A stretch of DNA of 64,000 bases from Candidatus Saccharimonadota bacterium. GTDB taxonomy: Bacteria; Patescibacteriota; Saccharimonadia; Saccharimonadales; Saccharimonadaceae. The stretch is from assembly GCA_027492465.1 (NCBI GenBank), contig JAPUET010000024.1:1-64000 (forward strand). Direction: 5' to 3'. Below are positions 1 through 64,000 of this stretch, piece by piece. The notes below the pieces were generated by a model. It made no database searches. It saw only the letters and a list, made by a program, of their open reading frames with translations, and was not told where the DNA came from. The position numbers and the translations under genes are program-made. Position 1 is the stretch's first letter. Every line of letters begins with the position of its first letter.

Positions 1-55
1 GAGTGCATCCTTGCCAAGGATGAGGCCAGGAGTTAGAGTCTCCTTACCCGCACCA
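1..55 (+). tRNA. tRNA-Gly(GCC), 3' part, integration site
   Basis: The left edge cuts a tRNA gene. The visible part has the anticodon stem with loop TTGCCAA (anticodon GCC), a variable region, a T arm and an acceptor 3' strand ending in encoded CCA at 53-55. The adjoining serine recombinase on the other strand stops inside the acceptor stem, so this tRNA is the likely attachment site of the element to its right. The 5' part lies outside the window. Confidence 0.88.
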
Positions 56-1540
56 AATATTTGAATTATGAGCCGAAAGGCTCTTTTTCTTTGCCTCAAC
101 GATGGTTCTAAAGGGGTCGTTTAGTATATAAGACAGCTTTTTGTCCTTTAATTCAATGTTTGAAAGTACGTATTCCAATAACTTCTGTCGTAGCCCCTCA
201 TCGCTCTCTCTGAACAGCTGGTCAGCCCGTTGAGCCAAGTCTAACAGGTAAGAGGCGGTTACTTGGAACTGCTTGTTATCATTTGTTAGCAACTTTAGGC
301 GGTCATTCAGTTCCTGCTGTTTCTTTTCTAGCTCAGTTGCAATTTCATCGTGGAATGTCTGTGTAATACGACCCTCAAGTAAGTCATAGTAAACCTTACG
401 CATTTTGTCCTTGAGCTTGTCGTACTCAGCACGGGTTAGCTCAATGTTTTGCGTAAAGTAGGTTTGCTGGTCGTTATGGCGGTTACGCAGCTCGGCAATG
501 ACTTTATCTAACCAATTTTCTGGCACGTCTATAAATCCTATATCTGCCGCTACTTCATCAATTACAAGGCTCACGGCTGTATTAGGATTATCGCACTTGG
601 AGTTAGCACATCGCAAATACACGGTGTTGCGAGCCTTGAATGGCGATACTGCACGTCCACATTTACCGCACTTCACTATCTTTTTGAGTGTAAAGTCTTT
701 GCTATCGTACTTAGTCTTTTCGTGCTTACGCTCATCACGGACACGCTGCACTTGATTGAACAAGGCACGGCTGATGAGCGGCTTGTACTTGTGTGGGTAC
801 TCTCTGCCAGCGTGTACCATAACGCCATAGTAAAATGGGTTGCTCAAGATGCGTTCAAGAAACTGCTTACTCGGTGCTTTACTGCCAGCGATATTGCTAC
901 GAAAACCCATCTCACGAAGTTCTTTTGCAATGACAGCGTATGACATACCTCTTGCTCGCAGTTCATACGCTTTTACAATGTAGTGTGCCTTTGCATCATC
1001 AACTTCAATATCTTTGAGTGGTTTCTGTGGCGTACCGCCTTTAAGCACGTTTAGATAGCCGATAGGAGCACGATGTACCCAGATACCCTCACTCAGCATC
1101 TGCTCAAAACGGCGTTTGACGTTATCTCGGATGCTATCTGAGTAGTATTTTGCCAATGCCATTCCAATGCCAAGCCGAAACCAATCAGCAGCTGATGAGT
1201 TTTTATCAATGTACAAACTATCGTTTGGGAAGTGCAGTTCAATTTTGCCTTGCTTGACCAACTGCTGTAATGCCTTTACTTCTTCTTGGCTACTATCACG
1301 GGTAAGGCGGTCTATCTTATCAAAGACAACATAGCACAAGCCAGTTTGCTTGTGTATATGTTCAACGAGCTTGCCGAACTTTTGTCGCACGTCCTTGTGA
1401 GCACTTTCATCAAACTCGTGATATTCAGACGGTAATTGCTTTTGTTCGGCGTACCGTTCAAGTCGCAACTTTTGAGCTGGCAACGCTTTACGTTGCTCAA
1501 CATCTGATACTCGTGCGATTAGGATTAGCTTAGTTTCCAT
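44..1540 (-). CDS. Large serine recombinase (integrase) of the tRNA-Gly element
   Basis: Site-specific recombinase expected to integrate and excise the element. The N-terminal resolvase domain has the catalytic-serine motif ARVSD near residue 10 and a conserved DRLTRD motif near residue 75-80. A recombinase domain follows at about 160-260, then a zinc ribbon (CGKCG ... CANSKC, about 295-320) and a long coiled coil. At 498 aa it has the usual length of the large serine family and no frame damage. The last codons (WCG, stop) are the reverse complement of the tRNA-Gly 3' end, so integration supplies or preserves the stop codon. The Rep gene lies 27 bp upstream in the same direction, so both may be expressed from the element operon. 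Start chosen at the ATG at 1540. Confidence 0.93.
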   Translation of the reverse strand: METKLILIARVSDVEQRKALPAQKLRLERYAEQKQLPSEYHEFDESAHKDVRQKFGKLVEHIHKQTGLCYVVFDKIDRLTRDSSQEEVKALQQLVKQGKIELHFPNDSLYIDKNSSAADWFRLGIGMALAKYYSDSIRDNVKRRFEQMLSEGIWVHRAPIGYLNVLKGGTPQKPLKDIEVDDAKAHYIVKAYELRARGMSYAVIAKELREMGFRSNIAGSKAPSKQFLERILSNPFYYGVMVHAGREYPHKYKPLISRALFNQVQRVRDERKHEKTKYDSKDFTLKKIVKCGKCGRAVSPFKARNTVYLRCANSKCDNPNTAVSLVIDEVAADIGFIDVPENWLDKVIAELRNRHNDQQTYFTQNIELTRAEYDKLKDKMRKVYYDLLEGRITQTFHDEIATELEKKQQELNDRLKLLTNDNKQFQVTASYLLDLAQRADQLFRESDEGLRQKLLEYVLSNIELKDKKLSYILNDPFRTIVEAKKKSLSAHNSNIWCG

Positions 1541-1567
1541 AATTGTTTACTCCTTTATAACTTAACA

Positions 1568-2698
1568 TTACTTACCAGTATTTTCAATGTTTGATAGAAA
1601 GTCAGACATACGTGTTGGCGTGAACATCTGCAACGCCTCGTCTATATGTACAAACGATGCAAAGCGGTATGCGTCTGGTGGCTTTAGCAGTGGTTTGATG
1701 CGATACCACGCTTGTTTGCCGTAACGAGCCTCAAGCACATTCCGTAGACCAATAGCACCAACCTGACTGGTAATAACCAGTCCAGCAACTGCCGCAAGTG
1801 CTGCTTGTGGTGTAGCATCTTGGTTAGCCTCAATGTAGTTTTGTAAAAGCTCGTACGGCTCTTTTACGTCAAGTGCCAACATATCAACCGAACTTGTGAG
1901 CTTGTTCCAATGCTTGAGCAGGGTGTTCTGGCACAACTTTTTCTTGTACAGGTTTTCAAACGTCCACTGTTCAAGTTCGGGATAGGCTCGCTTGATAGAG
2001 GCTCTACCGACAAAACGTACCTCGTATCTGAATACTTCCATTGGGCGGTACTCAGATAGGCTCTCAAGCAAGTTGAGCTGCACGGTGCTGTCATTCTCAA
2101 AAGCCCGTTTACCGCTTTTCTTTGCTTTTAGCAGGTCAGCCATTTTGTCGTAAAAGGCTATATCAAGTGAGTTGGCGTGAATGTGTACGACGTGTCCATC
2201 ACGAAAGTCCGTTTTCTGCAAGTCGTACGTTTTACTCACGTCCAACTTGCCCATAGTATTGAGGATTGTTTGGCACGAGGTATAGTCAAGAAACACAATG
2301 TTCTTGGATGGATGCCAAGCCGCAATATCGGCGTGGGCAAGCTGTGGCTTGAAGAACCGATGACCCGTTAGCTCATATAACGCACCTTGAAGTGCTGTTA
2401 GTAGTGCATCAAAGTCTTTTTCTTCTAGCTCATCAAAGTTATTGCCGAACAACATCTTCGGTGCCGAAAACTCAACAGCCAGCTGATACTCAACGGTCTT
2501 TCGTACTCGCTTGTACATTGTTAGGCGTGGCATATATTTGCCCATCTTTGCGTACGTACGAGAGGGGTTGAGCATAGCCTTACCAAAGCCCCGACTGTTT
2601 ACTAGCAGCTCAAGGCTTGGTGAGAACCTGCCATTATCAAAGGCGAGCGGATTATGTACGGGTATGAGTAGCTTTACTGTGTCTATCATAATGTTCAT
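1568..2698 (-). CDS. Phage/plasmid replication initiation protein (gpII/Phage_CRI-like)
   Basis: The N-terminus MIDTVKLLIP and the segment with HIHANSLDIAFYDK (about residues 190-205) resemble the rolling-circle initiators of filamentous phages and related plasmids (Phage_CRI family). About 375 aa, normal for the family. It would nick the element origin and start rolling-circle replication after excision. Its start overlaps the 3' end of the SpoVG-like gene by about 45 nt, which suggests translational coupling. Start uncertain: ATGs at 2698 and 2689 are both plausible, and a longer form from 2719 has no better ribosome site. Family assignment is from remembered motifs and not from a search. 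Confidence 0.68.
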   Translation of the reverse strand: MNIMIDTVKLLIPVHNPLAFDNGRFSPSLELLVNSRGFGKAMLNPSRTYAKMGKYMPRLTMYKRVRKTVEYQLAVEFSAPKMLFGNNFDELEEKDFDALLTALQGALYELTGHRFFKPQLAHADIAAWHPSKNIVFLDYTSCQTILNTMGKLDVSKTYDLQKTDFRDGHVVHIHANSLDIAFYDKMADLLKAKKSGKRAFENDSTVQLNLLESLSEYRPMEVFRYEVRFVGRASIKRAYPELEQWTFENLYKKKLCQNTLLKHWNKLTSSVDMLALDVKEPYELLQNYIEANQDATPQAALAAVAGLVITSQVGAIGLRNVLEARYGKQAWYRIKPLLKPPDAYRFASFVHIDEALQMFTPTRMSDFLSNIENTGK

Positions 2699-2963
2699 CA
2701 CTTCTTTCAAATAGCTCAATGCACTTTGCTACAACCGCTTGCTCAATCATCTTGCCAGCCTCTTTGGTTACAGGATGGAAGTAGTTGAGCTGCCGAGAAC
2801 CTATCCTTTTGGTGGGGTAGGTTATGCGATAGCCAGTGCCGTCTAGTAGTTGGTGTACACCGAGCGAGCCGACATACAACTGACCGTCAATCACACAACT
2901 TGCAAATGCTACAAGCCCGTCAGTCGGTTTGACTGGCGTGATATTCACTTCGCTAACTTTCAT
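2652..2963 (-). CDS. SpoVG family protein
   Basis: About 103 aa. The body (MKVSEVNITPV ... LVAFASCVIDGQLYVGSLGVHQ ... YPTKRIG ... YFHPVTKEAGKMIEQAV) follows the SpoVG pattern: a beta strand, the conserved ASCVID-type strand, a (P)xKR loop and a C-terminal helix after HPxxxE/R. SpoVG proteins bind RNA and DNA, and this one is an element-borne copy beside the replication gene, so it may regulate element expression or replication (inference). Start at 2963 is set by GGGAG seven bases upstream; the longer reading frame to 3023 runs into the preceding gene. Confidence 0.78.
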   Translation of the reverse strand: MKVSEVNITPVKPTDGLVAFASCVIDGQLYVGSLGVHQLLDGTGYRITYPTKRIGSRQLNYFHPVTKEAGKMIEQAVVAKCIELFERSDEHYDRHSKATHTRT

Positions 2964-3273
2964 ACCGCTCCCGAAATTTGGTGCATTCTTCCTGACATTC
3001 ATCACTTTTGCACGGACTTTCAATCAAAAAATCAATCTGCGTGCTCAAGTCTCTTAACCAGCAATGAGGCAAGCTGCCAATGCTAGAGCGGAGTGATTTT
3101 GACCATTCGTCCGAGCTTACCTTTCCAGGTAAGCTATCAAATGCATCGGCAATAATCTGTTCAAGTTGTTCGGCTTCCGTGTTCCAAATAAAGAACTTTA
3201 CTGCGTACAACTGACAATGTTCGCACCAGTTACTAAACTGGTCAGCTATCTTTATCATTTGCTCGTCGTTCAT
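2953..3273 (-). CDS. Hypothetical element protein, 106 aa, Cys-containing
   Basis: I do not recognise a family. The protein is acidic and mostly helical, with an N-terminal CEHC pair (WCEHCQLY, about residue 16-19) and a C-terminal CKSDECQEEC cluster, which together could bind a metal. Start at 3273 follows AGGGAGC with good spacing. It overlaps the SpoVG-like start by 11 nt and the upstream small gene by 32 nt, so it belongs to a tightly coupled operon running toward the replication protein and integrase. Confidence 0.6.
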   Translation of the reverse strand: MNDEQMIKIADQFSNWCEHCQLYAVKFFIWNTEAEQLEQIIADAFDSLPGKVSSDEWSKSLRSSIGSLPHCWLRDLSTQIDFLIESPCKSDECQEECTKFRERYES

Positions 3274-3475
3274 TTTTAGTGCTCCCTTGTTCATTACGTT
3301 GCTTTTGTGCAAAGTCCATCTGAATAAGCACGTCAAAGAAACCCGTAAGGTTACGGATAGCCTCATCGCTTAACTCAGCAGTCACGCCATTATTTGTGGC
3401 ATTGTCTCGTGGCTCTGCTGGTTTAGTAGCCTTTCGTTCTTGGTGGTTATCCTGCTGTTCTTGCATAGTAACCAT
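3242..3475 (-). CDS. Hypothetical small element protein, 77 aa
   Basis: First gene of the minus-strand operon. It has a charged, Gln/Asn-rich N-terminus, a short helical centre (LSDEAIRNLTGFFDVLIQMDF) and a basic tail. No family recognised. No clear ribosome-binding site precedes either possible ATG (3475, 3466). It overlaps the next gene by 32 nt, which supports a coupled operon. Confidence 0.5.
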   Translation of the reverse strand: MVTMQEQQDNHQERKATKPAEPRDNATNNGVTAELSDEAIRNLTGFFDVLIQMDFAQKQRNEQGSTKNERRANDKDS

Positions 3476-3525
3476 TAAGAATAACGGCTCATTTAAGCCA
3501 TTTAAATCTGTGGAAAAACTATATT

Positions 3526-4743
3526 TTACAGAGTGATGTGTTCTGGATTGACGTAAACCTCAACGCCGTCCAAAACAAAGAAGTTAGGAATTGTACCGCC
3601 CGAAGCTATCAACACTTTTTGGTTGAGCTGGTGTATATAGCTGCGTATTTTAATTATCCAATTGTGTTCATCTTCAATCCGCTCGCCAAATGCTTGAAAT
3701 ATCAAATCCTCAATATCCCAGCGTTTTGTGATGTTCTCTGGTGTATTAAGCAGAATACGGGCAAACTGCGTTTGTTTTGAACTGACTGACACTGATACTT
3801 TGAATGAGCCAATCTGTATAGATGAGCTTGTTCGTTGGAAGCGGACTGACGATGGCGATACAAGCTGTTTACTCTGTGGTGCGTTATTCACAAGCAGCTG
3901 TTGTCTTAAATCACGTACTTCTTGTTTCAAGTCGTTGAAGGCTAGTAGCAAACTAGCGTTATCGGAAAAAGTGACGTTACCGACTTTGCTAGACTGCGTA
4001 GCAACAGCTGTTGCCGTTAGGTTTTCGTCACTGCCGTCAATGTCGTCAATAGCAACGTCTACAGTTTCAAAGCGGGTAAACTCAATGCTTGCTGTAAGTG
4101 AGCCAATATCAAACGTCAAGTTACGTACAATACGCTCGTGCATAGTCTGAAAATCAGCAAACATTGTTCGTGCTATAAACGGGGCTTGAAAAGCACTTTG
4201 GATGCCTTTTATTGACATAAGGATGCTTTCCGTTGGAAACGCTAACAATGACTTTTGTATGGCAGCAAGGGCAGTGAACTGGTTCTGTGTAAATACACTG
4301 CTTTTGTAGATTGCATCTATGGCAGGCATCAAGCTGGCTTGAATATCAAATGCCCTAGCCAATGCTGGCTGTGTGGTAAAAGATAACTTTTGCATATCAG
4401 CTGCTATTTTCAACATTGGCTTTGTGTCTATTGCCAATGCCTTAACGAGAGTTTGTTGAACTGATGGGGAGTTGTAAACGCTCAAAGCCTTAGCAAAGCC
4501 ACTAAAGTCGTACTGGCTGGTTAGCCTCTCAGACACTTTTCGTATTTGCTCTTGAGCATCGGTCAAACGTTTTTGCTCGTTCGGAGTGAGTGTGTGGTGG
4601 TCTTTTACACTCAGGTCTTTGTATTCACGCAGCGTGAGCGAGCTGCCAGCATTTCGTTTCTTGTTCTTAAAGTCGGCAGCAGTAGATACCGTAACGATTA
4701 CGGGTTTAGAGGCATCATCTTTAGTCTTTGCGTCATTTTTCAT
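3526..4743 (-). CDS. Hypothetical protein with C-terminal winged-helix-like domain
   Basis: 406 aa from the ATG at 4743, which follows GAGAGTGAAG; the longer frame to 4794 would overlap the divergent HTH gene. The N-terminal 70 residues are polar, residues about 70-230 are an amphipathic helical region with repeated Phe/Leu spacing, a short coiled coil (LKQEVRDLRQQLL) lies near 290, and the last 75 residues resemble a winged helix (KRWDIEDLIFQAFGE ... WIIKIRSYIHQLNQKV ... IPNFFVLDGVEVYV). It may be the element's own regulator. It shares a 44-bp intergenic region with the divergent HTH gene at 4788. Confidence 0.6.
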   Translation of the reverse strand: MKNDAKTKDDASKPVIVTVSTAADFKNKKRNAGSSLTLREYKDLSVKDHHTLTPNEQKRLTDAQEQIRKVSERLTSQYDFSGFAKALSVYNSPSVQQTLVKALAIDTKPMLKIAADMQKLSFTTQPALARAFDIQASLMPAIDAIYKSSVFTQNQFTALAAIQKSLLAFPTESILMSIKGIQSAFQAPFIARTMFADFQTMHERIVRNLTFDIGSLTASIEFTRFETVDVAIDDIDGSDENLTATAVATQSSKVGNVTFSDNASLLLAFNDLKQEVRDLRQQLLVNNAPQSKQLVSPSSVRFQRTSSSIQIGSFKVSVSVSSKQTQFARILLNTPENITKRWDIEDLIFQAFGERIEDEHNWIIKIRSYIHQLNQKVLIASGGTIPNFFVLDGVEVYVNPEHITL

Positions 4744-4775
4744 CACTTCACTCTCATTCACGTTAGTAACTCGTG

Positions 4776-4787
4776 TATAGTTATAGT
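4776..4787 (+). promoter_or_regulatory. -10 box directly before leaderless HTH gene
   Basis: Two tandem TATAGT hexamers. The first ends exactly 6 nt before the ATG at 4788, and there is no Shine-Dalgarno sequence. Confidence 0.5.
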
Positions 4788-4994
4788 ATGACACAATCAG
4801 GGAAAAAAGAGCCGAAGCTGCTCACACTCAAGCAAACGTGTGAGCTACTGAATTGCCACCCAAACACGTTGCGTGCGTGGGATGCAAAAGGCTACTTGGT
4901 TGCCATTCGTTTTGGTACACGTGGCGATAGACGCTACCACCGAGAAGATGTGATGAAGTTACTGGAAAGAACTGGCACAAAGAACAAAAAATAA
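4788..4994 (+). CDS. MerR/excisionase-type HTH DNA-binding protein
   Basis: 68 aa. A single helix-turn-helix of the MerR/HTH_17 type fills the protein: LLTLKQTCELLNCHPNTLRAWDAKGYL, then the wing GTRGDRRYHREDVMKLL. It lacks the metal-binding coiled coil of full MerR regulators, so it could be an excisionase or directionality factor or a small regulator of the metal genes that follow by 21 nt. Start at 4788 is preferred over 4773 because the -10 box lies between the two, implying a leaderless mRNA. Confidence 0.8.
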   Translation: MTQSGKKEPKLLTLKQTCELLNCHPNTLRAWDAKGYLVAIRFGTRGDRRYHREDVMKLLERTGTKNKK

Positions 4995-5015
4995 TAACAG
5001 GGGTGATTGTTAAGT

Positions 5016-5624
5016 ATGAGAGATGATGTTGTGGGCAATTCGGAAACAAAGACACTGGAAAAGCGTGGCTTACATTTCGCCTATTTCATTATAGGCTGGG
5101 ATTTCTTTGAGTGCTTGATTGCCATAACTGCTGGCGTAATTGCTGGCTCAATTGCCCTAACGGGTTTTGGCACGGACAGTGCCATAGAAGTATTTGCGGC
5201 TAGTGTTGTGGTTTGGCATTTGCGTGGAGCAAAAGAGGAGCGTATTAAACCTGCTCTCAAACTGATTGCTCTGAGCTTTTTTGCTTTAGCCGCTTATATT
5301 GCTATCCAAGCAAGCATAGACTTAATAACAAAAGACCGACCTGACCCCTCAATTGTCGGTATTTGGCTCAATGCAGTGGCTCTAGCCGTAATGATACCTG
5401 TCGCTATAATCCAACGCCGAACGGGTAAAAAACTGGGAAATAAAGTCATTGTAGCTCAATCATCTGAAACGTGGCTATCAAACTACTTGTCAATCAGTTT
5501 GCTTGTGGGGCTTGGTCTAAATGCCGTATTTAGCTGGTGGTGGGCAGACCCTGTTGTAGCCTTGTTGCTTGCGGGAGTGGCTATATACGAGGGTCGTGAG
5601 GCGTGGGAAGAAGCTAACGAGTAG
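5016..5624 (+). CDS. Cation-transporter-like membrane protein
   Basis: 202 aa with about five or six membrane segments. The motif GSIALTGFGTDSAIEVFAA (about 40-60) parallels the GSxALxADAxHNLxD signature of cation diffusion facilitators, keeping an acidic residue (TDS) in place of the usual ADA. A second half resembles the CDF segment with WADPVVALLLAG. It matches the short 'cation transporter' family found next to heavy-metal genes. A typical cytoplasmic C-terminal domain is missing. Start at the ATG at 5016 after AGGGG; 4 nt from the next gene, so co-transcribed with it. Metal specificity unknown. Confidence 0.72.
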   Translation: MRDDVVGNSETKTLEKRGLHFAYFIIGWDFFECLIAITAGVIAGSIALTGFGTDSAIEVFAASVVVWHLRGAKEERIKPALKLIALSFFALAAYIAIQASIDLITKDRPDPSIVGIWLNAVALAVMIPVAIIQRRTGKKLGNKVIVAQSSETWLSNYLSISLLVGLGLNAVFSWWWADPVVALLLAGVAIYEGREAWEEANE

Positions 5625-5627
5625 GGT

Positions 5628-6104
5628 ATGCACGGTATCATTACCTTTGTTGCTAATTATGCGTTAGTTGTTCCGATTATCGGCGTGGTGCTAGTATGGC
5701 TATCCTTAGGCAGTAAACCCCAAAAAACGCAGTTTCTTATAAAGGCACTTGTCGGGGCGGTAGTTATTATCCTACTTGCTAGAATTGGGAGCTGGCTATA
5801 TTACAACCCTCGCCCTTTTGTCGTCAGTAATTTTAACCCTTATTTTCCGCACCCAAATAACAATGGCTTTCCCTCTGACCATACGCTTTTTACATCTTAC
5901 CTAGCCTTTTTAGCTTTGAGCTACAACCGTAAGGTAGGAGTTTTCCTTTTGATAATTGCGGGTGCAATAGGCTTAGCTCGGGTTATAGCGGGTGTACATC
6001 ATTTGGTTGATATAATCGGAGCTTTTGCTATATCGGGTATTATAGTGGGTGTTATGCAGTATTATGAGAACACTAAACGCTCTACAAAAACGAGGATAGA
6101 ATAA
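5628..6104 (+). CDS. PAP2-family phosphatase (undecaprenyl-diphosphatase-like)
   Basis: 158 aa, four or five membrane segments. All three lipid-phosphatase motifs are present: YYNPRPFV (near 58-65), GFPSDH (near 80-86) and ARVIAGVHHLVD (near 116-127). Such proteins dephosphorylate membrane pyrophospholipids such as undecaprenyl diphosphate. Its place between two metal transporters is unexpected; cell-wall lipid recycling under metal stress, or a different lipid phosphate substrate, are possibilities (inference). It lies 3 nt after the upstream gene and 3 nt before the CDF gene. Confidence 0.87.
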   Translation: MHGIITFVANYALVVPIIGVVLVWLSLGSKPQKTQFLIKALVGAVVIILLARIGSWLYYNPRPFVVSNFNPYFPHPNNNGFPSDHTLFTSYLAFLALSYNRKVGVFLLIIAGAIGLARVIAGVHHLVDIIGAFAISGIIVGVMQYYENTKRSTKTRIE

Positions 6105-6107
6105 ATT

Positions 6108-6998
6108 ATGAGCCATAATCACGACACGAAAGACAATGACGGTAGTATCAAGTTCGGTCTGGTTCTAAATACTGGCTTTACGATAGTTGAGTTTATCTTT
6201 GGTATACTCACAGGCAGCCTTGCCCTTATTGCTGATGCAGCCCATAACCTAACTGATACCTTTACGCTTTCAGTATCCTTTATTGCAAACCGTCTAGCTC
6301 GGCGAGAGGCGAACGATAGTAAAACCTTTGGTTATGGTCGTGCTACTATCCTAGCCGCCTTACTCAATGCGAGCGTGATGCTCGCTGTTGCAGCCTTTAT
6401 TGTTATTGAAGCAATACAGCGATTAGGCAATCCACACCCCGTAGAGGGCGGTGTCGTGGCTGCTGTTGCCTTTGTTGGGATACTGGTCAACGGCTCAATT
6501 GCGTATGTTCTATCCAAGAACCGCAAAGATTTGAATATGCGAAGTGCTTTTGTGGATATGGCTTTTGACGCTTTGTCATCACTTGGTGCGGTTATTGCTG
6601 GTCTAATTATCTGGCTCACTGGCATAACGTGGGTTGATAGTGCCGTTGGTCTAGTGATAGCCGCACTACTCGTATACAACACGCTCAAGATACTTCGTGA
6701 AGCTGTACAGATACTACTTGAGGGAACGCCAAAAGACTTAGATATTACTGCTATAACTCAAGCAATAACAGATACAGAAAAAGTATTATCCGTTGATGAT
6801 ATGCACGTATGGGCTATCCGCTCAGGCTATAACGCCTTGAGCTGTCATATTGCTATTGATGAAACTGATTTAAAGGACAGCCGAAACATTGTAGAAGTTA
6901 TCAAAGCCAAGTTACGAAAAGACTACGATATTCAACACGCCACAATTGAAGTTGAGCTGGAAGACTGTACTACGCACGATGAACACGAACGGCACTAG
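6108..6998 (+). CDS. Cation diffusion facilitator, CzcD/ZitB type
   Basis: 296 aa, six membrane segments and a C-terminal cytoplasmic domain. Signature GSLALIADAAHNLTDTF near residue 35-50 carries the HxxxD metal site; the second site lies in FVDMAFDALSS near 145. The N-terminal HNHD and C-terminal HDEHERH stretches fit zinc binding. Members export Zn, Cd or Co by proton antiport. It is the third gene of a tightly packed metal operon, and the following gene starts inside its 3' end. Confidence 0.92.
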   Translation: MSHNHDTKDNDGSIKFGLVLNTGFTIVEFIFGILTGSLALIADAAHNLTDTFTLSVSFIANRLARREANDSKTFGYGRATILAALLNASVMLAVAAFIVIEAIQRLGNPHPVEGGVVAAVAFVGILVNGSIAYVLSKNRKDLNMRSAFVDMAFDALSSLGAVIAGLIIWLTGITWVDSAVGLVIAALLVYNTLKILREAVQILLEGTPKDLDITAITQAITDTEKVLSVDDMHVWAIRSGYNALSCHIAIDETDLKDSRNIVEVIKAKLRKDYDIQHATIEVELEDCTTHDEHERH

Positions 6999-7635
6999 CA
7001 CTACAAAGCCTGATGATTATACGTGGCGACCAAAAGGCTCGCCTATTAAGGCTCAGGGGATTGCGATTGACCCTTATCTTGCGTTCAAGCATTTTGTAAT
7101 GCCTGGTCTTGGCGACCCGAACTGGATTGAGGATAGCAGTAAAGTAACCGACACGGGGATGAGTAAGCGAGAATGGATTGGACTTATTGTCCACGCAGTT
7201 GCACTGATGGACTTAACAGGCGATGACTTACGTGTTGCGAAGATGCTAGATAATGATGACGGCGGTTTAGTTCGTGGCGAAAGCGAAGCTGTGTATGTAG
7301 AGCAGACACTTGCAACACACAAGAACAAGAAGCACGATACTCTACTGGAGACTGTGGCTGAACGGGTTGAGGATAAGTCATCTAAAGGCGAAAGTTACGC
7401 TGCGAATATGCACTTGATAGTGTTCTGTAATATGGACGGCGACCTAAAAGAGGCTGAGCTGGCTAAAATCGTATCCGAGGGCAGGTTTAATATCGTCAAC
7501 ATTTTTGGTTTTAACAGCAAGGATAGGCACTACCTATCACTATTGTTTGATAGAGACAAAGCTGACGCACCAATACACAGATGTGCCATCAGTGAGAAAA
7601 AGCTAATTAAGCGAGCTAACAATACTCAAAAATAA
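6979..7635 (+). CDS. Hypothetical protein in the metal operon
   Basis: 218 aa, soluble, no signal peptide. It begins with a start overlapping the CDF gene by 20 nt, which implies translational coupling. I do not recognise a family. Visible features are an Asp-rich centre (DNDDGG, near 92) and an alternating beta/alpha C-terminal part (MHLIVFCNMDGDLKEAELAKIV). Partner of the next gene, 5 nt downstream. Confidence 0.62.
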   Translation: MNTNGTSTTKPDDYTWRPKGSPIKAQGIAIDPYLAFKHFVMPGLGDPNWIEDSSKVTDTGMSKREWIGLIVHAVALMDLTGDDLRVAKMLDNDDGGLVRGESEAVYVEQTLATHKNKKHDTLLETVAERVEDKSSKGESYAANMHLIVFCNMDGDLKEAELAKIVSEGRFNIVNIFGFNSKDRHYLSLLFDRDKADAPIHRCAISEKKLIKRANNTQK

Positions 7636-7640
7636 GCGTA

Positions 7641-8594
7641 ATGAAAAAGTTAATACAAAAACTGACCAATCGGAACAACTACGTTGATACCTTGCTGATA
7701 GCGGGTCTGCAAAGCTGCTCTGATAAACCGCCTGTCAAACTGATTGAACACTGCAATTCGCTCAACAATAGCTACAAGAAACAAAACTACACGACTGTCG
7801 CCATTGTCATACGAGGGGTGCTTGATTACATACCGACCATTTTTGGTTTTGCGAATACCACTCAGGTTTACTCAGAATTGCACGGTAAACGAACATTCAA
7901 GGATGCTTTGAAGCAACTTGACCAAGCCAGTCGTAACCTTGCTGACGATGGCTTGCATAGTCCAGCTCGTAAGGATGAAACACTCAAAGTCAGCAAGCTA
8001 ACTGTTGATAATTTGCAGGGCAACCTCGCTATCGTGCTGAGTGAAACAGCCGCACAGTTACGAACAAAGGATTTGCGTGACGACGGAAACGCCAAGCTAG
8101 ACGAGCAAAGAGCCGTAAAACCCAAGCGACAAAAGTCGCAGTTGGAAACCTTTGAGGATTATATTGCAACCAAGCAATGGACTGAGCAGGAGTTAGATGG
8201 CGATACGGTTTGGATTTGCGAAACGGATAACCTCTACCAAATACACAGCCGAGGCGATTATGACGAATTTAGTGAGCCGTGGACACAGGTTTACCCTGAT
8301 AAAAACGGCTCAGGTAAACATAGCGTTGACCTTGTATATGCTGGCACAATCATCAAGCGGTTTACGTTCATCTATTGCGATGGTGGTCGCATAAGTGTAG
8401 TTATGCCTGAGCTTTATATAGCACCAGAACACAGGTATCCACAACGCAAGTTCAAAGAGGATGATAAAGACCATCGTGAGTACATCTGGAAAAAGGACAG
8501 CATCAAGTTCAAGTTGATGAAGCTCATCGGTAGCTTTTACATCTATGACACGCCAGAGGGCGTGGCTAAACAGTCAGATATAGAAATAAAGTAG
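7641..8594 (+). CDS. Hypothetical protein, 317 aa, end of the metal operon
   Basis: No family recognised by eye. The first about 110 residues are helical (LLIAGLQSCS ... HCNSLNNSYKKQNYTTVAIVIRGVLDYIPTIFGF) and resemble the helical repeat parts of abortive-infection or retron-associated proteins only superficially. The second half, after a basic linker near 160, is beta-rich (YQIHSRGDYDEFSEPWTQVYPDKNG). Followed by 144 bp holding the copper operators, so it closes the upstream operon. Confidence 0.6.
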   Translation: MKKLIQKLTNRNNYVDTLLIAGLQSCSDKPPVKLIEHCNSLNNSYKKQNYTTVAIVIRGVLDYIPTIFGFANTTQVYSELHGKRTFKDALKQLDQASRNLADDGLHSPARKDETLKVSKLTVDNLQGNLAIVLSETAAQLRTKDLRDDGNAKLDEQRAVKPKRQKSQLETFEDYIATKQWTEQELDGDTVWICETDNLYQIHSRGDYDEFSEPWTQVYPDKNGSGKHSVDLVYAGTIIKRFTFIYCDGGRISVVMPELYIAPEHRYPQRKFKEDDKDHREYIWKKDSIKFKLMKLIGSFYIYDTPEGVAKQSDIEIK

Positions 8595-8672
8595 GCAGCG
8601 AAAAAACGCTTGGTCATTCTGCCCCCATAAATTCGGTATTTATACTGCGGAGTGCTGTTTTGGCAGAATAAA

Positions 8673-8731
8673 GGGGTAGTACCCCCCCTATCAACACGCT
8701 GTTTGCATAGTACCCCTAGGGGGTATATAGT
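8673..8731 (+). promoter_or_regulatory. Two CsoR-type operators and -10 box
   Basis: Operator 1 at 8673-8685 is GGGGTA-G-TACCCC, followed by more C. Operator 2 at 8711-8725 is TACCCC-TA-GGGGGTA. Both match the TACCC-N-GGGTA inverted repeat recognised by CsoR-family repressors. Operator 2 touches a -10 box TATAGT (8726-8731) that ends 7 nt before the csoR-like ATG, so repressor binding would block RNA polymerase. This predicts autoregulation and metal-induced expression of the downstream copper genes. Confidence 0.78.
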
Positions 8732-8738
8732 AAAGTGT

Positions 8739-9023
8739 ATGATAAGCGTAATAAAGAAGCGAGCATTGCACCGAGCCAAGATACTTGAGGGTCAAATGCG
8801 TGGTATCCAGAAGATGATTGAAAATGAAGACTACTGTATGGACATACTCACGCAGAACCTAGCTATTCAAAAATCCATCGGCTCGCTCAACAAGCTGATA
8901 CTTGAGAACCACGTGCGAACACACATCAAAGACAATCTAAGTTCCAGTTCGGAAGATGAACAGGAAAAAGCAATTACCGAACTTCTTTCACTGTATGAAC
9001 TTACAAATGTGAGGGGTAAATAA
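8739..9023 (+). CDS. csoR: CsoR/RcnR-family metal-sensing repressor
   Basis: 94 aa, all-helical DUF156 fold: RAKILEGQMRGIQKMIENEDYCMDILTQ then LILENHVRTHIKD. The three core ligand positions read Cys (DYC), His (ENH) and His (RTH), not the Cys-His-Cys of copper CsoR; Cys-His-His is the core set of nickel/cobalt RcnR. Neighbouring copper genes and CsoR-like operators still point to copper. The frame is open to 8652, but the -10 box and operator lie inside that extension, so the ATG at 8739 is the start. First gene of an operon with three copper genes. Confidence 0.85.
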   Translation: MISVIKKRALHRAKILEGQMRGIQKMIENEDYCMDILTQNLAIQKSIGSLNKLILENHVRTHIKDNLSSSSEDEQEKAITELLSLYELTNVRGK

Positions 9024-9025
9024 TT

Positions 9026-9394
9026 GTGAAATTAGCAGCAGCTATAAAAAACGCATTGGTTTTATTGGCTGTTGTACTAATCAATTCTATTAGCTTTGCG
9101 GGGCATACCTCAGCTATGTCTAGTATGTCGCACGAAATGGGCAGTATGAAGCACGGTTCAAGCGACGCAACTTCCTGTGCTACCCTTTGCCGCACGGCAG
9201 TTATCAACAAGGAAGATAATGTCATCAACGATGACGAAAGCGAAGATGATACCGAACCAGCTATAGCTTTCTACGGACAGAGCCAAACATTATCAACAGA
9301 TGAAAAATCGCTTTCTCAACACCTTTATGCCGCAGAGATAAAACCGCCGCCAAAGATACCGATTTATATTTTGTATGGTGTCTTCCGAGTATAG
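9026..9394 (+). CDS. Small secreted protein, Met/His/Cys-containing
   Basis: 122 aa from a GTG start with GAGGGG nine bases upstream. A signal peptide (LALLAVV-type core, cleavage probably after SFA near residue 25) is followed by a short Met/His-rich stretch (MSSMSHEMGSMKHG) and a CATLC pair, then an acidic linker. These residues could bind copper outside the membrane, as in other small copper chaperones. No family recognised. It lies 2 nt after the csoR-like gene and before a DUF305 gene, so a role in copper handling is likely but inferred. Confidence 0.65.
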   Translation: MKLAAAIKNALVLLAVVLINSISFAGHTSAMSSMSHEMGSMKHGSSDATSCATLCRTAVINKEDNVINDDESEDDTEPAIAFYGQSQTLSTDEKSLSQHLYAAEIKPPPKIPIYILYGVFRV

Positions 9395-9441
9395 GATGTG
9401 ATTGTTTACTCAAGCAGCATCAACTTAACTTTGGAGAAAAT

Positions 9442-10137
9442 ATGAAAAAGAACAGCATAATCATCGTCGCAATTGTCGCAGTAGTTGCTATTGCAGGTGT
9501 TAGCATTTACGCCATCAGCCGCAATAACGATACGATGGACGGCAATATGATGGGCAACTCAAACTCACAATCGGCAGTCCAAGCTGATACTAACTCAGCG
9601 GACTATAAGCAGTACGCAGCACTAAAAGGTGAAGACTATGACAAGATGTTTCTTGCCAATATGATAGCCCATCATCAGGGTGCGGTTGATATGGCAAACC
9701 TTGCTCTAACCAATGCCAACCATCAAGAAGTCAAGGACTTAGCTAAAGCCATTGTGTCCGCTCAAACGACTGAGATTACCGATATGACTGCTTGGCAAAA
9801 GACGTGGGGCTATCCTGCAAGCAGTGGCGAAATGATGGAAGACCACAGCTCAATGGGTATGATGAACACGAACGCTGGAATGATGAACGAATTGAACGGC
9901 AAGACTGGCGAAGGGTTTGATAAAGCATTTCTTGAACAGATGATTATGCACCATCAGTCGGCTATAAATATGGCGGCAACGGGTAAAACGAATGCTCAAC
10001 ACCAAGAAGTAAAAGACTTAACAGTCGTTATCGTTACGGCTCAGACCAAAGAGATAAAGCAAATGAAGCAGTGGCAAAAAGACTGGGGCTATTCTACTTC
10101 CGATACTACCAACTCTATGTCGGGAATGAGCCACTAA
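9442..10137 (+). CDS. DUF305 (CopM-like) copper-binding protein
   Basis: 231 aa. One N-terminal membrane anchor (residues about 5-25) and two tandem DUF305 units: DKMFLANMIAHHQGAVDMA (about 70-90) and DKAFLEQMIMHHQSAINMA (about 155-175), each with an HH pair, plus Met/His-rich linkers (MMEDHSSMGMM). DUF305 proteins such as CopM bind copper outside the membrane. GGAG lies upstream of the ATG. The CopB gene starts 1 nt after the stop, and both lie under the CsoR-type operator. Confidence 0.87.
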   Translation: MKKNSIIIVAIVAVVAIAGVSIYAISRNNDTMDGNMMGNSNSQSAVQADTNSADYKQYAALKGEDYDKMFLANMIAHHQGAVDMANLALTNANHQEVKDLAKAIVSAQTTEITDMTAWQKTWGYPASSGEMMEDHSSMGMMNTNAGMMNELNGKTGEGFDKAFLEQMIMHHQSAINMAATGKTNAQHQEVKDLTVVIVTAQTKEIKQMKQWQKDWGYSTSDTTNSMSGMSH

Positions 10138-10138
10138 A

Positions 10139-12166
10139 ATGGAACACTCGCACGACGAACACTCTGAGCATCAAGACCACGACAAACACGCAGGACATTC
10201 AGTGGCAATGTTCAAAGACAAGTTCTGGCTGTCCTTGCTGCTAACGCTACCTGTACTTGTGTATTCCGAGATGATACAACACTGGCTGAACTTTGTACCG
10301 CCAGCTTTTTCTGGCTCGCAGTATGTGCCATTCGTGTTTAGTACCATCATCTTTTTCTATGGGGGTTTGGTGTTCATAAAGAGTGCGTGGGGCGAGTTAA
10401 AAGCCAAATTGCCAGGTATGATGACGCTCATCAGCCTGGCAATTATCACGGCTTATGTGTATAGCGTAGCTACTCAATTCTTTATTCAGGGCGATGGTTT
10501 CTTTTGGGAGCTGGCAACCTTAGTAACAATTATGCTGCTTGGTCATTGGCTTGAAATGGCATCAGTTGCCAAAGCCGAAAGTGCTCTTGATGCTATATCC
10601 CAACTACTACCCGACAAAGCAGAAAAGCTCATCAATGGTAGACCGAAACAAGTATTGGTCAGTGAGCTAAAGGTTGGCGACTTTGTGCTAGTACGTCCAG
10701 GCTCAAGTATTCCTGTGGATGGCATAGTTACCGATGGTAGTTCATCTGTAAATGAAGCTGCTATTACGGGCGAAAGCAAACCGACCAGTAAAGCCGTGAA
10801 CGATGAAGTTGTGGCTGGTACGATAAACCAAGACGGTGCATTGACAGTAAAAGTAACAAAAGTCGGCGAAGATACAGCACTTGCTGGCATTATGCGTTTA
10901 GTTGCCGAGGCTCAAAGTTCAAAATCTAATGTCCAGGTGCTTGCCGATAAAGCAGCCTTTGCTCTTACAATCATTGCCATAGCGACAGCTATCATTACCT
11001 TTGTTTACTGGCTCATTGCAAAGGATGCAGCTTTTGCATTAGAAAGGTCTGTTACTGTTTTGATTATCGCTTGTCCGCACGCTCTCGGCTTAGCAATACC
11101 TTTAGTAGTGTCTATATCAACTGCCATTTCTGCACGAAGTGGTTTGCTTGTTCGTAAGCGTTTGGCACTTGAAGCTGCACGTAAGCTAGATTGGGTGCTT
11201 TTTGATAAAACAGGCACACTTACCAAGGGCGAACACGGCGTAACAGATATTTGGGCAACGAAAGGCTATACAGGAGAAGACATTTTACATCTAACTGCAA
11301 GCCTTGAGCAGAATAGCGAGCATATCGTTGGCAGAGGCATTGTAAGTGAAGCACAGAAAAAACACGTCCACTTGGATAAGGTTGAAGACTTTGCTGCTCT
11401 GCCTGGGCTAGGAGTTAAGGGTAAACTGCACGGTCACGACAACTTTATTGCAGCGAGCTATCGTTATATCAAAGAAAATAAGCTCAACGTGCCTAAAGAT
11501 GTAGAGCGATATTCTAAGCAAGCCGCAAAAGATGGCAAAACCGAGGTTTATCTAATAAAGGACGACAAAGAGGTTATTGGGGCTATTGCTCTTGCTGATG
11601 TTATTCGTGAACAATCAAAACAAACCATTGCCGCACTGAGAGCCGAGGGCGTAAAAACAGCGATGGTTACTGGCGACAGCCAAGATGTAGCGGCGTACGT
11701 AGCTAAACAGCTTGGCTTAGACCAGTATTTTGCAGAAGTGCGACCTGAGGATAAAGCCAATAAAGTTAGCGAATTACAGAAAAGTGGTAACAAAGTGGCT
11801 TTTGTTGGCGATGGGGTAAATGATGCTCCTGCTCTAACTCAAGCGGATATTGGTATGGCGATTGGTGCTGGTACAGACGTAGCCATCAAGTCTGCTGATA
11901 TTATCTTGGTAAAAAGCGACCCAAGAGATGTAATAAGAGTTATTCACTTGTCAAAAGCAACGTACCGCAAGATGGTACAAAACCTAGCTTGGGCTACTGG
12001 GTACAATGTGGTCGCTATTCCACTTGCCGCTGGGGTGCTATACAGTTCGGGCATATTGCTATCGCCAGCAGTTGGGGCTGTCCTAATGTCATTCTCTACT
12101 GTGATTGTAGCTATAAATGCCCAGCTACTGAGGCGTGTTCACTACCATCCAGGTCATAGCCACTAA
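10139..12166 (+). CDS. copB: Copper-exporting P-type ATPase, CPH type
   Basis: 675 aa. Starts with a His-rich tail ([18 protein letters not shown]) instead of a CXXC domain. Actuator motif TGES near residue 213, transmembrane metal motif CPH near 312 (P1B-3 class), phosphorylation motif DKTGT near 356, and hinge [10 protein letters not shown] near 558. The CPH class is linked to CopB ATPases that export copper, including Cu(II) or silver in some cases. Length and motifs are complete. Last gene of the csoR-DUF305-copB operon; a hairpin terminator follows. Confidence 0.94.
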
Positions 12167-12303
12167 AGCATCTGTTTGAAAAATCCCACTAAGCCTCAAG
12201 TAAACTGCCTGAAAGCTGGAATTGTTCAACGAGATGTTTTAGCTTATAATCCTCTTGTGCATCAATAGCAGCTGTTTGAAATACGTCAACTATGCTGCAC
12301 CAT

Positions 12304-12336
12304 AAAGGACTTTTCAGCTTCTGAAAGGTCTTTTTT
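12304..12336 (+). terminator. Rho-independent terminator after copB
   Basis: GACTTTTCAG (12308-12317) pairs with CTGAAAGGTC (12321-12330) across a 3-nt loop and is followed by six T. It lies about 140 bp after copB. The rest of 12337-12465 holds no gene that I can see. Confidence 0.75.
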
Positions 12337-12465
12337 GTTTGGTCTACTACTGAAAATAGGGCTTATATTTTGGGTGTACACTTTTTTATTTTCGGTGACG
12401 TATATTTTGCCTGTAAATAGCATTTGTGTACACTCATTGCGTCGTGCCACTGGCAGACTAAAGTA

Positions 12466-13852
12466 TCAGCTACCTATATTATTTAGAAAACTAAAAGCAA
12501 ACTCTAGGAACTCGGCAAGGTCGCTATCGTGCTCGTTGCTAAGTGTGTTTATTTTCTCTTGGTTCTCGGCAAGCTCGGCTTTATGGCTCTCTATGGCGTT
12601 GCGTATCTCGTCGGCAATAAAAGCATTTGACGGGTCTGTAAGTGCTATAACTTGATTGGCTACTTTTTGCCGTATACTCTCACTAATAGCCTCTAGCCTT
12701 GCTATCTCGTGTCTAGCCTCTCGGTGCTGGGCATCAAAGGTGGCTACTAATTTTGTTTTGAGTTTTTTAAGCTCTAGCTCTGGCAATATGATACCGTCTA
12801 GTAACTTACTGAAACTGTCGTGCGTCTCGTCACGATTTATGTAACGGCTACAAGTTCTACATCTGTATTTTTCGTAGTAGGTAATTTTCTTACGAGGCTT
12901 GCCGTGATTATTCGTACCATTGCTAATGGGTGCACTAGAGAAACGAGGGTTACGACGCTCGGCAATATCACATTTTAGGCAGGTGATTTTATTGGCTAAC
13001 GGGTACTTTGTGTCTTTGTCGGGTCTGTAGCCTTGCTGTTTCTTAGCGTTTTTATCAAAGGCTCGTAGTATCTTTTCGTGCTCGGCTTTGGTGATTAGTG
13101 GCTCGTGTAAACCGTTTTCATTTTGTAGACTAAGCTTGCCGTTTAGCTTAACAGCTCCGTAGTAGTAAACATCGCAAGCGTGATTGCGGAACTTGTCCAT
13201 TTTGTAATTTGGGTAACGCTTGCCAAACTCGGTAGTCTTGAGCCATTTTAAGGCGTCTGTAGGTGTTTTGCTATGGGTAGCTATCGTCTTTAGGGCTTGC
13301 TGGAACGGGTCTAGCTATAGGCTCGTTGGGGACGTGTATACCACGCTCTAAACCCTTTTTATAGCACGTCTTAGGGCGTGACAGGTAACGCCCTCTTGTA
13401 TAGATTTCATACCGCCAGAAACGGCTTTTTTGATACGCTCCTCGTTACTACCCTCGGCAGTAAAGTATTTTAAGAAACGCATAAACCTAGCCATATGATT
13501 ATCGCTATTTAACTCAGGGTCTGAGGCGTACCAAACTTTAACATTGTGCTTGCTAAACTCTACCTCGTAGTAAAAAGCCTCGTCCATAGACCGCATAAAA
13601 CGGTCTGGCTCGTCAATTAACAAGTATTTTACATGTTTGTTTTTAGCACAAAATGATAGCATTTCTTTGAGGTCTGGACGTTTTAGATTTTTACCACGCC
13701 TCGTAGACACATCACCAGACCACTTGCGGACTATCTGCACGCCAAGCTCTTTAGCGCAACGCTCTACAGCCTCGTCTTGGCGATTAAGGCTGTTGTTTTG
13801 TAATTGCTCGGCTGTAGATACTCGGCATAGGGCTATGGCTAAATCGTTTCAT
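12466..13852 (-). pseudogene. Broken serine recombinase (three or more frameshifts)
   Basis: Reading the minus strand in pieces restores one recombinase. A start ATGAAACG at 13852 runs out of frame after about 22 codons, while another frame gives ALCRVSTAEQLQNNSLNRQD, the catalytic-serine region. This continues to KYLLIDEPDRFMRS and SGGMKSIQEG, then stops at 13348. The following segments continue in two other frames (KKGLERGIHVPNEPIA, then ATHSKTPTDALKWLKTTEFG) into the zinc ribbon (CLKCD ... CRTCSRY) and coiled-coil part that ends at 12466. At least three frame changes are needed, so it is inactive unless sequencing errors are involved. It belongs to a different lineage from the intact recombinase at the left end. 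Confidence 0.86.
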
Positions 13853-14148
13853 AGTACCACCTTAGGTGCAGCTCGCTTGAGCGTAGCCAAAACATCGTCA
13901 AGCCATTGCGTGGTAGCGTCTTTGACGGCTTGCTCGTACTCGTCGGCTTTGGCTTGTATCTTGGGCGATATGCTAGGCGTCTTACTTCTCTCATATGGCA
14001 AAAGAGCAAGGCGTGCAAGTTCGTTGTCCTCGATAAATACGCCTCTGTTTTTCTCAAAAGTATGTATAAAATCGTCGGCTAGTTTTCTGCCTTTAGCGTG
14101 TAATCTCTCTAGCTCGGCTATGGCTTTATTTGGGGTATAGCTTGTCAT
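13849..14148 (-). CDS. Hypothetical 99-aa protein coupled to the broken recombinase
   Basis: Helical, basic/acidic mix, no membrane segment. Its stop TGA overlaps the recombinase start as ATGA (13849-13852), the layout of translational coupling, so it was probably an accessory factor of the recombinase. It has no recognised domain. The upstream leader contains eight copies of the 5-bp repeat CTTAT, and the ribosome site is weak. Confidence 0.55.
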   Translation of the reverse strand: MTSYTPNKAIAELERLHAKGRKLADDFIHTFEKNRGVFIEDNELARLALLPYERSKTPSISPKIQAKADEYEQAVKDATTQWLDDVLATLKRAAPKVVL

Positions 14149-14160
14149 ATCGTCCGCAAT

Positions 14161-14200
14161 CTTATCTTATCTTATCTTATCTTATCTTATCTTATCTTAT
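14161..14200. repeat. (CTTAT)8 tandem repeat
   Basis: Eight perfect copies of CTTAT, read as ATAAG on the minus strand. They sit 12 bp upstream of the 99-aa ORF start and between it and the divergent promoter of the candidate structured RNA. Pentanucleotide runs of this type change length by slippage. Confidence 0.95.
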
Positions 14201-14254
14201 TAGCTATTATACCAGTTTTATGATATTGTAATCTTAGTTATAAGTAAAAAGTGC

Positions 14255-14260
14255 TATAAT
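14255..14260 (+). promoter_or_regulatory. Promoter -10 box of the candidate structured RNA
   Basis: A perfect TATAAT lies 6 nt before the first base of the predicted RNA; the -35 region is weak. Confidence 0.55.
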
Positions 14261-14265
14261 AAAAG

Positions 14266-14406
14266 GGTCTTAAGTTGTCAAAACACAATAAAGCCACTCG
14301 GTTTACCGTATTGGTTTTTAGCCTGAAAAGGGGCATCGCCCGAACAGTAGGCTAAAACTTATTGTGGTAAGACGACTTAAGACACCGTTGGCGGTGTCCC
14401 TTTTTA
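14266..14406 (+). ncRNA. Candidate structured RNA with closing stem and terminator
   Basis: No ORF, but a clear RNA-like layout. Closing stem P1 pairs 14267-14279 with 14371-14383 (13 bp, one G-U). P2 pairs 14284-14291 with 14359-14366 (8 bp). An inner stem pairs 14316-14324 with 14349-14357 (9 bp) and carries a GGGC/GCCC tip at 14331-14341. A small CGG/CCG hairpin lies near 14299-14308. A terminator hairpin GACACCG/CGGTGTC (14381-14398) with five T ends it. The three bases GAC at 14381-14383 are needed by both P1 and the terminator, so the two compete slightly. It could be a stand-alone sRNA or a leader controlling the small gene at 14457. I do not recognise a known family. Confidence 0.62.
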
Positions 14407-14456
14407 TTTAAGACACTCTAACGGCTATAGCAAATTAACCGTAAGGAGTGCAAAAA

Positions 14457-14684
14457 GTGAAAGACCGCAAAACTTATAAAATATTAACCGCTTGTAGTTT
14501 GGTACTACCAATTAACCGCTGGTATCTAGGCAACGCTAAAGGTGCAATCGGGCGTAGTATTACCGCAAATTATTTTCTTATGGGCCGGCTTGGTGATTTG
14601 TTTTATATGGACAAGACTTTTGACGAGGCTATGGCAAAACGAGGCTTTACAAATACCAATATACGCAACGAGCAAGGCAAGTAA
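14457..14684 (+). CDS. Small TM2-domain-like membrane protein
   Basis: 75 aa. GTG start with AAGGAG eight bases upstream; a GTG at 14448 lies inside that ribosome site. The pattern CSLVLPINRWYLGNAKGAIGR then LMGRLGDLFYMD follows the TM2 fold (two short membrane helices around a WYLG turn and a distal Asp). Function of such proteins is not established. It follows the structured RNA by about 50 nt, and a terminator follows its stop. Confidence 0.58.
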   Translation: MKDRKTYKILTACSLVLPINRWYLGNAKGAIGRSITANYFLMGRLGDLFYMDKTFDEAMAKRGFTNTNIRNEQGK

Positions 14685-14712
14685 CTACTAGTTTTAACTT
14701 ACCCCGATAATT

Positions 14713-14739
14713 ACCGCCTCTAGTTTGGGGCGGTTTTTG
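14713..14739 (+). terminator. Terminator after the TM2-like gene
   Basis: ACCGCC (14713-14718) pairs with GGCGGT (14729-14734) and is followed by a T run. The 14740-15014 stretch beyond it has no gene; it contains an ACAACAAA/TTTGTTGT hairpin at about 14778-14796 and a possible promoter box TATAAT near 14802. Confidence 0.7.
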
Positions 14740-15014
14740 ATAGCTAAGGTGTAATTATTGTTGGGTAAACACATAACAACAAACTTTTGTTGTAGGTATA
14801 ATAAATTAGCTACCCCCGTTATGCTAACAATCTCGGCTGTTGTAGTTGGGCATAGTTATAAATTGAAAAAAATGACGTCCACGATAATTTAGATAGGTAG
14901 TGCGTTTACGTATTTTTGAGAAATCCATTTGCCGTACATAGGGGGGTATCGTGACCACTAAGCCTTAAAAGCTTAAGTTTGCTTTGGTTTCAATATGATA
15001 GGATAATTGGCTTC

Positions 15015-17204
15015 ATGGATGAGCAACCTAATAAAGTTATAATGCTTTGGCATAGGGAGTTCGCAAAGTTTATTATGAAGCTTGAGCGAACTGGACTATT
15101 AATAAAAGTGAGAGTGGTGCCTTTGATTTGGAGGTCTCTAAAGGTTTTGTTTGTCGGGTGTTTTCTGGGTGCAGTATCTACCTTGACTGCATTTGGTCTG
15201 AGCGAACATTTGGAAACGGATAGCTATAAAGAGTTGTTATCGGTATCCTTAGGGACAACAGGAACTGTCATAGCAATATTTTTTTCACTTGTCTTGATAC
15301 CGATTAACCAGATGACAGGAAGGTATGCCCCTAGGTTCTTGAAGCATCTGAAGAACGATTTACTATTTTTTCTGACATTTGCCTATGCCTTCTTATCAAT
15401 TTCGTACTCAGCCTTCTTTCTTTACAAGGGAGCAAATGAGTTCATAGCGATATCAGCAATGTTGCAAATTGCGTTCCTCTTCATAGTCCTGTACTCACTA
15501 TGGCTACACGCAATCGCTCTATCAAATCCCGCTAGAGGCGTCTTATACCCTGAAGTCAGAGAGATAAGTGGAACTATCAAACGGCAAATTAGAATTACCA
15601 CCAGGAGGCGAGTTAGGTTAATGACAGCCAACTCAACCGCTACTCGCTCAAGGGCTATTCAGCTCAGCTATTTCAATATAGACGAAGCCGTTACTGACTA
15701 CATCATGAATAGGCTGCTATCGTTTCGAGAAGTAGCTATGAAAGCACTGAAGAATGGGGAAATTGAGCAATCGAAAGGTGCAATTGGCTCAATGACGAAC
15801 GTAGTTTTAGTATATCTTCATGAAAGAAGTAAATACTCAAGTGACGATGACCCCATTATGTACTTTTTATACACCGAGTTTAAGCTGCTAACTCAAACAT
15901 CGTCAAGCCATGAACTAAAGATAAAAATTCATCCATTCATTGTAGAATGCTGGCAAAGAATAGGAGTTTCTGTCACTAAGGTGAACGTCAAAGGGCTTGC
16001 GAGGATGAATAATAATACAAATCATCTTGCGTATTACCCCGTCAAGGCATTGGGCGATTTGTTTTTACTGAACATAAAGGACGAGGACTCAACAACGCCT
16101 GGAGTGGCTAGCAAGGCTTTAGGTGACATAGGGGTAAATCTGATGTCAAAAGGCTACGAGCATCAAGCTCAACAAGTAATTAGTAAACTGGCAACTTTGA
16201 GTAAGGTTGCGAACAGATTAGATATAAATATATTCTCAAGCACTTCAAATACTGCACTTGTTCGTATATATGCAGCAGGCTTAATATATCGTAATGATGC
16301 AGAGCAGGATATGTATGACCATGTTTATACTGAAATTAATGATGACATTAAAGGCTTACTAAAAGAGCTTTTGACCAAAAAGCCTGATGTAATCTCAAAC
16401 CAAGGTTTTCTAAATAGCTTGATTGGATGGCTTGAAGACCCTATAAACGGATTAAATTTTTCAAGAGTTGTTGAATTCGCTCTTTTCACCCCTGGGTTAA
16501 CAGAACAGTCTTTGAAAAGAAATATTGGTGATGTATCCAACATAATATCGCATCTAGAGTACACGATTAATAGGCTTGAAGAACTTGATGACAGCTATTT
16601 TATTGAGCAGGCATACGAGAATGTCTACAGAATTTATCTAGTACTCGCCTCATCCTTAAATGAGACAATGGCAGTTTCTCATATTCTGTCCTATCAAGGT
16701 CAGCTAACTCTAAACGAGGAGCTAAGAGAAGAGGTGGAGGCTGCTATTATACGCATTGCTGAATTTCTATCATCTAAAGTTAGCCAGCGGTCTGGAATAC
16801 GGAGATTTAACGTACTAGGTATATTCACGTCAATATACTTAATAGCCTTCTACGAGGCATCTGTGTCGGGAGATGAAAGCCTAAAACTTCTATTTAATAG
16901 ACTACATGACCTACTCGTAAAAACTCTAGCTACTCACACCAAAAACGGCACCACTAATGCAAACACTGATTTTTGTAAGCATGCACGACTAATAAGGGAT
17001 GCGCTTAGGTCAAGGAAGTACTATAAAAAGGCAAAAGAGCTCAACGTGCCAGATTTTGATTTTTCATCACTTGGCGAAATGATGTTGTTTGAAAGTGAAT
17101 ATCCAAAAGACTTTCTTAGTGGTAGATGGCACATAACAAGACCTCTAGTGCAGAGGAACGGCTATTACTTCAATGAAGTCGAAGATTTTACATTGGGCAA
17201 GTAA
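15015..17204 (+). CDS. Large DUF2254-like membrane protein
   Basis: About 729 aa. The first about 190 residues hold four membrane segments with SLGTTGTVIAIFFSLVLIP and MTGRYAPRFLKHLKND, which recall the membrane part of DUF2254 proteins (the SPR/APR-L motif after a Thr-rich helix). The remaining about 530 residues are soluble and helical and look like tandem helical repeats. DUF2254 proteins have no settled function. Monocistronic, in a decaying mobile region, so a defence or accessory role is possible but only inferred. Start is uncertain: the ATG at 15015 is preferred to a TTG at 14979; the ribosome site is weak. Confidence 0.6.
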   Translation: MDEQPNKVIMLWHREFAKFIMKLERTGLLIKVRVVPLIWRSLKVLFVGCFLGAVSTLTAFGLSEHLETDSYKELLSVSLGTTGTVIAIFFSLVLIPINQMTGRYAPRFLKHLKNDLLFFLTFAYAFLSISYSAFFLYKGANEFIAISAMLQIAFLFIVLYSLWLHAIALSNPARGVLYPEVREISGTIKRQIRITTRRRVRLMTANSTATRSRAIQLSYFNIDEAVTDYIMNRLLSFREVAMKALKNGEIEQSKGAIGSMTNVVLVYLHERSKYSSDDDPIMYFLYTEFKLLTQTSSSHELKIKIHPFIVECWQRIGVSVTKVNVKGLARMNNNTNHLAYYPVKALGDLFLLNIKDEDSTTPGVASKALGDIGVNLMSKGYEHQAQQVISKLATLSKVANRLDINIFSSTSNTALVRIYAAGLIYRNDAEQDMYDHVYTEINDDIKGLLKELLTKKPDVISNQGFLNSLIGWLEDPINGLNFSRVVEFALFTPGLTEQSLKRNIGDVSNIISHLEYTINRLEELDDSYFIEQAYENVYRIYLVLASSLNETMAVSHILSYQGQLTLNEELREEVEAAIIRIAEFLSSKVSQRSGIRRFNVLGIFTSIYLIAFYEASVSGDESLKLLFNRLHDLLVKTLATHTKNGTTNANTDFCKHARLIRDALRSRKYYKKAKELNVPDFDFSSLGEMMLFESEYPKDFLSGRWHITRPLVQRNGYYFNEVEDFTLGK

Positions 17205-17336
17205 AGCATTGCCTGCTCACGGAGAGCTGTGTAAGTCTAGCTTGGCAGTGTCATACTCTTATAGTTGGCATACGGAACGGCTAAAATATCACGCCACCGT
17301 TGCACTTCTAACCTCAGTATAGTATAGTCGGAAGTG

Positions 17337-17597
17337 TTAAATGAGTGTACAGGTTTTACCCCATTGAGCACCACAAACGAAATCTCCGTTTTTTACGAAC
17401 CCATTATAGGGTTCGTTTAGTTTATAAGACACTTCTGACCCCTTTCGAAAGTCTTTTCCAGTAGCTGTAATAGTGAAGTTAGAGAAGAAAATACGCATCA
17501 AACTATCCATAGCCTTCATATCGCGTATTTTGCCTAGAATAACAGGGGTACACTCGAAGAGTTTAAGATATTGTTCGTAGGTCGGGATAGCGGTCTT
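17337..17597 (-). pseudogene. 3' fragment of a third serine recombinase
   Basis: An open frame without a start encodes a recombinase C-terminus: YEQYLKLFECTPVILGKIRD, then MDSLMRIFFSNFTITATG, then SYKLNEPYNGFV. The LxxPFxxx end matches the tail of the intact recombinase at 44-1540 (SYILNDPFRTIV). Everything upstream of 17597 is missing. It marks the probable right edge of the mobile region; the next gene is ordinary chromosome. The flanking 17205-17336 and 17598-17698 stretches hold no other gene. Confidence 0.72.
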
Positions 17598-17686
17598 TTA
17601 GGCCGTCTCTTTGCTTCAGGCTTTCTGGTAGTCATTTTTAAGCCCCGATGTAAGTCAATGGACTCAATGGATGCCGTCTTATTTGT

Positions 17687-17692
17687 TATCAT
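17687..17692 (+). promoter_or_regulatory. -10 box of the FMN-binding protein gene
   Basis: TATCAT ends 6 nt before the ATG at 17699; no Shine-Dalgarno sequence, so a leaderless mRNA is likely. Confidence 0.45.
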
Positions 17693-17698
17693 AAGTGT

Positions 17699-18166
17699 AT
17701 GAATATCGAAGACGTAGTAAGGCAGAATCTCGACAACACAATCCATATGTCACTTGGAACAAGCCGCGATAACATGCCCTGGGTATGTGAAGTTCATTTT
17801 GCGTATGACGACAGTCTTAATATCTACTGGCGCTCATTGAAATCTCGGCGACACAGTGAAGATATTGCTATAAATCCGAATGTAGCTGGTAACATTGTGA
17901 AGCAACACGCACTCGATGAATATCCACTTGGTGTTTACTTTGAAGGCACGGCAGAGTTGCTTGAAGCAGGAGAGGAGCAGAATAAGGCGTTCGGGCTTCT
18001 TCGTGATAGAGTCCATGCTTCTGATACAGCTATTGAAGATGCTGCTAAAGATGACGGACACAAGTTCTATAAGATTACTGTTAAGAATTGGTATGTGTTT
18101 GGCAAGTTGGATGATAATGGTGGTCAGAAGCACCGACTTGAATGGAATGGCGGTAGGAGCGTATGA
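17699..18166 (+). CDS. Pyridoxamine 5'-phosphate oxidase-like FMN-binding protein
   Basis: 155 aa, split-barrel fold of the PNPOx-like/YhbP group. Typical marks are MSLGTSRDNMPWVCEVHFAYDD (first strands), WRSLKSRRHSEDIAINPNVAG and GVYFEGTAELL. Such proteins bind FMN, heme or F420 and often act as reductases; no precise substrate can be given. First gene of a short operon; its stop overlaps the cupin start by 4 nt (ATGA). Confidence 0.85.
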   Translation: MNIEDVVRQNLDNTIHMSLGTSRDNMPWVCEVHFAYDDSLNIYWRSLKSRRHSEDIAINPNVAGNIVKQHALDEYPLGVYFEGTAELLEAGEEQNKAFGLLRDRVHASDTAIEDAAKDDGHKFYKITVKNWYVFGKLDDNGGQKHRLEWNGGRSV

Positions 18167-18483
18167 GTTTACACGAAGACCGAACTGATGACGCAATTAA
18201 CATCGCCCCCGACTTACACACTGTCATTTACGAAGATGACAAGATGTGTGTTTTGAAGGTTGCTGTTCCTGCGGGCGCGACTGCCGACATGCACTGGCAT
18301 CCTCATAACATTAATTTCGTTCTTTCCGCGGGGACACTAGAGTTCAGCAAGCCAGACGGTAGCATTGTTACTGTCGAACTATCTAAAGACCAAGTTACTT
18401 CTGCAACGAGCGATAGTTTTCATGCCGTTAAGAATACTGGCGATACGACCGTCGAGACGATTCAAGTAGAATTGAAGTACTGA
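18163..18483 (+). CDS. Small cupin-domain protein
   Basis: 106 aa, one cupin barrel. HWHPHNINFVLSAGTLEF gives the first metal-binding motif (His-x-His-x) and the later DSFHAVKNTGDTTVE the second His. Probably binds a metal ion; the reaction is unknown. Coupled to the upstream FMN-binding gene by ATGA and 4 nt before the next gene. Confidence 0.85.
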   Translation: MSLHEDRTDDAINIAPDLHTVIYEDDKMCVLKVAVPAGATADMHWHPHNINFVLSAGTLEFSKPDGSIVTVELSKDQVTSATSDSFHAVKNTGDTTVETIQVELKY

Positions 18484-18487
18484 GCAA

Positions 18488-19126
18488 GTGAAGAAGGTCT
18501 TATTTATTCATCGTTCGGTAGGTCATCATTTACTGCAGTACGGCAAATTGAGGGATTTATTGAACTCAGGCGCTGTTGAGCTTGACGACTACGATAACAA
18601 CAATGGTCTCTTAACTCGTAGTAATGGCAAGGTCGAAAAGAACGTCATTCAAATGCCAGGTAACAATACTAATCCCGATAATCTGGCTGATTTTTTTGCT
18701 TCGTGGGCGACTATACTTGATGATTACGACCTTATTATCTTCAAGTCGTGCTACCCGAATAGTCACATTAAAAACGAAGCACAGCTCGACGAGATAAAGA
18801 ACAGCTACAATAACATCCTCCAGTCTTTCAAGGAACATGACAAAGACCTGGTTATTATTACAACTCCGCCACTACGACCTTTATCAACAAACTCTACGGA
18901 GGCGAAACTGGCGAGCGATTTAGCCAAATGGCTTGTTGGATTGTTTCAAGATAATGTTATGGTCTTCGACCTGCACCATCTTTATTCAGAAGCAGCAGGA
19001 AAGTATGCGGGTATGCTCAAGCAAGAATATCGCCGACTATTGCCTTGGGATAACCATCCAAATGCGAAAGCGCATCAAACCGCAGCTCCAATCCTGGCAA
19101 AACTAATTGTTAGTAAATTATCTTAA
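18488..19126 (+). CDS. SGNH/GDSL-like hydrolase
   Basis: 212 aa from a GTG start. The opening VLFIHRSVGHHLL puts a Ser in the usual first block, a TTPPL block lies near 125, and the C-terminal DNHPNAKAHQTAAPIL supplies the Asp-x-x-His pair of SGNH hydrolases. The second-block Gly and third-block Asn are less clear. Probably an esterase or lipase-type hydrolase acting in the cytoplasm, as there is no signal peptide. Third gene of the operon, followed by a strong terminator. Confidence 0.68.
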   Translation: MKKVLFIHRSVGHHLLQYGKLRDLLNSGAVELDDYDNNNGLLTRSNGKVEKNVIQMPGNNTNPDNLADFFASWATILDDYDLIIFKSCYPNSHIKNEAQLDEIKNSYNNILQSFKEHDKDLVIITTPPLRPLSTNSTEAKLASDLAKWLVGLFQDNVMVFDLHHLYSEAAGKYAGMLKQEYRRLLPWDNHPNAKAHQTAAPILAKLIVSKLS

Positions 19127-19228
19127 CCATCTTTTCTGGCTTACTAAGAAAGTCAGCTAGATTTGGAACTGTCAGTTCAAGCGGGTGTTCAACTATATAC
19201 TCAAAAAGTTTAAGTAAATTCTGTAAAG

Positions 19229-19279
19229 TTGCACCACGAAAACAGTCCTAGTTTATCTAGGGATTTTTTCGTGGTGCAA
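19229..19279. terminator. Long hairpin, bidirectional terminator
   Basis: TTGCACCACGAAAA (19229-19242) pairs with TTTTTCGTGGTGCAA (19265-19279), with an inner TCCTAG/CTAGGGA stem. A and T runs on both sides let it work in either direction. It separates the 17699-19126 operon from the next gene. Confidence 0.8.
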
Positions 19280-19334
19280 TGCAGCTTCTCTAGACCCTGA
19301 CCTCATCAAATAAAAAATAGAGCATCAAATTTGT

Positions 19335-19340
19335 TATTAT
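19335..19340 (+). promoter_or_regulatory. -10 box of the S51 peptidase gene
   Basis: TATTAT ends 6 nt before the ATG at 19347. Confidence 0.42.
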
Positions 19341-19346
19341 ATAATT

Positions 19347-20015
19347 ATGAAATTTGTCCTGTGCTCCGAGGGATTCCATACGCCAGATACCGTAGATGCA
19401 TGCGTTAAGTTAGTTGGCAAGCCGCAAGACCAAATATCTATCGGCATTATCAACGAAGCCTATGCTGTTGAAGAAGGTGACAAACGCTGGGTATTGGATA
19501 ACTTAAACGCCGTGGCTAATAACTTTAGTGGTGAAATAGATATCATTAATCTACTAGCACTTTCACTAGAAGAAGTAGAAAAACGATTAGCTGATAAGGA
19601 TGTAATTTTTGTAGTAGGCGGCAACACCGATTATCTTATGGCCGTTTACCAGAAAACAGGCTTCGATAAATTACTCCCAAAGCTTCTGGCCACAAAAGTA
19701 TATGTTGGCAGTAGCGCTGGCTCAATGGTTATCGGTAAGCGCATTTCAGAAGCCGCCTATAAACTCATTTACGGTGAAGACGGTAGATATGGTATAGAAG
19801 AATACGTTGGCCTTGTTGACCTATCAATTATGCCACACCTCGACTCGCCCCATTTTCCGAATCGTAAAGAAAGCCTACTAGACATTGCGGGAAGTTTTCA
19901 GGGTAAAGTGTATGGCCTCCGTGATGATAGTGCAGTAGTAGTGGATGGTGAAAGGATTTTTACGATCGGAAGCGAACCAATTATTATTCAGAAGGGCGAA
20001 TTGATTAGTGGTTAG
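19347..20015 (+). CDS. Peptidase S51 family protein (dipeptidase E-like)
   Basis: 222 aa, class I glutamine-amidotransferase-like fold. VIFVVGGNTDYLM (near 90) and VGSSAGSMVIG (near 123, nucleophile Ser in GSSAGS) are the S51 signature. His in LSIMPHLDSPH may be the catalytic partner. Members remove N-terminal Asp-containing dipeptides, but the substrate here is not shown. Single gene between two hairpins, preceded by a leaderless-type promoter. Confidence 0.88.
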   Translation: MKFVLCSEGFHTPDTVDACVKLVGKPQDQISIGIINEAYAVEEGDKRWVLDNLNAVANNFSGEIDIINLLALSLEEVEKRLADKDVIFVVGGNTDYLMAVYQKTGFDKLLPKLLATKVYVGSSAGSMVIGKRISEAAYKLIYGEDGRYGIEEYVGLVDLSIMPHLDSPHFPNRKESLLDIAGSFQGKVYGLRDDSAVVVDGERIFTIGSEPIIIQKGELISG

Positions 20016-20047
20016 CCACTAGAGCCTTTACTCTTATAGCCAACTGA

Positions 20048-20095
20048 CTAAACCACGAGAAATCCGACCCTATGATGGGATTCTTCGTGGTTTAG
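20048..20095. terminator. Inverted repeat after the S51 gene
   Basis: CTAAACCACGA at 20048 pairs with TCGTGGTTTAG ending at 20095; an inner AAATCC/GGGATT stem completes a long imperfect hairpin. It lies 32 bp after the stop and probably ends the transcript, though no long T run follows. Confidence 0.6.
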
Positions 20096-20128
20096 GGCTG
20101 AGCCCCAGTTCCTTTGGATATATTTTGG

Positions 20129-20134
20129 TATGAT
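20129..20134 (+). promoter_or_regulatory. -10 box that decides the hydrolase start
   Basis: TATGAT ends 7 nt before the ATG at 20142 and overlaps the alternative ATGs at 20130 and 20133, which makes 20142 the likely start. Confidence 0.45.
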
Positions 20135-20141
20135 GAGATAC

Positions 20142-20705
20142 ATGAGAACAGCGATTATTCTTCACGGCACGCTTGGTTCGCCAGATGGCAACTGGTTTCA
20201 ATGGCTAAAGAAGGAGCTTGAAAAGAGAAGTGTGGATGTATGGTTGCCACAATTACCGCACGCCGAGCAGCCAAGCCTTAGAGAGTGGTTGCAATTCGTA
20301 AAAGAGCAGTGTCCGTTTCCTATAAATGAGGAAACGCTAATTGTTGGGCACTCAAGCGGTGCTATACTGGCGCTAGTAGTAGCAGAGAACAATATGGAAA
20401 AGATTGGTGCGATTATTGACGTATCGGTTTTTCATCATAACTCACTTCGATGGCAGCCAAATGATAGGCTTTTTGATGTTCAATTTAACTGGACCGCCAT
20501 ACATCAAGGCGTGAATGAGTTATTGTTCATTCACTCAGACAACGACCCGTATGTACCGCTTAATCAAGCAGAATACGTAGCTACTAACACTGATGGCGAG
20601 ATGATCGTTATTCCAGGCGAAGGTCACTTCAACTTAGAGCGAAGCGCGAAGTACAAACAATTTCCTAAACTGCTAGAAATATTAGAAGAAAGAAGGTTCG
20701 TTTAG
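20142..20705 (+). CDS. RBBP9/YdeN-type serine hydrolase
   Basis: About 187 aa. The opening MRTAIILHGTLGSPDGNW, nucleophile elbow GHSSG (near 78), acid in HSDNDPYVPL and catalytic His in GEGHF match the RBBP9/YdeN hydrolases. The family cuts serine-type substrates; the real substrate is unknown. It is followed after 1 nt by an aldo/keto reductase. A paralogue lies at 48297. Confidence 0.87.
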   Translation: MRTAIILHGTLGSPDGNWFQWLKKELEKRSVDVWLPQLPHAEQPSLREWLQFVKEQCPFPINEETLIVGHSSGAILALVVAENNMEKIGAIIDVSVFHHNSLRWQPNDRLFDVQFNWTAIHQGVNELLFIHSDNDPYVPLNQAEYVATNTDGEMIVIPGEGHFNLERSAKYKQFPKLLEILEERRFV

Positions 20706-20706
20706 T

Positions 20707-21543
20707 ATGAAGACAAAATCAGGTAAGTCACTTTTCCCAATCGGCATAGGTACCTGGAATATCGGTGGGACATTCGCTGCTAACCCAAGCGCCAAATATA
20801 AAGGCGCCGAGCCAGACTATGACAATGAGGCAGCCGAGATTGAGGCTATACGCTACTCAATTTCCAAAGGGCAGAACCATATCGATTGCGCCGAGCTATA
20901 TGGAGCGTTTCATACCGATGAAGTGGTGGGTAAAGCTATAGCTGGTCTGAGCCGAGAAGATTTATATATAGCAGATAAACTCTGGAAGACGAGCGTTGGT
21001 AAAGGATTGGTACGAGCAACAGTTGAGCAAATGCTAGAGAAGCTGGGCACTGAATACCTAGATATGCTCTATATTCACGCACCTTGGGATGAAGTGAGCT
21101 GGCAAGAGGCCATCCCGCAAATAGATGAATTGATTAATGAAGGAGTTGTTCGCGATTTCGGAGTTAGTAACTTCACGGTTGGAGATATGGAACAAACGCG
21201 TCAAATCGCCAAGCATCCTATTGTGGCGAACCAGATGAACTACAATGCGCTTTATAAGAGTGAGGTTACTCAAGAATTTCAAGATTACTGCCGAAAAAAT
21301 GATATACAAGTTATCGCTTATCAACCATTCAAGAGACAAGAGGTTTTGAACGATAAAACTATCCGGAGTATTGCAGAAGCTCATGGTGCCGCGCCAGCAC
21401 AAATTGCCTTAGCCTGGCTACTGACACAAAATACGCTACCAATCCCTAAGTCTATTAACAAGCGTCACATTGATGAGAACGTAAGTGCGGTGAACATAGT
21501 ATTATCAGAACACGAAATGAAGCAACTGAACGAAAGGATGTAA
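20707..21543 (+). CDS. Aldo/keto reductase
   Basis: 278 aa, full length. Catalytic tetrad in place: Asp in HIDCAELYG with the Tyr of the same block (near 57-62), Lys in DKLWK (near 92) and His in YIHAPW (near 121). NADPH-binding motif PIPKSINKRHI near the end. Reduces small carbonyl compounds; substrate unknown. Sits in a run of four same-strand genes (hydrolase, AKR, RidA, C39-like), all within a few nucleotides of each other, which suggests co-transcription for clearing reactive small molecules (inference). Confidence 0.93.
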   Translation: MKTKSGKSLFPIGIGTWNIGGTFAANPSAKYKGAEPDYDNEAAEIEAIRYSISKGQNHIDCAELYGAFHTDEVVGKAIAGLSREDLYIADKLWKTSVGKGLVRATVEQMLEKLGTEYLDMLYIHAPWDEVSWQEAIPQIDELINEGVVRDFGVSNFTVGDMEQTRQIAKHPIVANQMNYNALYKSEVTQEFQDYCRKNDIQVIAYQPFKRQEVLNDKTIRSIAEAHGAAPAQIALAWLLTQNTLPIPKSINKRHIDENVSAVNIVLSEHEMKQLNERM

Positions 21544-21547
21544 GCAC

Positions 21548-21919
21548 ATGAAACAGCCAGTAGCAACTCACAATGCGCCAGACGCGCCATTTCTATCACA
21601 GGCAATCATCAGTAATGGTGTTATCTATGTCTCCGGGCAGATACATAATAGGCCAGACGGCTCTCTGGCTGAGGGCTCTGTGGCAGAAAAATTAGACCAG
21701 ATCGTGCAAAATATCATCGAGATACTAAAAGCCGCAGACGCAACAGTGAATGACATTGTTAAAGTGGTGATTTATGTAACGAATCTATCACAGATGCCAG
21801 AGCTTAATGAAGCCTACCTCACCTATTTCAAAGAACCCTTCCCTGTGCGTGAGGCGGTATGCGTAAAGGCTCTGCCACTCGGCGCAAGTATAGAAATTAG
21901 CGTGGTAGCCGCCAAATGA
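21548..21919 (+). CDS. RidA family enamine/imine deaminase
   Basis: 123 aa, typical length. Landmarks are ISNGVIYVSGQI, the IEILKAADATVNDIVKVVIYVTN core and the C-terminal FPVREAVCVKALPLGASIEI with the catalytic Arg before the VxVxxLPxGAxIEI motif. Hydrolyses reactive enamines and imines to keto acids. The stop overlaps the next start by 4 nt (ATGA). Confidence 0.93.
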   Translation: MKQPVATHNAPDAPFLSQAIISNGVIYVSGQIHNRPDGSLAEGSVAEKLDQIVQNIIEILKAADATVNDIVKVVIYVTNLSQMPELNEAYLTYFKEPFPVREAVCVKALPLGASIEISVVAAK

Positions 21920-22641
21920 AAAAAATCGAACACAAAATAGTTCATCAATATCAGCCTACTAACACGACCTGTAGTCCGACGGCACTCAGTATGCTGCTTG
22001 GCTCTTACGGCAAGCACTTTACCGTCGATGAAATATCCAGCAAGGTTCCTCAGGTTTATAACGAAGATAATGAGCCGTTCGGAACCATAAACCAACAGAT
22101 GGCAACATGGTGCATATCGCTGGGATTCGATGTTTCGCTCTACACGTTTGACTGCCAGGTTATTGACCAGTCATGGGCTGAGCTACCCGAAAAAAAGTTA
22201 CTCGAGCGACTTGATGCAAGAAAAAATGGGTGGACTGTCCCCTCTCTGGGTGTCGTGTGGACAAGAGCTTACGCACAGTCGTATAGTGATTTCATCAAGG
22301 CGGGCGGCAAGTTGACTATTCAACCAGCAGTCACTACTAAATTACTCTACAGCCTACTCCGGAACGGGCCAATCCTTCCCTGCCTGAGTTTTAGCACTCT
22401 CTACGGTGCAGGCCGTACAGAAAATCTTGGCGAGCACGATTCTAGCGACAACGATATTAACGGTAGAGCATGGAATCATAGCGTGGTTATTTATGGCAAC
22501 GACGAAAATGGAAACTTCTTAGTAGCAGACCCGTTCAAAAAACCGGGCATGCACGTAGTCGAACCTGAACGCATGATAGCTGCAATTTCTACGGGACAGA
22601 TTGAATGCGATAATCTCATTTTTCAATTAAATACAAAATGA
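21916..22641 (+). CDS. C39-like peptidase family protein
   Basis: 241 aa. The N-terminal QYQPTNTTCSPTALSMLLGSYG carries the catalytic Cys of the C39-like (Peptidase_C39_2) fold; His in WNHSVVIYG and Asp in VADPF complete the set. There is no signal peptide or transporter part, so it is a stand-alone cytoplasmic enzyme; whether it cuts peptides is unproven. Coupled to the RidA gene by ATGA. Confidence 0.85.
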   Translation: MKKIEHKIVHQYQPTNTTCSPTALSMLLGSYGKHFTVDEISSKVPQVYNEDNEPFGTINQQMATWCISLGFDVSLYTFDCQVIDQSWAELPEKKLLERLDARKNGWTVPSLGVVWTRAYAQSYSDFIKAGGKLTIQPAVTTKLLYSLLRNGPILPCLSFSTLYGAGRTENLGEHDSSDNDINGRAWNHSVVIYGNDENGNFLVADPFKKPGMHVVEPERMIAAISTGQIECDNLIFQLNTK

Positions 22642-22695
22642 TCAAATGAAAAACTTTTTGTCTTGAACGTGCTCGCTATTCGGTAAAAGATTAGA

Positions 22696-23127
22696 CTATT
22701 TCTCTACTTCGACTTTCTCAACAACGCCGTTATTAACAGTTAAATTAAGTCGGCCAGGCGAAAAGTCCATCGTTACGGGAAGCCCCTCACCGTTACGCAT
22801 GACAACACGAGCAGCTTTCTTTTCATTTGCCGCCTTCTGAAGAGCGTCTTGTTCGGACAGCCCCACATAGCCAGTCGCCTCACCGGTGTCAGTTTTATTA
22901 CCGCTTGTAATACTATTGTTGATGTAGGTTTTTCCATTAATGATGCACTGTTCAGGATAGCTTTCGGCAATTGTTCCTCCGGCATCTTTACATTGCTCAT
23001 AAGTTTCTACCTTTTTACCGGGAGTAATGTTAACCAGCACCATCGCCGTTATGCCTAAGAGTATAACTATAAATATTGCTATTATTACGCCACGCTTTAT
23101 AGGGCGGTGAGTTGTCGTTTTTGTCAT
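22696..23127 (-). CDS. Membrane-anchored protein with I78-inhibitor-like domain
   Basis: 143 aa. One N-terminal membrane helix (about 12-32), then CKDAGGTIAESYPEQC, a short two-Cys module seen in many CPR proteins, then GYVGLSEQDALQKAANE ... RVVMRNGEGLPVTMDFSPGRLNLTVNNGVVEKV, which matches the peptidase-inhibitor I78 pattern. An extracytoplasmic protease inhibitor is possible. GGAGATAA-type ribosome site upstream of the ATG. Confidence 0.72.
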   Translation of the reverse strand: MTKTTTHRPIKRGVIIAIFIVILLGITAMVLVNITPGKKVETYEQCKDAGGTIAESYPEQCIINGKTYINNSITSGNKTDTGEATGYVGLSEQDALQKAANEKKAARVVMRNGEGLPVTMDFSPGRLNLTVNNGVVEKVEVEK

Positions 23128-23166
23128 ACCTTATCTCCTTGTTACTATACCGGCGATTGCCAGCCT

Positions 23167-23595
23167 TTACTTCACAACATATGCCTTTTTCAAATCTTCG
23201 TAGGCAACACCAGCAAGCTCTTCAAGCACTGCTAGGTCTATATCGCTGAGACGTTTTACGTAAATGCATCCTTTACCAGTTTTAAACTTACCGAGGCGAT
23301 TCATAATATCAGGATAGCCTTGGGCATCCATGGTAATGTATAGCGAAAATGCCGCTTTTCGCGGGGAGAATCCCATACTAAACCAATCGCCTTCGCGCCC
23401 ACTCGGTGAAACATAATGCCAGTCGCCAAACCCAATCATGGTTGGCCCCCACATTTTCGGTTCATGATTGGTAATCTTTTTCATCATGTCAATTAAAACA
23501 AGACTGTCTTTACGTTTTTCAGCACTATCTACCGTAGTATCAATAAATTCAAATGGACTTTGTTCAGTTGCGGATGTCTTGTTCTGATTGGCCAT
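23167..23595 (-). CDS. DUF1801 family protein
   Basis: About 142 aa. KMWGPTMIGFGDWHY, then KAAFSLYITM, GKFKTGKGCIYVKRLSDID match the DUF1801 (YdhG-like) fold, a small alpha-beta protein of unknown function. Start set to 23595 because a perfect TATAAT (23603-23608) ends 7 nt upstream; the ATG at 23604 would lie in the -10 box. Confidence 0.85.
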   Translation of the reverse strand: MANQNKTSATEQSPFEFIDTTVDSAEKRKDSLVLIDMMKKITNHEPKMWGPTMIGFGDWHYVSPSGREGDWFSMGFSPRKAAFSLYITMDAQGYPDIMNRLGKFKTGKGCIYVKRLSDIDLAVLEELAGVAYEDLKKAYVVK

Positions 23596-23602
23596 GTAGC
23601 CC

Positions 23603-23608
23603 ATTATA
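23603..23608 (-). promoter_or_regulatory. -10 box of the DUF1801 gene
   Basis: TATAAT on the minus strand, 7 nt before the ATG at 23595; leaderless layout. Confidence 0.5.
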
Positions 23609-23709
23609 TTCTCTTATTTACGCCCACACAAATATACATCCAGAGAGAACTGGCGATGCCATGAAAAGCGCTTATTCCTAGAACCAACCACCTATGCTAC
23701 TCTATAAAA

Positions 23710-24351
23710 ATGAAGCTTTCCAAATCCGAACTCGCCGAGGCGCAAATTGCCCTATTCGTCGCCATCGTGCTCCAAGTAGTAGTATGGCGCATTAATCACC
23801 AAGTATTTTCCGATTTTCAGTATGTGATTGTTGCAGTCGAGGTTGCACTTGCTATTGTATTAGGCTTAACAGCAAACTTTCGCAAATCCCGCGGCCGCGC
23901 ACTGCATCATGCCTCAGCTACCGTGCTCATTGCCTTCGTCACGATTGCGAATTTTGCCTCGCTTGCCGTTGTCGTGTACGCGCTCATTCATGGCACCATT
24001 GCAAACGGTACGGCACTTCTGGGTTCGGCAATCGCCATCTTTTTTACAAATGTTATCGTATATGCGCTATGGTATTGGGAAATCGACAGTCCGGCTTTAA
24101 CCAATCGCCGGTGGACAAAGTCCGACAAAGACTTTCAGTTCGTACAACAAAATCTGCCAGACGAATTCCCTTCTTGGAAACCTAAATTCGTTGATTATTT
24201 ATACATTTCTATCGTTAATTCGCTTAATGGTGCCACGATAGGTGCAAACCCTCTCACTGGCCACGCGAAGATGTTAATGGCAACTCAGGCAATTATTAGC
24301 ATGCTAACGTTGGCGCTTGTAGTTGCGCGATCGGTAGGGATTTTAGGCTAA
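23710..24351 (+). CDS. Conserved membrane protein with degenerate ion-channel-like pore
   Basis: 213 aa, five or six membrane segments. The last third reads FVDYLYISIVNSLNGATIGANPLTGHAKMLMATQAIISMLTLALVVAR, which follows the layout of a two-helix potassium-channel pore (DYLYxS, a filter-like loop, then the P-T-AK hinge and an inner helix) but lacks TVGYG or TTLGYGD. I recall a similar actinobacterial membrane family with SPTDTMP in this loop. Function unknown. Its stop interlocks with that of the convergent metallopeptidase. Confidence 0.68.
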   Translation: MKLSKSELAEAQIALFVAIVLQVVVWRINHQVFSDFQYVIVAVEVALAIVLGLTANFRKSRGRALHHASATVLIAFVTIANFASLAVVVYALIHGTIANGTALLGSAIAIFFTNVIVYALWYWEIDSPALTNRRWTKSDKDFQFVQQNLPDEFPSWKPKFVDYLYISIVNSLNGATIGANPLTGHAKMLMATQAIISMLTLALVVARSVGILG

Positions 24352-24743
24352 CGAGCTTTATGCCGCTCAATGACATGAATGCGATCGTGCCCAAGACCAT
24401 AATGATGAGCAATTTCATGCCACGCGGTGCGCTTAATCTGTTCGAAAAATGATTCGTCATCATGGGTAACGTAACGAATAGGATTTTTAAAAATAGTGAT
24501 TTTATCGGGCAAAACTCCGCTATAACCAGACGAAAACCGGGATGTTTGTGGCAGACCTTCGTATAAGCCGAGCAGTAGTTGGTCGTGGCGTACATGATTA
24601 CGCACCAGTTGCTCCTCGCTTGGATCGTCGGCGTACGTAATAGCCACATTATCGAGGTTTTTTATGTATTCATCAGGCAGCTCAGCAAGGGCCCGCTGAA
24701 TCAACAAGTCAAATTCTTCGTCAGTAACTTCACGCATTGTCAT
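24348..24743 (-). CDS. Zincin-like metallopeptidase family protein
   Basis: 131 aa, family PF06262. The zinc motif HEIAHHYGLGHDR (near 113-125) holds HExxH plus a third His. Other landmarks: LPDEYIKNLDNVAI and LLGLYEGLPQTSR. Cytoplasmic; substrates unknown. Start at 24743, with 24737 as an alternative. Confidence 0.9.
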   Translation of the reverse strand: MTMREVTDEEFDLLIQRALAELPDEYIKNLDNVAITYADDPSEEQLVRNHVRHDQLLLGLYEGLPQTSRFSSGYSGVLPDKITIFKNPIRYVTHDDESFFEQIKRTAWHEIAHHYGLGHDRIHVIERHKAR

Positions 24744-24817
24744 TTACATCATAGTACCAGCCCCACCCACACCTTGTCTAATTGAGGTAAGTTTAGTAAA
24801 ATATTAGGGATTAGCTT

Positions 24818-24894
24818 GGCGCTATAGCTCAGCCCGGTAGAGCAGAGGCCTGAAGAGCCTTGTGTCCCTAGTTCAAATCTAGGTGGCGCCACCA
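24818..24894 (+). tRNA. tRNA-Phe(GAA)
   Basis: Complete cloverleaf: acceptor GGCGCTA/TGGCGCC-type stem, D arm, anticodon loop CTGAAGA (GAA), T arm with GTTCAAATC and encoded CCA. Confidence 0.95.
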
Positions 24895-24932
24895 ACGTAA
24901 AATACCCTCCTATAAGCGAGGGTATTTTACGT
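24895..24932. terminator. Perfect 15-bp inverted repeat after tRNA-Phe
   Basis: ACGTAAAATACCCTC pairs with GAGGGTATTTTACGT across an 8-nt loop. It starts directly at the tRNA end and has A/T runs on both sides, so it can terminate in both directions. Confidence 0.85.
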
Positions 24933-24990
24933 TAGGCCAGTGAAGTCGGTTATACTTGCACGTCTACCCATAGCCTGCCATGATGTAATC

Positions 24991-25776
24991 ATGAGAAAGC
25001 CAGAGAATATCGCAGGTGTAGTGTACGACGTAGATGATACCCTATTAAACAGTCAACCTGATCCAGGAAACCCGCTTAGCAACCTCCACCAGGTATCGCG
25101 CCTCGAAGCACTCTACAAAGTAGCCGAGGAGCTTGGCGGCGATTATCTAAGCCTGCTACAAGTACAGGCACAAGAAAACTTTGATAGCTTTGCAGCGTCA
25201 CCCGTACACACGGTATCTGGCGCATTCTTCACACTGTTGAAAAATCGTGGGCTCATGACCGGTGATATTGACCCTCATAATCCCATCATTAAGCGCCTCG
25301 TCGAGCTAAAAGACGATGCTTATGGCAAATTGCTTACCGTCCACGGCCGTCCAGTGCTTGGTGCGGACAGCTTTGTACGCGACTTTTCCCATACGTTTGG
25401 TTTAGATGATAAAAATGCCATCGCTAGTACGGCAATCCTGCGTGATATCAAAACATTCCTTAGGATGCATGACCTTGCCCCTCTCTTTCCTGACGAGCGT
25501 ATTATTGATGCGTCACGAGTGACTCACCCCAAGCCCCACCCCGAAGCATTTGACAAAGCTTTCCAATCGCTTAGTCTCCCAGAACATGCACGCCGCAGTA
25601 CTATCGCGTTTGAAGACGACCCACGGGGGATGCTGTCTGCCCGCAAAGCTGGACTGTATATCTGCGCCATTACCACTCGTTACTCGGCAGACTTTCTAGC
25701 ATCGATCGAAGCAAAGCCAGACTATATTGCCAGCAGCTACGCGGAATTTCGCGAGTTCTTTGGGATGAGCGCCTAA
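24991..25776 (+). CDS. HAD-superfamily hydrolase
   Basis: 261 aa. Motif I is VVYDVDDTLLN (nucleophile Asp near residue 12), motif III Lys in THPKPHPEAF, and motif IV FEDDPRGMLSARKAG. The large helical insert between motif I and II fits a C1 cap. Phosphatase of unknown substrate. Start at the ATG at 24991; the frame open from 24940 includes a likely -10 box TATACT (24952-24957). Confidence 0.88.
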   Translation: MRKPENIAGVVYDVDDTLLNSQPDPGNPLSNLHQVSRLEALYKVAEELGGDYLSLLQVQAQENFDSFAASPVHTVSGAFFTLLKNRGLMTGDIDPHNPIIKRLVELKDDAYGKLLTVHGRPVLGADSFVRDFSHTFGLDDKNAIASTAILRDIKTFLRMHDLAPLFPDERIIDASRVTHPKPHPEAFDKAFQSLSLPEHARRSTIAFEDDPRGMLSARKAGLYICAITTRYSADFLASIEAKPDYIASSYAEFREFFGMSA

Positions 25777-25803
25777 AATATTTGGTATAATAATACAAAG
25801 CTT

Positions 25804-25878
25804 GCGGGTATCGTATAACGGCTATTATGCTACCTTCCCAAGGTAGAAACGAGAGTTCGACTCTCTCTACCCGCACCA
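25804..25878 (+). tRNA. tRNA-Gly(CCC)
   Basis: Complete tRNA: GCGGGTA acceptor, anticodon loop CTTCCCA with anticodon CCC, T arm GAGAGTTCGACTCTC and encoded CCA. The last 10 bases equal those of the tRNA-Gly(GCC) used by the element at position 1, but no recombinase is beside this copy. Confidence 0.95.
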
Positions 25879-25894
25879 CAGACGAACCAAAGTA

Positions 25895-25917
25895 GACGGT
25901 TAGAACCGTCTTTTTTG
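25895..25917 (+). terminator. Terminator after tRNA-Gly(CCC)
   Basis: GACGGTT-AG-AACCGTC (25895-25910) followed by six T. Confidence 0.85.
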
Positions 25918-25918
25918 T

Positions 25919-25924
25919 TACAAT
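25919..25924 (+). promoter_or_regulatory. -10 box of the deoxyribosyltransferase-like gene
   Basis: TACAAT ends 6 nt before the ATG at 25931, directly behind the tRNA terminator. Confidence 0.48.
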
Positions 25925-25930
25925 TAAATT

Positions 25931-26431
25931 ATGACTGAACGAGTCTTACTCCAGCCACCTGAAATTGTTAAAACGGACAAGCCAGTTATTTTTTTGGCAG
26001 GCCCCATACAGGGTGCACCCGACTGGCAAAGTAACGCTTCTAAACTTATCCATGATATAGACCCTAACTTAATTGTTGCATCACCACGAAAAGATTATCC
26101 CGAGGGGACGTTCGTATACGAGCAACAAGTTGACTGGGAAACTCATTTTTTGCGCACAGCAGGCCGTACCGGTGTTGTGGCATTTTGGCTTGCAGCTCAA
26201 GTCGAAGAAACTCCGGGGCGTGCATATGCACAAACAACTCGATTTGAATTAGCAGAGTGGAAAATGAGACACGAGTATGAAGGTGTCAAACTGACTATTG
26301 GTATTGAAGAAGGATTTGGAAATGCTCGCTATATTCGTCGTCGCTTCTCTCAAGATGTTTCGGATGTAAAAATAGCTGATTCGCTAGAAGAAATGGCTAA
26401 AAATGCAGTTGACCTAGCTCACTCAATTTAG
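25931..26431 (+). CDS. Nucleoside 2-deoxyribosyltransferase-like protein
   Basis: 166 aa. KPVIFLAGPIQGAPDWQ near residue 18 is the opening of the Nuc_deoxyrib_tr2 family; the later ARTxFELAEW-type stretch (TTRFELAEWKMRHE) fits the catalytic Glu region, and GVVAFWLAAQ the substrate side. May shuffle bases or cut modified nucleotides; exact substrate not shown. Confidence 0.82.
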   Translation: MTERVLLQPPEIVKTDKPVIFLAGPIQGAPDWQSNASKLIHDIDPNLIVASPRKDYPEGTFVYEQQVDWETHFLRTAGRTGVVAFWLAAQVEETPGRAYAQTTRFELAEWKMRHEYEGVKLTIGIEEGFGNARYIRRRFSQDVSDVKIADSLEEMAKNAVDLAHSI

Positions 26432-26469
26432 TGGTTGAGTTCTAACTTCATGCATTATCCCGCACAGAA

Positions 26470-26994
26470 TCAGTTATTCATCTGCTCACTGAAATTATTT
26501 TTCACCGCTTCAATCATTCGTTCACCCACCTTACCGTATCGAATATATGAATTAAGTTCTGCTAGAGGTACGAGCGAGTGGCCGATTACCTTACCGCCCG
26601 GATCACTAATAAATGGGCCTATCGGTTCGAGCTCTGCGTACACCCGTAACTGGTATACATTTCCATATTTTTCGTTTGTCAAAAATTGATAGCCAAGCGG
26701 ACGCCACGAAAGTGCCCGCATGTTTAGTTCTTCTTTCATTTCACGTTGCAATACGCGCTCAATATTGTCGCCCGGTTCATCAAATTTGCCACCGGGTAGA
26801 TTACGTGCCTCGCTATCTGCATAGTGAACGACCGGCACTTTACCGTTTACATTCCCAACTACATATACTTGCTCCCAGTTTATATCGGGCAGCTCATCAC
26901 TATTGGCAATATCGTACCACTCAACCCCAATTGTTTCACCTCTAAATTGAAAGGATGAGAGTATACTTGGTCCTGCTTTAGCAGATTTGCTCAT
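26470..26994 (-). CDS. NUDIX hydrolase with slightly altered Nudix box
   Basis: 174 aa. The box GGKFDEPGDNIERVLQREMKEEL near 68-90 keeps the REMKEEL catalytic half, but the spacing between the leading Gly and the acidic residue is one or two positions longer than the GX5EX7REUXEE consensus. Hydrolyses a nucleoside diphosphate linked to another moiety; substrate unknown. Confidence 0.88.
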   Translation of the reverse strand: MSKSAKAGPSILSSFQFRGETIGVEWYDIANSDELPDINWEQVYVVGNVNGKVPVVHYADSEARNLPGGKFDEPGDNIERVLQREMKEELNMRALSWRPLGYQFLTNEKYGNVYQLRVYAELEPIGPFISDPGGKVIGHSLVPLAELNSYIRYGKVGERMIEAVKNNFSEQMNN

Positions 26995-27025
26995 TCCTTG
27001 TATAGCCTACGTACGACAGAGACGC

Positions 27026-27796
27026 TTACTTTTTTGCAGCTTCACTCATAGCAATCGCCTGAGCAATACCCGAGTTAGACATTTCTGTAGGCAGTACAAC
27101 CAATGTTTTTTGACTTGGCTCGACTGAGATTTTTTCTAATGTCTGGAGGGTACGAATATTAATACCGCCAGGAATTTTACTAAGCATTGCAGCGGCATCG
27201 GCCACAGCTTGTGCAGCCTGCTTTTCGCCTTCAGCAGCAATCACGACACCACGACGTTCACGCTCCGCTTCAGCCTGCTTTGCCATGGCCCGCTTCATAT
27301 CTTGCGGTAGCTCAATATTCTGGATTTTTACATTTTCAACGTCAATGCCCCATCGGTCTGTTTCTGCATCAACAATTTCTTTGATTTTTTGGCTTATTTC
27401 TTCGCGCTTGCTAAGTAACTCGTCAAGGTCGGCATTGCCGGCTACATCACGGAGCGCAGCCTGAGCAAACTGACTGGTTGCATAAATGTAATTTGTAGTT
27501 TCAAGCACCGCCTTACTTGCTTCGATGACGCGCAGGTAAACAACGGCATCAACCCCAACGGTCACATTGTCTTTGGTAATGATTTCTTGCTTTGGAACAT
27601 CAATCGGTGTAGAGCGTACATCGACACGAATCAGTTTTTGGAAAATCGGCACAACTATACGTAGACCCGGTTGTCTAATTCCCGTAAAACGTCCCAGGGT
27701 CAAAATAACACCACGCTCATACTGGTTTACTACTTTAATACCACTCAGAATAAAAATAATAATTACTGTTACTATGAACCCTGTAAATCCTACCAT
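27026..27796 (-). CDS. Slipin/stomatin-like SPFH protein
   Basis: 256 aa. N-terminal membrane hairpin (about 5-22), YERGVILTLGRFTGIRQPGLRIVVP start of the SPFH domain, WGIDVENVKIQNIELPQDMKRAMAKQAEAERERR typical of slipins, and a C-terminal oligomerisation stretch. Forms membrane microdomain scaffolds. No NfeD partner lies beside it, which is usual for slipin-1-type genes in reduced genomes (inference). Confidence 0.92.
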   Translation of the reverse strand: MVGFTGFIVTVIIIFILSGIKVVNQYERGVILTLGRFTGIRQPGLRIVVPIFQKLIRVDVRSTPIDVPKQEIITKDNVTVGVDAVVYLRVIEASKAVLETTNYIYATSQFAQAALRDVAGNADLDELLSKREEISQKIKEIVDAETDRWGIDVENVKIQNIELPQDMKRAMAKQAEAERERRGVVIAAEGEKQAAQAVADAAAMLSKIPGGINIRTLQTLEKISVEPSQKTLVVLPTEMSNSGIAQAIAMSEAAKK

Positions 27797-27817
27797 TGCT
27801 CCTCCTCTTCTTTCCTT

Positions 27818-28837
27818 CTATTTTAACGCATTTTGCAGCAATGTGTCGATAAGTTCAGGGTAATGCATACCGGTCGCTCGCCACAGCTTGGGATACATGC
27901 TAATATTTGTAAACCCCGGCAATGTGTTAATTTCTAATACATACGGCGTTGTACCCTTGAGTAAATAATCCACACGAGCAAGCCCCTTGCAGCCCAATGC
28001 CTCGTATACTTTTAGTGAGGTTTCGCGAATTATTTGTTCAACCGCTTCTGGTAAATCAACGTTTGTTAGTACCTGCGCCTTACTATTCTCGGCGTATTTG
28101 TCGTCGTAATCATAAAATTCAGCGCCACTAATAACTTCTCCGACGCCACTTACTTTGTGACGAGGAAAGTTGCCGAGTACGGCCGTTTCGAGTTCCCTGC
28201 CCATAATGGCTTCTTCAATAAGTACGGTGTCATCGTGCTCGAGCGCAAGTTTAATTGCCCGCGAAAACTCATCGGCATTTGCTACCTTAGAAACTCCAAC
28301 CGAACTTCCCGACCTTGAAGGTTTGACAAATAATACTTCGCCAAGGTGTTCTGTAAGTTCATTAAAACTATACGGTTGCATGCCTCTGCGATAAATACGG
28401 TACCTAGCAGTTTTAATATCATTTGCTACTAATATCTGCTTCGTGAGCACCTTATCCATACATACCGCACTCGCAGTCACATCGCATCCTACAATGGGAA
28501 TGTGCATAAGCGATGCTAGCCCTTGCACCGTACCGTCTTCACCATGCTTACCGTGCAAAATTGGCAACATAACATCTATCTTCACTACATTATTACCTGG
28601 TAAGGTCATAAAACTACTTGTACCCGGTGCGGCCAAAAGCTGGACGCCGCCATGGCGTTCCAGGTTTTCTTTCCACTCATCAATAAGCCACCACTTGCCC
28701 ATTTGGTCAATATAGCAAAGTCGTATATCGTATTTCTCACCGTCCATTGCGGCATATACGTTACGAGCACTCATAATAGATACATCGTGCTCAGACGATT
28801 CCCCGCCGAATAGTAGTAGGACGGTTAGTCGTGTCAT
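27818..28837 (-). CDS. ddl: D-alanine--D-alanine ligase
   Basis: 339 aa from the ATG at 28837. LLFGGESSEHDVSIMSARNV (near 7-26), LHGKHGEDGTVQG, VKPSRSGSSVGVSKV and VLEINTLPGFTNISMYPKLW are the ATP-grasp D-Ala-D-Ala ligase signatures. Makes the dipeptide for peptidoglycan. The longer frame to 28852 covers the -10 box, so 28837 is the start. Confidence 0.95.
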   Translation of the reverse strand: MTRLTVLLLFGGESSEHDVSIMSARNVYAAMDGEKYDIRLCYIDQMGKWWLIDEWKENLERHGGVQLLAAPGTSSFMTLPGNNVVKIDVMLPILHGKHGEDGTVQGLASLMHIPIVGCDVTASAVCMDKVLTKQILVANDIKTARYRIYRRGMQPYSFNELTEHLGEVLFVKPSRSGSSVGVSKVANADEFSRAIKLALEHDDTVLIEEAIMGRELETAVLGNFPRHKVSGVGEVISGAEFYDYDDKYAENSKAQVLTNVDLPEAVEQIIRETSLKVYEALGCKGLARVDYLLKGTTPYVLEINTLPGFTNISMYPKLWRATGMHYPELIDTLLQNALK

Positions 28838-28843
28838 ATAGCT

Positions 28844-28849
28844 AGTATA
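28844..28849 (-). promoter_or_regulatory. -10 box of ddl
   Basis: TATACT on the minus strand ends 6 nt before the ATG at 28837; leaderless layout. Confidence 0.5.
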
Positions 28850-28917
28850 CACCTTTGAGGCTATACTATGATATTTTGTTGTAAATTATATACTTTCATT
28901 ATATAATTTTTTGAATA

Positions 28918-29664
28918 ATGGTTGCAGATCTGACACAACAAACGATGGAGTTGTTAAGTCGTTTACCTCGAATAGATACTCGCGAGTTTAACTCGCAGCT
29001 ACACCCCGTCTACGATCAAACCCACGTAGGTCTTTCGATCACTCCAGCAAACATTCTATTTGCTCTTCATAGGGCGCGTGAGGCACGGGCGCTTGCGGTT
29101 TCATATAGAAATTTTAATGTTGGTGCGGCGCTTATTGCACTTTCTATCGGATCGCCACGCTTTCAAGTATTGAGTGGTGTGAATGTTAAGCCCGATGCAG
29201 AAAGTGCGATGAATGTTCATGCGGAACAGGTTGCGTTACAAAAATTTCATGACCGAGAGTATAGCGCCGTGAGTATTGTGGCCGTCGTTGGTGAAACGCA
29301 AAACGATCAGCAGAGCGGCCAAGAAACACCAACCCTTCATCCTTGCGGATTATGCAGAGAGGTTATGGCCAATCACGTTGGCATCCATAACGAACATACC
29401 TTAATAGTGAGCGCATTGCCTAACCTACGTACAATTGAGGCATATAGTCTTGCAAGTTTAAGTAGATTCCACACATCAGGTGACCGATCTGGTATAAAAT
29501 TATTTAAATTTCCAGAACTCGAAATATTAAAACCGCTTAATTTAAATGCCAGTAACGATCCTGTGAACGTATCGGCTCTGGATGATGGCGGCGAGGTAGA
29601 ATGGAACGATTCTATTGGTCTATTCAGTCTAGAGTGGCGTCAAAAGCTCCTTAACGGTGAGTAG
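28918..29664 (+). CDS. Cytidine-deaminase-like protein with extensions
   Basis: 248 aa, about twice the length of a tetrameric cytidine deaminase. The core has NFNVGAALIA, VHAEQVAL (catalytic Glu with His ligand near 100) and LHPCGLCREV (two Cys ligands near 141). N- and C-terminal extensions of about 60 and 80 residues are unlike the standard enzyme. May deaminate cytidine or another nucleobase; toxin-type deaminases share this core but no secretion signal is visible. Followed by rarA after 14 nt. Confidence 0.78.
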   Translation: MVADLTQQTMELLSRLPRIDTREFNSQLHPVYDQTHVGLSITPANILFALHRAREARALAVSYRNFNVGAALIALSIGSPRFQVLSGVNVKPDAESAMNVHAEQVALQKFHDREYSAVSIVAVVGETQNDQQSGQETPTLHPCGLCREVMANHVGIHNEHTLIVSALPNLRTIEAYSLASLSRFHTSGDRSGIKLFKFPELEILKPLNLNASNDPVNVSALDDGGEVEWNDSIGLFSLEWRQKLLNGE

Positions 29665-29666
29665 TT

Positions 29667-29672
29667 TATACT
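29667..29672 (+). promoter_or_regulatory. -10 box of rarA
   Basis: TATACT ends 6 nt before the ATG at 29679, while an ATG at 29673 directly follows the box. Confidence 0.45.
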
Positions 29673-29678
29673 ATGAAT

Positions 29679-30839
29679 ATGACACGTGTACCATTAGCAG
29701 AGCAAATGCGCCCGACGTCGCTTGATGAAGTTATTGGGCAGACGCACCTTTTGGGTGATGCCGAAATTTTGCGTAGAATTGTCAAGCAAAAGGAACCCGT
29801 AAGTCTCATTTTATGGGGGCCGCCTGGCACAGGTAAAACCACATTAGCAAGGATCATCGCAAAAGAAGTCAATGCCGAGTTTATAGAGCTTTCGGCTGTG
29901 ACCAGCGGCAAAAAAGATGTCGAGAAAGTGATTGAGCACGCCAGGCAAAATTGGAATTTGAATTTACGAACCATCCTTTTTGTTGACGAAATACACCGCT
30001 TTAATAAAGCCCAGCAAGATGCCTTTTTGCCACACGTTGAGTCTGGACTCATTACCCTCATCGGCGCGACAACAGAAAACCCAAGCTTTGAAGTTATAAA
30101 CCCACTCCTTAGCCGAACGCGAGTGTTGGTATTGCAACCGTTAAGCAAGCCAGAGATCATCGATATTTTAAAGCGAGCACTCAAGGAACTAAAACAAAGT
30201 AAGAACGTCACCCCAAAAGCACTTGATTATTTAGCTGAATTATCGGGCGGCGACGCGCGCGTAGCGCTCGGCAATCTAGAGCTTGCACTGAGTTTTGACG
30301 AAAAAGTCACCCCTGAAGTAGTAAAAGCTGCGGCCCAAAAGAAAGTCCCTGGGTACGACAAAAAGGGTGATATGCATTACGACGTGATTAGTGCGTTTAT
30401 AAAAAGCATGCGCGGTAGCGACGTACAAGCGACGCTATACTACCTTAGCCGTATGATTGATGCTGGTGAGGATCCAAAATTCATTGCTCGGCGCATGGTG
30501 ATTTTTGCCAGCGAAGATATTGGCCTAGCGGGTAATGGCGCGCTTGCCCTTGCCATCGCCACCTTTCAAGCGGTCGAACGTGTGGGCCTTCCAGAAGCAA
30601 ACTATAATTTATACCACTGCGCAGTTGCCCTTGCCCGCAGTGAAAAGTCACGTGAGATACCCGACCTCATGTACGCGGCAAAAGACCTTGCCAAAAAATA
30701 TCCGGATTCGCCCGTGCCGCTACATATCCGCAATGCCCCTACTAAATTAATGCAAGATCTAGGCTACAGCAAAGACTATAAGTGGGAAGCTGATTTTAAG
30801 CACGCCAAAGGTTTTTTACCGAAGGAACTTAACCTATGA
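29679..30839 (+). CDS. rarA: Replication-associated recombination ATPase RarA (MgsA)
   Basis: 386 aa. Opening VPLAEQMRPTSLDEVIGQTH, Walker A GPPGTGKTT, Walker B ILFVDEIHRFN, sensor GATTENPSFE, and the C-terminal MgsA part with FASEDIGLAGN and AKKYPDSPVPLHIRNAPTK. Acts at stalled replication forks. Preferred start is 29679, 6 nt after the -10 box; 29673 is possible. The stop overlaps the next start by 4 nt. Confidence 0.95.
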   Translation: MTRVPLAEQMRPTSLDEVIGQTHLLGDAEILRRIVKQKEPVSLILWGPPGTGKTTLARIIAKEVNAEFIELSAVTSGKKDVEKVIEHARQNWNLNLRTILFVDEIHRFNKAQQDAFLPHVESGLITLIGATTENPSFEVINPLLSRTRVLVLQPLSKPEIIDILKRALKELKQSKNVTPKALDYLAELSGGDARVALGNLELALSFDEKVTPEVVKAAAQKKVPGYDKKGDMHYDVISAFIKSMRGSDVQATLYYLSRMIDAGEDPKFIARRMVIFASEDIGLAGNGALALAIATFQAVERVGLPEANYNLYHCAVALARSEKSREIPDLMYAAKDLAKKYPDSPVPLHIRNAPTKLMQDLGYSKDYKWEADFKHAKGFLPKELNL

Positions 30840-31405
30840 GTCCATGGCAACTCATCGGGATTGCTTCGCTCTCGCTTATAGTATTATTTGGCGTGGCAAT
30901 ATTGCTCCGTAATCCTGCCAAAAGCATCGATACTATCAGCCTCCATATTGCCGCAAAACCCCATTATTTTATTACCGCGGCGCTATTGCTCACAATTGCT
31001 GGTGGCGCATTTTATGGCTTTTTACTTTTTTGGCTACTCCCCACTTATGAACTACCCCAAATTACTTACTTTATTATTATCGGCGCTTTCTTTGCTCAGC
31101 TACTTGTTGCCTGGTTTCCTGCTGGTTTACCCACCAAGCGTTCTCTCGCTAGCTCACTGCACACACTCGGCGGTGTTTTAGTCGGCACCGCCATGATTGC
31201 CTGCATATGGATTGTTGTACTTTGTGGGCGTAGTATCCCGCCCATTAGCTACATTATTGCGATAACTACAGCCGTCATCGGATCAATCAGTTACATAGGA
31301 GTTATTGCGGGATTAAGTAAATACAAAAAGCTGATGCTGATGAGTGAAGTTACCATGATAGCATTTTTTGATATTGCACTTTTAGCATTAGCACTGCAGG
31401 TATGA
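30836..31405 (+). CDS. Hypothetical membrane protein, 189 aa
   Basis: Five or six membrane segments with short loops; no family recognised. It begins inside the rarA stop (ATGA), so it is translated with rarA, but no functional link is evident. Confidence 0.68.
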   Translation: MSPWQLIGIASLSLIVLFGVAILLRNPAKSIDTISLHIAAKPHYFITAALLLTIAGGAFYGFLLFWLLPTYELPQITYFIIIGAFFAQLLVAWFPAGLPTKRSLASSLHTLGGVLVGTAMIACIWIVVLCGRSIPPISYIIAITTAVIGSISYIGVIAGLSKYKKLMLMSEVTMIAFFDIALLALALQV

Positions 31406-31464
31406 ACCTCTCTTATTAGCTTATAATTTGCCTAATTGACAAATATTTGTTATGATTAGAATAT

Positions 31465-32658
31465 ATGCGTATAGCTATGATGGTGCGCGGGTTTATCGCC
31501 ACTCCACCACAAAATGATATCGCTTACTCCCCGGCAGGCGTGGCCAAAGCCATCGCCGAGGGGCTTGCTGGCAAAGGTCACCAAGTTACTTTTTTTGGCC
31601 CGGAGGGTACGGCTTTAAACAATGGCGTAGTGGTTGAAACATGCAATGTACGGCCTATGGCTACCACATCTGCCGACTTGGAGAAGCAAGTTGCGACTGG
31701 TGATCTATTCAGCGACTATCGTTTTGGGCTATCGGACGCAGTTATGGCCCGCGCCATGCTGGAACGCGCGAAAAATGGTGAATTTGACTGCGTAGTATTT
31801 AATCATTTTGAAGCTGTACTGCCACTCGCGCCTCTTTTTCCTACCGTACCAATCGTGTACATACTTCATGACAATATGGATGAAGCACGACGAGAAGTAA
31901 TTGAAGCTCACGCATCCTCGAATCAGTTTTTCATTTCTATTTCTAGTAGTCAGCGCCGTAATATTCCCGATCTGAATTATGCCGCTACGGTATATAACGG
32001 TGTCGATACAACCCACTTTGCTTTTAGCGAAGAACACGAGGATTACCTATTTATGGCGGGCCGTATTGTACCAGAAAAGGGCGTCAAGGAAGCGGTGCAG
32101 ATTGCCCAGCAAACAAAGCGACGCCTGCTAATTGCAGGAAACCTATCGCCACAAAACTATTGGTATTTTGATGAACATATCAAACCATTTCTTGATGATA
32201 AAATTCTTTTCCTTGGCATGCTCGACCGTGACCAGCTAGTGAAATATTACCAAAAAGCTGCGGCCGTACTCGCCCCAATTCAATGGGACGAACCATTTGG
32301 CCTATCTATGGCTGAGGCTAACTCATGCGGTACGCCAGTTGTGGCATTCAGGCGTGGTGCGGTGCCTGAAGTAGTCGCTGACGGTAAGTCTGGGTATGTT
32401 GTCGACAATTCGGCAGAAATGATAATGGCAATAGAAAAACTTCATAAACTAAGCTTCAAAGACTGTGCCGCTCATGCCCGGAAGCATTTTTCTGAAGAAA
32501 TTATGGTAAATAATTATGAGCGCGTACTCGAAGATATCGTCACGAATTGGCGCAGGCCCGGTGGCAAGCCAACGAAGCGACGTTTACGCCTTGCAAGTAA
32601 GTTTACCCGCGGCGTAAGTGGTCTTTCAAAACTTATTACCGGCAATATTCAGGACTAG
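31465..32658 (+). CDS. GT4-family glycosyltransferase
   Basis: 397 aa, GT-B fold. The N-terminal SPAGVAKAIAEGLAGKGHQVTFFGP acceptor domain, YNGVDTTHF linker, GRIVPEKGVKEAVQIA start of the donor domain and EPFGLSMAEANSCGTPVVAFRRGAVPEVV with the EX7E motif. Transfers a sugar from a nucleotide donor; product unknown. It converges on the GH13 gene with interlocked stops (CTAG at 32655-32658). Confidence 0.92.
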   Translation: MRIAMMVRGFIATPPQNDIAYSPAGVAKAIAEGLAGKGHQVTFFGPEGTALNNGVVVETCNVRPMATTSADLEKQVATGDLFSDYRFGLSDAVMARAMLERAKNGEFDCVVFNHFEAVLPLAPLFPTVPIVYILHDNMDEARREVIEAHASSNQFFISISSSQRRNIPDLNYAATVYNGVDTTHFAFSEEHEDYLFMAGRIVPEKGVKEAVQIAQQTKRRLLIAGNLSPQNYWYFDEHIKPFLDDKILFLGMLDRDQLVKYYQKAAAVLAPIQWDEPFGLSMAEANSCGTPVVAFRRGAVPEVVADGKSGYVVDNSAEMIMAIEKLHKLSFKDCAAHARKHFSEEIMVNNYERVLEDIVTNWRRPGGKPTKRRLRLASKFTRGVSGLSKLITGNIQD

Positions 32659-34301
32659 CTTTCACTGATGAGCGGATGCTCACGACACTCTATAATCGCA
32701 CCCTCAAAGGGACGAAGCGTAATTTGACCTTCGTGATTAATTTCAGGGTAGTCAACCGGATGCGTACAGCACAGTACGCGGCCCTTATGGGGCAGTTTAA
32801 TCACTTGCTCTGTATTGCTAAAATTAAGCGCCACGAATACATGCTCGTCATTAAGCCAGCGAGAATACAAAAACACATCGGCCTCGAGCTCACCGAATGC
32901 CTCATACGTTCCATTACGCAAAATTTCGTGCCGTGCTCGCAATTTAAGAAGCCGACGATAAAGAGATAAAAACGAATCTGGCTCGTGCAGCTGCGTCTCA
33001 ACGTTCTGTCTTACGACATGCTCGCCAACAGGTAGCCACGGCTTTACGTCGCTAAAGCCTGCATAGCGGCCTTTATGCCACTGCATAGGCGTACGCTCCG
33101 GGTCGCGGCTCACACTCGGATCGCCAGAACTATCCGCGCTCAGATCTCTCATATCTTCTGGCTTCACTGGAGTATTTGGCATACCTAGCTCATCGCCATA
33201 ATATACGGTCGGCAAACCAGGCAATGTCAGCTGCAGTAACGCAACCAAACGCGCCTGCTCTTCCCCGCCCATACGCGTCACGATACGGTGTTGATCATGA
33301 TTACTAAAGCAATACACCGGTCGATGGACTCCTGGGTCGAGCATACCTTGAAATTCGGTGACAAAACTCCGAAATGCATCCGCATAGAATTCTGTCCATA
33401 GCCCTTGGAAATTAAACGGCATACCAATGCTCGGGTTAATATTGTAAAAGCCTAAATATTGCTCTTTTGTTGAATAATTACCGTCCGGGTAATCTTCAAA
33501 TATGATGATTCGCTCATCATATTCTGCCATAACATCAGTAATTTCACGAAGGTATGGAAAGAGCTTTTTGCCAAACCGGCTATATTTATGAATCAGAGAA
33601 TCAAACTTATTTAGCGTGCCATTACCACGCCATAGTGGATTCTTTGGATCGTCGCGCAACTCGGGATCTTTGCTAATCCAGCGCACCGCATCGGCCCGAA
33701 TGCCATCAACACCCAAATCCATCCAAAACCGTACCGCCTGCTTCATTTCATCGCGCACCATAGGGTTGTCCCAGTTAAGGTCTGGCTGCTCTTTTAAGAA
33801 CGTGTGTAGATAATATTGTCCTCGTCCTTCATCCCACTCCCACGCAGAGCCGCCAAAAATGCTTTGCCAGTTATTTGGTTCGCTGCCATCTGGTTTTGCG
33901 TCGCGCCATAAATAGTAATCCTTCTTATTGTTTGTCCGTGATGAGCGTGACTCAATAAACCACGGATGCTCGATACTCGTATGATTTGGAACAAAATCAA
34001 CCATGACTTTCAATTCAAGTTGATGTGCTTTTTCTAGTAATTCTTTAAAATCTTCGAGTGTACCAAATAGCGGGTCAATATCACAGTAATCACTTACGTC
34101 GTAGCCCATATCGGCCATTGGTGAGGGGAAAATCGGGCTAAACCAAATTGCATCAATACCCAACGAATCTTTGTTGCCGCGCAAATAATCGAGTTTTTCT
34201 ATCACTCCCCGCAGATCGCCCACACCATCGCCATTGCTATCCATGAAACTGCGTGGATAAATTTGATAAATTGCATTTACATCACGCCAACGTTTACTCA
34301 T
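32655..34301 (-). CDS. GH13 alpha-glucosidase family enzyme
   Basis: 548 aa from the ATG at 34301; the longer frame lies inside the upstream trehalase gene. Landmarks: IYQIYPRSFMDSNGDGVGDLRG, VDFVPNHTS, nucleophile Asp in GVDGIRADAVRW, acid/base Glu in IIFEDYPDG, and FSNHDQHR. This is the oligo-1,6-glucosidase/alpha-glucosidase/trehalose-hydrolase branch of GH13. Start overlaps the trehalase stop by 8 nt (ATGAGTAA), so the two enzymes are coupled and probably work on the same glucose-disaccharide pool. Confidence 0.92.
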   Translation of the reverse strand: MSKRWRDVNAIYQIYPRSFMDSNGDGVGDLRGVIEKLDYLRGNKDSLGIDAIWFSPIFPSPMADMGYDVSDYCDIDPLFGTLEDFKELLEKAHQLELKVMVDFVPNHTSIEHPWFIESRSSRTNNKKDYYLWRDAKPDGSEPNNWQSIFGGSAWEWDEGRGQYYLHTFLKEQPDLNWDNPMVRDEMKQAVRFWMDLGVDGIRADAVRWISKDPELRDDPKNPLWRGNGTLNKFDSLIHKYSRFGKKLFPYLREITDVMAEYDERIIIFEDYPDGNYSTKEQYLGFYNINPSIGMPFNFQGLWTEFYADAFRSFVTEFQGMLDPGVHRPVYCFSNHDQHRIVTRMGGEEQARLVALLQLTLPGLPTVYYGDELGMPNTPVKPEDMRDLSADSSGDPSVSRDPERTPMQWHKGRYAGFSDVKPWLPVGEHVVRQNVETQLHEPDSFLSLYRRLLKLRARHEILRNGTYEAFGELEADVFLYSRWLNDEHVFVALNFSNTEQVIKLPHKGRVLCCTHPVDYPEINHEGQITLRPFEGAIIECREHPLISES

Positions 34302-35907
34302 CGCTGGCCTTTTTTTCATCGTAGAGTGCTGCGTAGACACCATTAGTCCAGCCGAACCCATCCTGCAAAGGATACTCCCCGCCGCCACCGATGCCATTGG
34401 CAACGACATCATATTTTTCAACCATTTTACGTTTTTCTTTGAAGACTCTCTCGTTAAGCGCAAGCCAACGATCGCGAATTTCGTTTGCTAGCCCATGGTA
34501 ACCGTACTCTCGTAGACCCATAATTGCCACCCACTGCAGCGGTGCCCAGCCGTTTGGCGCATCCCATTGCTGACCGTTGTATTCCAGTGTCGTAAGCAGA
34601 CCGCCGGGTTTCAAAAAATCTTGCTCGATACATTTTGCAACTGCTGCCGCTTGTTCGCTAGTGGCAATTTTTGCGAATAAAGGAAATACGCCAGCTAACG
34701 TTATGCGGCCGGTTGTGCGACCTTCACGAAAATTATAGTCTTCAAAAAATTGAGATTGTTCATTCCAGCAAAATCGGCGTATTGCATCCGCCCGCCGCTT
34801 TGCTGCTGCAAGATATCGCTGCGCAAGGAGTGGCTGGCGTAATAAACTGTACGACTCGGCGATGGTTGTTTCAAGCTGATACAGCAGGCAATTTAAATCA
34901 ACCGCAACAATATCGGTGGTGTGAATGCTTTGAATATCTTGCGCGTCGCGGAACCAGCGGCTACTAAAATCCCAACCGCTCTCCGCCCCAGCACGCAAAT
35001 CCAAAAAAATTTTGCTCTTATCGTGACTTTTTGCCAGATCCGCCGTTTCTATATCTTCTCGCTGCGATTCTGGTCGCGGCGTAGTTTTATTATCGAAATA
35101 ACGATTTAGTAGTGTGCCGTTTGGCATTTGTACTACTCGAGCATATGCCCGATGATCGGCGCGATCAGTCACTTGACGTCGGCCTTTCATCCAGAAACGA
35201 TATTCTAGTAGCATGCTTGGTAAATATTCTGCGTACGTACGCGTACGGCCCTGATGACGAGCGAGCAATCTTACCATATGTATAAAGAATGGGGGCTGCG
35301 AGCGGCTTAGGTAATAGGTACGATTAGCTGTTGGTATCAAACCAAATTTACGTAATAAATAGGCGTAATTCCGTACCATGCCGCGAATTTCCTTCCATCG
35401 ACCATCCGCCGCCATACCGAGCATAATGAAATATACATCCCAATAAAATTGAGCAGAAAACCTACCGCCAGGCACAATATATTCATACGGCAACGCCATC
35501 AGTGATCCTCTATCTAGGCGATTACGACGTGTTAAAACAGGCCATAAATTTGTCACATGCTCTCGTACGGAACTATTTTCGGGCGGCGTATAGTGAGGCA
35601 CATTATCTGGCACAAACTCATAGAAGTGTTCATTAACAAATCGCTCTAAATTAAATTGAGGATCTTGCTTTGCAAGCAAATACTTTTTCGCAAGCACGCG
35701 CGCTCGATTGCGTGGTATCATGTCGATAAATGTCATACCGTCGGGAAATATTTGCTGCCTTTGCACAATCGTGAATAGCTCACCCAGCGCCTCATCGGGA
35801 CTTTTAGCAGCGCGCTTTAGCGGACTAGTAGCATGAACAACGGCAGTTTTTATTTTATCGCTGCTTTTTTCAACAATTTTTGGTTTGCGTAAAATACGCT
35901 TTAACAT
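34294..35907 (-). CDS. Trehalase, GH37
   Basis: 537 aa. Both trehalase signatures are present: PGGRFSAQFYWDVYF and QWDAPNGWAPLQW. The catalytic acid lies in RAGAESGWDFSSRWF and the base region in GGGGEYPLQDGFGWTNGV. No signal peptide, so cytoplasmic; the first 40 residues are a basic extension. Splits trehalose to glucose. First gene of a two-gene operon with the GH13 enzyme. Confidence 0.95.
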   Translation of the reverse strand: MLKRILRKPKIVEKSSDKIKTAVVHATSPLKRAAKSPDEALGELFTIVQRQQIFPDGMTFIDMIPRNRARVLAKKYLLAKQDPQFNLERFVNEHFYEFVPDNVPHYTPPENSSVREHVTNLWPVLTRRNRLDRGSLMALPYEYIVPGGRFSAQFYWDVYFIMLGMAADGRWKEIRGMVRNYAYLLRKFGLIPTANRTYYLSRSQPPFFIHMVRLLARHQGRTRTYAEYLPSMLLEYRFWMKGRRQVTDRADHRAYARVVQMPNGTLLNRYFDNKTTPRPESQREDIETADLAKSHDKSKIFLDLRAGAESGWDFSSRWFRDAQDIQSIHTTDIVAVDLNCLLYQLETTIAESYSLLRQPLLAQRYLAAAKRRADAIRRFCWNEQSQFFEDYNFREGRTTGRITLAGVFPLFAKIATSEQAAAVAKCIEQDFLKPGGLLTTLEYNGQQWDAPNGWAPLQWVAIMGLREYGYHGLANEIRDRWLALNERVFKEKRKMVEKYDVVANGIGGGGEYPLQDGFGWTNGVYAALYDEKKASDE

Positions 35908-35914
35908 AAGCTAA

Positions 35915-35920
35915 ATTGTA
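35915..35920 (-). promoter_or_regulatory. -10 box of the trehalase operon
   Basis: TACAAT on the minus strand ends 7 nt before the ATG at 35907. Confidence 0.48.
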
Positions 35921-36058
35921 GCATAGTTTTCTCTGTTAGACTACGGTAGTCCCATTCTTATAATTCCAACTCCTAACTATACGAGTCATCGAAATTACTA
36001 ATCATTGCCCAGTAGCCAGGCTCAACGAGGTAATGCTTGCGTATCTCTCACATAACCC

Positions 36059-36064
36059 TATAAT
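36059..36064 (+). promoter_or_regulatory. -10 box of the 36071 gene
   Basis: Perfect TATAAT ending 6 nt before the ATG at 36071. Confidence 0.52.
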
Positions 36065-36070
36065 AATTCC

Positions 36071-36862
36071 ATGTCCGATCTACCGAAGTTATTGCCATTT
36101 GAGCGTTCGTGGGGAAACCCTCAGCTGACGCATCCTGACCTTGAATCCCTTATCTCCCAAGGCAAACTACCACCAGATATTTTATTCCGACTTCTTACTG
36201 TAGGCGAATATCAGCCGGATCCTATAAGTCCTGATGGTCGGAAATTCCCTCTCTCTGTCGCACTATTCCGAGACGCTATTAATAATGCCGACGATCCAGA
36301 CAACGCCCGTCCCGAAACTCAAAGAATTATTTGGGGAGAGCTCCCCGATGTGGTGGTGGACTTAAATAGAAATAGGATCGATTTTGGTATGGAGCTTTTC
36401 CCTGAGCTCTATTGGGGCAAGAAACAGTTGGCTAATGTTATTCAGACACGTCGTTTGTCGGAGGGTAAGACAATCACCGAAGACTTCACACGTTTTTGGT
36501 ACAACAGCGCAGAGGAACGTGAGCGACGTTATTGCAGCGGACTAGCTCAACCCGTATGGCGCCAGTTAGTTGCGCGATTACATCCAGATATCCTGACGCA
36601 CCCAGAATGGTTTTACCACTCGTCAACGATCTCCTTTACCACAGTCTATAATTTAACTCTCCAAACCCGGCGACGCAGAGCAATTACGCATTCTCTTATA
36701 TCGGATGTTGCTCTTAGATCTTTATATGAAGAAATTGAAACAACCGGAATGAAAGGGATTGGGCCTGTAGGTCAGCGAGACTTAGGGGCAATGCTTGCGA
36801 CAGAACATCCGGATATCATGTTGCGCCTAGCAGAACAAGAAGGCGCACGAGACATCATTTAA
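36071..36862 (+). CDS. Hypothetical soluble protein, 263 aa
   Basis: No family recognised, no signal or membrane segment. Mixed alpha-helical, with Arg/Glu-rich stretches (TRRLSEGKTITEDFTRFWYNS). Its stop interlocks with that of convergent typA (TTAA at 36859-36862). The leaderless-type promoter supports it as a real gene. Confidence 0.65.
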   Translation: MSDLPKLLPFERSWGNPQLTHPDLESLISQGKLPPDILFRLLTVGEYQPDPISPDGRKFPLSVALFRDAINNADDPDNARPETQRIIWGELPDVVVDLNRNRIDFGMELFPELYWGKKQLANVIQTRRLSEGKTITEDFTRFWYNSAEERERRYCSGLAQPVWRQLVARLHPDILTHPEWFYHSSTISFTTVYNLTLQTRRRRAITHSLISDVALRSLYEEIETTGMKGIGPVGQRDLGAMLATEHPDIMLRLAEQEGARDII

Positions 36863-38685
36863 ACGATATCTTTTTGGTGGCGTTTGCGCTCATTGGCATC
36901 GAGATATTTTTTGCGCAGACGAAGCGATTTTGGGGTTACCTCAAGTAGTTCATCATCCTCAATAAAATCAATGCATTGTTCGAGCGAAAGATCGGTAAAT
37001 GGTGTCAGCTGAACGACACCATCACTGCTGCTTGAGCGCATATTCGTAAGGTGTTTTGCCTTACAAACATTGATTTCCATGTCTTCCCCGCGGCGGTTTA
37101 GGCCAATAATCATGCCAGCGTATACAGTAGTACCGGCGCCAACATACAGTTCGCCACGAGCCTCGGCTGTTTGCAATGCATAAGGTGTAGTGGTACCAGC
37201 TTCAAATGCGATAAGTACGCCATTACGGGTTTGGTTCAGTTTTTGTCCTACTGGCTGGTAGCCGTGTGGCAGACTGTTCATAATAACGGTACCTTTTGTC
37301 GCGGTAAGCAATGTATTACGAAGGCCGATCAATGCGCGCGTTGGCAAAAGGTAGTCGAGGCGCGTCGTACCGCTTCCGGTTGACTCTTGACCGCGCATTT
37401 CTGCTCGACGCGTTCCAAGTTCTTGACTCACAGCACCTACAAACTCTGGACCAACTTCAATATAGAGTTCTTCTACCGGCTCTTTGGTTACGCCATCTTC
37501 AGTAATAGTAACAACCTGAGGACGACCAACTTCAAATTCATAGCCTTCACGGCGCATCGCCTCAATCAATACACTTAAATGCAGCTCGCCACGGCCAGAG
37601 ACGGTAAAGCCAATGCCGTTATCTTCAACTCGCAAGCTCACATTCGTTTCAAGTTCCTTTTTTAAGCGGTCACCAATTTGGCGGCTCGTGTTAAACTCAC
37701 CCTCTTTACCCTTCATCGGGCTGGTGTTTGGGCCTAGGTACATACTCAGCGTTGGGGCTTCAATCTCGATGGTAGGTAGCGCTTCGGGAGCATCTTTATC
37801 GGCAATGGTATCGCCAATATGCGCATCGCTCACGCCAACTAGCGCCACGATATCGCCAGCCTGGCCGACTTCGATCTCTTCACGCGATAAGCCACGGTAG
37901 CCAAAAACTTTTTCAATCTTACCGCTTACAGTACTGCCATCACGTTTAATGAGCGCCACGGGCCCACGCTTAGCTTGGCCTCGTGCAATACGGCCAATCG
38001 CGTACTTGCCCAAAAACGAATCGTACTGCAATGCCGTCACAAGTAGCTGCAAACCGCCACTACCTGATACTGTTGGTGCGGGAATATCGTTAACAATCGC
38101 ATCAAAGATTGGCGTTAAATCGGCATGCGCTGTTGTGTTATCGGGCACATGTGTCCAGGCTTTTCCTTCGCGGCCAATAGCGTAATACACCGGGTAGTGA
38201 AGCTGCGAATCATCGGTAGCGAGCTCTAGGAACAAGTCGCCTAGTTCGTCTTCTACTTCCGCAATGCGCCGAGCTGGCTTATCGATTTTATTGATAATAA
38301 CGACCGGTTTTAGCCCAACTTCAAGCGCCTTGCCAAGCACAAACTTCGTCTGTGGCATTGGGCCCTCCTGAGCATCAACAATGAGCAGCACACCGTCAGC
38401 CATATTAAGCGTACGCTCTACCTCGCCGCTAAAGTCGGCATGTCCTGGAGTGTCAATGATATTAATTTTGTAATCACCATGATAAATACTGGTTTGCTTG
38501 GCGGTAATGGTGATCCCACGCTCGTGCTCTTGGTCGCCGCTATCCATAATTAGGTGCTGATCCATTTCGGCCTGGTTATCACGAAATGTTTTTGATTGTT
38601 TCAATAGCCCGTCAACAAGCGTTGTTTTACCGTGGTCAACGTGCGCAATGATAGCAATATTGCGAATTGTAGAATTATCCTTCAT
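36859..38685 (-). CDS. typA: Ribosome-associated GTPase TypA/BipA
   Basis: 608 aa. G1 AHVDHGKTT, G2 region GITITAKQTS, G3 DTPGHADF, G4 NKID, followed by EF-G-like domains and the BipA C-terminal domain (YQPVGQKLNQTRNGVLIAFEAG). Works in 50S assembly and cold or stress adaptation. Single gene with a short leader that contains a hairpin. Confidence 0.96.
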   Translation of the reverse strand: MKDNSTIRNIAIIAHVDHGKTTLVDGLLKQSKTFRDNQAEMDQHLIMDSGDQEHERGITITAKQTSIYHGDYKINIIDTPGHADFSGEVERTLNMADGVLLIVDAQEGPMPQTKFVLGKALEVGLKPVVIINKIDKPARRIAEVEDELGDLFLELATDDSQLHYPVYYAIGREGKAWTHVPDNTTAHADLTPIFDAIVNDIPAPTVSGSGGLQLLVTALQYDSFLGKYAIGRIARGQAKRGPVALIKRDGSTVSGKIEKVFGYRGLSREEIEVGQAGDIVALVGVSDAHIGDTIADKDAPEALPTIEIEAPTLSMYLGPNTSPMKGKEGEFNTSRQIGDRLKKELETNVSLRVEDNGIGFTVSGRGELHLSVLIEAMRREGYEFEVGRPQVVTITEDGVTKEPVEELYIEVGPEFVGAVSQELGTRRAEMRGQESTGSGTTRLDYLLPTRALIGLRNTLLTATKGTVIMNSLPHGYQPVGQKLNQTRNGVLIAFEAGTTTPYALQTAEARGELYVGAGTTVYAGMIIGLNRRGEDMEINVCKAKHLTNMRSSSSDGVVQLTPFTDLSLEQCIDFIEDDELLEVTPKSLRLRKKYLDANERKRHQKDIV

Positions 38686-38693
38686 AAAAATAA

Positions 38694-38736
38694 GCTCCGC
38701 GGATTATGGCCGGAGCACCTCTATCTTTTCAGTATA
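38694..38736 (-). promoter_or_regulatory. typA promoter and leader hairpin
   Basis: On the minus strand a TATACT -10 box (38731-38736) is followed by a leader of about 40 nt. Within it GCTCCG (38711-38716) pairs with CGGAGC (38694-38699), ending 8 nt before the ATG. There is no Shine-Dalgarno sequence between hairpin and ATG. Confidence 0.55.
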
Positions 38737-38833
38737 GCACACTATTGCGCTCATGTCAATGGACTAGGGGTAGCCGAATCTAAGGTACTGCTTATTACAA
38801 GTATATGTTCTAGTTAAAAAATAAAAAATATAT

Positions 38834-38909
38834 TGGTGGAGCATAGGAGATTCGAACTCCTCACCTCTTCCATGCCATGGAAGCGCTCTACCAAATGAGC
38901 TAATGCCCC
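38834..38909 (-). tRNA. tRNA-Ala(GGC)
   Basis: Complete cloverleaf on the minus strand: GGGGCAT acceptor, D arm, anticodon loop ATGGCAT with anticodon GGC, T arm GAGGAGTTCGAATCTCC and encoded CCA. A -10 box TATTAT lies at 38920-38925. Confidence 0.95.
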
Positions 38910-38927
38910 GAATTTATCCATAATAGC

Positions 38928-38955
38928 AGAACACTTCTCAATTGAGAAGTGTTCT
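38928..38955. repeat. Perfect 28-bp palindrome upstream of tRNA-Ala
   Basis: AGAACACTTCTCAA joined directly to its reverse complement with no loop. It lies just behind the tRNA-Ala -10 box, over the -35 region. The 38956-39232 stretch beyond it has no gene; it is the leader region of the RRM gene. Confidence 0.85.
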
Positions 38956-39232
38956 ATCTGCTGTTACGCGCCCACCCGGGGCACTGGTGTGTGTTTATTT
39001 TTGCCGCACTGGAGAGTACCCCAATGCGTACCAGCATAAGCGTATTATGCGCCGATTTCGTTCAATTTGCAAGTTCCTCTGGTAATTTAGTGATTTATAT
39101 GGTTAACTGAGAACGTTCAGAACAAGTGCCCCCGAGAAATGAAAAAGAGTTCACCTATTCTTTCCTCAGAAATTCGTGGCCCATGGTCGATCTGACGAAT
39201 ATCAGTAACGAAAAGGAAGAATAGAATACCTT

Positions 39233-39544
39233 ATGGCAAATCTATTTATTGGTAGCCTAGCTTACGCTACTACCGACGAAAGCCTGGAAGCATTTTTTGC
39301 TACCGTTGGCCCAGTAAAGAGCGCACGTGTTATCACCGATCGTGATACTAACCGTTCTAAGGGCTTTGGGTTTGTTGAGTTTGAAGACGAAGCAAACAAC
39401 CAAAAGGCTATCGACGAACTTAACGGTAAAGAGCTTGATGGCCGCGCCATCAACGTTACCGTTGCTCGCCCACGCGAAGACAAACCACGTGATGGTGGTC
39501 GCGGTGGCAATGATGGCGGTAGCTTCCGTCAGCGCAGCTGGTAA
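39233..39544 (+). CDS. RRM-type RNA-binding protein
   Basis: 103 aa. One RNA-recognition motif: RNP2 LFIGSL (residues 4-9) and RNP1 KGFGFVEF (about 44-51), then a Gly/Arg-rich tail (DGGRGGNDGG). Similar bacterial Rbp proteins are cold-induced RNA chaperones. It is preceded by an unusually long 275-bp non-coding stretch. SD-like AAGGAAG lies 17 nt before the ATG, which is far for a ribosome site. Confidence 0.94.
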   Translation: MANLFIGSLAYATTDESLEAFFATVGPVKSARVITDRDTNRSKGFGFVEFEDEANNQKAIDELNGKELDGRAINVTVARPREDKPRDGGRGGNDGGSFRQRSW

Positions 39545-39564
39545 TCGCTACCGACTCGCTCATA

Positions 39565-39594
39565 AATAATCCCCTCATCAGAGGGGGTTATTTT
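39565..39594. terminator. Terminator after the RRM gene
   Basis: AATAATCCCCTC pairs with GAGGGGGTTATT around ATCA and is followed by T-rich sequence; also usable from the other strand. Confidence 0.8.
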
Positions 39595-39615
39595 ATTATC
39601 ACGACACCGTTCAGA

Positions 39616-40605
39616 CTACTCACTAGCCTCAAGACGTAGCTTACTTAACTCAAAGGCTGCACTAGCCATGTAGTATTCCTGCCTTAGCCCTTGCATACCA
39701 TCATACCGCTTTCCATCTTCTTGGCTGCGAATGCGCGCGAGGGCGCGTACCAATTGCTTTTCAAATACCCAATAGTCGGGCTTCTCACCAGCATTTTCTC
39801 CTATCCCAAGCATTGCGTACTCACGAACTCTCTCCTCACTCAGCTGAGGGTCTAGTCTATGCAGTACGGGCAGGTCCTCAAGCGCGGCAGCATCATATAT
39901 CCTGCCATTACGGGTCAAGATAGTGCATGATGGTACGATATACCCACTGAGTTTATCTCTGACTGCTTTATGAAGCGCTGTAATTCGCGGATCGTCAAAT
40001 TCGATGTCAAACCTTGCCATGGTATCTATAAGGTCGAGTAAGCCTTTACCCACTCTATAGTTCCTACCTGGCCAAAGCATGGCCTCAGCGGCTTCGCTAC
40101 TTGCAGCACCGGCGTAAAATGCTTCTATTTCGTCAGGGTTCGTTTTGACATGTGGATGCAGCGGGAGTGAGGCAATGCCCCACGTATCCTCACTCTTAAA
40201 CAACATACCGACACCAAGGCGCGAAACGTGCTCTGCAGGCATTAATTGCGGTCCTAATTCTAGTACGCCGCTCAGATAAGGCACTACAAATTGCCTATCA
40301 CCGATATCTCCCCACTGTCGAGGATATTGCCAATAGGGCGTCAGTACATTCGTTCCTGGCTGCAGTTCGTCTAGTGTTTCTAACGTAGGGTCTATGCGCT
40401 CTGGCTTGGTATCTATCGCCAGCATAAAAGCCGCCGCACGCGCAGCTACAGTTTCGGGTGACTCATGCTCAGCCAAAGTATCCCACCATTCCTTGGGAAT
40501 GCTCCAATCGGACCTTGATGTTGCGGCAGTCTTTAGAACTTGAAGCAGCCGAGAATCGGGGTATCTTTCAGTATACTTTTGAACGGTCTCCCACGAATTG
40601 GCCAT
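39616..40605 (-). CDS. Hypothetical protein, 329 aa
   Basis: Soluble, mixed alpha/beta, no signal peptide or known motif that I can identify. Contains many Trp/Tyr residues (EWWDTLAEHES, TPYWQYPRQWGDIGDRQFVVPYLSG). The start at 40605 has GGAGATGA upstream. Stands alone between two regions. Confidence 0.68.
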   Translation of the reverse strand: MANSWETVQKYTERYPDSRLLQVLKTAATSRSDWSIPKEWWDTLAEHESPETVAARAAAFMLAIDTKPERIDPTLETLDELQPGTNVLTPYWQYPRQWGDIGDRQFVVPYLSGVLELGPQLMPAEHVSRLGVGMLFKSEDTWGIASLPLHPHVKTNPDEIEAFYAGAASSEAAEAMLWPGRNYRVGKGLLDLIDTMARFDIEFDDPRITALHKAVRDKLSGYIVPSCTILTRNGRIYDAAALEDLPVLHRLDPQLSEERVREYAMLGIGENAGEKPDYWVFEKQLVRALARIRSQEDGKRYDGMQGLRQEYYMASAAFELSKLRLEASE

Positions 40606-40652
40606 GTCGTCATCTCCGTCATCTGTTAGTGTAGTGTGCTTAGTATATCACT

Positions 40653-42467
40653 CTATAACTGACTCTCAAACATAGTGTAGAATTCGCCCCTCTTCGCAAT
40701 TAACTCTTTAGCCGTGCCTTGTTCTACAAGCCTACCTTCTTTTAACATAAATACTACGTCCGCTTTTTCAATTGTCGTTAAACGATGGCTAATGGTGATG
40801 ATCGTTTTACTTTTCTCTCCCAGCAGATGTTTAAAGATGCGCGATTCAGCCAACGCGTCAATTGCACTTGTTGGTTCATCAAGAATAATCACCGGGCTAT
40901 CGCGGTAAAAATTGCGAGCAAGCGCCAGGCGTTGCCATTGGCCGCCAGATAAATCCGTGCCCGCTTCGCCGTCATCGCTTTCCATCCACGGACTCACATA
41001 CGAATCCGCACCTTTCGGTAATTTCTTCAAAAAATTGGCAGCTTCAGCCCGATGTAATGCGTTCTCAAATCGCTTTTGGTCAAACTTTGTAGACGTGTCA
41101 CCAAAATACACATTGTCTTTCGCAGTTGCAAAGCTATACGAAATAAAATCTTGCTGCAATACGCCCAAATAACGATGCCACGAGCTTATCTCGGTATCTG
41201 CAAGGGGTGTACCATCAAGCAAAATACTGCCACTCGTTGGTTCGTATAAACCAGTGAGCAACTTAATAAGCGTAGACTTGCCGGCACCATTCTCGCCAAC
41301 AATTGCTACATGCTGCCCCCGTCGAATCGCAAAAGAAACTTTGTCAAGAACGAGCCGCTTACTTGCCGGATAATGAAACGAGACATTATTGACCTCTATT
41401 ACATCCGGCACATGCGCAAGTGCCCGCTTACCCTGAGATTGTGCGGGGAGGGCCATAAACTCATTGTATTCAAACAGGTTCGCAATATCTTCATCAATAG
41501 CACTAATTGTATTAACAAGCCCCGATACCCCCGTCATTGTACGTGAAACAATTTGCTGCACATATAAAAACTGTCCAATCGGCTGTAAATGGTGAATAAC
41601 CTGAATTGCTGTCCAAAATAGCGCAGTTACTTCGGCTGCAGCCTCCAGAACATCGGCGCCAAGTTTTTTGCCAATATATTTACGTTCAAATTCGATACGC
41701 GTCTTCTCGTCTTTGTCGCGGAGCCGAATACGCATATCGAGCAAATAACGCACAATGCCGTATAGCCGGAGCTCCGCCATAAAGCGAGGCTGCAAAATCT
41801 GCCATTCTATCATTCCCTGGGCACGGCGAGTTTCGACATTCGATTTCCAATGTTTCGTGCTCGCACGTGAGAGCTTAAATTGAATAATAATTCCTGGGAT
41901 CACCGCCGCTAACACAATTAACCCCAGCCACCAACTCACTAATATAAGCGCAACAAGTCCGGCCATCATTGAAATAAACTGCGTTAAGATATTGGCGAGA
42001 CGATCAAACACGTATGGAAAAAATCGTGCAAACTGTTGCGCCTTGTCGTACATATCAGCAGTTTTTTTATCGTCGTATCGCCAAAAGTCAATCTCATGAA
42101 AATGCTCATACATACGATCGGTCATGGCCGCCTCTACCCTATACCGCATAAGTTGTGTCACATAATTTTCCAGACTTTGCCAAGCTGTCATAAGCACTCC
42201 AAGCAGTGCGGTAATGCCCACATACAACAATACTTGTTCGCCAGCCCGCTCATTGCCGGCGTATGCCTCAGCAAGCGCTGTAGTGGTGAGTGCGGCAAAA
42301 TAGGTCGTGATAATCGGTAGTACCGCCGTGATAATAGATCCCGCCACCTGTACGACGATTGCGAGCGGGGCTGCCTTATACGTTGTTTGTGCAACACGCA
42401 GCATCGCCACTGCATATTCACGCGTGGTCAGTTTGCGCTCTTGTTTCGTAGGCTTCTTGCGCGGCAT
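40653..42467 (-). CDS. ABC exporter, fused membrane and ATP-binding domains
   Basis: 604 aa. Six membrane segments in the first about 330 residues, then the nucleotide-binding domain: Walker A VGENGAGKST, signature DLSGGQWQRLALAR, Walker B VIILDEPTSAID and the H-loop ITISHRLTT. A half-transporter of the MsbA/lipid-or-peptide export type; it would act as a homodimer. Substrate not shown. Five nt after the preceding PGPGW gene. Confidence 0.93.
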   Translation of the reverse strand: MPRKKPTKQERKLTTREYAVAMLRVAQTTYKAAPLAIVVQVAGSIITAVLPIITTYFAALTTTALAEAYAGNERAGEQVLLYVGITALLGVLMTAWQSLENYVTQLMRYRVEAAMTDRMYEHFHEIDFWRYDDKKTADMYDKAQQFARFFPYVFDRLANILTQFISMMAGLVALILVSWWLGLIVLAAVIPGIIIQFKLSRASTKHWKSNVETRRAQGMIEWQILQPRFMAELRLYGIVRYLLDMRIRLRDKDEKTRIEFERKYIGKKLGADVLEAAAEVTALFWTAIQVIHHLQPIGQFLYVQQIVSRTMTGVSGLVNTISAIDEDIANLFEYNEFMALPAQSQGKRALAHVPDVIEVNNVSFHYPASKRLVLDKVSFAIRRGQHVAIVGENGAGKSTLIKLLTGLYEPTSGSILLDGTPLADTEISSWHRYLGVLQQDFISYSFATAKDNVYFGDTSTKFDQKRFENALHRAEAANFLKKLPKGADSYVSPWMESDDGEAGTDLSGGQWQRLALARNFYRDSPVIILDEPTSAIDALAESRIFKHLLGEKSKTIITISHRLTTIEKADVVFMLKEGRLVEQGTAKELIAKRGEFYTMFESQL

Positions 42468-42472
42468 AGATA

Positions 42473-42844
42473 TTACCGTACAAACGGAGAATTAAGCCAA
42501 TGTTGATTCAGGTGAAACCAGCTATTTATAAGTCCGTAACCATTAAGTACCCACACGGTAACGATAACCGTTACCGCAGTGAGCACCCAAAACACTGCTT
42601 TAATATACAAGGGCTGCCCCTTCAGCCAGTCGCTCCAGGCATCATATTTTGCGCGTAATATATCATTAAATCGCTTTGCCCAATCGAATTCGGTTGCCAA
42701 TATTGAAAGACCAATAAAAACCACAACCCAGCCAGGGCCAGGATACGGAATCATTACCACTCCAAGTAGCAATACCGCCCACCCAACAAACCCAATAAGC
42801 GCACGACGCGTTTTAGCCGGTAGTTTGTTCAGTAAATCTTTCAC
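42473..42844 (-). CDS. PGPGW/TIGR02611-type membrane protein
   Basis: 123 aa, three membrane segments. The motif MIPYPGPGWVVVFIGLSILATEFDWA near residue 30-57 is the mark of the PGPGW family (unknown function). Upstream of the ABC exporter by 5 nt. Confidence 0.86.
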   Translation of the reverse strand: MKDLLNKLPAKTRRALIGFVGWAVLLLGVVMIPYPGPGWVVVFIGLSILATEFDWAKRFNDILRAKYDAWSDWLKGQPLYIKAVFWVLTAVTVIVTVWVLNGYGLINSWFHLNQHWLNSPFVR

Positions 42845-42870
42845 ACTATCCTCATGCCTATACGATATTC

Positions 42871-43446
42871 TTACTTATCAATTACTTTAGCGGCCACTTT
42901 TTTAGCATTCTCAAGCGTATAGGTAGCAGTATCGTCGCCAAACCCATACGTGATCAAAATCCACGCTCGTCCTTTTAAGATATTTAGCTGGCCGTTAGCC
43001 GGAATGTAAAATGCCTCATCGCCAATACCAGCAACTGGCTCAACTTTATTAGCCGCTCTGCTTGCTGCAAAATCGTGTTTATTTTCCTCAATACCCTCTT
43101 TTGTAATAGCCGACCGTACCGCAAGTCCAATAACGGCCATATTATCAATATTTTTATCTGAATAGCTGCACTTACTCGTTGCTCTTGTTTGCGTAACCGT
43201 TACATCATTTTTATTACTATCAATAATATTCGGGCCAAGAATCTCTTTTGCCTCACTGTTAGTAAGTAGTGTGCAGGCAACGACCGGATTATAATCAAGT
43301 TCAATTACTTTACTTTGATTATTATAAATATATAGAGCGCTCAACACACCGCATGCGAACAGAACGCCAAAAGAGATAAGGGCGATCTTTACCCTCCTTG
43401 GATTCGTAAGGACATAGTCTTTAGCTCGAGTAACGTAGCGTTTCAT
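42871..43446 (-). CDS. Membrane-anchored protein, DUF3558-like
   Basis: 191 aa. One N-terminal membrane helix (about 20-42), then an extracytoplasmic part with ACTLLTNSEAKEILGPNI, CSYSD and GIGDEAFY, the layout of DUF3558-like lipoproteins from Gram-positives. There is no lipobox; the first Cys lies inside the helix. Start at 43446 or 43452. Confidence 0.62.
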   Translation of the reverse strand: MKRYVTRAKDYVLTNPRRVKIALISFGVLFACGVLSALYIYNNQSKVIELDYNPVVACTLLTNSEAKEILGPNIIDSNKNDVTVTQTRATSKCSYSDKNIDNMAVIGLAVRSAITKEGIEENKHDFAASRAANKVEPVAGIGDEAFYIPANGQLNILKGRAWILITYGFGDDTATYTLENAKKVAAKVIDK

Positions 43447-43485
43447 GATCACCGTTTAGTATAGCACTCTCTAAAAGGTCATGCA

Positions 43486-44043
43486 CTACAAGCTCTGAAG
43501 AAACTCTTTTACAGCGCCGATTGGCTTAACGGTGATATACAGTTCATCATACTGCCGCTCATTAAGCTCGGAGCGAATCTTCCCGCCATAACCATCAGGG
43601 ATAAATACAGTATCCCAGCCAAATCCATTTATCTGCTTTCCAGGGTGTGCTGCAATTTCTCCATAAATACTGTTTTGAAAAAACTTCAATGTAACGCCAT
43701 CATAATACCCAAATGTCACCGTTGCGGTAGCGCGACGGTTCTCAAACCCATCGGCCATTCGACAAATCTTTTCGGCCCCATTCTCTTGCTCGATAAAAAA
43801 TTTAATAAACGTGCCCGGCAAGCCTCCAAGAGCGTCAAGACCCATGCAAGTATCTTCAACAAGTACCGGCTTCTGCAATATATTATATGCTTGTCGTACT
43901 TTATGCTCTATAACCGCACGCGGGTCGGGCGACTGAATCTCATCAAGGCTCAGTTTGTGATACTCCAAGTCTAGGCCCAGCAATTTAGCTAAAAACGCTG
44001 CCTTATGTTCATTGCCGGTAATATATATTGGTAGGTTAGTCAT
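43486..44043 (-). CDS. Ham1/RdgB-type non-canonical purine NTP pyrophosphatase
   Basis: 185 aa. ITGNEHKAAFLAKLLG at the start, VEDTCMGLDALGGLPGTFIKFF at about 62-83 and NGFGWDTVFIPDG near 140 are the Ham1 motifs. Removes ITP/XTP or dITP from the nucleotide pool. Start overlaps the upstream DUF1653 stop by 8 nt; last gene of a six-gene operon (48156 to 43486). Confidence 0.88.
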   Translation of the reverse strand: MTNLPIYITGNEHKAAFLAKLLGLDLEYHKLSLDEIQSPDPRAVIEHKVRQAYNILQKPVLVEDTCMGLDALGGLPGTFIKFFIEQENGAEKICRMADGFENRRATATVTFGYYDGVTLKFFQNSIYGEIAAHPGKQINGFGWDTVFIPDGYGGKIRSELNERQYDELYITVKPIGAVKEFLQSL

Positions 44044-44272
44044 TTACTTTCTCAAATCTCGGCACTACTTTGCCGTCAATAGTCACTTCTTCACTGAACA
44101 TACCGTAAGGACGAGCAAATAATTCCCAGGCAGACTCATACTCCGGACAATATATTACTAACTGCTCGTTTGTTTCGGTGTGTAGTGCCACGCCCAATAC
44201 TTCATACGTCTTGCCTGATTTCGTATGTCTGTAAATGCCCTTTTCTATTACTTTCGGTTCTGGATCGTTCAT
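44036..44272 (-). CDS. DUF1653 protein
   Basis: 78 aa. KGIYRHTKSGKTYEVLGVALHTET and the later RPYGMFSEEVTIDGKVVPRF are the DUF1653 pattern, a small beta-rich protein of unknown function. Its start abuts the upstream stop without a gap. Confidence 0.88.
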   Translation of the reverse strand: MNDPEPKVIEKGIYRHTKSGKTYEVLGVALHTETNEQLVIYCPEYESAWELFARPYGMFSEEVTIDGKVVPRFEKVND

Positions 44273-45043
44273 TTATTTCTCCTTTGCTATTGAAAATGCA
44301 TGACGAAGCAAGACTCTGCCCTTACGAGTAGTAAGCGGCATGTGTGGTATGCCAGAAATAATTACTGTTTGCACACTCTTAGTAAGTCCGCGTGTTATTT
44401 CGTCAGGAGGAAATAGCTTGTCTTGCTCGCCCATCACTATAGATATTTGACGGCACCTTTGCTTTGCGACTTCTAGCTCTGGTCTTGCATCGTATGTTAG
44501 TCCATTGGAAAACTGCTGCTTTGTTTTTAACGCATGTAGTGGGGTGTACTTTGCTAGCGTCGCATGATTATACAGCAAGAATGGATCTGACAAAAATGAC
44601 ATAATCTGGTACTTGCTATTTTGCACTACACGCCGCTTAAATTCCGCAAATACATCAGGCGCGCTCGCGTAACTATAGGCGTTTAGCCCCAACGGCTGCA
44701 ACAATAGTACGGCGCTACGCGAAAAATCTAACTGGTCGCGCGCAAGACATATCAATACGCCAGGCGCAGCTTGCGACTCTGCCATAATACATGCGGGTGC
44801 GCCAAATTTTGCATATAAACGAGCAATCGTCTCATGCGTGTATTCGTACGAAAAACTTTGTATTTCGCTGCCGTCTGTAGCCGTCTTCCAGTATGGAGCA
44901 CCGGGTACCACAGCTACGCCGCTTGGGCAACGCTTGGCCACTAGCCCAGACAGCTGGGGAGTTTGAGCTACACCTAAAAACAGCCATACGGTAATAGCTT
45001 GGCTATCTGGGCTTATGCTAATTGATTTTAGGACGTTGCTCAT
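44273..45043 (-). CDS. Divergent alpha/beta-hydrolase-like protein
   Basis: 256 aa. MAESQAAPGVL near residue 90 looks like a nucleophile elbow with a changed consensus (ESQAA instead of GxSxG), GEQDKLFPPDEI may give the acid and SGIPHMPLTT the His. Function unknown; it may be a degenerate hydrolase. Starts 17 nt after ligA. Confidence 0.58.
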   Translation of the reverse strand: MSNVLKSISISPDSQAITVWLFLGVAQTPQLSGLVAKRCPSGVAVVPGAPYWKTATDGSEIQSFSYEYTHETIARLYAKFGAPACIMAESQAAPGVLICLARDQLDFSRSAVLLLQPLGLNAYSYASAPDVFAEFKRRVVQNSKYQIMSFLSDPFLLYNHATLAKYTPLHALKTKQQFSNGLTYDARPELEVAKQRCRQISIVMGEQDKLFPPDEITRGLTKSVQTVIISGIPHMPLTTRKGRVLLRHAFSIAKEK

Positions 45044-45059
45044 TGGTGCAAATTACGCC

Positions 45060-47084
45060 TTACAGCAGTTCTAAAAACTCTTTTTCGTTAATGATTTTTG
45101 TACCATATTGTTCGGCTTTCTTTAGCTTGCTTACGCCCACCTTACCACCAGCAACCAGATAATCGGTGTCTTTAGCAACAGCGGATTGAAACGTGCCTCC
45201 AAGCGCGCGGATTTTATCGGCCGCCTGGTCGCGACTCATACTCTCTAAAGATCCGGTAACCACAAAACTCTTTCGAGCAAGCCGGCCTGTTTTCTTTTCG
45301 TAGTGCGGAACCACACCAAGCTTAGCAAACTTTTCAAGTAACGCCATATTATCTTCATCAGCAAACCAAGCAGCAACACTTTCGGCAACAACTTCACCTA
45401 CACCATCGACCGCTTTGAGATCATCGATCGTGGCATGGGCCAATTGATCAATGCTTTCAAACGCATTCACTAAATCGATTGCGGTCTGTGTGCCCACATG
45501 GCGAATACCAAGCCCGAATACAAACCGCTCAAGCGGCGGCCGCTTTTTACTAGCTATTGCGGTAAATAGTTTGTTGGCCGAGATGTCTGCGAATCGGTCA
45601 AGCGCCAATAATTGCTCTTTAGTGAGACGGTATACGTCGGCCAGGTCCTTCACCAACCCAGCATCGATAAGTGCTACTACATTCTTCTCGCCTAATGTAT
45701 CAATGTCTAACGCACCCTTCGATGCGAAATGCTGCAACGAGCGCTTTAAAATAATGTCACCAGTCAAGCCTTTAACGCGGTACACGACTTCGCCCTCTGG
45801 ACGAACAAACTCAAGCTCAGGATATTGACGCGCCAATTCTTCGAGGTAGTTAATCGGCTTTGTTTCTTTTGGTCGTAGCTCTCTGAGCACACTTTGCACC
45901 TGTGGAATAATGTCGCCTGCCTTAAAAATAATTACCGTGTCGCCGCGGCGAACATCAAGCCTTGCTATTTCATCGGCATTATGAAGGCTCGCATGCTGCA
46001 CCGTTGTACCGGCAACTTGCACCGGATCAAATACGGCAACGGGAGTCGCCGCACCGGTACGGCCAATAGAAATAACGATATCTTTTACAATCGTGGTTGC
46101 TTCTTCCGCCGCAAACTTAAAAGCGACAGCCGCGCGTGGTGTCTTGCCGACCGTACCTAGCTGCGCAAACTGTGCGCGGTCGTTCAGTTTGATTACCGCG
46201 CCGTCGGTATTAAATGGTAAATCTTCACGAATCTCGCCAAGGCGCTTCACGTACTCCATAATTTCACCAAGTCCTTTTACAACACGCGTTTGGCGGCTGG
46301 TGGTAATGCCAAGTTCGCTTAGCACACTGTAACCAAACGCGATCGTTGGCGTATCTTCAAGAGTATCGCGAATAATGTCATAGCCTACAAAATGCAGCGG
46401 CCGTTCTGCCACAAGTTGCGGATTTAGCTGGCGGATTGTCCCTGCAGCCAAATTACGTGGGTTTTTGAAAAGTGATAGACCCTGCTTTTCACGAAGCTCA
46501 TTGAGCTTCGCAAACTCAGCTTTATACATAACAATTTCACCGCGAATTTCAGTGCGACCACGTAAAAAATGAGTAAACTTTTGGTTAGGACGCAATGTAA
46601 GCGGCACATTCTCAATGGTGCGCACATTCATTGTAACGTCTTCGCCCACCTTGCTATCACCGCGCGTTACCGCCTGCATAAGTATGCCATTTTCGTAAAT
46701 AAGCGAGCACGCAAGACCATCCATTTTTATATCGCAGAGATATTCATCATTCACTGCCGGTAAGGTGCGACGCATTCGGTCAATCCAGGCAACAATTTCT
46801 TGCTCATTAAAGACATCCGCCAAACTGATCATAGGCGTGCGATGAGTTACCTTTACAAATTTATCGAGCGCCTTGCCCGCAACACGCTGCGTAGGGCTGT
46901 CTGCAGTAATAAGGTCTGGATACGTGAGCTCGAGCTCGCTTAACTCATGCTTTAAGCTGTCAGCCGCCGCTTCACTCATTATTGATTCGTCAAGCACGTG
47001 ATAATGGTACCTGTAGTCATTAATCAACTCACGTAATTTAGCTACTCTTTCACGCGCTTTTGTGACATTAGGCTGGCTTGGCAT
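45060..47084 (-). CDS. ligA: NAD-dependent DNA ligase
   Basis: 674 aa. Adenylation motif KMDG (in YLCDIKMDGLACSL, near residue 105), an OB fold, HhH repeats (GIRHVGTQTAIDLV) and a C-terminal BRCT domain (KSFVVTGSLESMSRDQAADKI). The middle Cys-type zinc finger of LigA is not evident by eye around 400-430: the expected spaced Cys cannot be seen in the ETKPINYLEELARQYPELEF region. Start 47084 follows AAAGGTGG; it overlaps the upstream stop by 17 nt. Confidence 0.95.
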   Translation of the reverse strand: MPSQPNVTKARERVAKLRELINDYRYHYHVLDESIMSEAAADSLKHELSELELTYPDLITADSPTQRVAGKALDKFVKVTHRTPMISLADVFNEQEIVAWIDRMRRTLPAVNDEYLCDIKMDGLACSLIYENGILMQAVTRGDSKVGEDVTMNVRTIENVPLTLRPNQKFTHFLRGRTEIRGEIVMYKAEFAKLNELREKQGLSLFKNPRNLAAGTIRQLNPQLVAERPLHFVGYDIIRDTLEDTPTIAFGYSVLSELGITTSRQTRVVKGLGEIMEYVKRLGEIREDLPFNTDGAVIKLNDRAQFAQLGTVGKTPRAAVAFKFAAEEATTIVKDIVISIGRTGAATPVAVFDPVQVAGTTVQHASLHNADEIARLDVRRGDTVIIFKAGDIIPQVQSVLRELRPKETKPINYLEELARQYPELEFVRPEGEVVYRVKGLTGDIILKRSLQHFASKGALDIDTLGEKNVVALIDAGLVKDLADVYRLTKEQLLALDRFADISANKLFTAIASKKRPPLERFVFGLGIRHVGTQTAIDLVNAFESIDQLAHATIDDLKAVDGVGEVVAESVAAWFADEDNMALLEKFAKLGVVPHYEKKTGRLARKSFVVTGSLESMSRDQAADKIRALGGTFQSAVAKDTDYLVAGGKVGVSKLKKAEQYGTKIINEKEFLELL

Positions 47085-48156
47085 CGTCGTCGACCACCTT
47101 TCTGTATAGTAGGTAAATATAAGCAGCAAACCAGACGGTAATACCCGACGTCATAAGTACCACTATATAAGGAACGATTGAAAAACCTGCAAGATTAGTC
47201 CATGTGTTCCTAATGACTGTATCGATGATTACCGAAAGGGCAAGTATGAGCGCCCAAAAGCCAACAGCCGCTACAATCCCCCACACTATCCGAAAGAAAA
47301 TACGCAATCGACGCCCCACAACAAGGTCAGAAGATAGGCGTATTGCCCTAATAGGATACATGCCAGGAATTGTCACGATAATAAGAGCAATCAAGGTACT
47401 TGTTGCCCAATATAGCACGAGAAGCGCTACCGCAACGGCGAGTAGCCAAAACAGCATCGCTCCAAACCCCTCACTCACAAGCCCAGCTGTATTGAGCCCG
47501 GTATATATCAACATTACCGCACCAAGGGGTAACATCTGACCCAATAACACCAGCAGCACCCCGATAGTAGAAACAATCGGTGCTCCCGAATTATACAGCC
47601 CATCCCGCAACTTTGGCTTACGACCAGCTATCGTTTCCCGTAAAAGCCACACGGTACAAAGCCACACCAAAAGCAGGCTGAGCCCTACATATACCCCTTG
47701 ATCTGCTGAAAGTTCGCTACCGCCGCCCGCAAATGTCGATAAGCTCACGAGGCCAGCTTGAGCTACGCTCCCTAATCCTCCATTTAGTAAATTCTTACCT
47801 GAATCATTAAATAATTCACTAATACTTGAGTAGGTTTCTTGGCTCGTCATTGCGCCCAGTAGTACCATTATCAAGGCGTAGACGGCAATCAATAGTGCAA
47901 AGAGACGCCACCGGCTAAGTAATATTTTACTAACATGCACCGAGAAGGCGTGATACCCAGGCATGGCCAGACTACGAGCATAGTCGCGACGCTTCGTAAG
48001 CATAAAGCTACGATGCGGCCTTCTTGCTAAAAAGTCTTTCCGACGATTATTAAGATGTGACAACGCAGAAATCAACTTAGCTTTTGGAGCTTTAGCTGAC
48101 GTACGTGAACGAGTTGTCGCCTTCGTCTTTTTTATTGGTTTTTTTGCCTGCGCCAC
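47068..48156 (-). CDS. Hypothetical polytopic membrane protein
   Basis: 362 aa from a GTG at 48156 with AGGGGAG upstream; the longer frame reads into tRNA-Leu. A basic N-terminus (KKPIKKTKATTRSRTSAKAPK) of about 90 residues is followed by five or six membrane segments. No family recognised. First gene of the operon with ligA. Confidence 0.68.
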   Translation of the reverse strand: MAQAKKPIKKTKATTRSRTSAKAPKAKLISALSHLNNRRKDFLARRPHRSFMLTKRRDYARSLAMPGYHAFSVHVSKILLSRWRLFALLIAVYALIMVLLGAMTSQETYSSISELFNDSGKNLLNGGLGSVAQAGLVSLSTFAGGGSELSADQGVYVGLSLLLVWLCTVWLLRETIAGRKPKLRDGLYNSGAPIVSTIGVLLVLLGQMLPLGAVMLIYTGLNTAGLVSEGFGAMLFWLLAVAVALLVLYWATSTLIALIIVTIPGMYPIRAIRLSSDLVVGRRLRIFFRIVWGIVAAVGFWALILALSVIIDTVIRNTWTNLAGFSIVPYIVVLMTSGITVWFAAYIYLLYRKVVDDDAKPA

Positions 48157-48185
48157 AAAGGCTCCCCTATATAAAAAATAAATCT

Positions 48186-48271
48186 TGGTGCGCAGAGCGG
48201 GAATCGAACCCGCACGACTTTTGGTCAAGGGATTTTAAGTCCCTCGCGTCTACCTATTCCGCCATCCGCGC
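48186..48271 (-). tRNA. tRNA-Leu(UAA)
   Basis: Class II tRNA on the minus strand with a long variable arm, anticodon loop CTTAAAA (anticodon TAA), T arm GCGGGTTCGATTCCCGC and encoded CCA. Confidence 0.95.
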
Positions 48272-48284
48272 ATCTGTAATGTAT

Positions 48285-48290
48285 TATACT
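48285..48290 (+). promoter_or_regulatory. -10 box of the 48297 hydrolase
   Basis: TATACT ends 6 nt before the ATG at 48297, between tRNA-Leu and the gene. Confidence 0.5.
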
Positions 48291-48296
48291 AAAAAC

Positions 48297-48887
48297 ATGA
48301 AGCAAGTACTACTAATCCATGGCGGCACCAGTTTCTCGTCATACGAGAGCTATCTATCATACCTGAACGAAAAAACGCTTAATTACGATAAGCTCACTCA
48401 CCCCCTACGCTGGAAAGAGCGCTTAACTGATGAATTGCCAAATTGCGATATACTCTACCCTACTATGCCTAATAGTTCCAACGCTGTTTACACTGAATGG
48501 GTTATTTATTTTGAAAAATTACTTGACCTACTGGAGGAGGATGCTCAAATCATCGGGCACAGCCTCGGCGCAATGTTCCTTGCAAAGTACTTGGGCGAAA
48601 ACACCCTACCACACCCAATTAAACGATTGCTATTAGTTGCAGCCGGGTATGATGACGAAAGTAACGAAGATCTGGGCAGCTTTAAAGTCACGTCAGCAAA
48701 AAATATTGTGAATAACGCGTTAGAAGTTCATTTATTCCACAGCACCGACGACCCTGTAGTGCCATTTACCGAACTAGCAAAATTTCAGGCAGATTTACCA
48801 AATGCAATTTCACATATATTTAGCGACAGAGGACATTTTATAGACGAAACATTTCCAGAGATTGTGGAAGTTTTAAAACAAAAATAA
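48297..48887 (+). CDS. RBBP9/YdeN-type serine hydrolase, second copy
   Basis: 196 aa. MKQVLLIHGGTSFSSYESY, nucleophile elbow IIGHSLGA (near 81), acid in HSTDDPVVPF and His in DRGHF. A paralogue of the protein at 20142. The start at 48297 is certain: the longer frame would include the tRNA-Leu. Confidence 0.88.
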   Translation: MKQVLLIHGGTSFSSYESYLSYLNEKTLNYDKLTHPLRWKERLTDELPNCDILYPTMPNSSNAVYTEWVIYFEKLLDLLEEDAQIIGHSLGAMFLAKYLGENTLPHPIKRLLLVAAGYDDESNEDLGSFKVTSAKNIVNNALEVHLFHSTDDPVVPFTELAKFQADLPNAISHIFSDRGHFIDETFPEIVEVLKQK

Positions 48888-48911
48888 TCTCGGGTATATC
48901 GAGATTATTTT
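48881..48911. terminator. Terminator after the hydrolase
   Basis: AAAATAATCTCG pairs with CGAGATTATTTT across a 7-nt loop. It ends the forward gene, and from the other side covers the tRNA-Cys end. Confidence 0.78.
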
Positions 48912-48912
48912 A

Positions 48913-48986
48913 TGGAGGCACGTACGGGAGTCGCACCCGTCTACGCGGTTTTGCAGACCGCTGCGTAACTGCTCCGCCAACGCGCC
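48913..48986 (-). tRNA. tRNA-Cys(GCA)
   Basis: Complete cloverleaf on the minus strand: GGCGCG acceptor, anticodon loop CTGCAAA (GCA), T arm GACGGGTGCGACTCCCGT and encoded CCA. The T loop is GTGCGAC in place of the usual GTTCGAN. Confidence 0.92.
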
Positions 48987-49058
48987 AACTCTACCAGTAT
49001 ACCATGCTTGCAAACAGAGGTGAACTCTGTTATATTTTGTAGGTACCTTTATTTATTA

Positions 49059-49102
49059 GCACTGGTGGCGGCTGCGTGAAACGCAAATAATCGTAGACGC
49101 GC
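49059..49102 (+). pseudogene. Decayed 5' copy of tRNA-Leu
   Basis: GCACTGGTGGCGG (49059-49071) equals the first 13 bases of the intact tRNA-Leu at 49159. After a 21-nt unrelated stretch, GTAGACGCGC (49093-49102) equals its D-arm 3' part. Confidence 0.62.
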
Positions 49103-49158
49103 GCGTCAGCTAAAGGTCCGGGATGACATCAAACTACTACGTAACTTTAAAATTATAT

Positions 49159-49246
49159 GCACTGGTGGCGGAATTGGTAGACGCGCTAGCTTGAGGGGCT
49201 AGTGATCATTGCGATCGTGGAGGTTCAAGTCCTCTTCAGTGCACCA
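49159..49246 (+). tRNA. tRNA-Leu(GAG)
   Basis: Class II tRNA: GCACTGG acceptor, D arm, anticodon loop CTTGAGG (GAG), long variable arm, T arm GAGGTTCAAGTCCTC and encoded CCA. Confidence 0.95.
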
Positions 49247-49284
49247 AATTTAATGCCGGCCCTTGTGGCCGGTATTAAATTTGG
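49244..49284. terminator. Long hairpin after tRNA-Leu(GAG)
   Basis: CCAAATTTAAT and GCCGGC at the left pair with their reverse complements at the right; the left arm uses the tRNA CCA end. Confidence 0.78.
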
Positions 49285-49336
49285 AGCTTAATCGTGAAAT
49301 CCTGGGGGTCGCAGGATGTGACCGCGGAACGCGGGG

Positions 49337-49351
49337 CAAGTCCTCTTCAGT
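49337..49351 (+). pseudogene. Decayed 3' copy of tRNA-Leu
   Basis: CAAGTCCTCTTCAGT equals the T-arm and acceptor 3' part of tRNA-Leu(GAG) at about 49228-49242, without the CCA end. Confidence 0.5.
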
Positions 49352-49362
49352 TTAATAACCGT

Positions 49363-49680
49363 TCACTCGAGCTCAAGTAAAGGATACACATCAAAGACGG
49401 GTTGATCGTAAGGATGAGCTGACTTCATGGCCTCAACTACGGCCTTAGCATTTGATTTTTCACACTCAACCTCAATACGCTCTTCTTCAACCACCGTTCC
49501 AGCACCCGGCTGGCCGATATGAGGATTGGCATTCTTAGACGACACAAAGCGACCCTTACCAAGCATCGAATAGCTACAAAAGTTATACTCTCCGATTTTT
49601 CCGGCACCCGCCTTACCTATTGCTTCGCGGACTGCATTTGCATTTTCAGGTGGCACAAAAGTAACAATTTTTACTTTCAT
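49363..49680 (-). CDS. YqfO/NIF3-like small protein
   Basis: 105 aa from the ATG at 49680. VKIVTFVPPENANAVREAIGKAGAGKIGEYNFCSY ... GKGRF ... GAGTVVEEERIE ... MKSAHPYDQPVFDVYPL matches the stand-alone YqfO/PII-like insert domain of NIF3-type proteins. Function unknown. The longer frame (to 49761) covers the end of the gene behind it. Confidence 0.85.
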   Translation of the reverse strand: MKVKIVTFVPPENANAVREAIGKAGAGKIGEYNFCSYSMLGKGRFVSSKNANPHIGQPGAGTVVEEERIEVECEKSNAKAVVEAMKSAHPYDQPVFDVYPLLELE

Positions 49681-49693
49681 TTTGAAGGCTACA

Positions 49694-51481
49694 CTATGGC
49701 GTTTTATATGCTGGACCAGTTGCAATTGTCCAATACTGTACTTCAGCATAGCGATCGGCATTTGAAACTAGTGGAGTACTTGGTTTCACTGTATTTGCTT
49801 CTTCGACCGATGCATAGTCAATGGCGGGCTGATACAGCGCAATCGCTGGCGCGTCCTCTATCCATTGACGTATAAATTGTTTATATTTTGCATTGCGAAG
49901 GTCTGGCTCAAGCCGTGAGCGCGCGCTCACTAAGCTCGTATCAGCCAAAGTGTTTGCATAGCCAGAAAAATTATAACGCGACGAAGAGTACCAATACGCA
50001 TACACGTCCGGATCGGCGCCAATCGCAAGCTCATACAGCAAAACGTCGAAGTTTTTTCCTTGTAGAACATTTTGGTCAAACGAAGTTGACGCATTTGATG
50101 AAGTATCGACAAGATTAGTATGAACGTCCACCCCTACCTTAGCCCACTGAGATTTAATCACTGAAAGAACTATCTCATACTCTTTTTTACTGGTCGTCGT
50201 AATAGTAAGTTCTAATTTCTTGCCATCTTTTACACGATAACTGCCCTGCATCTTCCAGCCAGCCGAGTCGAGCATTGTAGCAGCCTGCTGAATATTTGCG
50301 TCTGGTACTTTCGGCGTATCATCACCCGTAACCTGACCTTCAAGAAGCGGCCCGGCGAGCGAACGGACCCCGTTACCTATATTTGCCTGAATTGCCGAGA
50401 CATTGGTTGCAAGCTGTAAGGCACGACGAACAGACTTATCGCTAAGAATTGGGCTTTGCGTATTGAGTAGTAGGTACACGCCACTGTTGACATGGAGCGG
50501 CGTAATTTTCGCCCCGCGAACATTTACGCTCTTTGCCGCAGTCACGGAGATATCTGACGCACCCGTTAGTTCGCCGGCGTTAAATGCCTTTACCAGTGCC
50601 ACCTCGTCGGGGTATGAATGCAGCTCAAAACGATTAATCTTTGGTTCGCCTGCATAATATCGAGCATTTGCCTGTAAATGCACGACTCGTTGTTTACTTG
50701 CGGGATCAATTTCTTGCAGACGACGAAATGTAAACGGGCCACTCCCAACTGGCGACGAACTGTAACTGCTTTCACGAACAGCCGCCGGAGCAGTATTTTT
50801 AAGTAGATGCTCGGGAACAATTGGAAAAACTAGGGCGTGCGGAAAAGCGGCATATACGGCAGGAAGTGTAAATTGTACGGTCTTCTGATCAATTGCGGCT
50901 ACCGAAACATCAAGCCAGTTGACGCGTAGCGGCGAATGTACGGCAGGATTCTTAATTAGATTAATAGTAAACACCACATCTTGCGCAGTAATTGGCTGAC
51001 CGTCGTGCCATAACGCCCCTTCTCTAATAGTTACGGTGTACACGCGCTGCGTAGCGTCAATCGCCATTGCGGTCGCAAGATCTTGTTTTAATGCACCCGT
51101 TGCATCGTAACTATAGAGCGATGAAAATAATAACCGAGCAACCGACGCTTCAGCATTGGTAGACACAAAAAGCGGGTTAATAGATTTTATTTCGCCCTGA
51201 GCGCCCTCAACATATACACCACCCGGCTTGGATGCATTAAGCGTATAGCCAGACTGGCTCCAAATAAGCTGCAGACCTATTCCTGCAATCACCACCCCCA
51301 CGATCACAAGCCAAGTGGTAATCTCGCGCGCAGCCAAACGAGCATTCTCAATGCGACGGGTAATAAAACGGTGAGCATGTCGCTGCGTCGCCGTCTCTAC
51401 TCTGCGCATACTACGAGCGAGCTGCTTGTGATCAAGCCGCACTCTTCGTAGGCGCTTCCACCCTTTTTGCTCTTCTTCCAC
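49694..51481 (-). CDS. ABC peptide-binding protein (SBP_bac_5)
   Basis: 595 aa from a GTG start with AAGGA upstream. Cytoplasmic basic N-terminus of about 50 residues, one membrane helix (about 50-70), then a family 5 solute-binding domain: LNPLFVSTNAEASVARLLFSSLYSYD, LATAMAIDAT, VTIREGALWHDGQPITAQDVVFT and SPVGSGPFTFRR. It is anchored by the helix and not by a lipobox. Such proteins feed oligopeptides to an ABC importer; the importer genes are not in this window. Fifteen nt after secG. Confidence 0.9.
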   Translation of the reverse strand: MEEEQKGWKRLRRVRLDHKQLARSMRRVETATQRHAHRFITRRIENARLAAREITTWLVIVGVVIAGIGLQLIWSQSGYTLNASKPGGVYVEGAQGEIKSINPLFVSTNAEASVARLLFSSLYSYDATGALKQDLATAMAIDATQRVYTVTIREGALWHDGQPITAQDVVFTINLIKNPAVHSPLRVNWLDVSVAAIDQKTVQFTLPAVYAAFPHALVFPIVPEHLLKNTAPAAVRESSYSSSPVGSGPFTFRRLQEIDPASKQRVVHLQANARYYAGEPKINRFELHSYPDEVALVKAFNAGELTGASDISVTAAKSVNVRGAKITPLHVNSGVYLLLNTQSPILSDKSVRRALQLATNVSAIQANIGNGVRSLAGPLLEGQVTGDDTPKVPDANIQQAATMLDSAGWKMQGSYRVKDGKKLELTITTTSKKEYEIVLSVIKSQWAKVGVDVHTNLVDTSSNASTSFDQNVLQGKNFDVLLYELAIGADPDVYAYWYSSSRYNFSGYANTLADTSLVSARSRLEPDLRNAKYKQFIRQWIEDAPAIALYQPAIDYASVEEANTVKPSTPLVSNADRYAEVQYWTIATGPAYKTP

Positions 51482-51495
51482 TAGGGCATTTCCTT

Positions 51496-51726
51496 CTAAA
51501 GATTTGGCACTACAAGGCCAACAAGAATCGACAAAATAAAGATTACCGCTAGTATAATTGTCACTTCAAATAGGTTTTTATCCAGCCCACGCCTAGTAGT
51601 GTATAGCTCACTCGAGCCACCAAATCCCGCACCAAGACTTGCACCGCGTTGCTGTAATAGAATCGCAAGAATCATTAAGATTGCCGATGCCACCGTAACA
51701 ACTTGTAGCCACTGTAAAATATTCAC
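51496..51726 (-). CDS. secG: Preprotein translocase subunit SecG
   Basis: 76 aa, two membrane helices. ILQQRGASLGAGFGGSSELYTTRRGLDKNLFEVTIILAVIF is the SecG pattern (loop LGxxFGG-S). Partner of SecYE in protein export. Overlaps the end of the upstream gene by 4 nt. Confidence 0.93.
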   Translation of the reverse strand: MNILQWLQVVTVASAILMILAILLQQRGASLGAGFGGSSELYTTRRGLDKNLFEVTIILAVIFILSILVGLVVPNL

Positions 51727-52118
51727 ATTTTCTCCTCTCGCGTGCGCCTATACTCCAACTCGAGCGCACTACTTACTATATAGTTTACCAAACTTAAGAC
51801 TAATCCGGTAAGAACCGAGTGCCAGAATGTCATCGACAGGCCTGGAGCGAGCTTGAGTGAAATATACACCATGAGTCCATTCACAATAATGGTAAAGAGG
51901 CCAAGCGTCACGAGTATAGCCGGCAGAGAAAGGATAATAACGATTGGTCGAAGAACAGCATTCATGACCGAAAATATCAGTCCTGCAAAAAGAAAAACAG
52001 CAATTCCTTCACTAAGCTGTTGGTCGCTATAGCCCGTACCAAAAATACGAACTGCAATCCATAAGCCAAACGAATTAAGGATCCATCGTACGACAAAAGT
52101 AAAAAATTGACGTTTCAT
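51723..52118 (-). CDS. Phage-holin-family (PF04020-type) membrane protein
   Basis: 131 aa, four membrane segments. NSFGLWIAVRIFG, the FAGLIFSVMNAVLRPIVIILSLPAILVTLGLFTIIVNGLMVYI core and the final FWHSVLTGLVLSLVNYI are typical of the widespread YvlD/holin-4-like family of unknown function. Coupled to secG. Confidence 0.9.
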   Translation of the reverse strand: MKRQFFTFVVRWILNSFGLWIAVRIFGTGYSDQQLSEGIAVFLFAGLIFSVMNAVLRPIVIILSLPAILVTLGLFTIIVNGLMVYISLKLAPGLSMTFWHSVLTGLVLSLVNYIVSSALELEYRRTREEKM

Positions 52119-52160
52119 TATTAGTAGCAGTATACCAAATTGCAGAGTAAAGCACTAGTG

Positions 52161-53345
52161 CTACAGGCTTGTCGGTAGCGATGCGCTTAGATTGCGATTG
52201 CCCTCTTCCGTGATGAGTATTGCGTCTTCTAACCGCATACCTATGCCTTCATCGATAATATAAATACCTGGTTCAACCATGATTACCATGCCCGGCTCAA
52301 AATACCGCGCTCCGCCTAGGCTGTCGTGAGGATCCACACCAAGACCATGACTAATAGCGTGTGGGAAAAAGTTACGGTATGCAGCCTGGTCATCTCTATC
52401 TTCTAACAAGCCTAGCTTCTCAAGCGCTGTCTTCATAATGTCATCACTTGCCTTTATGTAGTCCCCCACAGAGGTACCCGGTTTTAACAGCTCAATGATT
52501 TGCCGATGCGCTTCCTCTACGGCACTATGCACCTCTTTTTGACGCTTAGTTGGCCTGCGACAATAGGTTCGCGTTAAGTCAGCCGAGTAACCATCTACTC
52601 GTGCGCCTACATCAATCAAGATCATATCACGAGCATGTACTTTTGAAGTGTTGTCCGCGTAATGTAGCGTGCAAGCATTGCTACCTGCGGCAACTATAGG
52701 AGTATAGGCATAATGGGCATTTTGCCGGCGAATATGATATGAGAATTCAGCTTCGATCTCATATTCAGTGTTCAATGTATCCAATTTGTCTCTCACCTTT
52801 GAAAATGCTTGAGTGGTAACGGCAAACGCCCGCTCTAACCGTGCAATTTCTTCAGGTTGTTTGATAGCTCGTAACTCTGCGAGTAGCTTTGTGCAATCTT
52901 GCACTGCATCAAAAACCCTACTAAGCTGCCCCCAGAGTGTACGCTGTGCAGGATTAACGACAAATTCATAACCACTCGGCTCTTTGATAGTACTCACAAC
53001 AGCATGCTTGCGGTGAAGTTGTCTCAGATATACTTCAAAATCCTTAGCACTAATAATCTCATCGGCACCGCTGATAGTTTTTACTGTTAAGTCGTCAGCT
53101 TCGCCGTTAAATATTATATCGACCTCGCTTCTCATTGGACGAACTAGAGTTGTGTGTCGGCGCGCACCATCAATAATTACTTTCCATCCTGACTCAGTAA
53201 TACCTGTTAGCCACCAAAAAGACGACTCTTGCTGGAATGGCACTTCCATGTCGCCAGACAACTGGACCATGTCATATGCCGTTAGTATCAAGAGTTGGCC
53301 GTTAGCTTTTTTATACAGTCTTTCCCTATTTTGTTGGTGTAACAT
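52161..53345 (-). CDS. M24 family aminopeptidase P-type peptidase
   Basis: 394 aa. N-terminal creatinase-like domain and C-terminal pita-bread fold. Metal ligands can be seen in ILIDVGARVDGYSADLTRTY (two Asp), AISHGLGVDPHD (His), VEPGIYI and GMRLEDAILI (two Glu). Cleaves Xaa-Pro N-termini. Start 53345: a TACAAT box ends 7 nt upstream and the longer frame overlaps uvrC. Confidence 0.92.
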   Translation of the reverse strand: MLHQQNRERLYKKANGQLLILTAYDMVQLSGDMEVPFQQESSFWWLTGITESGWKVIIDGARRHTTLVRPMRSEVDIIFNGEADDLTVKTISGADEIISAKDFEVYLRQLHRKHAVVSTIKEPSGYEFVVNPAQRTLWGQLSRVFDAVQDCTKLLAELRAIKQPEEIARLERAFAVTTQAFSKVRDKLDTLNTEYEIEAEFSYHIRRQNAHYAYTPIVAAGSNACTLHYADNTSKVHARDMILIDVGARVDGYSADLTRTYCRRPTKRQKEVHSAVEEAHRQIIELLKPGTSVGDYIKASDDIMKTALEKLGLLEDRDDQAAYRNFFPHAISHGLGVDPHDSLGGARYFEPGMVIMVEPGIYIIDEGIGMRLEDAILITEEGNRNLSASLPTSL

Positions 53346-53352
53346 TATGTAT

Positions 53353-53358
53353 ATTGTA
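53353..53358 (-). promoter_or_regulatory. -10 box of the M24 peptidase
   Basis: TACAAT on the minus strand, 7 nt before the ATG at 53345, placed in the short gap behind the uvrC stop. Confidence 0.5.
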
Positions 53359-54924
53359 TCATTCTGACGTAGCAAGATAAGCTCGGATTTTCGCGGCCAA
53401 GCCAGCACTCACTACCTCGCGAAGCTCGGCCTCGCTCGCATTTGCCACGCCACGTACACTACCGAATTTACGCAATAACTTTTTGCGCGTAGCTGGGCCA
53501 ATACCCGGCACATCATCTAATTGACTTTTAGTCGCACCGCTCCGCTGCAAGGTAGTATGGTAGCTGACAGCAAAACGGTGTGACTCGTCGCGAATACGCT
53601 GGAACAATTTAGTTAATTCATCATACGGGCTAATACTATCGCCACCACGCAAATTGCGCGAGTGGCCGCCCGCGTTCAGTCGTCCCACATGCAAGTTTAC
53701 GTGATAGTATCCGCTAGATTCTAGCACACTTACGCCTGGCACGGGTTCGGCCATCAGGCGTTGTAGATGTACCTCGTTTACATGCGAACGATTTTTCGCC
53801 ACCATTAGCTCTTCATCACGTTTAGCGATACTGACTACCGGCACATTGATACCCGCCAAGTCCATCGCTTCAATCGCTGCGTTTAGCTGACCCTTGCCGC
53901 CGTCTATCAATATTAGGTCGGGCAACCCCCATGCTTTTACATTGCGCTCGGCAAACCGCCGGGTAATCGTTTCCGCCATATTTGCCGTATCGTCGTTGCG
54001 TTGGCGATTCATTTTAAACTTACGGTAGCTGGTGCGATCGCTTACGCCATTCGTGAACACTACCATACTGGCTACGACATTTTGGCCGCCGTGATGAGAT
54101 ATATCATAGCCTTCAATTCGCCCTGGCACGTGTTCCATACCTAATAATTCGCCTAGTTGCGCCAATGCCTTATCTTTAGAAATATCCATAAACTCTTTGT
54201 CGCCAAACATTATGCGCCGCTGCAACTCTTTTAAGTGGCTTAGCTTATTGCGTAAGCCGGCTGCCACCTCAAATTCTTGGTTTTTAGCGGCGCGGCGCAT
54301 ATCGCGCTCTAGCTCATTGGTAATTTTTACGCGACCACCCTCAATATAGCGAATGAGTTTTTTTAAGCTGGCTCTGTATTCCATACTTATTACGTCAAGC
54401 CCGGGTTCCAAACCAATTTGCATCTCCAGGCTAACGCGATCGCGGTGTGGTTCGCGTGTGTAGTAAGGAAACACTTTACGCAAATATTTCAGCGCCTTTT
54501 TCACGGCATAGCCGTTATAAAATGGCCCGATGTACTTTGCTCCATCGTCCGCCGGATTGCGCGTAAAACTGACGGTTGGCCACTCCGCCTTTATATCTAT
54601 CCGCACAAAAGTCTGTGATTTATCATCACGCAGCAAAATGTTATAGCGCGGCTTGTAGCGCTTTACCATTTCGCTTTCTAAAAATAGTGCATCGATTTCG
54701 CTTTCGGTTTCCACCCAATCGGTATCGTGAATTTCGTTCACCAATGCCAGAGTTTTTACATCAAAATCTTTCTTACTTTGAAAATACTGACGCACCCGAT
54801 TTTTCAGCACGGCCGCCTTACCAACGTATATAATCTCGCCGCTTTCAGCTTTATGAAAATAGACACCAGGGCTAGCAGGCAAGATTTTTAGCTTCGTTTC
54901 AAGCGCAGTATTCACACTACTCAT
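53359..54924 (-). CDS. uvrC: Excinuclease ABC subunit C
   Basis: 521 aa, shorter than the usual about 600. N-terminal GIY-YIG domain (LPASPGVYFHKAESGEIIYVGKA), UvrB-binding UVR-type region (KITNELERDMRRAAKNQEFEVAAGLRNKL), RNase H-like nuclease domain (GYDISHHGGQNVVASMVVF, DLILIDGGKGQLNAA) and C-terminal HhH (DVPGIGPATRKKLLRKFGS). Makes both cuts in nucleotide excision repair. Start at the ATG at 54924; a TTG at 54936 is possible. Confidence 0.95.
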   Translation of the reverse strand: MSSVNTALETKLKILPASPGVYFHKAESGEIIYVGKAAVLKNRVRQYFQSKKDFDVKTLALVNEIHDTDWVETESEIDALFLESEMVKRYKPRYNILLRDDKSQTFVRIDIKAEWPTVSFTRNPADDGAKYIGPFYNGYAVKKALKYLRKVFPYYTREPHRDRVSLEMQIGLEPGLDVISMEYRASLKKLIRYIEGGRVKITNELERDMRRAAKNQEFEVAAGLRNKLSHLKELQRRIMFGDKEFMDISKDKALAQLGELLGMEHVPGRIEGYDISHHGGQNVVASMVVFTNGVSDRTSYRKFKMNRQRNDDTANMAETITRRFAERNVKAWGLPDLILIDGGKGQLNAAIEAMDLAGINVPVVSIAKRDEELMVAKNRSHVNEVHLQRLMAEPVPGVSVLESSGYYHVNLHVGRLNAGGHSRNLRGGDSISPYDELTKLFQRIRDESHRFAVSYHTTLQRSGATKSQLDDVPGIGPATRKKLLRKFGSVRGVANASEAELREVVSAGLAAKIRAYLATSE

Positions 54925-54936
54925 TGTAGCGCACAA

Positions 54937-55521
54937 CTACTCGATAATTTGGTGAACATGTTCATGGAGCGCAGGCACAACTGCCATATTAAACCAGGTA
55001 TTTACCGCCCTCCATCGAAAGTTCAGCGGGCTGGGATGCACAAGCGGAAAATATGTTGGCAAGTACTCTTGGTAGGCATGCACCGTTTCGGTAAGATTGC
55101 GCTTGGCTAATTTACCGAGATAGTATTTTTGCGCATAGGCACCTACTAGAATAATCAGCTCAATATTTGGCATGTGCGCCAGTAGCTCGGGGTGCCATTT
55201 ATCGGCAAAGCTCTTACGCGGCGGCAAATCGCCATGCACACCTTTACCGGGGTAGTAAAAATCCATTGGTACCAATGCAAAAATATCCGGGTTGTAAAAT
55301 TGTTCGTCGGTCACGCCCAGCCACTCTCGCAGCAACATGCCACTCGCATCGTTCCATGGCTTAAGGGTAGTTTGCGCCTTACGCCCTGGCGCCTGGCCAA
55401 CAATCATAATGCGTGCTTTAGCCGAGGCAGTATACACTGGCACATAGCCTTTAAGCTTCATATCAGCATTCATTGGGTCGTCAATAATCGACTGATAGGT
55501 TGCCGTAAAGTAATCGCTCAT
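54937..55521 (-). CDS. Uracil-DNA glycosylase family protein
   Basis: 194 aa. VGQAPGRKAQTTLKPWNDASGMLLREWLG (near 50-78) and VHPSPLNFRWRA (near 160) are the UDG-superfamily motifs, of the branch with an uncertain substrate. Immediately upstream of uvrC by 12 nt, so probably one repair operon. Start 55521 follows a TATGAT box by 6 nt. Confidence 0.88.
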   Translation of the reverse strand: MSDYFTATYQSIIDDPMNADMKLKGYVPVYTASAKARIMIVGQAPGRKAQTTLKPWNDASGMLLREWLGVTDEQFYNPDIFALVPMDFYYPGKGVHGDLPPRKSFADKWHPELLAHMPNIELIILVGAYAQKYYLGKLAKRNLTETVHAYQEYLPTYFPLVHPSPLNFRWRAVNTWFNMAVVPALHEHVHQIIE

Positions 55522-55527
55522 ACCTTT

Positions 55528-55533
55528 ATCATA
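55528..55533 (-). promoter_or_regulatory. -10 box of the UDG-uvrC operon
   Basis: TATGAT on the minus strand ends 6 nt before the ATG at 55521. Confidence 0.5.
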
Positions 55534-55551
55534 TCGCGGCTGCAATAAAAA

Positions 55552-55580
55552 TACAGGCTGCGGTGCTACGGCAGCCTGTA
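55552..55580 (-). terminator. Terminator of the 55600 gene
   Basis: TACAGGCTGC pairs with GCAGCCTGTA; read on the minus strand it is followed by TTTTT. Confidence 0.8.
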
Positions 55581-55599
55581 AGTTGCTGTAAGATTACAA

Positions 55600-56154
55600 C
55601 TATTTTAGTCTCTTTAAGTGACCGATTCCTAATAGCACTAATATGGACATGATAACTGCACCGGCGATTGCAGCCACGCTAGCAATCTTGGCAATTACAC
55701 CAAATGTCCAAAAGGCATAGCCGCTGCCAAGTAGCATGCCGCGTAATGTTTCGCCCTGGAATAACGCCGCTTTTTGGCCAGCCAGTTTTTGGTTAGTTGG
55801 GTCTTTTTGAGCTTCGGCACTTACTTCCGAGTAAGTTTTGCCGTCAGCAATGTGCCTTAAATGCGCACCAATATAGTTGTTTGCGTATACCTTGGCCTGC
55901 TCACCAGTTGTCAGTTGCTGGCCAGCAAAACGTTCCATCTCGGCTCTATCGGTAGCGTCAAGTGACGCAAGCTCTTCGCTACCTTTTTCTGGGAAGTAAA
56001 TCTTTTGCGCCGAAAGTTGTTCAGTTACCATGCCTGTCGCAAAACTATAGCCGTACCACAACATGGCACCCGCTACTAATAACACTAGCGCTGCGGCCGA
56101 TCCCAGTAAGACGAATACCTTATCGATAGCTTTGCGTTCTGTATTTTTGGACAT
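55600..56154 (-). CDS. Hypothetical membrane protein, 184 aa
   Basis: Two membrane segments, near 13-33 and 148-175, with a helical extracytoplasmic region between (EQLSAQKIYFPEKGSEEL ... ARHIADGKTYSEVSAEAQ). Similar proteins occur in Actinobacteria; function unknown. AAGGAGTG ribosome site upstream. Confidence 0.72.
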   Translation of the reverse strand: MSKNTERKAIDKVFVLLGSAAALVLLVAGAMLWYGYSFATGMVTEQLSAQKIYFPEKGSEELASLDATDRAEMERFAGQQLTTGEQAKVYANNYIGAHLRHIADGKTYSEVSAEAQKDPTNQKLAGQKAALFQGETLRGMLLGSGYAFWTFGVIAKIASVAAIAGAVIMSILVLLGIGHLKRLK

Positions 56155-56218
56155 CGCCCACTCCTTTTATAACAATTATGCTTATGTCCTCATTGTACTA
56201 TATTGCAAGCTCACGTAG

Positions 56219-56224
56219 TAAAAT
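56219..56224 (+). promoter_or_regulatory. -10 box of the YdeI/OmdA gene
   Basis: TAAAAT ends 6 nt before the ATG at 56231. Confidence 0.42.
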
Positions 56225-56230
56225 ATAAAC

Positions 56231-56542
56231 ATGGTTAACAAGCTCCCCGCCGGTACCGTTCACACTACTCTGCCCCTGGCTTTTAAAAAGGTGTTGCTTG
56301 CCAATAAAAAAGCCCTGGCAACTTGGCAAAACATCACTCCACTTGCCCGTAACGAATGGCTATGCTGGATGCAGGAGGCCAAGCAGGCCGAAACTCGTGC
56401 ACGCCGTATTGTTCGTGCTCCTATAGAGCTCGCTGAAGGCAAGCGCCGTCCCTGCTGCTGGATTGGCTGCATTCACCGCAAAGATAAAGCCATTAGCCCA
56501 TCAGTACAGTGGGTACTCAGTAGAAAAACCAAGAGATCGTAG
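56231..56542 (+). CDS. YdeI/OmdA-family protein
   Basis: 103 aa. FKKVLLANKKALATWQNITPLARNEWLCWMQEAKQAETRARRI is the core of the YdeI/OmpD-associated family. Its C-terminus departs from the family pattern and contains CCWIGC. Function in this organism unknown. Confidence 0.8.
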   Translation: MVNKLPAGTVHTTLPLAFKKVLLANKKALATWQNITPLARNEWLCWMQEAKQAETRARRIVRAPIELAEGKRRPCCWIGCIHRKDKAISPSVQWVLSRKTKRS

Positions 56543-56599
56543 TGCCGTAGTCTACTTATGCTTGTCGGTTATTCTCACTAGTCCTATAATTTCACTACC

Positions 56600-56980
56600 A
56601 TGGAACGAGCTTTACTACTTCAGCCCTCGCGAATAGAGAATGCCGGTGTGGGTTGCTTTGCCGCTGAGCCTATCCCTACCAACGAACCTGTGCTAGGTAG
56701 TAGCGAGCGACTGCGCAAGCTTGCCCAGGCAGCCATTCATCCAGCCTACTTAAAATTCTGCGTCTACTTAGGTTCAGATCTATTCTTAGCACCAGAAGAT
56801 TTCTTGCGCATGAACATGCTGTGGTATGCCAACCACTCTAAACATCCTAACCTCACTTTTCACGGCAACAAGCTTTGGACAAATCAGCCAGTTGCTCTAG
56901 GCGACGAGTTAACATTATATTATCCGGATTTACTTACACATCCCATAAACAGAACCTGGATACGACCAGAGCATATTTAA
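56600..56980 (+). CDS. Small SET-domain protein
   Basis: 126 aa. IENAGVGCFAAEPIPTNEPV, the NMLWYANHSKHPNLTFHGNKLW core (near 74-95) and VALGDELTLYYPDL are the SET-domain landmarks (the NHS motif and the final Tyr). SET proteins methylate lysines; the substrate here is unknown. Ends 2 nt before the convergent Crp gene end. Confidence 0.82.
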   Translation: MERALLLQPSRIENAGVGCFAAEPIPTNEPVLGSSERLRKLAQAAIHPAYLKFCVYLGSDLFLAPEDFLRMNMLWYANHSKHPNLTFHGNKLWTNQPVALGDELTLYYPDLLTHPINRTWIRPEHI

Positions 56981-56982
56981 GG

Positions 56983-57639
56983 CTACGTAATAAGAAGCTG
57001 CTTCAGGTTACCTATGTTCTGAATAGTGATCAGCTTTTTATCGACAGAAATATATCCGCCGCGGATGAATTCGCGCAAAGTCTTACTGACACTTTCTCGG
57101 CTGATGTGCAGGAAGTTTGCGATTGTATCATGCGTTAGCGGCACTTGGATTTGCACTGCTTTGCCCCGCTCTTCGCCGTAATACTTTGCCATGAGAAGTA
57201 GCCAGCGGATAGCCCTACGCGTAGCAGTTGGTTCGCCCTGATATATCACCATGTCGGTCGTAAATATGCGTAAAATGAGCGTGTTTTGCAAATATTCCTT
57301 CATAAACTGGATGTTGGCATCGACCTCGCGTAAAAACACGTCGCGGTGCATGCGGTAAATGACGGTCGGCTCGATAGTCGTATACGTTAGATCGCCGTCG
57401 CTTTCGTAAAACAGCTTGTTCTGCGAAAATATCGTGTTTGGGATAAAGTATCCGAGAATTTTGCTTTCGCTATAGTCGAATACATAGCTCGCTTCCACGG
57501 CCCCTTCATCAAGAAAATACACCCACGGTTGCGGGTCGTCGGCACGTACGAACGTCTGCTTTTTTTCGTAATGCATGCGTTGGCCATGCTTCACAAAAAA
57601 GGCTTTAATTGTTTCAGGTGTCGTGATAAATGTCCTCAT
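56983..57639 (-). CDS. Crp/Fnr-family transcription regulator
   Basis: 218 aa. N-terminal cyclic-nucleotide-like domain (WVYFLDEGAVEASYVFDYSESKILGYF) and C-terminal winged helix with VPLTHDTIANFLHISRESVSKTLREFIRGGYI. No Fe-S Cys cluster, so not a classical Fnr. A perfect TGTGA-N6-TCACA box lies 32 bp upstream of its start, in the intergenic region shared with the large surface protein, suggesting control of both genes. Confidence 0.9.
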   Translation of the reverse strand: MRTFITTPETIKAFFVKHGQRMHYEKKQTFVRADDPQPWVYFLDEGAVEASYVFDYSESKILGYFIPNTIFSQNKLFYESDGDLTYTTIEPTVIYRMHRDVFLREVDANIQFMKEYLQNTLILRIFTTDMVIYQGEPTATRRAIRWLLLMAKYYGEERGKAVQIQVPLTHDTIANFLHISRESVSKTLREFIRGGYISVDKKLITIQNIGNLKQLLIT

Positions 57640-57667
57640 GTGCTGCTGATTATATCCTACAAATAAA

Positions 57668-57689
57668 TTTTGTGAAATACTTCACAAAA
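57668..57689. promoter_or_regulatory. CRP-type operator
   Basis: TTTTGTGA-AATACT-TCACAAAA, an exact match to the TGTGA-N6-TCACA palindrome of Crp-family proteins, between the divergent Crp/Fnr gene and the surface-protein gene. Confidence 0.78.
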
Positions 57690-57807
57690 ATAAATACTGT
57701 TCAGCCCCTACTTTTCAAGCGTAAGGACTTTTATACTACGAAGCAAAGGGAGTGTAGTCACTTGTAAAGCCGCAGTGGTGCTGCGAGTGATTTGTAAAAG
57801 GAGGGAT

Positions 57808-59973
57808 ATGATACAGATACAAAAGTCAAAAAGGATAGCCGACAGATTACTCGCGGCGGCAGGTATGCTGGTGCTCGGATTTGGTGTAATTACACCGATT
57901 ATCACAGCGAGCCTGGCACATGCAGCGGGCGAAGACCTATCCGCAGTTGCCAATAAAACCACTAGTAGAAATCAGTGGGTCAGCATCACTGACCTGCAGG
58001 TCAACGGCACAGGCAACGACCAGGTAAGTATCGCTGTACACGCACCAAGTGGTAAATTTGGGTTCGACGCCCAGACCGCTACTGTTACAGGGCTCAATAC
58101 CAAGTCGGTCGTCTTGACGGGCAGTCGCAACGACGTCAATCAGACACTGGCAAGCATGCGCTACCTTAATACGACCGTCGGAACCTACACTATCACGGCC
58201 GACCTAGGCAACAATGCCGGCAACGTCATTTTCAATAACGGCCCTGGTGGCAATGGTCACGCCTACATCATCGTACCGACACTCATGTCATGGCAAAACG
58301 CCAAGAATGCAGCCGAAACCTACACCTTTGGCGGCAAAACCGGCTACCTTGCCACTATCACCGGCTCAGATGAGAACCAATTCGTATGGGACCATCTGCA
58401 AGCAACCGGTTGGATGGGTGCCAACGATATCGCGACTGAAGGTGCATGGCACTGGGAGACCGGGCCCGAGGCTGGCACGCAATTTTGGAGCGGCAATGGC
58501 AGCGGCTCAGCTGTAGGTGGCAACTATACCAACTGGAATACCGGCGAACCAAACAACTCTGATGGCGGCGAAGATTGCGCCCAATTCTATACTGCCGGTA
58601 AATGGAATGATCTCAAATGCGAAACAGCTCGACCATTCGTCGTGGAATTCGGCGACGCCGGGCAGCCAATCGAACCCCTCCAAACCACGTTTGATGTCGA
58701 TGTCACTGCCCTCACACCCACCAGCGCGCCAGTCCTGGCCAGCACTACCCCAGCAAACGGTGCAGCTGGCGTCGCTACCAACACCACGCTATCTATGACC
58801 TTTGACAAACTCACCTACGGCAGCGAGGGCAACCTAAAGATTCACAATGTCACCGACGGTACCTCGCAGGATATCCTCAACCAAGAAGGTTGGAGCCATC
58901 TCGACTTTTCGGGCAACATCGTCACCGTAACCGCCCACAACTTACTGCAACCATGCAAAACCTACTCCATGGAAATTCCAAACAACCTGTTTTACTACAG
59001 CGACGGCGACACAACTGCCTACTATGAAGGCATGAATTCATCCTACGCGTGGCGCTTCAGTACGCAGTGCGATACGCCGAGCGGCTACACTGCAAACGCC
59101 GTCGCCATGCACGGCTATATCATCGACAAAACGACCGACCAGCCAGTGCCGCACGCCAAAATCAATCTATCATGCGGCGAGGGTGGCGACGTCGTTATCC
59201 AGGCCAACAGCTCCGGCGCCTATAGCTTCACCATGGGCCAACTCTACGACGCTATCGACAGCAGCTGCGCCTTTGCAATGGGCCTCGATATGTACGCCTC
59301 GGCAGACGGCTATGACTCGGGCGATATGGAATGGTCGGCATACGATAGGACCGACGACGAGTGGGAAGAGTGGATTGCCGACCACTTTGGCGGACAAGCA
59401 TTTGACTTCCACCTGGTAGGCGATGGCACTAGCCACGAAAGCGAGCCGGCAAACACTGCGACTATCACGAGTGCCACGGGTAGCAAAACCATTACGGTAA
59501 CTGTCGACGAAAGCTGTACACTATCTGACGTATCGGCCATCAATGCAGCTGCTACGAGCACCAAAGATACCGCCTATCACTACGCAACCGGCTTCGTGAA
59601 GTTCACCGCAAGCGGCTGCGATGACGGCGTCGCCCATGTACAGCTGCTCTATCACGGTGTATCGCCCGACGGCCTAACAGTACGTAAATACAACCCGACC
59701 GGCAACTCGTACTTTACGATTAGCGGCGCAACCATGACCAAGGTCAGTGAAGGCACCCTTGTAAGTTATGCCATCACCGACGACCAGGAGCTTGATATCG
59801 ATAAGACTCCGGGCGTGATTACCGACCCAGTAGGTCTTGGAGCGCTGGATAGTAACCTAGCCAACACTGGCGAGTCGCAACAAATTATTGCCATTGCCGC
59901 AAGTCTGCTTGCACTAATTGGCGTTGGTACACTCCTCTCCATTAAGCGACCGCTCGCCGTTTCGAAGCGATAA
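57808..59973 (+). CDS. LANTG-anchored surface protein with C-type lectin domain
   Basis: 721 aa from the ATG at 57808, which follows AAGGAGGGAT. Signal peptide about 8-42. A C-type-lectin-like domain at about 140-290 (SWQNAKNAAETY, GYLATITGSDENQFVWDH, WMGANDIATEG, TNWNTGEPNNSDGGEDCAQF) keeps the EPN and WND motifs. Next an Ig-like segment (LASTTPANGAAGVATNTTLSMTF), a carboxypeptidase-regulatory-like fold, then LANTGE, a hydrophobic stretch and a basic tail: a sortase-type anchor. Likely cell-surface adhesin, possibly for host attachment (inference). The gene is richer in G/C-ending codons than its neighbours. Confidence 0.9.
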   Translation: MIQIQKSKRIADRLLAAAGMLVLGFGVITPIITASLAHAAGEDLSAVANKTTSRNQWVSITDLQVNGTGNDQVSIAVHAPSGKFGFDAQTATVTGLNTKSVVLTGSRNDVNQTLASMRYLNTTVGTYTITADLGNNAGNVIFNNGPGGNGHAYIIVPTLMSWQNAKNAAETYTFGGKTGYLATITGSDENQFVWDHLQATGWMGANDIATEGAWHWETGPEAGTQFWSGNGSGSAVGGNYTNWNTGEPNNSDGGEDCAQFYTAGKWNDLKCETARPFVVEFGDAGQPIEPLQTTFDVDVTALTPTSAPVLASTTPANGAAGVATNTTLSMTFDKLTYGSEGNLKIHNVTDGTSQDILNQEGWSHLDFSGNIVTVTAHNLLQPCKTYSMEIPNNLFYYSDGDTTAYYEGMNSSYAWRFSTQCDTPSGYTANAVAMHGYIIDKTTDQPVPHAKINLSCGEGGDVVIQANSSGAYSFTMGQLYDAIDSSCAFAMGLDMYASADGYDSGDMEWSAYDRTDDEWEEWIADHFGGQAFDFHLVGDGTSHESEPANTATITSATGSKTITVTVDESCTLSDVSAINAAATSTKDTAYHYATGFVKFTASGCDDGVAHVQLLYHGVSPDGLTVRKYNPTGNSYFTISGATMTKVSEGTLVSYAITDDQELDIDKTPGVITDPVGLGALDSNLANTGESQQIIAIAASLLALIGVGTLLSIKRPLAVSKR

Positions 59974-59991
59974 TTGATACAATAGGCGCAC

Positions 59992-60843
59992 ATGACCTGG
60001 ACAATCCTCCTACTTCTCCACCTCGTCGGCCTGGTCGGCTACAGCCTACTCTTACGCAAACAGGCTGTAGCTCGCCAGTTACACCCATGGGTGCTGGCCA
60101 CACTGCTGCAAACCGGCATTATGTTGCCGATGATTATCGCCGCACCATTCTTGCCAATAGATATCAGCCGGTTTACTTTCGGCAGCATAGCACTTTCCTG
60201 TGCGGCTGTGGCGCTGAGCGTTATCATCCTTTTTTCTATCACTAAAGCACTGCATTACCTGGAAGCCAGCACGTATTCGGTCGTATACAACTTACGCATT
60301 GTCATCGCCACAGTGCTTGCCGCATTACTGCTTAGCGAAGTGCCGTCTGTATGGCAAATTGCTGGTGGCGCACTTGTGCTCGCTGCTATCGTCATCATCC
60401 GCCAGCGCGGCAGTAGTGCGGTTGCCAAGCAAGGCATTATATGGGCAGTGCTCGCGGCCGTCAGTATCAGCATCATGAACGTCATCGAAAAGCAGCTCAT
60501 CCATGACGTAGGCGTATTTACCGGTGCACCGATCATCACCGTTACAGTTGGTATAGTTATGTGGGCCGTACTACTCGCCCGCCGCTACGAACTACCGCGC
60601 AAATATATCTTCACCAAACAAATCATCGGCCTTATGGCCCTCCGCTCACTGTCTAACTGGGCGTTCATCTTCGCGCTCGCCGCCGGCGCACTCGTTAGTG
60701 TCGCTACGTTCGTTTCCGCTATCAGCGTCGTGTTGATTGTGGCTTTTGGCGCCCTCTTGCTAGGCGAACGCGACTATCTGCGGCGCAAAATTCTCGCTGC
60801 TACCCTCGCGGGGCTCGGACTGGCTACTATAATATTCGGCTAA
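59992..60843 (+). CDS. EamA/DMT-family transporter
   Basis: 283 aa, ten membrane segments in two EamA repeats (second begins near 150, WAVLAAVSISIMNVIEKQ). Exports or imports small metabolites; substrate unknown. Stop interlocks with that of convergent tag (CTAA at 60840-60843). Confidence 0.88.
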   Translation: MTWTILLLLHLVGLVGYSLLLRKQAVARQLHPWVLATLLQTGIMLPMIIAAPFLPIDISRFTFGSIALSCAAVALSVIILFSITKALHYLEASTYSVVYNLRIVIATVLAALLLSEVPSVWQIAGGALVLAAIVIIRQRGSSAVAKQGIIWAVLAAVSISIMNVIEKQLIHDVGVFTGAPIITVTVGIVMWAVLLARRYELPRKYIFTKQIIGLMALRSLSNWAFIFALAAGALVSVATFVSAISVVLIVAFGALLLGERDYLRRKILAATLAGLGLATIIFG

Positions 60844-61394
60844 GAATTATAACGAAAACAGTTCACAAGATGATCGTTTACCAGCCCAGCTGATTGCATA
60901 TAGGCGTAGATGATCGTTGAGCCAACGAAGGTGAAGCCACGTTTCTTTAAATCTTTTGAGATTGTGTCTGATAGCGCGGTCGTGGCTGGAATATCAGCGA
61001 TGGATTCTCTGCGATTGAGAATCGGCTTGCCGTCTACAAAGCTCCATAGATACCTATCAAAACTACCAAATTCTTTTTGAACCGCAAGAAAGCTTTTCGC
61101 GTTTTTGGTGGCCGAAGCAATCTTCAGGCGGTTACGGATAATGCCAGCGTTTCGCAGAAGCTCTACATGTTTTTCATTGTCGTAGCACACAACTGTCTGC
61201 GGGTCGAAGTTGTCAAAAGCTTTGCGATAATTTTCGCGCTTGGCAAGCACCGTATCCCAACTCAGCCCAGCCTGCGCCCCTTCCAAAATGAGCAGCTCAA
61301 ATAACTTCCGGTCATCATGAAGCGGCACGCCCCACTCTTCATCGTGATAGCGAACCGCCAGCTCATTTTTTGCCCAAGCACAGCGTTTTGTCAT
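60840..61394 (-). CDS. tag: DNA-3-methyladenine glycosylase I
   Basis: 184 aa. CAWAKNELAVRYHDEEWGVPLHDDRKLFELLILEGAQAGLSWDTVL at the start and GFTFVGSTIIYAYMQSAGLVNDH near the end are the Tag signature, with the zinc Cys/His pairs. Removes 3-methyladenine from DNA. Leaderless promoter and a candidate operator lie directly upstream. Confidence 0.95.
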   Translation of the reverse strand: MTKRCAWAKNELAVRYHDEEWGVPLHDDRKLFELLILEGAQAGLSWDTVLAKRENYRKAFDNFDPQTVVCYDNEKHVELLRNAGIIRNRLKIASATKNAKSFLAVQKEFGSFDRYLWSFVDGKPILNRRESIADIPATTALSDTISKDLKKRGFTFVGSTIIYAYMQSAGLVNDHLVNCFRYNS

Positions 61395-61400
61395 AGCTTA

Positions 61401-61432
61401 ATTATACCAAGTAGCAATTGCGGGGCTACTTG
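61401..61432 (-). promoter_or_regulatory. tag promoter with inverted repeat
   Basis: On the minus strand TATAAT (61401-61406) ends 6 nt before the ATG. Directly upstream CAAGTAGC and GCTACTTG (61408-61432, 9-nt spacer) form a perfect inverted repeat over the -35 region. Confidence 0.55.
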
Positions 61433-61438
61433 CAATAT

Positions 61439-61467
61439 AAAATACCACCCGACGTAGGTGGTATTTT
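61439..61467. terminator. Terminator between tag and the small membrane gene
   Basis: AAAATACCACC pairs with GGTGGTATTTT across 7 nt; ends the minus-strand gene at 61484. Confidence 0.8.
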
Positions 61468-61483
61468 ACTGCGTCTCTATAGT

Positions 61484-61669
61484 CTACAGGCTGAGCGCCC
61501 ACTTGACTATCGCGAAGGCAATCGCCAGCTCGATGAAGATTAGCCCTAGGCCAACTGGTGAACCCCAGCTAAACCATGAGCCCCAGGCACGCCAGTGCTG
61601 ATAGTTCTCCTTACGGAGTTCTCGCCACATTTCGATTTGCTCGTCATGCGCCTTTTTTGCATCTGCCAT
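61484..61669 (-). CDS. Small single-pass membrane protein, 61 aa
   Basis: Charged helical first half with many Trp/Glu/Lys (EQIEMWRELRKENYQHWRAWGSWF), then one membrane helix at about 39-59. AAGGAG ribosome site upstream supports it as a gene. No family recognised. The 61690-61897 stretch beyond it has no gene that I can see. Confidence 0.68.
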   Translation of the reverse strand: MADAKKAHDEQIEMWRELRKENYQHWRAWGSWFSWGSPVGLGLIFIELAIAFAIVKWALSL

Positions 61670-61897
61670 TTCTAGCTCCTTGTATCAAAGTTACTATAGA
61701 TGCTTGGGTATCGGTGAAACCGCAAGATAGTTATGATCGGTAGCAACCGCTCTATCTTATGCTACGACGGATTTACTCACGCCTATTCTACTACATCTAG
61801 CGTGCGTACGCCAGATGTAGCGTAGCAAAGTCAATAATATGGCCCTGGCTTTCAAGTGCCTATAGCAACAAAAATCAATAGGTTAGGCGCTATAAGT

Positions 61898-62512
61898 TCA
61901 TCGAACGACTGGCTGGCGCAAAATCGTCCGCAGCTTTTCGGGTGCGACTTTGCGGAAGTCGCTCAAGTAGATTTCATGGTGCCTACCGGTGAGTGTCAAG
62001 TTATGCTCTGGTGCGAATTCGTGGTGCATTTGGGCGAGGACTTTCGCCTCGGTATCAAACGAGCCAACATGGAGCGTTTGTATGCAGGCGCCTTCATGTA
62101 GCGTTTCCAGGCGCACTTTATCAAGGTTTGCCGGTGGGTCTTTTTCGCTGACTTTTTGCAATGCCTCCTGGAACATAGCTTCGGTAATCCACTCGGGTTG
62201 CAAAATCATCAGCGTGAAATCCCACTGCGACTTATCGCGCGCGGTGGTAAAGCTCGACATATCATCTGCCCACCACAGGCCCTCCAGTGGCATGACCACA
62301 TAGTCTTTACCAAGGTTCAACTTGCTGGCAAACTTTAGCTTATACGCCACCGGGTAGAGCGCACGAATAGCCTCGGCAAACTCCGGGCTTGTATTTGGGT
62401 CGCCATGTCCGTCTATCATCAGGTACTGGCGGGGTGGAATATCGACGATTGCCAGCTCGTGGTGTGCGGCGCTGTAGTCAGATATTTCCTTTTTGAGGTC
62501 TACTTTTTGCAC
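61898..62512 (-). CDS. GyrI-like small-molecule-binding protein
   Basis: 204 aa. LAIVDIPPRQYLMIDGHGDPN at the start, YPVAYKLKF, YVVMPLEGLWW and the final HHEIYLSDFRKVAPEKLRTILRQPV fit the GyrI-like/SOUL-type effector fold (a conserved stand-alone family). Binds small molecules or inhibits proteins; exact role unknown. Four nt after the DUF1697 gene. Confidence 0.86.
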   Translation of the reverse strand: MQKVDLKKEISDYSAAHHELAIVDIPPRQYLMIDGHGDPNTSPEFAEAIRALYPVAYKLKFASKLNLGKDYVVMPLEGLWWADDMSSFTTARDKSQWDFTLMILQPEWITEAMFQEALQKVSEKDPPANLDKVRLETLHEGACIQTLHVGSFDTEAKVLAQMHHEFAPEHNLTLTGRHHEIYLSDFRKVAPEKLRTILRQPVVR

Positions 62513-62516
62513 ACTG

Positions 62517-63059
62517 CTATTGTACCAGTTCTGCCAACTTCCGCGCCGTATTCACATTACGCACGGTCATTTGGCTATAGAGTTTACTGCCGACGAGCTT
62601 TTGTAAACTGCCTTTCAACTGGTTAGCCCGAGTGATATTGGCAAGCACAGCACCATCGAGGTATATCATGGTTTCTATTTCTGGTTTGTGACCGATTTTC
62701 TTCAAAACATCAGACGTATTAATTTCGTCAAATAGATACAGCACGTCGGACTTTTGGCCTGATTTGTCAGGCTTGGGCGCGTCATTCGTCCAGTCGGCCG
62801 GAATCTTCGCCGCAATCGCTTTTATTTTTTCGCCGGGCAAGAGGAGCGTTGGGATACTAAATCCAAACCGCTTTTCAAGCGCCGCCTGTACGTCTTCGCA
62901 CTTTAGCTTATGCTCACTGGTAAATACTGCGTTGCCGGAATTAAGGTAAATCACCACATCACTACAGCCCAACCCCTCAAGCACTGCCTTAAAGTCTGCC
63001 TTCGGCACGCGGTGGTTCCCGCCAACATTCACCCCACGTAGCAATACAACATATTTCAT
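62517..63059 (-). CDS. DUF1697 protein
   Basis: 180 aa. VVLLRGVNVGGNHRVPKADFKAVLEGLGCSDVVIYLNSGNAVF is the DUF1697 opening. Function unknown. Between the PhnB-like and GyrI-like genes, with 4-nt gaps on both sides, so probably one operon. Confidence 0.93.
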   Translation of the reverse strand: MKYVVLLRGVNVGGNHRVPKADFKAVLEGLGCSDVVIYLNSGNAVFTSEHKLKCEDVQAALEKRFGFSIPTLLLPGEKIKAIAAKIPADWTNDAPKPDKSGQKSDVLYLFDEINTSDVLKKIGHKPEIETMIYLDGAVLANITRANQLKGSLQKLVGSKLYSQMTVRNVNTARKLAELVQ

Positions 63060-63063
63060 GGTT

Positions 63064-63966
63064 CTAATACTCTGCGATAATGATTTTGTGCTGCTCCATC
63101 ATTATTTTGTATGCATCAGGCTTTTTCATTAATTCGCCCATATTTTCTGGTACGATCTGCCAACTTACGCCGTATTTATCTTTGCACCAACCACACTGCT
63201 CAAATTCTGGAACACTCGATAATTTGCCCCAGAAGTAATCTATTTCATCTTGGTCTTTACACACAACACTGTATGAAACTGCTTCGCTAAAGTGCTGTTC
63301 TTGATCGGTGCCATTATCCATCGCTGACATCCATTCCCCCGGCGCAAGCTCCATATCCCCATAGGCCACCGATTCACCAGCTTTTGCCGGGCCAGTATCC
63401 TCCTCATACTTCATAACGTAGCCGACGCGCGCATCTTTAAATACCGATACGTAAAAGTTAATCGCTTCTTGCGCCTTATTTTGTACCCTACCCGAAAACA
63501 ACAGACTTGGAACTATGCAGGTAAATTCACCTTGTGGCTCCAGTACCATCAATTGCCAGCTATAGCCGTATTTATCTTGCACCCAGCCGTAGTACTCACT
63601 AAATGGATACTTACCAAGCTCCATCAGTACTTCGCCGCCTTCGGCTAATTTCGCCCATACTTGGTCAAGATGCTCTCGCGCCTCAGGATCCTCTTTGGTA
63701 TTAAAATTCACAAACGTAGAGTTCGCTGGGGTTGGCGTAAACTCAGGTCCAGCATTAATCAGCGTAAAATCATGCCCCGCAAGCATCATGTCAATCGTAA
63801 GGTCTTTGCCGGCGAGCTCACGCTGAAAATCAGCCAAGCCATCTTCTTCGCTCTCTGGATATTTGCTACCACCCGTTATTTTGCTCCCCGGGAAGATCGA
63901 TGTATAGAAGTCGGCCATTTCTCGCGCGTTACCCCGGCACCATAAGTTTGGGGTTATCTTTTGCAT
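63064..63966 (-). CDS. Two-domain PhnB/VOC-like protein
   Basis: 300 aa with two glyoxalase-like (PhnB) domains. First: ITPNLWCRGNAREMADFYTSIFPGSKI; second: PSLLFSGRVQNKAQEAINFYVSVFKDARVGYV. Both keep the DKYGYSWQ/DKYGVSWQ ends. Duplicate fusion of a metal-dependent enzyme-like fold; substrate unknown. AAAGGAG upstream of the ATG. First gene of the operon. Confidence 0.92.
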   Translation of the reverse strand: MQKITPNLWCRGNAREMADFYTSIFPGSKITGGSKYPESEEDGLADFQRELAGKDLTIDMMLAGHDFTLINAGPEFTPTPANSTFVNFNTKEDPEAREHLDQVWAKLAEGGEVLMELGKYPFSEYYGWVQDKYGYSWQLMVLEPQGEFTCIVPSLLFSGRVQNKAQEAINFYVSVFKDARVGYVMKYEEDTGPAKAGESVAYGDMELAPGEWMSAMDNGTDQEQHFSEAVSYSVVCKDQDEIDYFWGKLSSVPEFEQCGWCKDKYGVSWQIVPENMGELMKKPDAYKIMMEQHKIIIAEY

Positions 63967-64000
63967 TGCATTAGCTCCTTTCGTTTACTTGCTCTTTTCG

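Follow-up and report, generated by a model that had tools for sequence, protein, structure and literature searches.

What is encoded by the stretch of DNA that lies, free of open reading frames, between a recombinase operon and a small membrane-protein gene in a Saccharibacteria genome? How Patescibacteria regulate their genes is, to our knowledge, almost entirely unexplored. A 2024 review called the mechanisms governing cell-state differentiation in these bacteria "completely unknown" (PMC11665869). A preliminary description of the locus, which placed it correctly between these two neighbours, had proposed a novel structured RNA on a mobile element, with a switch-like layout and a possible regulatory or element-maintenance role.

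The leader RNA and its family

The RNA is a 139-nt structured leader at positions 14267-14405 on the forward strand of the window, i.e., the whole 64,000-nt stretch that was analysed; all window coordinates below are on this strand unless stated otherwise. The segment 14260-14410 folds at -59.8 kcal/mol compared to -34.0 +/- 3.4 for shuffles (z -7.6). Every part previously named is present: (i) a perfect -10 box, TATAAT, at 14255-14260, with the predicted transcription start at the first base of P1; (ii) the 13-bp closing stem P1 (14267-14279/14371-14383); (iii) the 8-bp second stem P2 (14284-14291/14359-14366); (iv) the inner hairpin P4, of 9-10 bp, formed by segments a (14316-14325) and c (14348-14357); and (v) a terminator (14381-14398) followed by CC and U5. 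The final GAC of P1 (14381-14383) doubles as the start of the terminator 5' arm, segment e (GACACCG, 14381-14387), as had been noted, and the structure model adds a small hairpin, P3 (14299-14308), at a three-way junction. Overlooked until now was the loop strand at 14326-14340 (AAAAGGGGCATCGCC), which is complementary over 15-16 nt to 14390-14404/5 (GGCGGTGTCCCTTTT) and gives the terminator 3' arm a second partner.

Judged from its sequence and those of its relatives, this stretch belongs to a strongly conserved, previously undescribed RNA family found in Saccharibacteria and in some other Patescibacteria. First homologues were obtained with blastn in 150 relatives; a covariance model built from three of them matched 44 of the 393 genomes sampled from the order, and a second model, built from 47 sequences, matched 114 (29%). 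In a sample drawn from the phylum, further hits came from six genomes beyond the class and from one that belongs to the class but not to the order. The RNA reaches up to eight copies per genome, standing before different genes, so that a single-copy housekeeping RNA can be set aside; the window's own genome holds three (the window copy on C24, C15:10050-10177, and C30:3542-3682). At one locus (L090, minus strand, 258-374 and 445-572), tandem copies precede a single gene, reminiscent of tandem attenuators. Against Rfam 15, the window RNA gave nothing above the gathering score, with chance-level matches only at permissive thresholds, and sixteen further loci yielded no RNA family besides a tRNA; membership in a known Rfam family was thus rejected, homologues included. 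Plasmid and phage records contained no match, viral contigs had no exact match to three core patterns, and a search covering part of the literature found nothing resembling the family.

The covariance-model search proposed earlier for the closing and second stems recovered homologues by the dozen, with both stems kept and massive compensatory change, rather than stems lost or bases changed without compensation; the proposal of a novel structured RNA thus stands. Across the 37 modelled pairs, 94.2% of cells were standard-paired in alignment A6 (44 distinct sequences) and 93.2% in A7 (76), compared to 63% and 58% for shuffles and about 31-43% for shifted partners, with a bias towards the structure to which these alignments were fitted. 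Both sides had changed in 34 (A6) and 36 (A7) of the pairs. In P1, 96% of cells were paired and 12 of 13 pairs showed compensatory change, as did all eight pairs of P2; P4 is likewise backed by covariation.

The promoter and the leader position are shared across the family as well. Of 123 copies, 118 have a TATAAT-like box 12-13 nt ahead of the RNA, a count that rises to 121 when up to one mismatch is allowed, against a background of about 12%. Behind the U-tract, a same-strand reading frame follows in 119 of 123 copies at a median gap of 41 nt, as called by a scan of the RNA's strand only with a few starts doubtful; three of the four remaining copies end at a contig edge. In most copies, this gap is too short for a separate promoter. 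Judged from sequence, an upstream promoter and an intrinsic terminator between leader and coding sequence are therefore in the arrangement of an attenuator.

The genes behind the RNA vary, and a constant partner gene was rejected. Their products are membrane or secreted proteins and DNA methylases, with a strongly hydrophobic segment in 71% compared to about 37% of other ORFs, a figure that may be low because most TM2-like proteins fall below the hydrophobicity cut-off. Among 93 downstream proteins scanned, roughly ten were DNA methylases or restriction-related, and other types included Fib_succ_major, DUF4352, DUF805, and one OLD-like ATPase. A type III toxin-antitoxin or retron-like system was also dismissed, as the scanned genes included no reverse transcriptase and belonged to several families. 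In the window, the gene (14457-14684) encodes a 75-aa small membrane protein that is TM2-like by eye and has no Pfam match, with relatives behind the RNA at about a dozen loci. Present in 29% of the order's sampled genomes before surface, secreted, and DNA-methylase genes, the leader RNA would be a candidate for control of a broad regulon.

A second hairpin (14414-14451) encloses the Shine-Dalgarno sequence of the window's downstream gene. It has a similar shape in several TM2-subgroup members, where it may provide a second, translational control, and also occurs in some other copies; as a family-wide feature it was rejected, the Shine-Dalgarno sequence being paired in only 23 of 76.

Mutually exclusive pairings around the terminator

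Segment b, the loop strand AAAAGGGGCAUCGCC (14326-14340), is complementary to segment d, the terminator 3' arm with the U-tract (14390-14405). RNAalifold returned b:d unprompted, and not the stems, from a MAFFT-only alignment, because that alignment had misaligned P1; the stem alignment was obtained with covariance models instead. Over 118 distinct sequences, b:d averaged -17.0 kcal/mol, compared to -11.8 with a foreign d and -7.3 with shuffled loops, and the terminator hairpin averaged -8.8. The b:d helix was paired in 91% of cells, with compensatory change in 7 of 11 pairs. Covariation with b (38 GC, 29 CG, and 3 UA) extends to the base before the U-tract (C, G, or A), a position left unpaired in the terminator hairpin.

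Own and swapped partners were compared over 80 non-redundant clusters with 2000 permutations, in a test that uses no pair columns, though its segments were cut using the alignment. Own partners paired better than swapped ones, at 0/2000 in each case, for P1 (-15.3 vs -5.1), a:c (-13.6 vs -5.8), a:b (-13.8 vs -9.4), b:d (-22.6 vs -14.3), and d:e (-10.9 vs -9.0). The controls b:c (558/2000) and a:e (304/2000) were negative, and c:d gave a small signal (1/2000). Segment a thus chooses b or c, and d chooses b or e. All four pairings coevolve yet are mutually exclusive, which is the signature of a transcription-attenuation switch; the terminator arm d in particular has two conserved, coevolving, and mutually exclusive partners, as expected of an attenuator. 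The switch-like layout proposed earlier is thereby supported, although the shared GAC contributes little to the switch, whose main component is the pairing of loop and terminator through b:d.

A putative attenuation switch and its rivals

As the 5' leader to an accessory gene, the RNA is probably a cis-acting transcription-attenuation switch. Transcription would start at the first base of P1, and P1 and P2 would form a rigid scaffold, within which a, in most homologues, pairs first with b and is later taken over by c to give P4. In the window's subtype, b would fold on itself rather than with a; there, a:b is weak (-8.2 in the window's own copy) and b is covered by its own small hairpin. As long as b is hidden, d would pair with e, and RNA polymerase would stop at the U-tract behind the resulting terminator hairpin. 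Once a:c has formed, b would be free to capture d and the U-tract (predicted at about -20 to -27 kcal/mol, with the local hairpin at -6 to -13), and the gene would be reached by read-through. We infer from these pairings that the choice of fold controls read-through, as well as which state is ON and which OFF; the trigger could be a protein or a physical cue, or could lie in folding kinetics as dictated by how fast polymerase moves.

Processive antitermination RNAs such as put of phage HK022 and EAR of Bacillus are also cis-acting and let polymerase pass terminators. They act on polymerase at distant terminators, whereas the present RNA pairs with its own. Closer in layout are the terminator/antiterminator attenuators, such as the Bacillus subtilis trp leader (PMC3913778), which share the promoter, the exclusive pairings around a terminator, the U-tract, and the gene behind it. 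Here, however, it is the 3' arm and U-tract that b would capture, reaching out of a loop that P1, P2, and P4 close; no binding-protein site is known, and one architecture precedes many unrelated genes. In the pil1 locus of Streptococcus gallolyticus (PMC3894217), a premature leader terminator likewise controls a surface structure, but through a leader peptide with changes in repeat number; no conserved ORF stood out in the present RNA on unsystematic inspection.

More tentatively, we suggest an RNA switch that has no conserved aptamer and in which several strands exchange partners during transcription. Across Saccharibacteria, it would serve repeatedly as a plug-in leader for unrelated surface, secreted, and DNA-methylase genes, expression being set by folding kinetics or a global cue. 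Genes of these classes are often phase-variable in other bacteria. If the switch indeed has no aptamer, it would illustrate how unrelated genes can come to be served by one and the same bare folding device. The RNA could also supply a regulatable leader for Saccharibacteria genetics.

Several features weigh against an attenuator of this kind. Most known antiterminators capture the terminator 5' arm; here b pairs with the 3' arm d and must outcompete the nearby e kinetically because d is made last. With P1, P2, and P4 formed, the predicted b:d would be a pseudoknot, and the window's own copy has the weak a:b noted above. Moreover, b:d, which has an A-tract and directly adjoins the U-tract, could itself be the terminator. 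Such reversed logic, with the long b:d helix as the working terminator and a:b plus the weak e:d hairpin as the read-through state, is a serious rival for the ON/OFF assignment even if we consider it unlikely. In its favour, b:d reaches right up to the U-tract, combines A-tract, GC-rich stem, and U-tract, and has about double the stability of e:d, a hairpin of only 4-8 bp that stops 1-2 bases short of the U-tract. Terminators would, however, need fast local hairpins, and b lies about 50-60 nt upstream, presumably inside a closed loop once P1, P2, and P4 have formed.

Promoter, compact fold, and terminator also make up a complete sRNA gene, in which b:d could be a pseudoknot sealing the mature 3' end. 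That the RNA is a stand-alone trans-acting sRNA, with the downstream gene a bystander or transcribed from elsewhere, is nonetheless improbable given the several copies per genome, the close same-strand gene with mostly no room for a second promoter, and the fact that d can pair with either b or e, a switch signature. We give very little credence to a DNA-level element of a mobile island, i.e., a recombination or replication site folding as a single strand; a serine recombinase does adjoin the RNA here and in one relative, and the TM2 subgroup is scattered across genera, but the fixed -10 box, the strand-specific U-tract, the constant orientation to the gene, the copies far from recombinases, and the alternative RNA pairings all speak against it. 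A classical metabolite riboswitch with an aptamer so far unrecognised would fit the three-way junction and the terminator-type expression platform, and the ZTP (pfl) and fluoride riboswitches are reported to work in a similar way, an alternative fold and an intrinsic terminator exchanging strands during transcription (PMC10085676, PMC11077080). Unlike them, the present RNA lacks both an Rfam match and a conserved unpaired ligand pocket in its junction and internal loops. A riboswitch is quite improbable because no such pocket was seen: conserved unpaired bases occur only in b, in an AAnnA just after b, and in d, with no conservation in the junction or the internal loops, and the downstream genes share no common pathway.

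Genomic setting and mobile elements

Placement on a mobile element, as first proposed, applies to the TM2-gene subgroup at most, where a serine recombinase, broken in the window, lies near the RNA in the window and in one relative. Since the majority of the family is found elsewhere, a role in element maintenance is not supported, and across the family the RNA is not tied to mobile elements. The TM2 subgroup may travel with such recombinase elements. In the 16-18 kb contexts of the relatives, homologues of the window's recombinases lay near a full-length RNA only at one locus (L017), in a search whose queries were this window's proteins alone and which other recombinases would escape; a constant association with recombinases or element ends was thus not observed. 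One further homologue lies near a truncated copy at L014 (8305-8606, genome G028), where all that precedes a TM2 gene is the 3' end of the RNA, with the terminator and the 3' strand of P1; the switch is naturally truncated there.

The neighbouring serine recombinase gene (12466-14148, minus strand) is interrupted, with a frame change near its start at about 13851 and another, with stops, at about 13200-13350, pointing to a pseudogene or an assembly error. Directly upstream of its ATG at 14148, eight tandem CTTAT units (14161-14200) form a possible slipped-strand (phase-variable) site for the recombinase operon. A block of about 40 bp (14878-14917, cacgataatttagataggtagtgcgtttacg) recurs in several relatives and is perhaps an attachment site or element end; it is also found in two genomes (G003 and G004) where no TM2-type RNA was found. 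A near-identical 14-mer, CCACTAAGCCT[C/T]AA, brackets the recombinase, RNA, and TM2 cassette at 12186-12199 and 14955-14968, a pair that is possibly an attachment-site duplication, or chance. A separate island occupies 1-12166 of the window, with a serine recombinase gene (44-1540) next to the end of a tRNA (1-52); behind it come cation-efflux and P-type ATPase genes, as named by eye from their translations.
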